From the NCBI GenBank assembly GCA_025355175.1, contig JANYAF010000068.1, positions 1 through 38,450 of the forward strand: a stretch of 38,450 bases of DNA. Direction: 5' to 3'. Each line of letters starts with the position of its first letter. Positions within the stretch are counted from its first letter, which is position 1. Below are positions 1 to 38,450 of this stretch, one piece after another. Both the position numbers and the translations under genes were made by a program. The stretch comes from Deltaproteobacteria bacterium (GTDB lineage: Bacteria; Desulfobacterota; Syntrophia; Syntrophales; Smithellaceae). The notes beneath the pieces are model-generated. The model saw only the letters and a list, made by a program, of their open reading frames with translations. It was not told the DNA's origin and searched no databases.

Positions 1-26
1 TCCTGCTATCTTTCTCGTGCTTTTTT

Positions 27-98
27 ACCATCTGGGTACCTCCTGTTGGGTATTGGGTTATTCGCGTATCCCTTTATACAACAGGTATCCCAGATGGT
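27..98. repeat. Imperfect inverted repeat upstream of yhbY
   Basis: The arms at 27-48 and 79-98 are near-complementary: ACCATCTGGGTACC on the left, GGTATCCCAGATGGT on the right. About 30 bases separate them. A T-rich stretch follows on the plus strand, so this could be the terminator of a gene lying before the window or a small foldback repeat. Nothing else is recognisable in 1-288 apart from the ribosome binding site of yhbY. Confidence 0.4.
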
Positions 99-288
99 TC
101 ATTTGATTTTTTTGTTTTGATGTGCAAGATTCAGGTATTAACCTGAAGGTCACTCGAGGTCACGAGTGCGGGAATCCAAAAATGACGGTGATTATCGAAT
201 TGGGCATGATACCTTCAAATATTAGCGTTTCGTAATAAAGATTATCTGTGCTATACGAAAACCGAATTAATATAGAAGGAAGAAAACA

Positions 289-588
289 ATGGAACCACTC
301 AAAGGCTCACAACGAAAATATCTGCGCGGAGAGGCGCATCATTTAAAACCGCTTGTAATGATTGGCACAAAAGGCGTGACCGAACAACTGCTCGGCTCCG
401 TCGATCTAGCCCTGAAGGATCATGAACTCATCAAGGTAAAATTTGGCGAATTCAAAGAAGCCAAAGAGGAAATCGCCGCCCAAATCGCCAAAGCCACCAA
501 AAGCGACGTGGTCGGCCTCATCGGCAACATCGCCATTTTCTATCGTCCCTGTCCACAGACGGAAAAAAGAAAAATTAAAATCCCGTAA
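289..588 (+). CDS. yhbY: YhbY-family ribosome assembly RNA-binding protein
   Basis: The 99-residue product is a single CRS1-YhbY (CRM) domain, the usual size of bacterial YhbY, which binds pre-50S ribosomal particles. Visible family features are the N-terminal LKGSQRKYLR segment, the LKPLVMIGTKGVTE segment holding the conserved basic GxxG-type loop (IGTKG, about residues 25-29), and the C-terminal VGLIGNIAIFYRP strand. A GAAGGAAG ribosome binding site lies just before the ATG. It stands alone: the next gene is about 360 bases away behind its own promoter. Family assignment is firm; the ribosomal role is from family knowledge. Confidence 0.9.
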   Translation: MEPLKGSQRKYLRGEAHHLKPLVMIGTKGVTEQLLGSVDLALKDHELIKVKFGEFKEAKEEIAAQIAKATKSDVVGLIGNIAIFYRPCPQTEKRKIKIP

Positions 589-652
589 ACTCTTTCGGCT
601 CTTTCATCAATAAACTAAACATCGCGCCCCACTTTTTGTGGCATATATTTTA

Positions 653-681
653 TTGACATACAAAACCTGTTTTCGTATAGT
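653..681 (+). promoter_or_regulatory. Strong sigma70-type promoter upstream of the exporter gene
   Basis: A perfect -35 hexamer TTGACA (653-658) is followed after exactly 17 bases by TATAGT (676-681), one mismatch from the consensus -10. Transcription would start near 688, leaving a leader of about 260 bases before the exporter gene at 947. That leader contains a possible small ORF (749-922). Confidence 0.6.
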
Positions 682-748
682 GCGACCGTAGACAAGCAAT
701 GGCTTAAGGATACCTATAGGCAAGCTCAACATTCCTAAGGGGAGTTTT

Positions 749-922
749 ATGACGTTTCTTGATAGTTTTGTGTTCAGATGGAAATCTAAATTTGATCCTT
801 CGAAAAATAATTTTCCTGTAATCCTTCGTGATTCTTGCAATACCCTAATCAATTTCGTCATTCAGATTTCATTATCTATGAAGAAAGGGGGTAAAATTTT
901 ACTGACAGTTTTTCATAACTAA
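749..922 (+). CDS. Possible 57-residue small ORF in the exporter leader
   Basis: An ATG at 749 follows AAGGGGAG with a 4-base spacer, and the frame stays open for 57 codons to a TAA at 920-922, ending 24 bases before the exporter start. The product is basic and partly hydrophobic (MTFLDSFVFRWK at the start, GKILLTVFHN at the end) and I do not recognise it. It lies between the TTGACA/TATAGT promoter and the exporter, so it could be a leader peptide, a small co-transcribed gene or a chance ORF. Base composition is AT-rich, unlike most genes here. Confidence 0.3.
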   Translation: MTFLDSFVFRWKSKFDPSKNNFPVILRDSCNTLINFVIQISLSMKKGGKILLTVFHN

Positions 923-946
923 AATCAATAAAATAGGGAGGTCTTT

Positions 947-2392
947 ATGGGCAGCAAGTATAGTCTTTTCAAGACCGAGGACTGGTGGTCGGTGTGGCTG
1001 GGATTATTTATTTTTATACTCTCGCTTGGATCACTTTTAGGTCTTGATCTCTTGGGATGGGCCATAACACCTAAAGTGTGGATGAATATTACGAAATCCA
1101 TAGCTCCTGCATCAAAAGCCTACGCGGGACTCAATCCGATCATATCAATCGTTTTGACTTTCCTGGCCGTCCTCGGCATTCTCATCGTTGGCGCAAAAGC
1201 CCTTGGTTATGATTTAAAGAAATTCATTTATGGGTTTACAATTATTTTCTGGGTAACATATCTTTGCACGGTACTTGGACATTATGCGGTGATTGCTGCG
1301 CAGACGCCCGCTGAAATCAAAAAGTTCGGACTCGACTGGTCATTAAAGCTTACCGGTGAGGCCGGATTGATTCTGGCGCTGCTTGTCGGTCTCTTTTTTG
1401 GCAACTTTATGCCGAAATTTGCTGATTCACTAAAAGTGGCGGCAAGGCCTGAATGGTTTATTAAAACAGCCATCGTCATAATGGGCATAGGACTAGGTGT
1501 TAAATCTGCCGAGCAGCTGGGCCTGGCATCATCGATGATGTTCAGGGGACTTTGCGCCATTGTTGAAGCGTACCTGATCTATTGGGCCATTGTATATTTA
1601 ATAGCCAGAAAATATTTTAAATTCAGCCGCGAATGGTCAGCGCCACTTGCTTCCGGCATATCCATATGCGGCGTATCCGCGGCAATTGCAACGGGCGGAG
1701 CTATCCGCGCTCGTCCGGTAGTTCCTATCATGGTTTCCTCTCTTGTTGTGATTTTCGCAGTAGTTGAGCTTATACTACTTCCATTTTTAGCAGCAGAGAT
1801 TCTTCCAAATCAGCCGCTTGTTGCAGGGGCATGGATGGGTCTTGCTGTTAAAACTGACGGAGCAGCTGTAGCCAGCGGTCAGATCGTTGAGGCTCTGATA
1901 TATGCCAAGAATGCGGCACAGGGCATAAATTATCAACCCGGCTGGGTTGTAGGCACAGCTACGACGGTTAAAATATTTATCGATATTTTCATCGGAATAT
2001 GGGCTTTCATACTTGCCGCAATCTGGACAACCAAAATCAATCCTAAAAAGGGCGAAAAAGCCCAGGCCGGAGAAATATGGGATCGTTTCCCCAAATTTGT
2101 TATCGGCTATTTTGTAACGTTCCTTATCATGCTCACCATCGGGCTTAATTGGCCGGAATTAAAGTCGAAAATATCACTCTCCAGCGCAGAAACCGACGTA
2201 TTCAGGAAACTCTTTTTCGCAATGACTTTCTTCTCCATCGGATTGGCATCTAACTTCAAGAAACTCTGGGAAGAAGGCATCGGAAAACTGATGTTGGTTT
2301 ATGTTATAGCATTGTTCGGTTTCATCATATGGATAGGGCTGGCAATATCATGGATATTCTTCAATGGTGTTATGCCTCCACTTGTTAAATAA
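947..2392 (+). CDS. YeiH-family putative sulfate/sulfite exporter
   Basis: A 481-residue polytopic membrane protein with about 11-12 hydrophobic segments, resembling the YeiH / conserved hypothetical 698 family that is annotated as putative sulfate exporters. The family-typical SGISICGVSAAIATGGA segment lies near residues 236-251. It is longer than the roughly 340-residue E. coli YeiH because of an extended N-terminal part with extra membrane segments. A GGGAGG ribosome binding site precedes the ATG. A 52-residue single-span protein follows 21 bases later and a terminator follows that, so the two probably form one unit. Near a sulfite-producing and sulfite-reducing locus, an export function for sulfite, sulfate or another sulfur anion is a reasonable inference; the substrate is not shown by the sequence. 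Confidence 0.75.
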   Translation: MGSKYSLFKTEDWWSVWLGLFIFILSLGSLLGLDLLGWAITPKVWMNITKSIAPASKAYAGLNPIISIVLTFLAVLGILIVGAKALGYDLKKFIYGFTIIFWVTYLCTVLGHYAVIAAQTPAEIKKFGLDWSLKLTGEAGLILALLVGLFFGNFMPKFADSLKVAARPEWFIKTAIVIMGIGLGVKSAEQLGLASSMMFRGLCAIVEAYLIYWAIVYLIARKYFKFSREWSAPLASGISICGVSAAIATGGAIRARPVVPIMVSSLVVIFAVVELILLPFLAAEILPNQPLVAGAWMGLAVKTDGAAVASGQIVEALIYAKNAAQGINYQPGWVVGTATTVKIFIDIFIGIWAFILAAIWTTKINPKKGEKAQAGEIWDRFPKFVIGYFVTFLIMLTIGLNWPELKSKISLSSAETDVFRKLFFAMTFFSIGLASNFKKLWEEGIGKLMLVYVIALFGFIIWIGLAISWIFFNGVMPPLVK

Positions 2393-2413
2393 TTTTTTGA
2401 AAGGAGTTTCATA

Positions 2414-2572
2414 ATGGCTGATATAAAAATCAAAGATGAAATGGAAAAAATGGAATATGAACCACTATTGCTTATTGAAAAAAAATTGATAGCCTGGAGT
2501 CTTATCCTTGGAGTGGTTCTGCTGGTCGGGCTGGTGTGGGTGAGCTATACATTTTTCCCCGCCGGTCATTGA
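2414..2572 (+). CDS. 52-residue single-span membrane protein, exporter companion
   Basis: An ATG at 2414 follows AAGGAG with a suitable spacer and runs to TGA at 2570-2572. The N-terminal half is charged (MADIKIKDEMEKMEYEP), then a hydrophobic stretch (about residues 26-47, SLILGVVLLVGLVWVSYTF) forms one transmembrane helix. The gene begins 21 bases after the exporter stop and ends 43 bases before a strong terminator, which supports co-transcription. I do not recognise a family. By position it could be a small subunit or stabiliser of the exporter, as seen with other small single-span partners of secondary transporters. Confidence 0.65.
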   Translation: MADIKIKDEMEKMEYEPLLLIEKKLIAWSLILGVVLLVGLVWVSYTFFPAGH

Positions 2573-2615
2573 TATGTTTTTGAATTGACTTTAAGGTTTA
2601 TTTGATTTTGTTTAA

Positions 2616-2647
2616 AAGAAAGCCCGGTATTTTTACCGGGCTTTCTT
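2616..2647 (+). terminator. Rho-independent terminator after the exporter unit
   Basis: A perfect 14-base-pair stem (AAGAAAGCCCGGTA with TACCGGGCTTTCTT) with a TTTT loop, ending in a T-rich arm. It lies 43 bases past the stop of the 52-residue protein. Confidence 0.85.
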
Positions 2648-2681
2648 ATTCATTCATTCGCATGGAAGCGATGGTGTTGTA

Positions 2682-2735
2682 ATACCAAGGTGCTTTCAAA
2701 AAATAAAATATGAATTTTTGAAAGCTTACTTGGTA
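2682..2735. repeat. 54-bp foldback element
   Basis: The arms ATACCAAGGTGCTTTCAAAAA (in two parts, 2682-2702) and TTTTTGAAAGC...ACTTGGTAT (2714-2735) are near-perfect complements around an AT-rich centre. It sits between the plus-strand exporter unit and the minus-strand gene ending at 2754. It could be a terminator for the minus-strand gene or a small MITE-like element. Confidence 0.5.
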
Positions 2736-2753
2736 TAAACATAGGATATTGTT

Positions 2754-3023
2754 TTAACTGTCTATTTTATCCGACCCGAACAGCTCTTCATACTGCGACA
2801 GTTTTTCTTGCCATTTTTTCAAAGCGTCATAATTTCCCTTCCACTCCAAGCATTCCTCTTTACAGTCAAAATCCTTTCCGCTTTCAAGATCTTTCATTAA
2901 AACATTGCTGCTTTTATTGTGTTTTTTTTCCATTACGGCAAGGGTTTTTTTTAATCCCGTAATCATTCTTTTACACACATCAATTTCTCTATACATTGAA
3001 ATTTCATATTCATCCGTTCGCAT
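2754..3023 (-). CDS. Hypothetical protein, 89 residues
   Basis: The likely product starts MRTDEYEISMYREIDVCK and ends ELFGSDKIDS. The ATG at 3023 follows AAGGGAAAAG, a good ribosome binding site. A longer in-frame reading to 3134 has no such site and an untypical N-terminus. The protein is hydrophilic and rich in Lys and Glu, with heptad-like stretches, and is probably alpha-helical or coiled-coil. Three cysteines are present, one early and two in a CKEEC pair. I do not recognise a family. It lies about 150 bases from the ettA stop on the same strand. Confidence 0.55.
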   Translation of the reverse strand: MRTDEYEISMYREIDVCKRMITGLKKTLAVMEKKHNKSSNVLMKDLESGKDFDCKEECLEWKGNYDALKKWQEKLSQYEELFGSDKIDS

Positions 3024-3169
3024 TCTTTTCCCTTTATGAAATTCAAATTCAGGGGACACAAGTATTAATATCATTATTGAATATGTACATGGGGTTGCCC
3101 GATCCCCTGATATGATGCAAGTCTCGCCCGGCAATCACAGACCAATACTTACCGATTATCAATGATATC

Positions 3170-4855
3170 TTATCTTCTGGTCAGCTGCCGATACTTGATG
3201 CGGTGCGGCTGGCTGGCTGCGGCACCGAGGCGGCTTTTGCGGTCTTCTTCATATTCGGAATAGTTGCCGTCAAATAGGAGCGTTTTGCTTTCGCCTTCAA
3301 AGGCCAGAATGTGCGTGCAGATTCGATCTAAAAACCAGCGGTCGTGGCTGATGACGACGACGCAACCGGCAAAGCTCTCCAGTGAATCTTCCAATGCGCG
3401 CAGCGTGTTGATATCCAGATCGTTGGTGGGCTCATCGAGCAGCAGCACATTGGCGCCTTCCTTGAGCATGCGCGCCAGATGAACGCGGTTGCGCTCTCCG
3501 CCGGAGAGCGTCCCCACTTTTTTCTGCTGATCCGTACCGGAAAAATTAAAGCGCGACACATACGCGCGGGAATTGATCTGCCGAGATCCGATGGGAATAA
3601 CATCCTGGCCACCGGTTATCATTTCCCATATATTTTTGTCGGGATCGAGCACATCCCGGCTCTGATCAACATAGGCCAGCTTCACGGTCTCGCCGATACG
3701 AATCGTTCCGGCATCCGACGTTTCCTGACCGGTAATCATGCGGAACAACGTGGTCTTACCCGCGCCGTTGGGACCGATGACACCGACGATGCCGCCCGGC
3801 GGCAGCGCAAAAGTCATGCCTTCCACGAGCAGTTTATCTCCGTAGCCCTTGTTCACATCCGTGATTTTAATTACCAGATCGCCCAGGCGTGGTCCCGGTG
3901 CGATAAACATTTCGCGGGTGCCGGATTCCTTTTCCTGGTTTTTCCCAAGCAATTCTTCATAAGCGCTAATGCGCGCCTTGGATTTGGCATGCCGTCCTTT
4001 AGGCGACATACGAATCCATTCCAGTTCGCGCTCCAGGGTCTTGATTCTTTCGCCCTCAGATTTTTCTTCATTCTTCAGTCGGTTTTGCTTTTGCTCGAGC
4101 CATGAAGAATAATTGCCCTGCCAGGGGATGCCCTGACCGCGGTCAAGTTCCAGAATCCAGCCCGCAACGTTGTCGAGAAAATAGCGGTCATGCGTGACGG
4201 CGATAATGGTGCCTTCATATTTTTGCAGGTGATGTTCCAGCCAGGCGACGGATTCGGCATCCAGATGGTTGGTCGGTTCGTCCAAAAGCAAAATGTCCGG
4301 TTTCTGCAGAAGCAGGCGACAAAGAGCGACACGTCGTTTTTCGCCGCCGGAGAGCACCTTCACTGGCGTGTCACCCGGCGGGCAGCGCAGGGCGTCCATC
4401 GCCATTTCCAGACGTGAATCCATGTCCCAGGCATCGAGCGCATCCATCTTTTCCTGAAGGACAGCCTGTCTATCGCAGAGTTTGGTCATCTCGTCATCCG
4501 ACAAGGACTCGGCAAATTTTTCGTTCACGGCATTATATTCGTTGATAACATCCATCGTGGACTGCACACCCTGCTCCACAATCTGGCGCACTGTCTTGGA
4601 CTCGTCCAGACGTGGTTCCTGCTCCAGGTAGCCTACCGTGTGACCCGGGGAAAGAATGGTCTTACCCAGAAATTCATCGTCAACCCCTGCCAGAATCTTT
4701 AAAAGAGAGCTTTTGCCGGAACCGTTTAAACCGATAACGCCGATTTTAGCGCCGTAGAAATAAGACAGATAGATGTCTTTGAGCACCGGCTTTTTTTCGT
4801 AAATCTTACTGACTCCGATCATGGAGTAGATAACTTTATTTCCTTCATTGGCCAT
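3170..4855 (-). CDS. ettA: EttA, ABC-F energy-dependent translational throttle protein
   Basis: A soluble protein with two ABC ATPase domains and no membrane segment, as in the ABC-F family. The first Walker A (GLNGSGKS) lies near residues 42-49, followed by LSGGEKRR and LLLDEPTNHLD. The second half has GPNGAGKT, TLSGGERNR and LLLDEPTNDLD. The N-terminus (VIYSMIGVSKIY, VLKDIYLSYFYGAKIG) and the WIRMSPKGRHAKSKARI segment between the domains are EttA signatures. EttA binds the ribosomal E site and gates the first peptide bond according to energy state. I chose the ATG at 4855 because family members start one or two residues before this conserved N-terminus and GGAGG lies upstream. An ATG at 4876 would add seven residues. 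Confidence 0.92.
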   Translation of the reverse strand: MANEGNKVIYSMIGVSKIYEKKPVLKDIYLSYFYGAKIGVIGLNGSGKSSLLKILAGVDDEFLGKTILSPGHTVGYLEQEPRLDESKTVRQIVEQGVQSTMDVINEYNAVNEKFAESLSDDEMTKLCDRQAVLQEKMDALDAWDMDSRLEMAMDALRCPPGDTPVKVLSGGEKRRVALCRLLLQKPDILLLDEPTNHLDAESVAWLEHHLQKYEGTIIAVTHDRYFLDNVAGWILELDRGQGIPWQGNYSSWLEQKQNRLKNEEKSEGERIKTLERELEWIRMSPKGRHAKSKARISAYEELLGKNQEKESGTREMFIAPGPRLGDLVIKITDVNKGYGDKLLVEGMTFALPPGGIVGVIGPNGAGKTTLFRMITGQETSDAGTIRIGETVKLAYVDQSRDVLDPDKNIWEMITGGQDVIPIGSRQINSRAYVSRFNFSGTDQQKKVGTLSGGERNRVHLARMLKEGANVLLLDEPTNDLDINTLRALEDSLESFAGCVVVISHDRWFLDRICTHILAFEGESKTLLFDGNYSEYEEDRKSRLGAAASQPHRIKYRQLTRR

Positions 4856-4888
4856 GTAGCGCAAAACCTCCAGCATGGTAAATTGTCC

Positions 4889-5554
4889 CTAAATGTTGGG
4901 GAAAATATTTTGAATGATAATGTTAAAATTGTCCTGCACTTTCTCCCGGCCTTCGATAATGCCCATGTGCCCGGGTAAAAGCAACTCGATATCCAGGTCG
5001 GACAGCGTGACGATGCTCTTTTTCAACAATGTGCCGTTGCCTCCGGGAAAATCCGTGCGGCCGACATTCTGCTGAAACACAACATCGCCGGAGAAGAGGA
5101 TTTTCTTTTCCGGCCAGTAAAGTCCGATGGAGCCGGGCGTATGGCCGGGAATGGAAATGACTTTGAATATCTGATCGCCCAGTTCGAGCTTGCCGTCTTC
5201 CATTTGCATGTTGATCTGCATCTGGGGCACGGTGATGCCGAAGAGACCGTAGAGTTCGCCGCCAATGCCTTTGAGGAAATCCATTTCTTTGCGGTGCAGG
5301 GCTATCTTCACTGTTTCTTGATCAAAAAGCTCGGAACCCTGAAAGTGATCGGGATGAGAATGCGTGTTGATCACATAGCGGATATTTTTCTTTTTGATGC
5401 CGTCGTTCGCCATCTGATTGAGCAAATCGGGTAGATAGCGCGTCAGGCCCGGATCGATGAGCGCCTGTACATCTCCGCCGATATAGTAACTATTGCAGTT
5501 GTTGTCAAAATAGTTCGCCCACTCATAAATATAAATATCGTCTTGATACTTCAT
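4889..5554 (-). CDS. MBL-fold metallo-hydrolase
   Basis: A 221-residue metallo-beta-lactamase-fold protein, close in size to glyoxalase II-like hydrolases. The metal-binding motif THSHPDH is at about residues 64-70 (His65, His67, Asp69, His70). Later ligand motifs are PGHTPGS, FSGDVVF and LLPGH. No signal peptide is visible, so it is probably cytoplasmic. The ATG at 5554 has GGAAGG seven bases upstream, better placed than the in-frame TTG at 5560. It ends about 34 bases before the ettA start and may be co-transcribed with it. The substrate cannot be told; thioester hydrolase and persulfide dioxygenase-like roles exist in the family. Confidence 0.8.
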   Translation of the reverse strand: MKYQDDIYIYEWANYFDNNCNSYYIGGDVQALIDPGLTRYLPDLLNQMANDGIKKKNIRYVINTHSHPDHFQGSELFDQETVKIALHRKEMDFLKGIGGELYGLFGITVPQMQINMQMEDGKLELGDQIFKVISIPGHTPGSIGLYWPEKKILFSGDVVFQQNVGRTDFPGGNGTLLKKSIVTLSDLDIELLLPGHMGIIEGREKVQDNFNIIIQNIFPNI

Positions 5555-5628
5555 TTCCAATCCTTCCTTTTTTTAATAGTTCCTTCCCTATAGCCTTCGG
5601 CCTTCAGTCTTTATCCTTGCACCTTTTG

Positions 5629-5850
5629 TCACGGTCCGGATGATCCGGCCGGCGCCTTGCGCGGGACAAAAATCCAAAGCAGGAGATAAAGGAGGAGCCC
5701 TGTTCCAAAACAAATAACCAGCAAGGTAAACAATAAGCGCCAAACCCAGGAAGGAACAGGCGTATGTTCTCCCAATCCGCCGCAGACGCCGCTAATCCAG
5801 CGGTCCGTATCGGATTTTGTAAAGTTGTGCAACCAGCCATTTTGTGTCAC
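5629..5850 (-). CDS. PspC-domain small membrane protein
   Basis: A 73-residue protein with the PspC signature: DRWISGVCGGLGEHTPVPSW (in part) followed by a hydrophobic span (LLFTLLVICFGTGLLLYLLLWIFVP, written here only as the stretch about residues 40-63). PspC-type proteins are inner-membrane components or regulators of envelope stress responses. The start is GTG at 5850 with AAGGTGG upstream. No pspA or pspF is nearby, so a link to a full phage-shock system is not supported. Confidence 0.8.
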   Translation of the reverse strand: MTQNGWLHNFTKSDTDRWISGVCGGLGEHTPVPSWVWRLLFTLLVICFGTGLLLYLLLWIFVPRKAPAGSSGP

Positions 5851-5900
5851 GGATCCACCTTCTCCCGAAGATCTATTTTTAGTGCTATTTTATTTAAGGA

Positions 5901-5936
5901 GCACAAAGGCATATCCGGAAGGATATGCCTTTGTGC
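5901..5936. terminator. Perfect 16-bp stem-loop between redoxin and pspC-like genes
   Basis: The arms at 5901-5916 (GCACAAAGGCATATCC) and 5921-5936 are perfectly complementary around a GGAA tetraloop. A GTTTTT tract follows on the plus strand, directly abutting the redoxin stop codon at 5941. It most likely ends the minus-strand ccdA-redoxin transcript, possibly acting in both directions. Confidence 0.75.
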
Positions 5937-5940
5937 GTTT

Positions 5941-6450
5941 TTACTTTGCCCGCAAAACTTTGTCCAGCGGCATCTCCGACGAGCTGTGGCCAACTTTAAT
6001 AATATTGCCGTCTTTATCCACCAGCATGATCATGGGCACGCCGACGACGTTGTAGGCATTGGCCACGCTGCCGTCTTCGTCCAACAGCGTCCGGTAGGGA
6101 AGAGAATTGGCCTGGGCAAATCGCTGCACTTTTTTCGCCGGTTCCATAATGTTAACATAAATCACTTGCAGGCCGCGCGGCGCGTAGGTTTCGTAAACTT
6201 TTTTGTAAATGGGTACTTCGGCGCGACAACCGGGACACCAGGTTGTTCCGAAAAAAATCAGCACCGGCTTGCCGCGTTGAGCACTCAGACGAAATATTTT
6301 ACCCTGCAGATCCTTGAGGGCAAAATCCGAAGCGGCGGGGTACTGCGGTTTAAATGGCGCATTAGGAACATACTGTCCCCATGAGACGGATACGGGAACA
6401 AAGATCGATATACAAAGTAAAACAATGAAAGCATGAACTGTTTTTCGCAT
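5941..6450 (-). CDS. TlpA/ResA-like thioredoxin-fold protein, exported
   Basis: A 169-residue redoxin with an N-terminal signal sequence (MRKTVHAFIVLLCISIF), then an AhpC/TSA-type thioredoxin fold. The active site is WCPGC with Cys72 and Cys75, in the context FFGTTWCPGCRAEVP. The cis-proline loop is NVVGVPMIMLVD. The ATG at 6450 has AAGGAGT seven bases upstream; a further in-frame ATG at 6468 lacks such a site and lies inside a dispersed repeat. It follows a CcdA/DsbD-type membrane gene on the same strand, so it probably receives electrons from that protein and reduces periplasmic thiols, for example during cytochrome c maturation. DsrJ is a multiheme cytochrome encoded in this window. Confidence 0.85.
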   Translation of the reverse strand: MRKTVHAFIVLLCISIFVPVSVSWGQYVPNAPFKPQYPAASDFALKDLQGKIFRLSAQRGKPVLIFFGTTWCPGCRAEVPIYKKVYETYAPRGLQVIYVNIMEPAKKVQRFAQANSLPYRTLLDEDGSVANAYNVVGVPMIMLVDKDGNIIKVGHSSSEMPLDKVLRAK

Positions 6451-6462
6451 GATACTCCTTCG

Positions 6463-6526
6463 GATCAACCATCTCGCGAGCTCGCTGCGGAGAATTGACG
6501 CTCGTCCCGCTTAAGCGGGATTAAAA
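6463..6526. repeat. 64-bp dispersed repeat, copy 1
   Basis: This block matches 37942-38005 at about 60 of 64 positions (shared core CTCGCGAGCTCGCTGCGGAG, then GAATTGACGCTCGTCCCGC, a 4-base loop and GCGGG). It fills the whole gap between the ccdA-like and redoxin genes, and its last six bases include the ccdA-like stop codon. The CCCGC-loop-GCGGG end forms a short hairpin; the loop bases differ between copies. Confidence 0.8.
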
Positions 6527-7234
6527 AGCAAGCGTGCCCGCAGTATACAGGAAATATTCGGCCGCGCCAATCAAAATAACGCCGAAAACCCTTGTGATTA
6601 TAGTCATCCAGGCCCCCGATCGCGGCAGTGATGAAATAAATCCGGCAAACGTTCCGACCAGAATCAAGAGCGTCCCCATGCCTAAGGCAAAAGCAAACAG
6701 AAGGCCGATGCCCAATAGAACATGGGTCTGCAGCGCCACAAAACCAAGCAGCACGCCCAACACAGGCGCGGTGCAGGGACCGATCACAAAACCGGAGGCC
6801 GCGCCCAACAAAAAACTGGCCATAAACCCTTTTTTGCCGCCGGCGGAATATTTCATCATTCCTTGCGGAATCGGGATTGAAATTTTGAAAACATCGAGCA
6901 TGGACAATCCCATAATCAGGCAAACGTTGGCCATGATAAAATAGACCAGCGGAGTCGTCTGCATCTGTCCGAAGAGTTTTCCCGACAAAGCCGCCACAGC
7001 TCCCAGGGCGGCATACATCACCGCCAGCCCCAGAACATAGAACAACGACAGCAGAAAACCGCGCAGTTTCGAGGATGCCCCCTGCGCGCCGATGAATCCG
7101 ACTGTCACGGGTATCAACGGATAAGTGCAGGGTGTAAAGCTGATCACCAGGCCTCCAAGATAGGCTGCTATGAACGCCAGCAGCACCGAACCCTGTAAAT
7201 ACCCGGATAAATTATTAATTAGATTTTCAATCAT
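6521..7234 (-). CDS. CcdA/DsbD-like thiol-disulfide transmembrane protein
   Basis: A 237-residue protein with about six transmembrane segments, the size of stand-alone CcdA proteins that carry reducing equivalents from cytoplasmic thioredoxin across the membrane. The two redox cysteines are at about residues 36 (SFTPCTYPLIPVT) and 154 (IGPCTAPVLG), each in the typical proline-flanked context. The gene directly precedes the exported TlpA-like protein on the same strand, and the two probably form a functional pair. The stop codon falls inside the 64-bp dispersed repeat, so insertion of the repeat may have defined the present C-terminus. Confidence 0.85.
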   Translation of the reverse strand: MIENLINNLSGYLQGSVLLAFIAAYLGGLVISFTPCTYPLIPVTVGFIGAQGASSKLRGFLLSLFYVLGLAVMYAALGAVAALSGKLFGQMQTTPLVYFIMANVCLIMGLSMLDVFKISIPIPQGMMKYSAGGKKGFMASFLLGAASGFVIGPCTAPVLGVLLGFVALQTHVLLGIGLLFAFALGMGTLLILVGTFAGFISSLPRSGAWMTIITRVFGVILIGAAEYFLYTAGTLAF

Positions 7235-7464
7235 CTATTTCCTGGCCATAGTTTTTCAGAATGTATAGACGGGAGGGAAAAACGTCAAGGTGAAATATCG
7301 GCAGGTGAAAATTTTTGGCCGCGGACAATCGATGGATTGGCTATCCACAATGCCCATAAAATTAATCTAAAGGGAGGCTCGATGAGAAAAAAACATTCCA
7401 CCTTGACTTGATAAAATGTTTGTGAGAAAAGACTAAACATCCAGAAGAAGCACAGGGGAAAAAT

Positions 7465-9453
7465 ATGAACAAGAGAAAGAGTTTGTGGCTGCTGCAAGTT
7501 CTTTTCCTCGCTCTGATCGCCCTGGTCGTCATGGTGCATGTTCCGGCTCAAGCTGCGGAACCCGGGGCTGCCACAGAGGCGACCCGACAATCAAACGTCG
7601 CTGTTCTCCATGACCTGCCGTTCAGTGACAAGCAGGACTTTGCCGACGCCGCCCGTGGGTTGGTCGCACCCGCGCCGGCCGCCGTCATCCGCAATCCCGA
7701 AGGCCTGATCGTTTGGGATATGAACCCATATCAGTTCCTGAACGGGGACGCCTCTTTGGAGACCATCAATCCCAGCCTGCGACGCCAGGCAACGCTTAAC
7801 AATTTCCATGGCCTATTTAAAGTGGCCGACCGGATATATCAGGTGCGTGGTTATGACCTGGCCAACATGGGGATCGTTGTGGGCGATACCGGCTACATTG
7901 TCATTGATCCCCTCACTTCTGTTGATACCTCACGGGCAGCCCTTGAGCTTGTCTATGCGCATCTGGGAAAGAAACCCATCATGGCCGTCATCCATTCCCA
8001 CAGCCATGCGGATCACTGGGCAGGCATAAAAGGAGTGGTCTCCGCCGAGGATGTCAAGGGGGGTAAGGTCAAGATCATCGCTCCGGCGGGGTTTATGGAA
8101 GAGGCCATCAGTGAAAACATCTACGCCGGCAATGCCATGATCCGGAGGAGCCAGTACATGTACGGGCCCTTCTTACAGCGGGGACCCCGGGGGCAGGTGG
8201 ATGCAGGCCTCGGGAAATCAGTACCCCTGACCCTGTCCACCAGCCTGATTCATCCGACCGATACGGTGGTTAAAACGGGACAGGAAATGATCGTTGACGG
8301 CACCAAAATCGCCTTTCAGATGACGCCCGGCACGGAGGCGCCGTCGAATATGAATTTTCATTTTCCACAGTTGAGGGCGCTCTTTATGGCCGACAATTGT
8401 GTGGCCACCCTCCACAACCTGCTTACCCCCCGGGGGGCCCAGGTTCGCAACGCCAAGACCTGGTCAGGCTTTATCCATGAGGCTATTGATCGCTTCGGGG
8501 AAACGTCGGATGTGGTCTTTGCCGGCCATACCTGGCCCCGGTGGGGAAAGGAAAATATCATTAATTACCTGCGCAAGCAGGCTGACGTCTATAAATACAT
8601 CCACGACCAGACTCTGCGCCTGGCCAACCACGGCTACACCATGACAGAAATCGCCGAGGAGCTTCGACTGCCGGATACATTGGCCAGGGAATGGTTCAAC
8701 CGCGGTTATTATGCCACGGTGGGCTGGAACGCCAAGGCGGTGTATCAGCACTATCTGGGCTGGTACGACGGCAATCCGGCCAATTTCAACCCCTTGCCGT
8801 CGGTGGAGGCAAGCAGAAAGTACGTAGAATTCATGGGAGGCGCAGACCAGGTCCTGACCAAAGCGAAGGCATCCTTTGACAAGGGCGAGTACCGTTGGGT
8901 TGCCCAGGTTGTAAACCATGTCGTTTTTGCCGATCCCGAAAACCAGGCGGCCCAACTGCTCCAGGCCGACACCCTGGAGCAGTTGGGCTACCAGTCAGAA
9001 TCGGCCGTCTTCCGGAATTTCTATCTCTTCGGGGCCCAGGAACTCAGGCAAGGCGTCAAGAAGCCCTTCGCCAAGATACCCCCCGCCCTAGACGTCTATC
9101 AGGCCCTGACCCTGGACATGATCTTCGACAGCATGGCTGTTCGCCTCAACGGCCCAAGGGCAGCGGGGAAGTCCATTACCATAAACTGGCATTTCACCGA
9201 CACAAACGAGCTTTACGTCCTGTCCCTGGAAAATTCCGTCCTGAACCACACCGCTGGAAAACAGGCCAAAAACGCCGACTGCTCGGTCAAACTCTCCCGG
9301 GAACTTTTCAACAAGGTCATTAACGGACAGACCACCTTTCTCGCCAGGATTCTACTGCGACAGATCTCCTATGAGGGGAGTATCGGGAAACTCAGTGAAC
9401 TCATGTCTATGCTGGATGAATTCGATCTGTGGTTCAATATCGTAACGCCATAA
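7465..9453 (+). CDS. Secreted alkyl sulfatase (SdsA-like, MBL fold)
   Basis: A 662-residue protein resembling type III linear primary-alkyl sulfatases, which hydrolyse alkyl sulfate esters such as dodecyl sulfate to an alcohol and sulfate. A signal peptide is visible (residues 1-30, cleavage after PAQAA). The metallo-beta-lactamase domain carries the di-zinc motif HSHSHADHWAG near residues 177-187. Other family stretches are MADNCVATLHNLLTPRGAQV and FAGHTWPRWG. The C-terminal part fits the dimerisation and SCP2-like domains of the family. The start follows AGGGGAAAAAT. The ALDH-ADH fusion gene begins 28 bases downstream, suggesting that the released alcohol is oxidised by it. The exact substrate is not known, and the sulfate is released outside the cytoplasm. 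Confidence 0.88.
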   Translation: MNKRKSLWLLQVLFLALIALVVMVHVPAQAAEPGAATEATRQSNVAVLHDLPFSDKQDFADAARGLVAPAPAAVIRNPEGLIVWDMNPYQFLNGDASLETINPSLRRQATLNNFHGLFKVADRIYQVRGYDLANMGIVVGDTGYIVIDPLTSVDTSRAALELVYAHLGKKPIMAVIHSHSHADHWAGIKGVVSAEDVKGGKVKIIAPAGFMEEAISENIYAGNAMIRRSQYMYGPFLQRGPRGQVDAGLGKSVPLTLSTSLIHPTDTVVKTGQEMIVDGTKIAFQMTPGTEAPSNMNFHFPQLRALFMADNCVATLHNLLTPRGAQVRNAKTWSGFIHEAIDRFGETSDVVFAGHTWPRWGKENIINYLRKQADVYKYIHDQTLRLANHGYTMTEIAEELRLPDTLAREWFNRGYYATVGWNAKAVYQHYLGWYDGNPANFNPLPSVEASRKYVEFMGGADQVLTKAKASFDKGEYRWVAQVVNHVVFADPENQAAQLLQADTLEQLGYQSESAVFRNFYLFGAQELRQGVKKPFAKIPPALDVYQALTLDMIFDSMAVRLNGPRAAGKSITINWHFTDTNELYVLSLENSVLNHTAGKQAKNADCSVKLSRELFNKVINGQTTFLARILLRQISYEGSIGKLSELMSMLDEFDLWFNIVTP

Positions 9454-9481
9454 ATTAAGACCAAGAAAGGGAGGATTTAAG

Positions 9482-12142
9482 ATGGACCATTACAAATTAT
9501 TTATTGATGGAGAGTTTGTTGAAGCGGCAAACGGCGATGTTTTTGAAACCATCGATCCGGGGACGGGAGCACCCTTTGCTACAGTGGCTAAAGCCGGACG
9601 GGCGGATGCCGAGGCGGCTATTGCCGCGGCGAAGCGGGCCTTTGAGAGCGGTATCTGGAGCAACCTCAGCCCCGCTGCCCGGGCGGACAAAATCTATGAC
9701 TTTGCTGATCAGGTGGCCCAGCAGACACTAAGGCTGGCCATAACGGAATCCCAGGACGCCGGGCACGTGATTAAACTCTCCAAGTACTGGGGAATGCTGG
9801 GATCGGGGATTCTGCGCAATCTGGGTTACTACGCCAGCCGTGACTTCCCCTGGCAGGAAGAAATTCCCTATTCGGGGAATGTCTTTGCCCCCGGCCGGGA
9901 ATGGATCCGCCGGGAACCTATCGGCGTCTGCGTCGGTATTGTTCCCTGGAACTTTCCCGCCAGTATGGCCTTCTGGAAAATCGCGCAGGCCATTATCATG
10001 GGGAACACCATCGTTTTGAAACCGGCCACCTCTACACCGCTGACGGCTCTGATCATCGCCGAAGCGGCGCAGGCGGCAGGCATCCCGAAAGGGGTCATCA
10101 ATGTCCTCCCCGGCCCGGGCGGTGAACTGGGCAAGATCCTGTGCACGCACCCCGATGTGGGAAAGGTCGCCATTACGGGAAGCACCGAAGTCGGCCGCGA
10201 AATCATGAAAATGGCCGCCGATACAGTGAAAAAGGTCACCCTGGAACTGGGAGGGAAGTCCGCCAACATCATCCTGGATGACGCCGATATCGATCTGGCT
10301 GTCAATGGCGCCTGCTTCGGAACTTTCTTCCACCAGGGCCAGGTCTGCGAATCAGGGACCCGTGTACTGGTGCCGGCAAAAATCTATGATGAATTCATTG
10401 AGAAAATGAAGAAAAGAGCAGAGCAAATCCGCGTGGGCTACCAACTCCTGCCCGACAGCCACATGGGACCCCTGGCCAATGCGGCCCAACTGGCCACCGT
10501 GGAACGCTATGTCAAACTGGGACAGGAAGAAGGGGCAAAGCTGATGACAGGTGGGAAGCGCGTCGTGATGCCCGGCTTGGAAGGTGGTTACTATTATGCC
10601 CCCACGATCTTCACCGATGTTAAAAACTCGATGCGTATTGCCCAGGAAGAAATCTTCGGACCGGTCTGCTGCGTCATCAAGTACGACGGCGATGAAGAAG
10701 CCGTGGCCATTGCCAATGACTCCATCTACGGTCTGGGCGGCGGCGTCTTTTCCCGCAGCAATGCCCGCGCTGTCCGTGTGGCCGAACAGATCCGTACGGG
10801 AACCGTCTGGATCAACAACTATCATATCTTCGCTGATTTTTGCCCCTTTGGCGGCTACAAGCAGTCCGGCGTGGGCAGAGAATTGGGCGCCGCGGGACTT
10901 GCCGAATACACCCAGATCAAGCGCATCCACGTCAACTCATTTGCCGCCGTCGAAAGCAACTTCACCATGTCCTGTCTTTCCGATGAGACCAAGGTTGCCT
11001 TTGTCCAATATAACTGTCCCACGAATGTGATCTCCGGCCACGGCACACTCCCCGCCATCTATAAAGAGGTGATGAACCTCGGGTGCAAACGGGTCCTGAT
11101 CATGACTGATCCGGGGGTAAGGAAGGCTGGTCTCGTGCAGCGGGTCCAGGATGCTCTGGTGGAATTCTGTGTGGGCGTCTACGACAATATTGCCCAGGAC
11201 ACGGATCTGGATATCGTGGATGCTGCAACCGCCATAGCCCGTGATCTCAGGGCGGACTGTATCGTCAGTGTCGGCGGAGGGAGTGTTATCGATACGGCCA
11301 AAGCGGTTTGTGTTACGCTGAAAAACGGAGGCAAGTGCAATGATCATATTGCCATCAACCGACTCCAGGAACCTCAGATTCCTCACATCGTTATCCCCAC
11401 AACCTCAGGGACCGGAAGCGAAGTGACGAGTATTGCCGTTATCAAGAGCAAGAAGGCCGGGAGAAAGGTCTTTCTGGTGGATCCCCGGATTATCCCCAAT
11501 ACGGCAATCCTTGATCCGCAATTCACCCTCACCCTGCCGCCGGGATTAACGGCGACAACCGCTATGGACGCCATGACCCATGCCGTGGAAGCTCTGACAA
11601 GCATCATGGCCCAGCCCATTTGCGACGGTCAGGCCCTCCAGGCCATTCGCCTGATCAAGGAAAACCTGCCCAAGGTTATCGCCAACCCCAAAGATGAAAA
11701 GGCCAGAAACCAGCTTCAGATCGCCGCCACCATGGCCGGTTGGGCCTTCACCATCGCCCAGGTCGGCCTGGCTCATGCCATGGCCCACACACTGGGAATC
11801 CTCTATAATGTCCCCCACGGCGCGGCTTGTGGTATTGTCTTACCCGCGGTGATGCGTTTCAATGTCGATTTTGCCGCCGATAAGCTGGCGATGGTTGCCC
11901 AGGTCATGGGGATGAACACCGTCGGGATGGACAACCGAACGGCTGCCCTGGCAGCGGCGGACGCTGTTGAAAAGCTGATGAAAGAGGCAGGCCATCCCAT
12001 GCGGCTGCGTGACGTGGGTGTTCCCGAGGATGGCCTTGATATGGCCGCCTTCCACGCGATCTGCGATACGGCGGCCCTCTTCAATGCCCGGCCCGTGGGA
12101 GACCCCGGTGAAGTGGCTGCGCTGTATAAATCATTATATTAA
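9482..12142 (+). CDS. Bifunctional aldehyde dehydrogenase / iron-type alcohol dehydrogenase fusion
   Basis: An 886-residue two-domain enzyme. Residues about 1-490 are a classical NAD(P)-dependent aldehyde dehydrogenase: IVPWNFP, GSTEVGREI, the general-base region LELGGKSANI and the catalytic cysteine in GQVCESG (about residue 289). Residues about 500-886 are a group III iron-dependent alcohol dehydrogenase with VGGGSVIDTAK, TTSGTGSEVT, and metal-ligand segments DAMTHAVEAL and HAMAHTLG...VPHG. This differs from AdhE, whose aldehyde dehydrogenase half is CoA-acylating. The expected chemistry is alcohol to aldehyde to carboxylate with two NADH, or aldehyde dismutation. The ribosome binding site is GGGAGG and the gap after the alkyl sulfatase is 28 bases. 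Domain assignment is firm; direction and substrate are inferred. Confidence 0.88.
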   Translation: MDHYKLFIDGEFVEAANGDVFETIDPGTGAPFATVAKAGRADAEAAIAAAKRAFESGIWSNLSPAARADKIYDFADQVAQQTLRLAITESQDAGHVIKLSKYWGMLGSGILRNLGYYASRDFPWQEEIPYSGNVFAPGREWIRREPIGVCVGIVPWNFPASMAFWKIAQAIIMGNTIVLKPATSTPLTALIIAEAAQAAGIPKGVINVLPGPGGELGKILCTHPDVGKVAITGSTEVGREIMKMAADTVKKVTLELGGKSANIILDDADIDLAVNGACFGTFFHQGQVCESGTRVLVPAKIYDEFIEKMKKRAEQIRVGYQLLPDSHMGPLANAAQLATVERYVKLGQEEGAKLMTGGKRVVMPGLEGGYYYAPTIFTDVKNSMRIAQEEIFGPVCCVIKYDGDEEAVAIANDSIYGLGGGVFSRSNARAVRVAEQIRTGTVWINNYHIFADFCPFGGYKQSGVGRELGAAGLAEYTQIKRIHVNSFAAVESNFTMSCLSDETKVAFVQYNCPTNVISGHGTLPAIYKEVMNLGCKRVLIMTDPGVRKAGLVQRVQDALVEFCVGVYDNIAQDTDLDIVDAATAIARDLRADCIVSVGGGSVIDTAKAVCVTLKNGGKCNDHIAINRLQEPQIPHIVIPTTSGTGSEVTSIAVIKSKKAGRKVFLVDPRIIPNTAILDPQFTLTLPPGLTATTAMDAMTHAVEALTSIMAQPICDGQALQAIRLIKENLPKVIANPKDEKARNQLQIAATMAGWAFTIAQVGLAHAMAHTLGILYNVPHGAACGIVLPAVMRFNVDFAADKLAMVAQVMGMNTVGMDNRTAALAAADAVEKLMKEAGHPMRLRDVGVPEDGLDMAAFHAICDTAALFNARPVGDPGEVAALYKSLY

Positions 12143-12157
12143 TCCTGCCGGAAACGG

Positions 12158-12197
12158 TATCGCCATCCTGATGGACAGTCGAATCAGGATGGCGATA
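12158..12197. terminator. Perfect 15-bp stem-loop between convergent genes
   Basis: TATCGCCATCCTGAT (12158-12172) is perfectly complementary to 12183-12197 around a 10-base loop. It lies 16 bases past the fusion gene stop and before the convergent LysR stop, so it is well placed as a transcription terminator. There is no clear T-run after it. Confidence 0.65.
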
Positions 12198-12252
12198 GTC
12201 TTCGCACGACGGGTGTTTGGAAATGCTTCTGCTGTGAACGGACTGTGCGACT

Positions 12253-13137
12253 CTATCTGCTTTCGTTCAGAATTGAAAGGAAAGCTTTCAGAAGTGCCGT
12301 GCGGTATTCGCCATTTCTGGTTAGGATGATCAGGTTTCTTCGTAAATCAAGAGTGGTGTGCACTTCCGTAAGCCACTCATGAGAAAGCTCTCTAGCCACC
12401 GCCATTCTTGAAAGACAACTTACTCCCAATCCTGCTTCAACGGCTTTTTTGATGGCCTCCGTGTGCCCAAGCTCCATGGATATGGTAAAGGTGATGCCTT
12501 TCTTCTTCAGCGCGGATTCAAATATCTCTCTGGTTCCGGATCCCTTTTCCCGCATGATCCATTGCGCTTTTTCCAGCATAGCCTTGGATGCTCTTTTTTG
12601 CATTGTCCAGGGGTGCCCCTTTCCGACGACCACAACAAGCTCATCGTTCCTCCATTGTGTTGAGTGAAGCGAACCGACATGGGAAGGTCCCTCGATAATT
12701 CCCATGTCCAACGCACCGGTTTCCACTGCATGCTCGATCTGGTCGGTATTGCCGACCTGCAGCCAGGCTTTGGCACGAGGATAGTTCCGGGTGAAGTCCC
12801 CAACGATAGTAGGAAGAATATAGTTGCCAACCGTGGTGCTGGCCCCCACTTTCAATACGCCTATCGGTTCACCGACGGATTCAATCAGCAACTGCTCTAT
12901 CGTGCTAACTTGCCGCAGCACGTCCTGCGCCTGAGACAAAATCAGACGCCCCCGATCATTGAGCAGTAACCGCCTGCCACGGCGTTCAAAAAGAGGCGTA
13001 TCGGCAAATTTCTCCAATTCGGCAATAGCCATGCTGACTGCCGATTGGGTGATGAACAACTGTTCGCCGGCTTTCGTAACATGCCGGCCACTGGCAACCT
13101 TTTCGAAAATCTCCAACTGTCTCAGTGTAATTGTCAT
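12253..13137 (-). CDS. LysR-family transcriptional regulator, divergent from dsr
   Basis: A 294-residue LysR-type regulator of normal length. The N-terminal winged helix-turn-helix (residues about 1-60) includes LRQLEIFEKVA, FITQSAVSMAIAELE and PLFERRGRR. The rest is the periplasmic-binding-protein-like effector domain. Relatives of this type include CysL/CbbR-like regulators. It is transcribed divergently from dsrA and convergently with the ALDH-ADH gene. The shared upstream region holds AT-rich inverted repeats (ATTATT-N5-AATAAT at 13166-13182) that fit a LysR T-N11-A box, and a second copy of the block lies closer to dsrA. It probably senses a sulfur compound and controls dsr and itself; the ligand is unknown. 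Confidence 0.88.
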   Translation of the reverse strand: MTITLRQLEIFEKVASGRHVTKAGEQLFITQSAVSMAIAELEKFADTPLFERRGRRLLLNDRGRLILSQAQDVLRQVSTIEQLLIESVGEPIGVLKVGASTTVGNYILPTIVGDFTRNYPRAKAWLQVGNTDQIEHAVETGALDMGIIEGPSHVGSLHSTQWRNDELVVVVGKGHPWTMQKRASKAMLEKAQWIMREKGSGTREIFESALKKKGITFTISMELGHTEAIKKAVEAGLGVSCLSRMAVARELSHEWLTEVHTTLDLRRNLIILTRNGEYRTALLKAFLSILNESR

Positions 13138-13144
13138 GCCTAGC

Positions 13145-13210
13145 CTTTCATGAATAATACTGATGATTATTGTAAGAATAATGAATTTTTATTTATCATT
13201 AAAAAGATAT
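13145..13210. promoter_or_regulatory. Operator-like AT-rich block, copy 1 (next to lysR start)
   Basis: CTTTCATGAATAATACTGAT (13145-13164) recurs exactly at 13462-13481. Inside copy 1 the half-sites AATAAT (13153-13158), ATTATT (13166-13171) and AATAAT (13177-13182) alternate, and ATTATT-GTAAG-AATAAT is a perfect inverted repeat of LysR-box geometry. It lies directly upstream of the LysR gene, as expected for autoregulation. Confidence 0.5.
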
Positions 13211-13299
13211 ATTCTGCAAGCAGTAAAAGTCAGCAGGGCAATTCATTAACGGCGCTGCAGGATGAATAGCCCTTTCCATATCCACAGGAGAAAGCAATT

Positions 13300-13424
13300 A
13301 TGCGTTTGTTAACAACAAGATGGAACAAGATCACCCGGGGGGCGAATCCACATTAGGTCTGTGCGTTTCAGTTGTTCTCTCGATCGCCAGTCTGAGCCTG
13401 ATTATGCTCTTTGGAATGGGATAA
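13300..13424 (+). CDS. Possible frameshifted small membrane peptide upstream of dsrA
   Basis: An ATG at 13300 follows AGGAG and encodes MRLLTTRWNKITRG, but this frame stops at 13354-13356. The neighbouring frame (ATG at 13320 without a ribosome site) encodes a hydrophobic helix, LGLCVSVVLSIASLSLIMLF, ending in TAA at 13422-13424. The two frames overlap at CCCGGGGGGCG. A -1 shift at the six Gs would join a basic N-terminus to the helix, giving a 41-residue single-span peptide with positive-inside topology. It could be a real frameshifted gene, a decayed gene, a sequencing error in the homopolymer, or chance. Confidence 0.3.
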
Positions 13425-13461
13425 ATGCGGCAGATTCACAGGGGCAATAACCCTGTCCAGT

Positions 13462-13532
13462 CTTTCATGAATAATACTGATTAATATTATCAAAATTATA
13501 AATTGTTATTTATTATTATAATGTCATATAAT
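13462..13532 (+). promoter_or_regulatory. Operator block copy 2 and probable dsr promoter
   Basis: The 20-base CTTTCATGAATAATACTGAT block repeats here at 13462-13481 and is followed by more AT-rich half-sites. A -35-like TTGTTA (13503-13508) and a perfect TATAAT (13527-13532) are separated by 18 bases, predicting a start near 13539. The operator copy sits immediately upstream of the -35, the usual position for a LysR activator site. Confidence 0.5.
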
Positions 13533-13539
13533 AAAAAAA

Positions 13540-13588
13540 CTAAAGTCCGGTAAGGCAGGTCTTCGTCGGAATTTTATTCGGGCTTTAG
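13540..13588 (+). promoter_or_regulatory. 5'-end stem-loop of the dsr leader
   Basis: CTAAAGTCCG (13540-13549) pairs with CGGGCTTTAG (13579-13588), with one G-U pair. It begins right at the predicted transcription start, so the dsr mRNA would open with a stem-loop. That could stabilise the long transcript or be an attenuator; no known riboswitch is recognised. Confidence 0.35.
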
Positions 13589-13625
13589 GACCGAAAAAAT
13601 GAACGGTATTGAGAGGAGGAAAATC

Positions 13626-14816
13626 ATGGCAAAATCAGATACCCCCCTTCTGGATGAACTGGAAAAGGGAAAGTGGCCAAGCTTTGTAAAAGACATGAAG
13701 CAGGCGGCCGAAAAGAGTCCCATGGCCGAGGATCTCCTTCGCCAGTTGGAACTTTCTTATAAAGACAAAATCGGTCATTGGAAGCATGGGGGTATTGTCG
13801 GCGTCAAGGGCTACGGTGCCGGCGTTATCGGGCGCTACTCGGATCGACCCGATCTGTTCCCCAATGTTCAGGCCTTTCACACCATGAGGGTCAATCACCC
13901 CACAGGGTGGTTCTACAAGACGGATGCCCTGCGCAACCTCTGTGATGTCTGGGACAAACACGGCAGCGGTCTCACCAACATGCATGGCTCAACCGGAGAT
14001 GCCATTCTGCTCGGCACAAAAACAGAGCACCTTCAATCCTGTTTTGATGACCTTTCCGCGGCCGGTTTTGACCTCGGCGGCTCCGGCTCCGCCCTCCGGA
14101 CACCCAGCGCCTGCGTCGGACCGGGACGTTGTGAATGGGCTTGCGTTGACAGTCTCGATGTTTGTTACAACCTCACCATGCACTACCAGGATAAGATGCA
14201 CCGTCCCATGTTTCCCTATAAATTCAAGATCAAGGTATCGGCCTGCGCCAATGATTGCGTCGCCTCCATCGCCCGGTCGGATTTTTCCGTCATCGGGACC
14301 TGGAAAGGAGACATTCAGATTAACCAGAAGGAAGTTCTCGCCTACGCCGCATCAGCCATCAATATTCAGACGGAAGTTTGTGACCTTTGCCCGACGAAGT
14401 GTATGGAATGGAACGGAAAAGAACTGAAAATATATAATGAGGACTGCACCCGCTGTATGCACTGCATCAACCTGATGCCGAAAGCCCTGCGGCCGGGCAA
14501 GGAGAGGGGCGCGACCATCCTCGTCGGTGGCAAGGCGCCTATTGTGCAAGGGGCTCTTCTTTCCTGGGTCATCGTGCCGTTTATGAAATTGGAACCGCCT
14601 TACACGGAACTCAAAGACTTGATTGACCGCATCCAGGATTGGTGGGACGAGCATGGCAAATCCAGGGAAAGATTGGGCGAATTAATCACGCGCCTGGGCA
14701 TGAGGGTATTCCTGCGGGCCGTAGGCCTGCCCGCCGTTCCCCAGATGGTTAAGGCGCCCCGAACCAATCCGTATGTATTCTTCTGGCCTGAAGAAATTCA
14801 AAAGGAGGTGAAGTAA
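13626..14816 (+). CDS. dsrA: Dissimilatory sulfite reductase subunit alpha
   Basis: A 396-residue DsrA. DsrAB reduces sulfite with six electrons in the cytoplasm and loads the product on DsrC. The siroheme-[4Fe-4S] cysteines appear as Cys163 and Cys169 (CVGPGRC) and Cys207 and Cys211 (CANDC). An inserted ferredoxin domain carries Cys252, Cys255, Cys259 and Cys274, Cys277, Cys280 (CTRCMHC). I chose the ATG at 13626 because AGGAGG lies six bases upstream; an ATG at 13599 has no site and adds an untypical MNGIERRKI. dsrB follows after one base. Presence of dsrD and dsrN downstream points to the reductive rather than sulfur-oxidising type. Confidence 0.97.
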
Positions 14817-14817
14817 G

Positions 14818-15879
14818 ATGGCAAAAACAGACATTGGTCCCCCTGACTATAAAACCATGCTGCCACCCGTCATTCAGAGAAATTACGGGAAATGGCTCTA
14901 TCATGAAATTCTCAAACCGGGCGTGCTCATGCACGTTGCAGAATCCGGAGAGGCGCTCTATACTGTGCGCGCCGGTTCCCCGCGACTGGTCTCAACGGAT
15001 CACATCCGGGAAATCTGCGACATTGCGGAAAAATATTGTGACGGTTACCTGCGTTTCACCAGCCGTAACAATATTGAATTTCTTCTGGACGACAAGGATA
15101 AAGTCGAACCCCTGATTGCCGAACTGGACACGCACAACTATCCTGTCGGCGGTACCGGACACTCCATCTCGAACATCGTCCACACCCAGGGCTGGGTCCA
15201 CTGCCACACCCCCGCCACCGATGCCTCGGGACCCGTCAAGGCCCTCATGGATGAGATCTATGAGTATTTCGTCACATCGACACTGCCGGCCCATGTCCGG
15301 ATTGCCCTGGCCTGCTGCCTGAACATGTGCGGCGCCGTGCACTGCTCCGACATCGCCATTCTGGGTATTCACCGTACAGTGCCTAAGGTGGACAACACCC
15401 GCGTACCGAACATGTGTGAAATCCCGTCCACGGTAGCCTCCTGCCCCACGGGCGCCATCCGGGGTGATATGAAGAACAAAACCGTTACCGTCAATGACGA
15501 GAAGTGCATGTATTGCGGAAACTGTTACACCGTTTGTCCGGCCATGCCGATTGCCGATCCCGAAAACGACGGGATATCCATCTGGGTCGGAGGCAAAGTC
15601 TCCAACGCCCGAAGCGCTCCGAAGTTTTCCAAGCTGGCGATTCCTTTTCTTCCCAACAACCCGCCGCGCTGGCCGGAGGTTGTGGATGCCGTGAAGAACA
15701 TCATCGAAGTCTATGCAAGTCACGCCCGAAAGCATGAACGGGTCGGCGAATGGATCGAACGCGTCGGCTGGGAGCGGTTCTTCACCCTGACGGGCATTCC
15801 GTTTACGGACAAGCATATCGACGATTTCGATATGGCAACGGAAACATTCCGAACATCTACGCAATTCAAATGGGGGTGA
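14818..15879 (+). CDS. dsrB: Dissimilatory sulfite reductase subunit beta
   Basis: A 353-residue DsrB, partner of DsrA in the alpha2beta2 enzyme and the subunit that binds catalytic siroheme in known structures. The cysteine-rich region [11 protein letters not shown] (about residues 166-176) supplies siroheme-cluster ligands. The ferredoxin domain has Cys200 and Cys209 and the [11 protein letters not shown] motif at residues 230-240. The ribosome binding site AGGAGG lies inside the end of dsrA, one base separates the genes, and dsrD starts two bases after the dsrB stop, so translation is probably coupled. Confidence 0.97.
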
Positions 15880-15881
15880 AC

Positions 15882-16121
15882 ATGAGCGAGGACTTGAAAA
15901 AACAGATCGTCGACCTTTTTCACGAAAAATCCAAGGGTGACAAAAAGATGTTTTACATCCGGGACGTCACCAAATGGCTCCCCGACGTGGACCGGCATGC
16001 CGTTCATGATGCCGTGAAAGTACTGCTCGATGAGGGCGCGCTGGTGTACTGGTCGAGTGGCAGCTCAACGTATCTCGTGCTGGCCGAATTCTTTCCGAAA
16101 GAAGAAGGGTCGCGCTCTTAA
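15882..16121 (+). CDS. dsrD: DsrD, small activator of dissimilatory sulfite reductase
   Basis: A 79-residue protein matching DsrD in size and sequence (MSEDLKKQIVDLFHEKSKG, then KKMFYIRDVTKWLPD and ALVYWSSGSSTYL). DsrD has a winged-helix fold and in sulfate reducers stimulates DsrAB activity. It is a marker of reductive dsr operons and is normally absent from sulfur oxidisers. The ATG at 15882 has GGGGGTG upstream and lies two bases after the dsrB stop. Confidence 0.93.
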   Translation: MSEDLKKQIVDLFHEKSKGDKKMFYIRDVTKWLPDVDRHAVHDAVKVLLDEGALVYWSSGSSTYLVLAEFFPKEEGSRS

Positions 16122-16136
16122 AATAGGTAATGGACT

Positions 16137-17582
16137 ATGAATCGATCCTGCCCACGTCTGATTGTGGCCGCCCTGCGGGGTGGTGCGGGAAAGACCACAC
16201 TTTCCGTCGCCATGGCCGTTGCCTTGCAAAAGCAAGGCATTCCGGTTGTGCCTTTCAAAAAGGGGCCGGATTATATCGACGCGGCCTGGCTTTCCCTGGC
16301 AGCATCTCGTCCCTGTTACAACCTGGATACCTATTTGATGGGTTCCGGTGAAGTCGTCCGCTCTTTTTCACGTCATGCCGTAGAAGGCGCCGTTTCCCTC
16401 ATTGAAGGCAACCGGGGACTCTTTGATGGAGTCAATGCCGCAGGCCAATTCAGCACAGCCGAGCTGGCCAAGCTCCTCAATGCACCGGTCATTCTGGTTG
16501 TGGACTGCGATAAAGTCACACGGACAGCGGCTGCCATGGTCATGGGATGCCGGAGCCTTGATCCCGACGTCGATATCCGGGGCGTCATCCTGAGCCGGGT
16601 GAACGGTAGCCGTCATGCGGCCGTTATCCGGCAGTCCATTGAGGAATATGCCGGACTTCCCATCTACGGCACTGTGCCACGGATGACGGATCTTCCCTTT
16701 ACGGATAGGCACCTGGGATTAATCCCCCCCCAGGAGCACGACCGCACGCAGCGTGCCCTGGACAGGGCGAACGTTATCGCCCAAGACTACCTGGACATTC
16801 CGGGCTTGCTTAAGGTTGCCGAAAGCGCAGCGCCCTGGAGCGTTGATGCATTTCCCAATCCAGCCAACCCCGATCAAAGAGGTGAAGAGCCTGTCACAAT
16901 CGGCGTGATCAAAGACGCCGCCTTTCAGTTTTATTATTCCGAAAATTTGGAGGCCCTGAGCGATCGGGGCGCAAAAATTGTGGAGATCAGCGCCCTTGAT
17001 GAAAAAAGCCTCCCGGACGTGGATGCCTTATACATCGGCGGTGGTTTTCCCGAAACCCAGGCCGGTCGCCTCGCCCAAAACGATGTTTTCCGCGGTTCCC
17101 TGAAAGCGGCGGCCGAAGCAGGTCTTCCGATTTACGCTGAATGCGGAGGCTTCATTTACCTGGGTGAATCTCTGACCATCGGCGACAAACATTATCCGAT
17201 GGTCGGCGCACTGCCCGTTGCCTTCGGTATGGAAAAACGGCCGCAGGGACATGGATATACGACCTTGACTGTGGATCAGAAAAACCCTTTTTTTTCCGTC
17301 GGCACGAAGATCAGAGGCCACGAGTTTCACTATTGCAGGATCCTGTCCCAAAAGGAAGACGACGCTCATACGGCCTACCGCGTCCTGCGAGGTACAGGGA
17401 TGGATGGTCAGCGCGACGGCCTGTGCAAAAAAAATATCCTGGCGGGCTTCACCCACCTGCACGCACTGGGAACACCCCAGTGGGCCGAGGCTCTCATCGG
17501 CACAGCCAGGCAATATCGTAATGCCGAACAAAACAAGGCGGCTTGTCCCCCTTTGAAAAAGGGAGATGCAGGGGGATTTTAA
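16137..17582 (+). CDS. dsrN: DsrN, siroheme amidase (cobyrinate a,c-diamide synthase-like)
   Basis: A 481-residue CobB/CbiA-like glutamine amidotransferase. The N-terminal P-loop is GGAGKTT (residues 15-21), followed by FKKGPDYIDAAW. The C-terminal class I glutaminase half has YIGGGFPETQA and the nucleophile in ECGGFIYLGE (Cys at about 337). DsrN is thought to amidate the siroheme of DsrAB to siroamide. It lies 15 bases after dsrD. The last 12 residues (CPPLKKGDAGGF) are encoded by one arm of a foldback repeat at 17544-17637, so the native C-terminus has been replaced or extended by repeat insertion. The catalytic domains appear complete. Confidence 0.92.
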   Translation: MNRSCPRLIVAALRGGAGKTTLSVAMAVALQKQGIPVVPFKKGPDYIDAAWLSLAASRPCYNLDTYLMGSGEVVRSFSRHAVEGAVSLIEGNRGLFDGVNAAGQFSTAELAKLLNAPVILVVDCDKVTRTAAAMVMGCRSLDPDVDIRGVILSRVNGSRHAAVIRQSIEEYAGLPIYGTVPRMTDLPFTDRHLGLIPPQEHDRTQRALDRANVIAQDYLDIPGLLKVAESAAPWSVDAFPNPANPDQRGEEPVTIGVIKDAAFQFYYSENLEALSDRGAKIVEISALDEKSLPDVDALYIGGGFPETQAGRLAQNDVFRGSLKAAAEAGLPIYAECGGFIYLGESLTIGDKHYPMVGALPVAFGMEKRPQGHGYTTLTVDQKNPFFSVGTKIRGHEFHYCRILSQKEDDAHTAYRVLRGTGMDGQRDGLCKKNILAGFTHLHALGTPQWAEALIGTARQYRNAEQNKAACPPLKKGDAGGF

Positions 17583-17637
17583 AAAAGCACAACAGGACCA
17601 AATCCCCCCTGACCCCCCTTTAGAAAAAAGGGGGGCA
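17544..17637. repeat. Foldback repeat inserted between dsrN and dsrC
   Basis: The arm at 17544-17579 (TGTCCCCCTTTGAAAAAGGG..., ending GGGGGATTT) is inverted at 17600-17637 (starting AAATCCCCCC, then CCCCCCTTT-AGA-AAAAGGGGGG). Each arm is itself a C-run/G-run hairpin. This resembles the widespread CCCCCTTT...AAAGGGGG dispersed repeats of many bacteria. It supplies the end and stop codon of dsrN and lies 68 bases before the dsrC start, where the structured RNA could change readthrough or stability. Confidence 0.8.
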
Positions 17638-17704
17638 CCATGAACACAGGGCTTTAGAATACATGAGAATTGAATAATTTTAAATACAGCAGGAGGTTTC
17701 ACAC

Positions 17705-18025
17705 ATGCCGCAAATCGAATTAGCAGGTAAAACATACGAAGTGGATGAAGACGGGTTTCTTCAGGAGCTCGACAAATGGAATGAAGAGTTCGCACAGGCT
17801 TACGCACACACAGAGGACATTGAAGGGACGCTCACGGAAGAACATTGGAAACTCATCAATTACCTGCGGAATTATTATCAGCAGTTCGGCATCGCGCCTA
17901 TGATCCGAAAAATCTGTAAAGACCTGGGGATCGACATGAAAAAGCTCTATGAGCTCTTTCCGACCGGACCGGCCAAAGGCGCCTGCAAGCTGGCGGGGCT
18001 CTCGAAACCGACAGGGTGCGTGTAA
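17705..18025 (+). CDS. dsrC: DsrC, sulfur-carrier protein of sulfite reduction
   Basis: A 106-residue DsrC of normal length. The C-terminal arm carries the two redox cysteines (Cys94 and Cys105) in GACKLAGLSKPTGCV, so this is a true DsrC rather than a TusE-like homologue with one cysteine. DsrC accepts the partly reduced sulfur from DsrAB as a trisulfide, which is then reduced by DsrMKJOP. AGGAGG precedes the ATG. It is separated from dsrN by 122 bases filled mostly by a foldback repeat, and a dsrM-like gene starts 27 bases after it. Confidence 0.96.
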   Translation: MPQIELAGKTYEVDEDGFLQELDKWNEEFAQAYAHTEDIEGTLTEEHWKLINYLRNYYQQFGIAPMIRKICKDLGIDMKKLYELFPTGPAKGACKLAGLSKPTGCV

Positions 18026-18052
18026 TTTCTCCATCTGAGAAAAGGAGAAGCC

Positions 18053-18994
18053 ATGGGAACGCTGATTATCTATCTGACCTATATAGCCTACGTGTTCATC
18101 GTCGCGGTGTACACGATCAAGGTAGTGGGATGGCTGAGGATGCCGCCGCACATCCGGTGGGATCTTTATCCTGTGATCCATGAAAAGCATTACGGCTATG
18201 GCGGTTCCTATTACGAACAACAGGAATGGTGGACAAAGCCCCGTCCCAAGAATCGCTGGCGAAGCTTTTTGTATTCGTTAAAAGACAATTTATACATGGG
18301 CCAGTACTATAAAAGCAACCCCCTCTACTGGCTGTTTCTTCTACCGTGGCACCTGGGATTCATTCTCATTATTACATTCCATATCCTCTGCTTCTTTGCA
18401 GCCACGGCCATGCTCGGAGGGTTAGATATCGGAGCTGCCTCAGGTCAACTCGCGGGGGTGGCGTTTTACTATCTCCTGCTTGTAACAGGAGGGATCGCTT
18501 TCGTGACGGGAACATTCGGGAGTATCGGCATGGGAATTATCCGGTTGGTCGACCGTTCTTTGAGGAAATACTCCATGCCGATGAATTTTTTCAATTATCT
18601 CTTCTTCCTGATTGTCTATGGCAGCGGCCTTTTTGCCTGGCTAGTCCTCGATCCAACCCTGGATGAATACCGTACGTACTGGTTGGGGCTGATCACTCTG
18701 TCCCCGCCTGTGCTTCACCCGATGACATTACTGCATATCATCCTGTTCGATATCTTCCTCATCTATCTGCCGTTTACCCGTTCGACGCACTACATCACGC
18801 GAATACTTGCTTATTTCTTCATCCGCTGGGATGACGAGCCGAATCAGCGTGGCAGTAAGATGGAGGGGCAGATCAATACTCTCCTGGCACAGAAAGTCTC
18901 CTGGGAAGGCCCGCATATCGCAACTGGAAAGACCTGGGTTGAGGTGGCCATAGAACCGGGATTCCCCGATGCGAAAAAAGATAATAAAGGATAG
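18053..18994 (+). CDS. DsrM-like membrane cytochrome b subunit, first copy
   Basis: A 313-residue membrane protein of the NarI/DsrM type with about five transmembrane segments. Conserved-looking histidines that may bind heme b lie in the helices (LPWHLGF, ITFHILCFF, LHPMTLLHIILF) and in RSTHYITRI near the C-terminus. Unlike the second dsrM downstream, it has a long hydrophilic loop after the first helix (PPHIRWDLYPVIHEKHYGYG). AAGGAG precedes the ATG. It is followed after three bases by a DsrK-like iron-sulfur subunit, so the two form a DsrMK-type menaquinol:thiol oxidoreductase module. It is a paralogue rather than a duplicate. It could serve DsrC trisulfide or a different disulfide. Confidence 0.75.
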   Translation: MGTLIIYLTYIAYVFIVAVYTIKVVGWLRMPPHIRWDLYPVIHEKHYGYGGSYYEQQEWWTKPRPKNRWRSFLYSLKDNLYMGQYYKSNPLYWLFLLPWHLGFILIITFHILCFFAATAMLGGLDIGAASGQLAGVAFYYLLLVTGGIAFVTGTFGSIGMGIIRLVDRSLRKYSMPMNFFNYLFFLIVYGSGLFAWLVLDPTLDEYRTYWLGLITLSPPVLHPMTLLHIILFDIFLIYLPFTRSTHYITRILAYFFIRWDDEPNQRGSKMEGQINTLLAQKVSWEGPHIATGKTWVEVAIEPGFPDAKKDNKG

Positions 18995-18997
18995 TAA

Positions 18998-20602
18998 ATG
19001 AATAAGCTGATTCATATTAAAGATTTCAGCCGCCCCGGCGGACAATTAACGGAAATAGATCCCGCGGAGCTTATGCCCCTGCCGCCGCCATACGATAAGA
19101 TGGAGAAAGCACCGATTAGACAGCTCACGGATGAACAACGCAAGCGTATGGATGCGTCGCTCGACGGCATCGTCGCTATCGGCCTTACTCCGCCTGCAAC
19201 CCCGGAGGAGGAGAAGGCTTTCATTGAAAAATTCCTTGCCGGTCTGGAAAAACTCTTTACGGTAGAAGATAACTGGACGTTTCTCCAGCCGCTTGTCCAT
19301 ACGCTGGATTACTGCGTAAAGTGTCAAGTTTGCTCGGACGCCTGCCCGACATACGAGGCCAGTGGCCATCAGGAGATATATCGCCCTACGATGCGACCGG
19401 AGATTCTCCGCAGAATCATCAGCACTTACATCAAAAAGGAAAATTCCCTGTTAAGAAAGTTTAAGGACAGCGATATCGATCTTAACTGGCAGACACTGGC
19501 AAGGCTTGCGGAGCTTGCCTACAGGTGCACTCTCTGCAGGCGTTGCGCTCAAGTCTGTCTCTTGGGCTGCGATAACGCACTCATCAGCAGGGAGATCCGG
19601 AAAATATTCAGCCAGCAGATGGGAATCGCCCCCAAGGAGATCCACGAGAAGGGTTCCGTCCAGCAGCTCAAAGTCGGTTCCTCGACGGGGATGACGCCTG
19701 CGGCCCTGAGGAATGTCCTGGAGTTTGCCGAAGAGGAAATCGAGGAGAAGACGGGCCGGAAGATCAAGATTCCTGTGGACAAGAAAGGGGCGGATATGCT
19801 TCTCATCCACAACGCCGGTGAATTCCTGGCCTGGCCGGAAAACCTGGAGGCTTTTGCCATCATCCTGGATGCCGCCGGTGTGGACTGGACAATCTCCTCC
19901 GAGATTACCGGTTACGACTCCGTCAATTACGGCGTCTGGTACGACGACTTCCAGTTCGCCCGGGTGGCTATTCGCCAGTCCCAGGTAGCAAAAAATCTGG
20001 GCGTCCGCAAGATCTCACTGGGGGAATGCGGCCATGCTCATAAGGCGGGTATCGTTATTGCCGACCGTGTTCTCACGGGCGACCTCAACATCCCCAGGGA
20101 AAGCATCCTTCCGCTTTTGGAAGATATCGTTTTAAGCGGAAAGATTAAGCTCGACCCCAGCCGGAATAATTTCCCCGTCACGCTCCATGATCCATGCAAC
20201 ATGGTCAGACTGATGGGCATCGTTAAGCCGCAACGGCGGATTCTGGAGAAGATCTGCCCGCAATTCCGGGAAATGACGCCCCATGGTGTGGAAAATTATT
20301 GTTGCGGTGGTGGAAGCGGTTTCGCCATCACGCAATCGACTAATTTCCCCGATTGGCGTTCCGCCGTTTCCGGGCGGATGAAGCTCAAACAGATTCTTGA
20401 TGCCTTCCTTGATGTTCCCGGGGCGGAAATCAAGAAGTATGTCTGCGCACCTTGTTCGAACTGCAAAGGTCAGTTCCGCGACATGTTCGAATATTATGGC
20501 GTCTGGAAAAAATCAGGGATTCTCTATGGTGGATTGGTGGAGTTGATCGTCAACGCCATGGTCGATATCGAGAAACCCTTTATTCAGTGGGAATGGCATT
20601 GA
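18998..20602 (+). CDS. DsrK-like heterodisulfide reductase iron-sulfur subunit, first copy
   Basis: A 534-residue HdrD/DsrK-type protein. Two [4Fe-4S] motifs lie in the first third (CVKCQVCSDACP and CTLCRRCAQVC). Two cysteine-rich CCG domains follow, with GECGHAHKAG, HDPCNMVRL, NYCCGGGSG and CAPCSNCKGQ; in DsrK relatives these bind the catalytic non-cubane cluster. It has no membrane segment and is probably anchored by the preceding DsrM-like protein. Its start is three bases after that gene, with AAGGA upstream, and the next dsrM overlaps its end by 10 bases. With the downstream DsrK it makes a second complete DsrMK module in one operon. Confidence 0.85.
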   Translation: MNKLIHIKDFSRPGGQLTEIDPAELMPLPPPYDKMEKAPIRQLTDEQRKRMDASLDGIVAIGLTPPATPEEEKAFIEKFLAGLEKLFTVEDNWTFLQPLVHTLDYCVKCQVCSDACPTYEASGHQEIYRPTMRPEILRRIISTYIKKENSLLRKFKDSDIDLNWQTLARLAELAYRCTLCRRCAQVCLLGCDNALISREIRKIFSQQMGIAPKEIHEKGSVQQLKVGSSTGMTPAALRNVLEFAEEEIEEKTGRKIKIPVDKKGADMLLIHNAGEFLAWPENLEAFAIILDAAGVDWTISSEITGYDSVNYGVWYDDFQFARVAIRQSQVAKNLGVRKISLGECGHAHKAGIVIADRVLTGDLNIPRESILPLLEDIVLSGKIKLDPSRNNFPVTLHDPCNMVRLMGIVKPQRRILEKICPQFREMTPHGVENYCCGGGSGFAITQSTNFPDWRSAVSGRMKLKQILDAFLDVPGAEIKKYVCAPCSNCKGQFRDMFEYYGVWKKSGILYGGLVELIVNAMVDIEKPFIQWEWH

Positions 20603-21597
20603 ACGCAATGAAGAACATCAGCATATCACTGATTGCCGTTTTAATCCTGGCGGCGCTGCCCGCGGTCTTGTCCGCAGCCGGATTAACCGGCCTCATAACG
20701 AACATTCTGCCGTACGTCGCCATAACCGTTTTCCTGATCGGCTTCATCTGGCGTATTCTTTTGTGGGGCAAAGCCCCCGTCCCTTTCCGCATACCCACAA
20801 CGTGCGGGCAGGAGAAATCTCTCCCCTGGATTAAAACCAATCCGGCAGAAAATCCCTCAGGGCTTCCGGGAGTGATCGCAAGAATGGCCCAGGAGATCTT
20901 CCTGTTTCGGTCCCTGTTCCGGAATACGGACGTGGCGATTGTTGACGGACGGCCTGTTTACGGCAGTGCCAAATGGCTCTGGTTTTGTGGTCTTCTGTTC
21001 CACTGGTCACTGCTGATCATTGTACTCCGACACCTACGCTTTTTTATCGAACCGATCGCCCCCTGGATCGGCGCTCTATCTGCGGTAGACGGATTCCTTG
21101 AGATCGGCATCCCGACCCTTTATCTGAGCGATGCCGCCATCCTCGGAGGGCTGACGTTCCTATTCCTGCGCCGGGTAGTTGTCCCGCAGATGCGCTACAT
21201 CTCCTTGTTTATCGATTATTTTTCACTGCTGCTGATCTTAGGCGTGGTGAGCACGGGCCTTCTGATGAGGCACTTTTCCCCCGCCGATCTCAACGCGGTG
21301 AAAACTCTCGCCCTGGGCTGGGTCACCTTTTCGCCTGTTGTCCCCAAAGGAATCAGTGCTGTTTTTTACATCCACCTGTGCTTCGTCTTCGCCCTGTTGG
21401 CCTGGTTTCCCGCAAGTAAGCTCATGCATGCGGGCGGGGTCTTTCTCAGCCCGACCCGCAACCTCGTAAACGACAGTCGCAGACAAAGACATATCAATCC
21501 TTGGAATGCGCCCGTCCCGATCCATACCTATGAAGAATACGAGGATGAGTTCCGGGATAAAATGAAGGCATCGGGATTACCCGTGGAAAAGGAGTAG
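20593..21597 (+). CDS. dsrM: DsrM, cytochrome b subunit of DsrMKJOP
   Basis: A 334-residue NarI-type membrane protein, usual for DsrM in a DsrMKJOP complex. An N-terminal hydrophobic segment (ISISLIAVLILAALPAVL) is followed by more helices with histidines suited to heme b (FHWSLLIIVLRHL, MRHFSP, IHLCFVF). DsrM transfers electrons between menaquinol and the cytoplasmic DsrK. The start at 20593 overlaps the preceding dsrK-like gene by 10 bases; an internal ATG at 20608 would give a slightly shorter protein. dsrK follows after two bases. Confidence 0.9.
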   Translation: MALNAMKNISISLIAVLILAALPAVLSAAGLTGLITNILPYVAITVFLIGFIWRILLWGKAPVPFRIPTTCGQEKSLPWIKTNPAENPSGLPGVIARMAQEIFLFRSLFRNTDVAIVDGRPVYGSAKWLWFCGLLFHWSLLIIVLRHLRFFIEPIAPWIGALSAVDGFLEIGIPTLYLSDAAILGGLTFLFLRRVVVPQMRYISLFIDYFSLLLILGVVSTGLLMRHFSPADLNAVKTLALGWVTFSPVVPKGISAVFYIHLCFVFALLAWFPASKLMHAGGVFLSPTRNLVNDSRRQRHINPWNAPVPIHTYEEYEDEFRDKMKASGLPVEKE

Positions 21598-21599
21598 CC

Positions 21600-23204
21600 G
21601 TGTCGTTTGCTAAGATTCCTAAACCTGATGAATTGATCAAAATACAATACGCGCCGCCGAAGGCGGCTTGGATGGAGACGCCTGTCGATTTCCGTCCGGG
21701 AACCTGGAGCTACAGCGGGGCTGCGAAAAATCTTACCTACCTGGATCTCCCGAACCCGCGAGCCTGGCAGCCCGCAGACGCAGACTGGAAACTGCCCGAC
21801 AACTGGCAGGCCATTATCCTGGAAGGCATGAAGGAGCGCCTGAAAAAATATCGTTCCTTCCGACTGTTCATGGATATCTGTGTCCGATGCGGCGCCTGCG
21901 CCGATAAATGTCATTTCTATATCGGCTCCGGCGATCCCAAAAACATGCCGGTGCTCCGGGCGGAACTTTTGCGTTCCGTCTATCGCCGCTACTTTACGAC
22001 GTCGGGCAAGCGCTTCGGCCGTCTGGCGGGGGCGCGCGATCTGACAGAGGATGTTCTGAAGGAATGGTTCTACTACTTCTACCAGTGCACCGAATGCCGG
22101 CGCTGTTCCGTCTTCTGCCCTTACGGCATCGATCAGGCAGAGATCACCATGATGGGCCGGGAGCTCCTCAACCTCGTGGGGTGCAACATCAACTGGGTCA
22201 TCGAGCCTGCGGCTAACTGCTTCCGGACGGGCAATCACCTGGGCATTCAGCCCGGCGGCATCAAGGACATGCTCGAATTCATGGCCGACGACATCGAAGA
22301 CCGGACGGGTATCCGGGTAAACGTGCCCATCAATAAGAAAGGCGCCGATATTCTCTTTGTCACACCGTCAGGCGATTATTTCGCCGACCCGGGGACGTTT
22401 ACCTGCATGGGTTACCTGATGCTCTTCCACGAGATCGGCCTGAATTACACCTTCAGCACCTACGCCTCCGAAGGAGGAAACTTCGGTCTCTTCACGTCCG
22501 CTGAAATGGTCAAGCGCCTCAACGCCAAGATCTACGCTGAAGCAAAACGGCTCGGCGTCAAGTGGATTATCGGCGGCGAATGCGGCCACATGTGGCGGGT
22601 CATCCATCAATACATGGACACGATGAACGGTCCCGCCGATTTTCTGGAGGAGCCCGTTTCTCCCATTACGGGAACCCGTTTTGAAAACGCCAAAACAACA
22701 AAGATGGTTCATATTGTGGAGTTCACCGCTGACCTGATCAAAAACGGCAAGCTGAAACTCGACCCCCGGCGAAACGACCATCTGAAACTTACCTTTCACG
22801 ATTCGTGCAATCCCGCGAGGGCCATGGGGCTCTTCGAAGAGCCTCGCTATATCATTAAAAACGCCTGCAACCATTTCTACGAGATGGCGGAAGATACGAT
22901 CCGGGAAAAGACCTTCTGCTGCGGCGCCGGGGCGGGTCTGGGAAACGACGAAAACCTGGAGATGCGGATGCGCGGCGGGATGCCGAGGGCCATGGCTGTG
23001 AGAGACGTGGTAAAAAAATATGACGTCAACCGTCTGGGCTGCATCTGTGCCATTGACCGGGCGACGCTGACCTCGCTCATGGATTACTGGGTGCCGGGTG
23101 TCACAGTCATGGGCGTCCATGAGCTTCTGGCCAACGCCCTGGTGATGACGGGAGAAAAGGAACGTACCACCGACCTGCGGGGAGAACCGCTGGCAGGCTG
23201 TTGA
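21600..23204 (+). CDS. dsrK: DsrK, catalytic iron-sulfur subunit of DsrMKJOP
   Basis: A 534-residue HdrD-like protein beginning with GTG; AAGGAG lies six bases upstream. Ferredoxin-like motifs CVRCGACADKC and CTECRRCSVFC are near residues 95 and 165. CCG-domain segments GGECGHMWRV, HDSCNPARA, TFCCGAGAG and GCICAIDRA follow. DsrK is the likely site of DsrC trisulfide reduction. It is clearly related to the first DsrK-like protein but differs through most of its length, so they are diverged paralogues. dsrJ starts 71 bases later, consistent with a complete MKJOP set. Confidence 0.93.
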   Translation: MSFAKIPKPDELIKIQYAPPKAAWMETPVDFRPGTWSYSGAAKNLTYLDLPNPRAWQPADADWKLPDNWQAIILEGMKERLKKYRSFRLFMDICVRCGACADKCHFYIGSGDPKNMPVLRAELLRSVYRRYFTTSGKRFGRLAGARDLTEDVLKEWFYYFYQCTECRRCSVFCPYGIDQAEITMMGRELLNLVGCNINWVIEPAANCFRTGNHLGIQPGGIKDMLEFMADDIEDRTGIRVNVPINKKGADILFVTPSGDYFADPGTFTCMGYLMLFHEIGLNYTFSTYASEGGNFGLFTSAEMVKRLNAKIYAEAKRLGVKWIIGGECGHMWRVIHQYMDTMNGPADFLEEPVSPITGTRFENAKTTKMVHIVEFTADLIKNGKLKLDPRRNDHLKLTFHDSCNPARAMGLFEEPRYIIKNACNHFYEMAEDTIREKTFCCGAGAGLGNDENLEMRMRGGMPRAMAVRDVVKKYDVNRLGCICAIDRATLTSLMDYWVPGVTVMGVHELLANALVMTGEKERTTDLRGEPLAGC

Positions 23205-23275
23205 AACTATGCCGCAATGACGAGGAGCATTACAACACGGTCTCTTCGCGAAAATGACGGATGAAAAAAGGAAAA

Positions 23276-23680
23276 ATGAATAATCATCAATGGGGCAAGA
23301 TAGCAGTCGGACTTGTGATCTTCGTGGTTTTGATCACGTTTCCCTTCTGGTACGGCAAAGGGAAGACATCCCCGCCGCCCCAGCTGAGCCTCGATACGCC
23401 TGCCATTGCTCAACTGAAGGAAAAGCGCTGCGTGGAAGATACAAGTTTCATGCGTGGCAATCACATGAAACTTCTTAACGTCTGGCGCGACGAAGCTGTC
23501 CGCGAGGGCCACCGTCTTTACACGGCGAAAGACGGCCGCACTTTCGAAAAAAGCCTGTCCGGCGCCTGCCTGAAATGCCACAGCAACAAGGAACAGTTCT
23601 GCGACCGGTGCCATAACTATCTGGGCGCCAAGCCTTCCTGTTTCAGTTGCCATAACGTTCCCGGGGAGGTAAAAAAATGA
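23276..23680 (+). CDS. dsrJ: DsrJ, triheme cytochrome c of DsrMKJOP
   Basis: A 134-residue protein with an N-terminal membrane anchor (GKIAVGLVIFVVLITFPFWY) and three c-type heme sites, CLKCH, CDRCH and CFSCH, in the last 45 residues. DsrJ is the periplasmic cytochrome of the complex. I prefer the ATG at 23276 because AAAGGAAAA precedes it and homologues begin shortly before the anchor; the in-frame ATG at 23261 has no clear ribosome site. It overlaps dsrO by four bases (ATGA). Confidence 0.93.
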   Translation: MNNHQWGKIAVGLVIFVVLITFPFWYGKGKTSPPPQLSLDTPAIAQLKEKRCVEDTSFMRGNHMKLLNVWRDEAVREGHRLYTAKDGRTFEKSLSGACLKCHSNKEQFCDRCHNYLGAKPSCFSCHNVPGEVKK

Positions 23681-24465
23681 CGACGAATCGCAGAGAATTT
23701 CTGAAAATAGTGGGGGCGTCCACACTCTCCCTGATTGTGCCTGCAATCGTCTGCCCGGCCTGGGCCAAAGAGAAGATTATCCCCATAAGCGATTTCCCGG
23801 AGACCTTGTCACCATCAAAGGCTCTCACGGCCAAACGCTGGGCGATGGCGATAGATGCTTCAAAATGCCCCGCCGGCTGCACCGATTGCATCACGGCCTG
23901 TCACGGGGTGCATAACGTTCCCGCTTTCGGCAACCCCAAGGATGAGGTCAAATGGATCTGGCAGGAGGAGTTCCCCCGTATTTTCCCCGAAGAGAATCAT
24001 TCCTCTCTGCCAGAAACCACTAGATCCAGGCGACCGATCGTTTTGTGCAATCAGTGCGCAAATCCTCCCTGCGTCCGGGTTTGCCCAACCAAGGCCACGT
24101 TCCAGAGGCAAGACGGCATCGTGATGATGGACTATCACCGCTGCATCGGTTGCAGGCTTTGCATGGCCGCCTGTCCCTACGGCGCAAGAAGCATGAACTA
24201 CCGGGATCCCCGGCCTTTTATCACCAAAATAAATCCGGATTACCCAACGCGAACCAAAGGCGTTGTAGAGAAATGCAACTTCTGTGAGGAAAGGCTGGTC
24301 CGGGGACTTTTACCCGCCTGTGTGCAGGCCTGTAAGGAAAAGGCCCTGGTCGCAGGCGATGTAGAAAATCCCCAATCGGAAGTCCGGCTTCTTCTGGAAA
24401 AACGCTTTAACCTGCGTAGGAGAGCAAGCTTAGGAACTAAGCCGCAGATTTACTATATTGTATGA
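23677..24465 (+). CDS. dsrO: DsrO, periplasmic iron-sulfur subunit of DsrMKJOP
   Basis: A 262-residue ferredoxin-type protein with a twin-arginine signal (NRREFLKIVGAS, cleavage expected after PAWA). Several [4Fe-4S] clusters are indicated by CPAGCTDCITAC, CNQCANPPCVRVCP, CIGCRLCMAACP and CNFCEERLVRGLLPACVQAC (in part). It is exported folded and sits on the periplasmic side with DsrJ and DsrP. The four-base overlap with dsrJ and the close dsrP start indicate translational coupling. Confidence 0.93.
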   Translation: MTTNRREFLKIVGASTLSLIVPAIVCPAWAKEKIIPISDFPETLSPSKALTAKRWAMAIDASKCPAGCTDCITACHGVHNVPAFGNPKDEVKWIWQEEFPRIFPEENHSSLPETTRSRRPIVLCNQCANPPCVRVCPTKATFQRQDGIVMMDYHRCIGCRLCMAACPYGARSMNYRDPRPFITKINPDYPTRTKGVVEKCNFCEERLVRGLLPACVQACKEKALVAGDVENPQSEVRLLLEKRFNLRRRASLGTKPQIYYIV

Positions 24466-24472
24466 GGATGCT

Positions 24473-25633
24473 ATGCTGGAAAAATCTCTGAAAGGCAGCC
24501 GCAGATACTGGATCTGGATCATCTTTTTACTGATTGTCGCCGCGATCGGGTTTTTCTTCTACCTTCGCCAGTTGGATTATGGTTTAGGTGTCACGGGGAT
24601 GAGCCGGGATGTCTCCTGGGGGCTTTATATTGCCCAGTTCACCTTCCTGGTCGGCATTGCCGCTTCGGCGGTCATGCTGGTTCTTCCGTATTATCTTCAC
24701 GACTACAAGGCCTTCGGCAAGATCACCGTCCTGGGGGAATTTCTGGCTGTTGCCGCCGTTATCATGTGTGTACTCTTCATTTTCGTTGATCTCGGCCAGC
24801 CCTCCCGCGTGATGAATGTCCTCTTGCATCCGTCGCCAACCTCGATCCTTTTCTGGGACATGATCGTCCTTTCCGGCTATCTCCTGATTAATATTTTTAC
24901 CGGTTGGGTCATTCTATCCTGTAATCGCAAAGAAGTCCCGCCACCGCGCTGGGTCAAACCGCTGATCTATCTCTCGATCCCCTGGGCCATCAGCATCCAT
25001 ACGGTAACGGCTTTCATCTATGCCGGTCTTCCAGGAAGAAGTTTCTGGCTGACGGCGATTATGGCCCCCCGCTTTCTGGCCTCCGCCTTTGCTTCCGGCC
25101 CCGCCCTGTTGATTATCTTCTGCCTGATCTTAAAGCGTTACGGGCGTTTTGACGCAGGCGAAAAAGCGATCCAGGCCCTGTCCAAGATCGTGGCCTATGC
25201 CCTCGCGGCAAGCATCTTCTTTGTCCTTGTGGAACTGTTCACCGCCTTTTACAGCCAGATTCCGGAACATGCCCAGCACTTTCTTTACCTTTTCGCTGGT
25301 CTGGACGGCCACACGAAACTCGTTCCCTGGATGTGGACATCGACAGTTCTTGCCTTTGCGGCCATGGGAATGCTGATCATCCCGTCAATCCGCCGCAGCG
25401 ATGGATGGCTCGCCGTAGCCTGCGTTTTCGTGTTTGTTTCGCTTTGGATTGAGAAGGGCCTCGGTCTGGTCGTGACCGGGTTTATCCCCTCGCCATTGGA
25501 GGCCATAACCGAATATGTTCCGACGGGAGTGGAAATCGCCATCACCATCGGTGTATGGGCGATCGGATTCATGATTTTGACGATCCTTTATAGGATATTT
25601 ATTGCCGTGCACGATGAAAAGGAAAACTCATGA
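24473..25633 (+). CDS. dsrP: DsrP, NrfD-type membrane subunit of DsrMKJOP
   Basis: A 386-residue NrfD/PsrC-family membrane protein with about ten transmembrane segments. These subunits interact with quinol and have no cofactors. The stretch DYGLGVTGMSRDVSWGLYI near the start and ERGLGLVVTGF-like sequence near the end (here EKGLGLVVTGFIPSP) are typical. The ATG at 24473 with GAGG upstream is preferred; an in-frame TTG at 24458 lies inside dsrO. It overlaps the next gene by four bases (ATGA), so the persulfide reductase gene is in the same operon. Confidence 0.92.
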   Translation: MLEKSLKGSRRYWIWIIFLLIVAAIGFFFYLRQLDYGLGVTGMSRDVSWGLYIAQFTFLVGIAASAVMLVLPYYLHDYKAFGKITVLGEFLAVAAVIMCVLFIFVDLGQPSRVMNVLLHPSPTSILFWDMIVLSGYLLINIFTGWVILSCNRKEVPPPRWVKPLIYLSIPWAISIHTVTAFIYAGLPGRSFWLTAIMAPRFLASAFASGPALLIIFCLILKRYGRFDAGEKAIQALSKIVAYALAASIFFVLVELFTAFYSQIPEHAQHFLYLFAGLDGHTKLVPWMWTSTVLAFAAMGMLIIPSIRRSDGWLAVACVFVFVSLWIEKGLGLVVTGFIPSPLEAITEYVPTGVEIAITIGVWAIGFMILTILYRIFIAVHDEKENS

Positions 25634-27327
25634 ACGATAAGAAGAGGATCCTTATCATCGGGGCATCCGCTTGCGGTGCGAAAGCCGCATCACGCATAAA
25701 ACGGCTCCGGCCCGACTATGCCGTTACCATCCTGGACCAAGGGCAGTTCATTTCCTATGCCGCCTGCGGTATCCCGTACTATCTTTCCGGGAAAGTCCGC
25801 GATCTGGACGACCTGATGAAAACCACATACGGCAGAATCCGCGATGTGCTATATTTTAAAGATCTGAAGGATATTACGATTCATACGAACGTAAGGGTCC
25901 TCGATATCGACAGGAACACCCGCAGGGTCGGTGCAACAAACATGAGCACCGACGAATCTCTCTCCTTCGAATATGACACGCTGGTCCTGGCGGCGGGTGC
26001 ATCGCCGAAGATGCCCCCGATTCCGGGATCGAATCTTAAGGGCGTGTATCACTTAACCCGCATACAGGATGCCGCGGCCATCGCCCAGGAAATTCGGGAT
26101 CACGCGCATGGTTCCGCCGTGATCGTCGGTGGGGGATTTATCGGCGTCGAGGCCGCCGAGGCACTGATCCTCAAGAAATGGAACGTGACGCTGCTGGAGC
26201 GCGAAAGCCAGCTCTTTCCGGGAATGCTCGACTTCGAAATTTCAGCGATGATCCAGGAACATTTTTATGAAAATAGGGTGGATTCGGAATTCAACGCCGA
26301 AATCATTTCCTTCGAAGGAGAGGAAGGGAAGATTAACAAGGTCATCACAAAAAATAATGAATATCGTGCCGATATAGTCATTGTCGCGGCCGGCCTCAGG
26401 CCCAATACGGCTATTGCGGAGGCAGCCGGCCTTGCGTTGGGGGAAACCCGGGCGCTCAAGGTCAATGCCCATATGCAGACCAGTGATCCGTCCATTTATG
26501 CCGGTGGAGACATGGTCGAAAACAAGCATATTATTACGGGAAAACCATGTTACATTCCCCTCGGTTCCACTGCAAACAAACACGGCCGGGTCATTGCCGA
26601 CAATATCTGCGGCATGGATTCGACGTTTCCCGGCGTACAGGGCACTTTCGTGTGCAAAGCGTTTGAATACAATGTAGGTTCCACCGGTATCACGGAAAAA
26701 CAGGCAAAACAGATGGAACTGGATGCCTTCGCTCTTTCTGTCTGTGGATTCGATAAGGCCCATTATTACCCCGACAGTCAAATCATGGCGTTGAAAATCA
26801 TATTTGAAAATGGCACCCACAGACTTTTGGGTCTGCAGGCCGTGGGAAAAGGCGATATCGCCCGCCGCATTGATGTGGCCGCTACGGCCATGCGTCTCGG
26901 CGCAACCCTTCAGGATATCATTTATTTGGATATGGCCTATGCCCCTCCATTTTCACCGGCGCTGGATATCTTTGTCACCGCTCTCAATGTTGCAGAAAAT
27001 GTGAACTCCGGCATGATGAGGCCGATTACAGTTGTGGAGGCCAAGAGGCTTCTGGACCATGAAGACGCTGTGTTGATGGTGGACGTCAGATCGGATTTGG
27101 AATTTCGGCGCGCGCACATCGACAATCCCAAAGTCGTCAATATTCCCCTCGACGAACTGCATGAGAGAAGCGCCGAGCTACCCAGGGAGAAGAAAATCGT
27201 CTGCATCTGCCTGCTTGGTTTGAGGGGGTTTTCAGCCCAGCGGATCCTGGACGCGGCCGGTTTCCCCGATGTCTGCACCGTCGAGGGCGGAATTTATCTC
27301 TGGCCATGGAAAGAAGATTTGGTATGA
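25630..27327 (+). CDS. CoA-disulfide / persulfide reductase with C-terminal rhodanese domain
   Basis: A 565-residue flavoprotein. Residues about 1-450 are a pyridine nucleotide-disulfide oxidoreductase of the CoA-disulfide reductase type: FAD-binding IIGASACGAKAA, the single redox cysteine in SYAACGIPYYLSG (Cys46), VIVGGGFIGVEAAE for NAD(P)H and IYAGGDMVE. Residues about 465-565 are a rhodanese domain with DVRSDLEFRRAHI and active loop CLLGLR (Cys527). This architecture is known from NADH-dependent persulfide/polysulfide reductases. The four-base overlap with dsrP places it in the dsr operon, where it could release sulfide from CoA-persulfide or recycle thiol disulfides. ackA follows 69 bases later. 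Confidence 0.88.
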   Translation: MNDKKRILIIGASACGAKAASRIKRLRPDYAVTILDQGQFISYAACGIPYYLSGKVRDLDDLMKTTYGRIRDVLYFKDLKDITIHTNVRVLDIDRNTRRVGATNMSTDESLSFEYDTLVLAAGASPKMPPIPGSNLKGVYHLTRIQDAAAIAQEIRDHAHGSAVIVGGGFIGVEAAEALILKKWNVTLLERESQLFPGMLDFEISAMIQEHFYENRVDSEFNAEIISFEGEEGKINKVITKNNEYRADIVIVAAGLRPNTAIAEAAGLALGETRALKVNAHMQTSDPSIYAGGDMVENKHIITGKPCYIPLGSTANKHGRVIADNICGMDSTFPGVQGTFVCKAFEYNVGSTGITEKQAKQMELDAFALSVCGFDKAHYYPDSQIMALKIIFENGTHRLLGLQAVGKGDIARRIDVAATAMRLGATLQDIIYLDMAYAPPFSPALDIFVTALNVAENVNSGMMRPITVVEAKRLLDHEDAVLMVDVRSDLEFRRAHIDNPKVVNIPLDELHERSAELPREKKIVCICLLGLRGFSAQRILDAAGFPDVCTVEGGIYLWPWKEDLV

Positions 27328-27396
27328 TAGGGACAGGCCACACACATTCGAGACGTATTCAGCAGAGGGTGCAACCGATAAGAGATGGAGTGTTCA

Positions 27397-28596
27397 TTGA
27401 AAATTCTAGTCTTAAATTGCGGCAGTTCATCGCTCAAATACAAACTCTTTGAGATGGGGGACAACATCGTCCTGGCCCATGGTCAGGCGGACCGTATCGG
27501 CATGACCGACGCTGTCTTTCAACATGATGCGCAAGGGCACGAAACCTTTCTGAACAAAACACCGCTCGCCAATCATCACGAAGCCGTGCATGCTCTGTTG
27601 ACCCATCTTGTCGACGGGCAGCAGGGAGTTCTAACGGATATGAGTGAAATTGGTGGTGTCGGGCACCGGGTAGTTCACGGCGGAGAACATTTCCGTACCT
27701 CCGTTATCGTTGATCCCGCGATACGGGAAACCCTCGAGGCAACCAAGAAACTCGCCCCGCTCCATAACCCGCCGAACCTCATGGGAATTGATGTCTGTAC
27801 AAGCCTCATGCCCGGCGTACCCCAGGTGGCTGTCTTCGACACAGCCTTCCACCAGACCATGCCAGCATATGCATACACCTACGCGATCCCTTATCATTAT
27901 TACATAGAGGATCATGTCCGCCGCTACGGCTTCCATGGCATCTCACATCGTTATGTAGCCTGCCGGACGGCGGAAATCCTGGGGAAGAATATGGAGGATT
28001 TGAGGATCATCACCTGCCATCTCGGAGCAGGCTCGAGTCTCTGCGCTGTGGCGGCAGGAAAATCTCTGGATACCTCCATGGGTTTTACACCTCTGTCGGG
28101 TCTCGTTATGGGTACACGCTCGGGTGATATCGATCCGGCGCTTGTTTCCTTCCTTGTGGAGAAGGAGCAGAGTTCCCTGACGCAGGTGATGGACATGCTG
28201 AATCGCGAGAGCGGCGTTTTCGGCATCTCCGGCATATCGCCCGATTTTCGCGATCTGGAAAAGGAAGCCGGCATCGGCAATGAGCGGGCACGTCTGGCGC
28301 TTGATGCCTATGCTTATAGTGTGGCCAAAGGGATTGGTTCCCTGATTCCGGCCGCAGGCGGTCTTGATGTTCTTGTCTTTACCGCGGGAATCGGCGAACA
28401 CTCACCAAACATGCGGCGGCGGATCTGCGCATTTCTTTCCTGTCTGGGCATTGCTCTGGATGAAAATAAAAATATCGATGGCTTTGTCGAAGGGGAGATC
28501 TCCCAGCCCGGGACGAAGGTAAAAATTCTCGTCGTTCCAACGGATGAAGAAAAAATGATCGCCCGGGAGACGCGGACGGTTTTGCAAAAACAATAA
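27397..28596 (+). CDS. ackA: Acetate kinase
   Basis: A complete acetate kinase of about 399 residues, converting acetyl phosphate and ADP to acetate and ATP. Visible motifs are KILVLNCGSSSLKYKL at the N-terminus, VGHRVVHGGE, VFDTAFHQTMP, GFHGISHRYV, CHLGAGSSL, MGFTPLSGLVMGTRSGDIDP and FTAGIGEHSP. The family normally starts MKILVLNCGSS; a TTG at 27397 at exactly that point has GGAG six bases upstream, so I chose it over an ATG at 27385, which would add four residues and has a weaker site. No phosphotransacetylase gene is near. The next gene, xsc, makes acetyl phosphate directly, so AckA probably harvests ATP from sulfonate cleavage. Confidence 0.95.
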   Translation: MKILVLNCGSSSLKYKLFEMGDNIVLAHGQADRIGMTDAVFQHDAQGHETFLNKTPLANHHEAVHALLTHLVDGQQGVLTDMSEIGGVGHRVVHGGEHFRTSVIVDPAIRETLEATKKLAPLHNPPNLMGIDVCTSLMPGVPQVAVFDTAFHQTMPAYAYTYAIPYHYYIEDHVRRYGFHGISHRYVACRTAEILGKNMEDLRIITCHLGAGSSLCAVAAGKSLDTSMGFTPLSGLVMGTRSGDIDPALVSFLVEKEQSSLTQVMDMLNRESGVFGISGISPDFRDLEKEAGIGNERARLALDAYAYSVAKGIGSLIPAAGGLDVLVFTAGIGEHSPNMRRRICAFLSCLGIALDENKNIDGFVEGEISQPGTKVKILVVPTDEEKMIARETRTVLQKQ

Positions 28597-28621
28597 CGTC
28601 AAATAGACTGGAGGTTTTAAA

Positions 28622-30382
28622 ATGAAAAAAGTAAAAATGACACCCAGCGAAGCGATTGTCGAGACATTGCTGGCGGAAGGGGTGGATCACGTATGCGGCA
28701 TAGTGGGTTCCGCCTTTATGGACATGCTCGATCTTTTTCCGGCAGCGGGGATCAAATTTATACCCGTCCGCCATGAGCAGAGCGCCGCTCATATGGAAGA
28801 CGCCTACTGCCGCGTGTCGGGCCGGTGCGGTGTCGTCACAGGCCAGAACGGCCCCGGCATAACCAATATGGTCACATCGGTTGCCGCGGCAAACATGGGG
28901 CATACGCCCCTGGTCATTATTTCCCCGTCGGCGGGGACGCCCACCATCGGCTGGGACGGTTTCCAGGAATGCGACCAAATGTCCGTCTTTAAGGCCGTCA
29001 CGAAAGCCGTCGTCCGCGTTCCCCATCCCAAAAGAGCGGCTGATTGCCTGAGAACGGCCTTCCGCATCGCATACGCCGATCGGGGCGCTGTTCTTTATGA
29101 TATTCCCCGTGATTATTTCTACGGAGAGATCGAAGAGACCATCCTGAAACCCTCCCAATACCGGGTGGACGCCAGGGGATGCGGGTCCATGGAACAATTA
29201 AACAGGGCTGCCGAACTTCTGTCCAAAGCCAAAAATCCCGTCATCGTCTCCGGACGGGGGGTGGTCGATGCCGACGCGCTGGACATCGTCAAGGCCATCG
29301 CCGAACACCTGACCGCACCCGTGGCGGTCACTTATCTCCATAATGACGCCTTCTACGGAAATCATCCTTTATCCATCGGCCCCATCGGCTATATGGGTTC
29401 CAAAGCGGCCATGAAGACGCTGGCCAAGGCTGACGTCATGCTGGCTATCGGGACAAGGCTCTCCGTCTTCGGAACCCTGCCCCAGTATGACATCAATTAC
29501 TTCCCGGAGAATGCCAAGATTATCCAGATCGACATCAACCCCAAGCATATTGCCCGGACCCACCCCATCGAGGTCGGAATCATCGGCGATGCCAAGGAAG
29601 CCACTGTGGAAATCCTGAAGCGCCTGAAGGTCCTGGACCGAGGCCGCAAGCCCGATGCCAAACGCCTGGCAGCCGTGGCCAGGGAAAAGAAGATCTGGGA
29701 AAAGGAGATTGTCGATTTAGCCATGGTTGACGGCAATCCCATGAACCCAAGAAGAGTCCTGCTCGAAATCTCCAAAGCTCTGCCGGACAATGCCATCGTG
29801 TCCACTGATATCGGCAATGTTGCCTCGACAGCCAACAGTTACCTCAAGTTCAACCAGTCGAGACGGCATATCGCCGCCCTGACCTTTGGCAACACCGGAT
29901 TTGCCTATCCGGCAGCCCTCGGGGCGCAGATCGCCTGTCCCAAAGCGCCGGTCATCGCCATTGTCGGCGACGGCGCCTGGGGCATGAGTCTCCATGAGGT
30001 CAGCACCGCCGTGGAGCACAATCTGCCCGTTGTGGCCTGCGTTTTCCGGAACATGTGGTGGGGGGCCGAGGCCAAAAACCAGGTGGACTTCTATAACAAC
30101 CGGTTCGTAGGCGTGGACATTCCCACACCTGCGAGCTTTGTGCCGGTGGCCAAGGCGATGGGAGCCAACGGTATCCAGGTGAGTCGGCCCGAGGACATCA
30201 AGGAAGCCTTTCTGTCCTGTATCAAAAGCCGCAAGCCCACCGTGCTGGAATTTCTGGTAGACGGCAAGCAATTGGCCCCGCCCTTCAGGAAGGATGCCCT
30301 GGCGTTGCCGACTCGATTCCTATCCAAGTACGCTCATCTGGATCATCACAACTGGTACAAAGGAGGCGTCGATGATTTATAA
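28622..30382 (+). CDS. xsc: Sulfoacetaldehyde acetyltransferase
   Basis: A 586-residue TPP enzyme. Xsc cleaves sulfoacetaldehyde with phosphate into sulfite and acetyl phosphate. The sequence shows Xsc-like stretches: [59 protein letters not shown] and [17 protein letters not shown], and a C-terminus with PPFRKDAL. The catalytic glutamate that activates TPP is Glu52 ([11 protein letters not shown]). These features separate it from acetolactate synthases. GGAGG precedes the ATG and ackA ends 25 bases upstream. Sitting between ackA and the dsr operon, it would feed sulfite to DsrAB and acetyl phosphate to AckA. Assignment rests on remembered family motifs, not a search. Confidence 0.9.
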
Positions 30383-31211
30383 AGATTTAAAAGGAAAAAC
30401 AGCCATCGTAACGGGGTCCGGTAAGAAGACCGGCATCGGCTATGCCATTGCGGAGAAGTTGGCTTCTTGCGGATGCAACATCATCATTGCCGATCTGGGC
30501 AAACCGCCCGTGCCGGGAGAATCGCTGAAGTCCGCAACCGGTGAAGAAATGGAGGCGATTGCCGCAGAATTAGCAAAAACATACGGCGTTCGGACATTAT
30601 CGGTGGCCGTTGATGTTACGGATGCGAGCGCCATCGGAGCCATGGTGGCCAACATCAAAGGCGCCTTCGACCACATTGACATTCTTTGCAACAACGCGGG
30701 AGCATCCTTCGGCGTCCCGAATACAATCCTGAGTTATGACGAAGCGGCCTGGATGAAGACCATCGACGTGAATCTGTTTTCCGTCTTCCGCATCTCGCGG
30801 GCCGTCATTCCCCTGATGGCGGGCAAACCAGCAGCCATTATCAATACGGCATCGCGGGCGGGCAAGGCGCCTCCCATCTTCAACAGCGCCTATGCGGTGG
30901 CCAAGGCGGGCGTCATCATGTTGACCAAAACCATGGCCAAAGAACTGGGCGGCGGCGGAATCCGCGTTAACGCCATCTGCCCGGGACAGGTTGCCACGGA
31001 TCTGGAAAAGTGGCGTTTTGGTCTGGAAGCGTCATTTTTCGGCACGACTGTTGAGGAGCGGGAAAAGGAAATGTGCAAAACCATTCCCCTGGGATACATC
31101 GGTCTTCCGGAGGACGCCGCTGATCTGGTGGCCTTTCTGGCTTCCGACGCCTCGCGGTATATTACCGGACAGGCCATTAATCTCGATGGCGGTCAGTGCA
31201 TGGAATTATAA
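30372..31211 (+). CDS. Short-chain dehydrogenase/reductase
   Basis: A 279-residue SDR. The nucleotide-binding motif is [15 protein letters not shown] (about residues 14-28), NNAG follows in [10 protein letters not shown], and the catalytic Ser-Tyr-Lys set is in [10 protein letters not shown] and [10 protein letters not shown] (Tyr174, Lys178). The ATG at 30372 has AGGAGG five bases upstream and overlaps the end of xsc by 11 bases; a longer in-frame reading from 30294 lies inside xsc. Tight coupling to xsc suggests it oxidises a hydroxysulfonate or reduces sulfoacetaldehyde. SDRs do both in known taurine, isethionate and dihydroxypropanesulfonate pathways. The substrate is not identifiable here. 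Confidence 0.85.
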
Positions 31212-31244
31212 CCATAAAAACGCATCGTTTTAGGAGGATATACT

Positions 31245-32942
31245 ATGGATAAAATTATTGGCGGCAAGCTTGTTGCGGATGCCTTAATCGAGCGCGGGGT
31301 AGATTACATATTTTCCCTCAGCGGCGGACACATTACCCCCATTTACCAATTTCTGGAAAACACAAGCATCACGATCTTTGACACCCGCCATGAACAGGCG
31401 GCCGTCTTCATGGCCGAAGCCTGGGCCAGAATGAACCGCAAACCCGCTGTGGCGATGGTTACAGCGGGACCGGGTTTTACCAATGCCCTCTCCGGTATCG
31501 CCAGCGCCAGGCTGTCCAACGCTCCGGTTATCCTTATTGCCGGCTGCGTGGGGCTCGAGACCGCCGAGAAGCTTGATCTTCAGGATATGACCCAGCTTCC
31601 GGTCATCGAACCCATGGTTAAAAAAGCACTGGTCTGCCATATCCCGGAGCGGATTCCTGAATTCATCGACATCGCCTTCCGCACAGCCATGAGCGGCCGA
31701 CCCGGACCGGTCTATCTGGAACTTCCCTGTGATGTCCTGAACGCCACGGTGGACATGGCCAAGGTCAAAAAGATGCATACCACGCTCACGACCAAACCCG
31801 TTGACCGGGAAAACACAAGGAAGGTTGTTGATCTCCTGAAGGCGGCTAAAAATCCCGTCGTCATCGGTGGAAGCGGTATCTGGTATGCCGATGCGGGAAA
31901 AGAGTTTGTTGAGTTTGTGGAGAAGATAGGGATACCGGCCTTTACAGCGGGAGCGGGACGGGGTGTCTTACCCGATACTCACCCTCTTTGTTTTGAATCA
32001 TCTCTGGCCATAAGGCCCGGCAGCGCCATGCTGGCTCTGATGAGTTCCGACCTGGTGCTTTTCTTAGGCGGCAGGCTCAGTCTGTTCTATATTTTCGGAG
32101 AAATATTTCCTGCGGCGGCGAAATTTATCCAGGTCGATATCGCACCGGACGAGATAGGACGAAATCGCACGGTTGATCTCGGGATCGTTAGTGATACGAA
32201 GGCATTCCTGAAGGAGCTCAACAGTATTCTGGATGAAAAAGCCATCGGCGACAAACTAAAAAAGCAATACCAGCCCTGGGTGGACACGGTCCGAAAGGCG
32301 GATTTAGAAGGCAAAGACCAGGCCAAAGCCATGTGGGAATGCAATACTCTGCCCATTCACCCGATGCGGCTGGCCAAAGAAGTAAACGACTTTATGAATC
32401 GGGAAGATGACATCATCGTTGCCGACGGCGGCGATACATCGACTTGGATGGGCATGACCCGGACGGTCAAAAACGGTGGAACCTATCTGGATTACGGCCT
32501 TTACGGGTGCCTCGCGGTGGGGCTTCCCTATGCCATTGCGGCCAAGCTGAAGCATCCGGATAAGCGCGTTCTCGCCATTATGGGTGACGGCTCTACCGGC
32601 TTTAATTTTATGGAATACCATACCGCCATCCGCAAGAAAATCCCGATTGTCGTGGTCATCGGCAACGATCAGGCCTGGGGCATGATCATGCACAGCCAGC
32701 AACTGCGTCTGGGTCACAATATTCCGAACGGGACTGAGTTGGGCTGGGTGGATTACCATAAGATGGTTGAGGTCATGGGCGGCTTTGGCATCTGCGTGGA
32801 GAAACCGGAAGATATTCGGCCGGCACTGGAAGCAGCTTTTGCCTCCGGAAAGACAGCCTGCGTCAACGTCAAGGTAGATCCGGCCATCATCAGTCCGGGC
32901 AGCGTGGCTCTTGCCAATCTTGGCGGATACAAGAGCAGTTAA
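31245..32942 (+). CDS. TPP-dependent enzyme of the acetolactate synthase/hydroxyacyl-CoA lyase superfamily
   Basis: A 565-residue three-domain TPP enzyme. The N-terminal pyrimidine-binding domain has FSLSGGHITPIY and the catalytic Glu50 (DTRHEQAAVFMAEA); a central domain follows; the C-terminal pyrophosphate domain has MGDGSTGFNFMEY and the metal-binding GND. It is clearly different from Xsc next to it (no FGTLPQY or KNQVDFYN), and no small regulatory subunit gene is present, so true acetolactate synthase is unlikely. Decarboxylation of a 2-oxo acid such as sulfopyruvate, or C-C lyase chemistry on an acyl-CoA, are possible. AGGAGG precedes the ATG. Its place after the SDR suggests it acts upstream of Xsc. 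Confidence 0.85.
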   Translation: MDKIIGGKLVADALIERGVDYIFSLSGGHITPIYQFLENTSITIFDTRHEQAAVFMAEAWARMNRKPAVAMVTAGPGFTNALSGIASARLSNAPVILIAGCVGLETAEKLDLQDMTQLPVIEPMVKKALVCHIPERIPEFIDIAFRTAMSGRPGPVYLELPCDVLNATVDMAKVKKMHTTLTTKPVDRENTRKVVDLLKAAKNPVVIGGSGIWYADAGKEFVEFVEKIGIPAFTAGAGRGVLPDTHPLCFESSLAIRPGSAMLALMSSDLVLFLGGRLSLFYIFGEIFPAAAKFIQVDIAPDEIGRNRTVDLGIVSDTKAFLKELNSILDEKAIGDKLKKQYQPWVDTVRKADLEGKDQAKAMWECNTLPIHPMRLAKEVNDFMNREDDIIVADGGDTSTWMGMTRTVKNGGTYLDYGLYGCLAVGLPYAIAAKLKHPDKRVLAIMGDGSTGFNFMEYHTAIRKKIPIVVVIGNDQAWGMIMHSQQLRLGHNIPNGTELGWVDYHKMVEVMGGFGICVEKPEDIRPALEAAFASGKTACVNVKVDPAIISPGSVALANLGGYKSS

Positions 32943-33013
32943 CGGATAGATTCTCCTATCACCGGGTAAAGTGTACTTGCCAGGTTAATCTTCTCATGAG
33001 GTAAGGAGGTCCC

Positions 33014-34309
33014 ATGAATAACGTTACGGCACCCAGGGAATATAAGTTGTCAAAGCGCAGTTCCTATTATATCTTTACGCTGCTGTTTCTGCTGTATTTC
33101 TTCGATTATGCGGATCGGACGATCGTGACATCCCTTGCTCCTTTTATTCAAAAGGAGTGGGGCCTTACGGACACGCAGTCCGGCTTGCTCATGTCAGTCG
33201 TTTACTGGTCCATCGTTGCCTTTGTTTTTCCCGTTTCGATCCTCGTTGATCGCTGGAGCCGGAAAAAAACCATTGGCGTCATGGCCCTTCTCTGGACCGC
33301 GGCGACGGTAGCCTGCGCTTTCACGAAAACCTTTCCACAGTTGCTGGTAGCCCGCTCCGCCATCGGGATTGGCGAGGCCGGATATGCTCCGGCCGGTACG
33401 GCCATGCTTTCCGGTTTGTTTCCTCCGGAAAAACGTTCCCGCATGATGGGTCTCTGGAATATCTCTATTCCTCTCGGGATCGCCGTCGGCATTGGCCTCG
33501 GCGGTTTCATAGCCACACATTGGGGCTGGCGGCATGCCTTCGGTCTGGTGGCTATTCCCGGGGCAATCGTGGCCATTCTTTTTTTCTTCGTCAAAGATTA
33601 TAAAACGGTGGAACTGGTCAAAACCGATACGTGCAATACCGGTCAAAACCAGGTCAAGATGACTAAGATGGATATCTTCCGGGAATTTATTCATACCCCA
33701 TCTCTGATTTTTACCAATCTCGGGTTTGTCGGTTGCGTCTTTGCCAATAATGCGGTCATCTTCTGGCTTCCCTCATATTTGCACCGTACGACAGGTGTCT
33801 CCATCAGTGAGGCCGGCATGAAAACGAGTGTGCTGATGATCCTGGCGCTTATCGGCCTGCCTCTGGGAGGATGGCTGGCCGATCTATGGTTCAAAAAACG
33901 GGTGACGGCAAGGCTGCTGTTTCCGGCGATTACTTCAGCCCTCAATGCTATCTTTATCTTTACCGCTATTTCCTTCCTTCAGGGACAGGCACAATATCTG
34001 ACGCTGATCGGCATGGGCATACTGGCTTCCGCATTCGCCCCGGCGGCCATCATCGCCACGCAAGAGGTGATTCACCCCGGACTTCGGGCAATTTCCTACT
34101 CCGTCTGCGTCGTTGTTCAGAATCTCTTAGGGGCCTCCCTGGCGCCCATCGTGATCGGGAAGATATCCGACCTCTATGGCATTCAGGTGGCCATGTCCAT
34201 CCTCCCCGTTTTCCTTCTGGTCTCGGCCCTGTTGTTTTTTGCCGGATCTTTTTTTTACAAGAAGGATCTGGATAATGTGCAAAAGATCACATTGGAATGT
34301 GAAAATTGA
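33014..34309 (+). CDS. MFS transporter, candidate organosulfonate importer
   Basis: A 431-residue major facilitator with 12 predicted transmembrane segments. The loop after helix 2 (VDRWSRKKTIGVMA) matches the MFS signature, and YFFDYADRTIV with GIGEAGYAPAG suggest the anion:cation symporter or spinster-like branch, which carries organic anions. AAGGAGG precedes the ATG. It lies 71 bases after the TPP enzyme and 80 bases before the zinc alcohol dehydrogenase. By context it could import the sulfonate substrate; MFS importers are known for such compounds, but the sequence does not show the substrate. Confidence 0.85.
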   Translation: MNNVTAPREYKLSKRSSYYIFTLLFLLYFFDYADRTIVTSLAPFIQKEWGLTDTQSGLLMSVVYWSIVAFVFPVSILVDRWSRKKTIGVMALLWTAATVACAFTKTFPQLLVARSAIGIGEAGYAPAGTAMLSGLFPPEKRSRMMGLWNISIPLGIAVGIGLGGFIATHWGWRHAFGLVAIPGAIVAILFFFVKDYKTVELVKTDTCNTGQNQVKMTKMDIFREFIHTPSLIFTNLGFVGCVFANNAVIFWLPSYLHRTTGVSISEAGMKTSVLMILALIGLPLGGWLADLWFKKRVTARLLFPAITSALNAIFIFTAISFLQGQAQYLTLIGMGILASAFAPAAIIATQEVIHPGLRAISYSVCVVVQNLLGASLAPIVIGKISDLYGIQVAMSILPVFLLVSALLFFAGSFFYKKDLDNVQKITLECEN

Positions 34310-34324
34310 AATAAGGATTTGCAA

Positions 34325-34372
34325 GAACAAGGGGTTGCAACCACCCATGAAGGGTGGCAAGACCCCTTGTTC
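34325..34372 (+). terminator. Two-tier stem-loop between MFS and alcohol dehydrogenase genes
   Basis: GAACAAGGGGT (34325-34335) pairs with ACCCCTTGTTC (34362-34372); inside it CCACCC (34341-34346) pairs with GGGTGG (34352-34357). It ends 17 bases before the dehydrogenase start and lacks a T-run, so it may act as a processing or stability element rather than a full terminator. Confidence 0.45.
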
Positions 34373-34389
34373 CAAAGGAAAGAAAATTT

Positions 34390-35412
34390 ATGAAAGCTGT
34401 CGTATTTCGTAAAGATAAAGGACTTGTCTATGAAGAGGTTCCCGACTACCAGCTCACGCCCGATGAGGTATTGGTCCGCGTGGCCAATACCGGCTTTTGC
34501 GGTTCCGATCATTCTTTGGTAGCAGGCGGGCTCGTACCCGATGGTTACATCCTGGGGCATGAAATCAGCGGCGTAGTCGTTGACAAAGGCGCCGACGCGG
34601 GGGGGGCTGTCTTGGGCCAGAGAGTCTGTATTCGTCCCACTTACTGCGGACAGTGCGCCAATTGTATCAATGGCAAGCCTCATCTTTGCCGGGTTCATAG
34701 GCGAACCGCGGGAATCGGCGATTTGCCCGGCGGCTTTGCTGAGTATGTCAAAGTATATCCGCAAATGCTGATTCCCATCCCTGCGGGCGTCGATTCGCGC
34801 AATGCGGCACTCGCGGAAACCTTTGCCTCGGCCCTGCATGCTATTCATTGCACAGGAGAGAAGACGGGTTCCGCACTGGTGATGGGAGGCGGCCCTATCG
34901 GTCTGTCTGCCGTCCGAATCCTCAAAATTCTCGGCTATGGTCCGATTGTGCTTTTCGAGCCGGTAAAGGAAAAGCGGGATATCGCTCTTCTCTATGGCGC
35001 CGATCATGCTTTTGATCCGCGCGAAAAGGATGTGGATCAGCAAGTCATGGTGATCGTTCCGGGTGGTTTTCATAAGACGTTCGAATGTTCCGGTGTCAAG
35101 GCCAATGTCGATCGCGCCATCCAACTGGCCGCGGATGGCGGACAAGTATGCATTGTGAGCGTTATCTTCACACCGCTCACAATCGCCGCGCCCTTCCTTA
35201 TCAATTTCAAGGAAGCCCGTCTGACAGCGTCCATCTCCAATACGCACCAGGAAAATATCCAGTGCCTCACGTGGATGGCGGAAGGGAAACTGGATGCACG
35301 ACCGCTTATCTCCGATTGCGAGCCTCTGGAACGCTTGCCTGCCGTTTATCGTGAAAGAATCGATACCGGTCTGGCCATAAAAGTGCTGCTGCGGATCGGC
35401 GAGGAATTTTAG
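34390..35412 (+). CDS. Zinc-dependent alcohol dehydrogenase (MDR family)
   Basis: A 340-residue medium-chain dehydrogenase. Catalytic-zinc ligands are in GFCGSDHSLVAGG and GHEISGVVVD; the structural-zinc loop is CGQCANCINGKPHLC; the nucleotide fold has VMGGGPIGLSAVRI. The ATG at 34390 has AAGGAAAG upstream; an earlier in-frame ATG at 34354 lies inside the stem-loop and gives an untypical N-terminus. It closes the plus-strand run that begins at dsrA. It may oxidise a hydroxysulfonate such as isethionate or dihydroxypropanesulfonate toward sulfoacetaldehyde; zinc dehydrogenases take part in some of those pathways. Direction and substrate are inferred. Confidence 0.85.
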   Translation: MKAVVFRKDKGLVYEEVPDYQLTPDEVLVRVANTGFCGSDHSLVAGGLVPDGYILGHEISGVVVDKGADAGGAVLGQRVCIRPTYCGQCANCINGKPHLCRVHRRTAGIGDLPGGFAEYVKVYPQMLIPIPAGVDSRNAALAETFASALHAIHCTGEKTGSALVMGGGPIGLSAVRILKILGYGPIVLFEPVKEKRDIALLYGADHAFDPREKDVDQQVMVIVPGGFHKTFECSGVKANVDRAIQLAADGGQVCIVSVIFTPLTIAAPFLINFKEARLTASISNTHQENIQCLTWMAEGKLDARPLISDCEPLERLPAVYRERIDTGLAIKVLLRIGEEF

Positions 35413-35439
35413 GATTCCAGTGTAGTGTCTCCTGGTAAT

Positions 35440-35520
35440 CTTGTCATATCGACCAGCGCGAGATATCTGGTGTTTTCTTACGATCATTAAGATTTCTCGC
35501 TTCGCTTCGAAATGACATAT
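35440..35520. repeat. Degenerate foldback repeat
   Basis: TTGTCATATCGACCAGCGCG and AGATATCT on the left are matched in inverted form by AAGATTTCTCGCTTCGCTTC and GAAATGACAT on the right. This resembles the common TGTCATTTCGAAGCGAAGCGAG-type intergenic repeats seen in many bacteria, here with several mismatches. It follows the alcohol dehydrogenase and ends just before a small orphan gene. Confidence 0.55.
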
Positions 35521-35544
35521 TGTATGAACATTGGAAAGCTGAAT

Positions 35545-35790
35545 ATGAATGAACAATTTGAACTTCTCTACGGCTTCATCCACTGTCGCGGGAAAACAAC
35601 CTATTGTGCAGGATTTGTGGAGACCCAAGCCGAAGCCGAGGCATGGGTCAGGCATCACCAGGAAGGGACATCCCGGAAGATGAAAATCCCCCCTGAAGAT
35701 CCCATTTGCTATTGCAAAGTCGCCTGGTGCCCCTTCAAGAAACAGAAACCATGGTTCGCCTTCGTAAATCAGGGATTTTATACCCCCTGA
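35545..35790 (+). CDS. Small cysteine-containing orphan protein
   Basis: An 81-residue protein beginning MNEQFELLYGFIHCRGKTTYC and containing five cysteines: CRGKTTYC near residues 14-21 and CYCKVAWCPF near the end. GGAAAG lies six bases before the ATG at 35545. In-frame ATGs further upstream (35512, 35524) lie in or beside a foldback repeat and have no ribosome site. The pattern of paired cysteines could bind a metal, but I do not recognise a family. It is on the plus strand, 132 bases after the dehydrogenase, and separated from it by a repeat. Confidence 0.5.
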   Translation: MNEQFELLYGFIHCRGKTTYCAGFVETQAEAEAWVRHHQEGTSRKMKIPPEDPICYCKVAWCPFKKQKPWFAFVNQGFYTP

Positions 35791-35837
35791 ACTATTTGGC
35801 TTTTAAAATACTCAAATGGAAAACCTTATTCCAAGTC

Positions 35838-35942
35838 GCATTCAAGATGACATTAAAAACACTTGCGTAAATGCGTATTTCATACGTCCTGATTGGGCGC
35901 AAAGCATTGCGCCCCTACGAATATTGGTGTCATCTTGAATGC
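35838..35942. repeat. 105-bp MITE-like foldback element
   Basis: A perfect 15-bp inverted repeat, GCATTCAAGATGACA (35838-35852) and its complement (35928-35942), encloses an internal palindrome GGGCGCAA-AGCA-TTGCGCCC (35895-35914). The CGCAAAGCATTGCG core resembles a widely dispersed intergenic repeat. It contains no ORF and lies between the orphan gene and the convergent GGDEF gene. Confidence 0.75.
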
Positions 35943-35995
35943 AATATCGAATTAGTGGGGTAAACTTGACTTTTTACGAGGCCATCAAACTTCGG

Positions 35996-37759
35996 TTACG
36001 ACTCCGAATAAATCCTGTTTTTCCCGTTCTTTTTTCCCTGATACATGAGCTGGTCGACCCGGTGCACGAAAACCTTCATGTCTTCCTGTGGCTTGTATTG
36101 CCCAAGTCCTATGCTCACCGTCACATGGACGGCCCGGCCCGGCGCCGGGGAGAAAGTCTCCTTCCTGAGCTCCGTCCGGATTCTTTCCGCGGTGAACGCG
36201 CCGTCCGCGCTGATTGTCATGGGTAGCAGGATCGTAAATTCCTCGCCGCCGTAACGATAGGCGGAATCGGTCTCCCTCAGGCATCGTTTCACTACCTGGC
36301 CGAGCCGCGACAATACACGATCCCCTTCAACATGGCCGTACGCGTCATTGAATGCCTTGAAATCGTCGAGATCGAACAGAAGGAGGGTTAAAGGCAGTTC
36401 ATATCGGCTCGATCGCTCTAATTCGATTTTAAGCTGGACGTAAAAATGCCGGGAATTATGAAGCTGGGTAAGCTCATCAACAATACTGAGCTCCTGGTAT
36501 CTCTTTTCGCTCTCCTGAAGCGCCTCCTCGGCCTGCCTGCGTTCGGTGACGTCTCGAGAAATACCCCGAAATCCGATTGGTTTACCTTTTGCGTCTCGAA
36601 TAAGGGATGCTGACAATTCGTTAAAATGCCGCCTCCCGTCCTTGGATATAAATTGCCCTGGAATTCGTTTAACCGGCGTTCCCGTATTATAGACATTATA
36701 AAAGATCTCATATAATTTCTTCTTTGTTGTTTCATCACTATAGTGCCGATAGCTCATACCGATGAGTTCCTCGCGGGAATAGCCCAAATCCCGGCACTCG
36801 GCATCATTGACAAAGGTAAAATGACCGGCTAGATCAACTTCAAAATAACCCTCGTCAATATCTTCCAATATCGTGCGGTATCTTTCTTCGCTCTTTTGCA
36901 GTTTTTCTTGCGCCTGCTTGCGCTCGGTGATGTCGCGGGCCACTGCCTGAAAGGCTACCACCTTGCCGTCCTGAAAGAGCAACTGGGTGTTTTGCCCGAC
37001 CCAAATCTCGCGGCCATCTTTTACGATAATGGGATATTCGGAGTAGGTATTGGGAATCCCCTTCACGAACTGACGGCCAAAGAACTTCATGGCCTCCTCA
37101 CACATGTCCGGTCGGATCAATGTTGCATAATGTTTCCCGATAAGCTCCTTTTCCCCGTACCCAACAATGCGGAGTGCCGCCGGATTGACAAAGGTGAAGT
37201 GCCCGGCGTCGTCCAATCTAAAGACGAGGTCACTTGCATTTTCCACCAAGGCCCGATACTGCTCCTCGCTCTCCTTTAGTATCTCATCCGCTCGCTTGCG
37301 TTCGGTGATGTCTTCAATAATACCAATACCGCCAACAACCTCACCCTTTTCAGAAGCAATTGGCGCAAACAGAATATGCACCGGCGTGACTTTGCCTGCG
37401 GTTGTGGAACGGTAATCATCGTCATAATAGCCCGGTTTCCCGTCGAGGGCCAGTTTAACGGCCGCAACAAGATGCTGATCCGGAAGAGTAAGCATATTGA
37501 GACCCATGAGCACCTCTCGTGATGACCCGATGATTTCAACAAACTTATTGTTGCATGACGTGATGATTCCTTTTTCGTTAAAGTGCAGGATACCCAACGG
37601 AGCGTTATCGAATATCAAACGATATTCCTGCTCGCTCTCCTGGAGCCCCGCTTCCGCCTGCTTGCGTTCGAGGAGGTGCTGCTCCTGCTCGGAAATTCTC
37701 TGCCTTAGAGAAGCCAGTTCCTGGATCAGTGCCTGCTTTGTCTTGGTTTGATCTTTAAT
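35996..37759 (-). CDS. PAS-PAS-PAS-GGDEF diguanylate cyclase
   Basis: A cytoplasmic sensor of about 587 residues. An N-terminal coiled coil (TKTKQALIQELASLRQRISE) leads into three PAS domains, each ending in a DITERK or DVTERR linker, and a C-terminal GGDEF domain with the active GGEEF motif (YRYGGEEF) and an upstream RETD inhibitory site. It should make cyclic di-GMP. No ATG, GTG or TTG lies at the start of the coiled coil. The only position with a good ribosome site (AGGGGAG, five-base spacer) is an ATT codon at 37759. A TTG at 37618 is the next usable start but would cut into the first PAS domain and has no site. No membrane segment is visible, so the signal is probably intracellular, possibly redox. 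Confidence 0.85.
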   Translation of the reverse strand: MKDQTKTKQALIQELASLRQRISEQEQHLLERKQAEAGLQESEQEYRLIFDNAPLGILHFNEKGIITSCNNKFVEIIGSSREVLMGLNMLTLPDQHLVAAVKLALDGKPGYYDDDYRSTTAGKVTPVHILFAPIASEKGEVVGGIGIIEDITERKRADEILKESEEQYRALVENASDLVFRLDDAGHFTFVNPAALRIVGYGEKELIGKHYATLIRPDMCEEAMKFFGRQFVKGIPNTYSEYPIIVKDGREIWVGQNTQLLFQDGKVVAFQAVARDITERKQAQEKLQKSEERYRTILEDIDEGYFEVDLAGHFTFVNDAECRDLGYSREELIGMSYRHYSDETTKKKLYEIFYNVYNTGTPVKRIPGQFISKDGRRHFNELSASLIRDAKGKPIGFRGISRDVTERRQAEEALQESEKRYQELSIVDELTQLHNSRHFYVQLKIELERSSRYELPLTLLLFDLDDFKAFNDAYGHVEGDRVLSRLGQVVKRCLRETDSAYRYGGEEFTILLPMTISADGAFTAERIRTELRKETFSPAPGRAVHVTVSIGLGQYKPQEDMKVFVHRVDQLMYQGKKNGKNRIYSES

Positions 37760-38146
37760 AGAATCTCCCCTTGTGGTTGGGCGATCTGTGCGGTTGCAAA
37801 GATAGCGAGAGATGATCTACGTGGTTGTGAGTCCTCCGTCAAAACCGCATAAATAAAAGGCACTAACTGGAGGGGAAAGTCAAGGGGATTTTTACCGATA
37901 AAAGCAGATTGCCGGTTAAAATCTTGAACTTTTTAGCGCGAGATCAACCACCTCGCGAGCTCGCTGCGGAGAATTGACGCTCGTCCCGCAATAGCGGGAT
38001 TAAAATTGTGTGGCTCAGGAAGAAATCAGCAGCAAGGTCCGAATACAAAACCCCGCAATGACTGCCTGTTATTCCTGTTTGACAACATATCGCTCTTTTG
38101 GTACCTTTCCACATTGGTGACATCCCCATTCGAGGAGCCAGACAAC
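37760..38146. other. Intergenic region between divergent GGDEF and ion-channel genes
   Basis: This 387-base stretch has no convincing gene. It holds the upstream region of the GGDEF gene, the second 64-bp dispersed repeat and a weak promoter-like pair, TTGACA (38079-38084) and TACCTT (38102-38107), 17 bases apart, in front of the ion-channel gene. Confidence 0.6.
37942..38005. repeat. 64-bp dispersed repeat, copy 2
   Basis: This matches 6463-6526 at about 60 of 64 positions. The differences are one base near the left end and three in the loop of the terminal hairpin (CCCGC-AATA-GCGGG here, CCCGC-TTAA-GCGGG in copy 1). The stem is kept in both copies although the loop changed. Confidence 0.8.
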
Positions 38147-38450
38147 ATGAAGGTACCCTTGATTTCCCATGACAGCAGAGTGAAGATTGGCTGGGACCTT
38201 CTGATGGTCATTGCTGTCTTCGCCTCAAGCCTCATCATCCCCTATCGGATGGTGTCAGGTCATGACCCCATGGATTTCCTTTATTGGTTGATTACCATCA
38301 TTTTCTGCATGGATATCATCATCATTTTCAACACCGAAGTGAAAACCAGCCTGAATGTATTGACTGACCGGAAATCCGTGGCAAAACAATATCTCACCAC
38401 CTGGCTTTTCCTCGACCTCCTCGCAGCGCTTCCTCTTGCTCCTCTGTTTG
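38147..38450 (+). CDS. Voltage-gated-type ion channel, N-terminal part (cut by window end)
   Basis: The frame is open from ATG 38147 to the window end (101 codons). GAGGAG lies about 10 bases upstream. The first residues are hydrophilic (MKVPLISHDSRVK), then hydrophobic segments follow: S1-like DLLMVIAVFASSLIIPYRM, S2-like ITIIFCMDIIIIFNTEV, then TDRKSVAKQYLTTWLFLDLL, where an S3-like helix begins. The FNTEV...D...IAxxYLxxWxFxDLLAALPLAP pattern resembles cyclic nucleotide-gated and HCN/EAG-type potassium channels. The pore and any nucleotide-binding domain lie outside the window, so the exact family is open. Confidence 0.65.
   Translation, partial: MKVPLISHDSRVKIGWDLLMVIAVFASSLIIPYRMVSGHDPMDFLYWLITIIFCMDIIIIFNTEVKTSLNVLTDRKSVAKQYLTTWLFLDLLAALPLAPLF

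Follow-up and report, generated by a model that had tools for sequence, protein, structure and literature searches.

A BdhE-type fusion of aldehyde and iron alcohol dehydrogenases encoded behind an alkyl sulfatase gene, with an active site of the predicted hydrolytic type

BdhE has been described as a fusion of an aldehyde dehydrogenase (ALDH) and an iron-dependent alcohol dehydrogenase (Fe-ADH) that arose independently of AdhE, of which it is considered an analogue (Konno et al., PMC12454647). The type member of the family, BdhE of Halomonas eurihalina (PDB 9LDL, published in 2025), is a closed ring tetramer with channels connecting ALDH and ADH, and 47 BdhE proteins were found in the published survey of 45,555 genomes (PMC12454647). 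AdhE shows the same ALDH-then-Fe-ADH order and the same iron-site residues, but it forms filaments, not rings. Alkyl sulfatases are also known in association with dehydrogenases: in the slf operon of the Psychrobacter plasmid pP62BP1, an alkyl sulfatase is encoded together with separate alcohol- and aldehyde-oxidising enzymes, and a route from alkyl sulfate through alcohol and aldehyde to the acid has been proposed (PMC3346939). The main text of the BdhE paper contains no alkyl sulfate setting, as the only sulfate terms found there belong to the SDS gel method (PMC12454647). A bdhE gene located behind an alkyl sulfatase gene and beside genes for sulfite respiration, as described below, is thus a new context for this family.

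In the window (the whole stretch of 38,450 nucleotides that was analysed), bdhE is a single uninterrupted open reading frame with an ATG start that occupies exactly positions 9482-12142 (+) and encodes 886 amino acids. An RBS-like GGGAGG (9469..9474, +) can be read between the stop codon of the upstream sulfatase gene and the bdhE start. The first-pass annotation had interpreted the product as an ALDH fused to an iron ADH and had suggested a domain search as a check; in agreement with this, Pfam finds both families complete. The ALDH domain (Aldedh, PF00171, E 6e-162) comprises residues 13-481 (9518..10924, +), and an interdomain linker of residues 482-512 (10925..11017, +) separates it from the type III Fe-ADH domain, residues 513-885 (11018..12136, +), in which Fe-ADH (PF00465, E 4e-46) matches residues 513-679 and ADH_Fe_C (PF25137, E 4e-54) residues 690-885.

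A sequence search of the PDB yielded one full-length match, 9LDL (1403 bits), which aligns from residues 1-886 to 1-886 without a gap. The corresponding locus of H. eurihalina, the species assayed by Konno et al., is one of the related loci collected here (L016), and its protein is 69% identical to that of the window with zero indels (71% over residues 1-485 and 68% over residues 513-886). BdhE proteins have been delimited by more than 40% identity to a known BdhE in both halves (PMC12454647), a value that the window protein exceeds in each of them, and it also has the N-terminal ALDH and the C-terminal Fe-ADH, in this order, in one chain longer than 700 amino acids. As the alignment with 9LDL has no indel, the elongated interface loops of BdhE should be present. 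By its sequence, the window protein consequently belongs to BdhE, an already described family, and is not a new type of fusion. Membership in AdhE was rejected, since the score against NF010378 is 314 bits (cut-off 951) and the ALDH residues are not of the acylating type; identity with E. coli AdhE (NP_415757) is about 29%. Because a homologue with 69% identity forms a closed ring tetramer, the AdhE-like filament suggested in the first-pass annotation is unlikely, and by analogy with that homologue the window protein should assemble into a ring tetramer and transfer the aldehyde between its ADH and ALDH sites. Unfused relatives are also found. At L054 (1480-4212) and L053, an ALDH gene and an iron-ADH gene lie side by side, separated by stops, and encode proteins about 40% identical to BdhE, an arrangement that looks like the unfused state of the family. 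In the phage collection, the two enzymes were found solely as products of separate, neighbouring genes, with 36% identity.

The possibility that the junction is an assembly artefact or a chance fusion, which had been named as grounds for discarding the proposal, was rejected. The search for the same fusion in other genomes returned 27 related loci from many independent assemblies, and 24/27 cover both halves, three of these being interrupted (frame shifts in L030 and L034, a TGA in L027). Additionally, differences between the window gene and that of L010 fall mostly on third codon positions (23/11/90 at positions 1/2/3 for the whole gene), and the same is true across the linker in the comparison with close relatives (1/0/4), where the frame stays open even though this is the least conserved region with respect to the 9LDL homologue (44% over residues 486-512). 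Purifying selection therefore extends through the linker, and the fusion is genuine and under selection. With about 14/149 related genomes carrying it here, and considering the published survey, the earlier impression that it is rare was a fair one. As for the interruption of L027 (9687-9689, BdhE codon 563), the in-frame TGA stands in a column occupied by Cys in nearly all other sequences, and the same is likely in L047; it is a candidate for either selenocysteine or a nonsense change, and Rfam found no SECIS in L027.

Acylating ALDHs lack the Glu general base and have, near the catalytic Cys, a His that is absent from the non-acylating enzymes (PMC4762007). The window protein shows the opposite pattern. 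It carries Asn157 of the oxyanion hole (9950..9952, +; ALDH2 Asn169), Glu255 as general base for thioester hydrolysis (10244..10246, +; ALDH2 Glu268), the nucleophile Cys289 (10346..10348, +; ALDH2 Cys302) and Glu390, the Asn, Glu, Cys, Glu set of non-acylating ALDHs, and in the alignment this set is present in 27/27 readable BdhE sequences, including L016, whereas E. coli AdhE has Thr, Val, Cys and Lys in the same columns. Moreover, the position of the acylating His (H367 in E. coli AdhE) is taken by Phe423 (10748..10750, +), with Phe in 21 and Tyr in 2 of the 23 sequences compared. In the other half, the metal-site residues Asp696, His700, His765, His769 and His779 (11567..11818, +) are conserved across BdhE and in AdhE. 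Regarding the cofactor, a Glu at ALDH2 position 195 favours NAD+, and this column has Thr183 in the window protein and Thr or Ser across BdhE. The best NCBIfam match of the ALDH domain is betaine-aldehyde dehydrogenase, with a score below its cut-off. As the Glu general base is present and the acylating His is absent, the residues support an ALDH half that is hydrolytic and CoA-independent. The first-pass annotation had called this half non-acylating on the basis of the motifs IVPWNFP, LELGGK and GQVCESG, which are indeed found at residues 153, 254 and 286; its residue-based part holds and is extended by E255 and F423, but the acetyl-CoA reduction reported for the homologue conflicts with a purely non-acylating enzyme.

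That report is the basis of the main alternative, in which BdhE would be an AdhE analogue that converts ethanol, or another short alcohol, reversibly to acetyl-CoA in a CoA-dependent manner. In its favour, the H. eurihalina enzyme oxidises ethanol and also oxidises NADH with acetyl-CoA, the latter more weakly than AdhE, and AdhE and BdhE have not been found together in one genome (PMC12454647); no AdhE was seen in the BdhE-bearing relatives studied here either, although AdhE is rare in this set (3/149). By contrast, the protein of the assayed species itself carries the Glu general base, and BdhE proteins have Phe or Tyr in place of the acylating His. Furthermore, the ethanol-oxidation mixture contained CoA and the assay methods of the main text mention no CoA-free condition (PMC12454647), so the published ethanol assay does not show CoA dependence. 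We consequently regard this role as unlikely, and prefer for the ALDH half the hydrolytic chemistry that its residues suggest, to which the genes around bdhE add a possible substrate.

The gene located 28 bp upstream of bdhE (7465..9453, +) encodes a predicted alkyl sulfatase with a signal-like N-terminus. It has the metallo-beta-lactamase (Lactamase_B, PF00753), dimerisation and SCP2-like C-terminal domains of SdsA-type enzymes (PF14863, 7e-62; PF14864, 6e-41), as well as the HxHxDH motif (HSHADH at residue 179), and its PDB matches are SdsA1 (2cfu, 663 bits) and PSdsA (4nur, 697 bits). The alignment with SdsA1, PSdsA and YjcS (2cfu, 4nur and 4pdx; about 700 bits to 4nur) extends over the whole mature length. 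However, a likely metal-ligand position that is Glu in PSdsA is Asp in the window protein (ADN instead of AED), and in L089 as well, and the window gene differs from these relatives in lying in a sulfite-respiration locus of an anaerobe.

The two-gene order is conserved in close relatives. The sulfatase-bdhE pair is also present in G015 (L010/L087) and in L031, where BdhE is 97-98% identical to that of the window. G008 has the EttA side, sulfatase, LysR, dsrA and dsrB in the same order as the window, but its bdhE ends after about 131 codons (L086 4043-4044) through deletion of the stretch that corresponds to window positions 9876-12211; since the neighbours are kept and only codons 1-131 remain, bdhE can be lost from the locus. 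The pairing rests on few events, and the window, G015 and G008 cases have one shared ancestry. In G006 (L009), a 97%-identical BdhE occurs without the alkyl sulfatase, in whose place there are a binding-protein gene and a gene for a neighbour of about 750 amino acids, and LysR-dsrAB is found on a second contig that starts inside the end of bdhE. The strongest contextual support for an alcohol-to-acid role comes from another genus of the bacterial family: in G021 and G033, an orthologous sulfatase (about 73% identical) precedes two separate genes, one for an Fe-ADH and one for an aldehyde:ferredoxin oxidoreductase (AOR), an unfused route from alcohol through aldehyde to free acid, and thus a second, separate link between this sulfatase and an alcohol-to-acid module. 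The slf operon of Psychrobacter likewise encodes oxidising enzymes for alcohol and aldehyde beside an alkyl sulfatase, but its dehydrogenase genes are separate, it includes a fatty-acid-CoA ligase, and the alcohol step is carried out by a GMC flavoprotein (PMC3346939). BdhE genes elsewhere, those of Halomonas included, mostly have no adjoining alkyl sulfatase, and the general substrate of BdhE is therefore not necessarily an alkyl alcohol.

Taken together, the explanation that we consider best, and reasonably probable, is a CoA-free conversion of alkyl sulfate to alcohol, aldehyde and carboxylate, the last two steps taking place in a ring-tetrameric BdhE. The exported sulfatase would release the alcohol from the alkyl sulfate outside the cytoplasm, and the ADH half would oxidise it to the aldehyde with NAD+. 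The aldehyde would be kept within the particle and handed from the ADH to the ALDH site, a channelling expected from the solved homologue, where it would be bound on Cys289 and transfer a hydride to NAD(P)+. Glu255 would then hydrolyse the thioester, giving the free carboxylate without CoA and a net yield of two reduced nicotinamides per alcohol. While the fusion, its family, the active-site residues and the conserved gene order are established, we infer the direction, the product, and the class and length of the substrate. Against this explanation count the acetyl-CoA activity and the AdhE-like role proposed by Konno et al. (PMC12454647), the BdhE loci without a sulfatase (L009 of G006 among them) and the Asp for Glu in the predicted sulfatase.

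BdhE has been presented as a case in which evolution arrived twice at the AdhE form and also at its function. Given the invariant residues of the readable BdhE sequences, and a sulfatase that in other genomes is accompanied by separate genes for ADH and AOR, the function may differ, with an acid instead of acyl-CoA as product. We tentatively suggest that the family consists of alcohol-to-free-acid enzymes that converged with AdhE in shape and not in reaction, employed here in anaerobic sulfate-ester breakdown beside a sulfonate-fed sulfite respiration. The locus also suggests a physiological setting for BdhE, in which an uncultured anaerobe would break down alkyl sulfates; what it adds to the published work is this genomic setting and the mismatch between the active site and the published function.

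BdhE could also be an aldehyde dismutase or detoxifier, with one half reducing and the other oxidising the same aldehyde and the NAD being recycled within the particle. In the assays of the homologue, NAD(H) serves both halves (PMC12454647), the particle is expected to be channelled, and AOR and ADH genes lie nearby in other lineages, as in some Dehalococcoidia, where BdhE is also found near Fe-ADH and AOR genes. Nevertheless, the position directly behind a sulfatase that would release an alcohol points to net alcohol oxidation, which makes this reading quite improbable.

Downstream of bdhE, a LysR regulator gene (12253..13137, -), nearest to YeiE (NCBIfam, 274 bits; cut-off 480), is divergent from dsrA. 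The genes dsrA and dsrB for dissimilatory sulfite reductase (13599..15879, +) score 569 bits (TIGR02064) and 535 bits (TIGR02066), both above cut-off, and are followed by ackA (27385-28596; TIGR00016, 467 bits, cut-off 293) and xsc for sulfoacetaldehyde acetyltransferase (28622..30382, +; TIGR03457, 852 bits, cut-off 676). A DsrK match above cut-off, DsrM/O/P-like genes, an SDR and a zinc ADH are also found in this downstream region. Neither sat (TIGR00339) nor aprA (TIGR02061) was found in the 96.7%-complete draft genome, in which an absence is not proof, and the cluster 13599-34309 looks like one for respiration of sulfonate-derived sulfite, not for sulfate reduction. Use of the sulfatase-released sulfate as electron acceptor for the adjacent Dsr pathway is likewise not supported, and this sulfate has no evident respiratory use, because sat and aprA were not found.

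That BdhE acts on a sulfonated alcohol or aldehyde of this cluster (isethionate, sulfoacetaldehyde or sulfolactaldehyde) seems very doubtful: although xsc, ackA, SDR, zinc ADH and dsrAB all lie downstream and LysR-dsrAB comes after bdhE in the window as well as in G006, there with a contig break in between, the LysR gene between bdhE and dsrA is on the opposite strand, BdhE does not track xsc (found in only about 6/14 fusion-bearing relatives), and R171 and R289, proposed to bind the sulfonate in the sulfolactaldehyde dehydrogenase RlGabD (PMC10599462), have Trp165 and Phe283 as their counterparts when positions are counted from the catalytic residues. Both xsc and dsrA are common in the genus to which this Syntrophales-like anaerobe belongs. 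A repeat of about 50-60 bp occurs at window positions 6464-6530 and 37943-38005, and in G006 and G008 it is again found close to these genes.

Some further observations concern the related loci. The window's genome encodes a second fusion, an aldehyde:ferredoxin oxidoreductase with AFOR_N and AFOR_C domains joined to an iron ADH (948 amino acids; L060 5097-7943, +; G000 contig C107:8096-10942), among beta-oxidation-like genes. Matches to it occur in 29/149 related genomes, many of them full length, and a literature search found no paper describing it. The family of about 750 amino acids mentioned above, which has no Pfam match, has its gene upstream of bdhE in divergent orientation, in lineages ranging from Syntrophales to Halomonas (L016:5538-7763 (-), L020, L015, L012, L009 and L019; also G007 and G001). 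In H. eurihalina it is thus the neighbour of a BdhE with the same domains, length and active-site residues as that of the window; it was not found in the window's genome. Its predicted fold is of low confidence (mean pLDDT 51, pTM 0.35) and it has no convincing sequence relative in the PDB (best E 0.41); it is a candidate regulator or partner of BdhE. Finally, in seven loci, most of them from Dehalococcoidia (L017:2529-2876, L025, L021, L023, L028, L030 and L035), the gene immediately preceding bdhE encodes a protein of 114-141 amino acids with a GCCD motif, weakly similar to Fe-S_biosyn.
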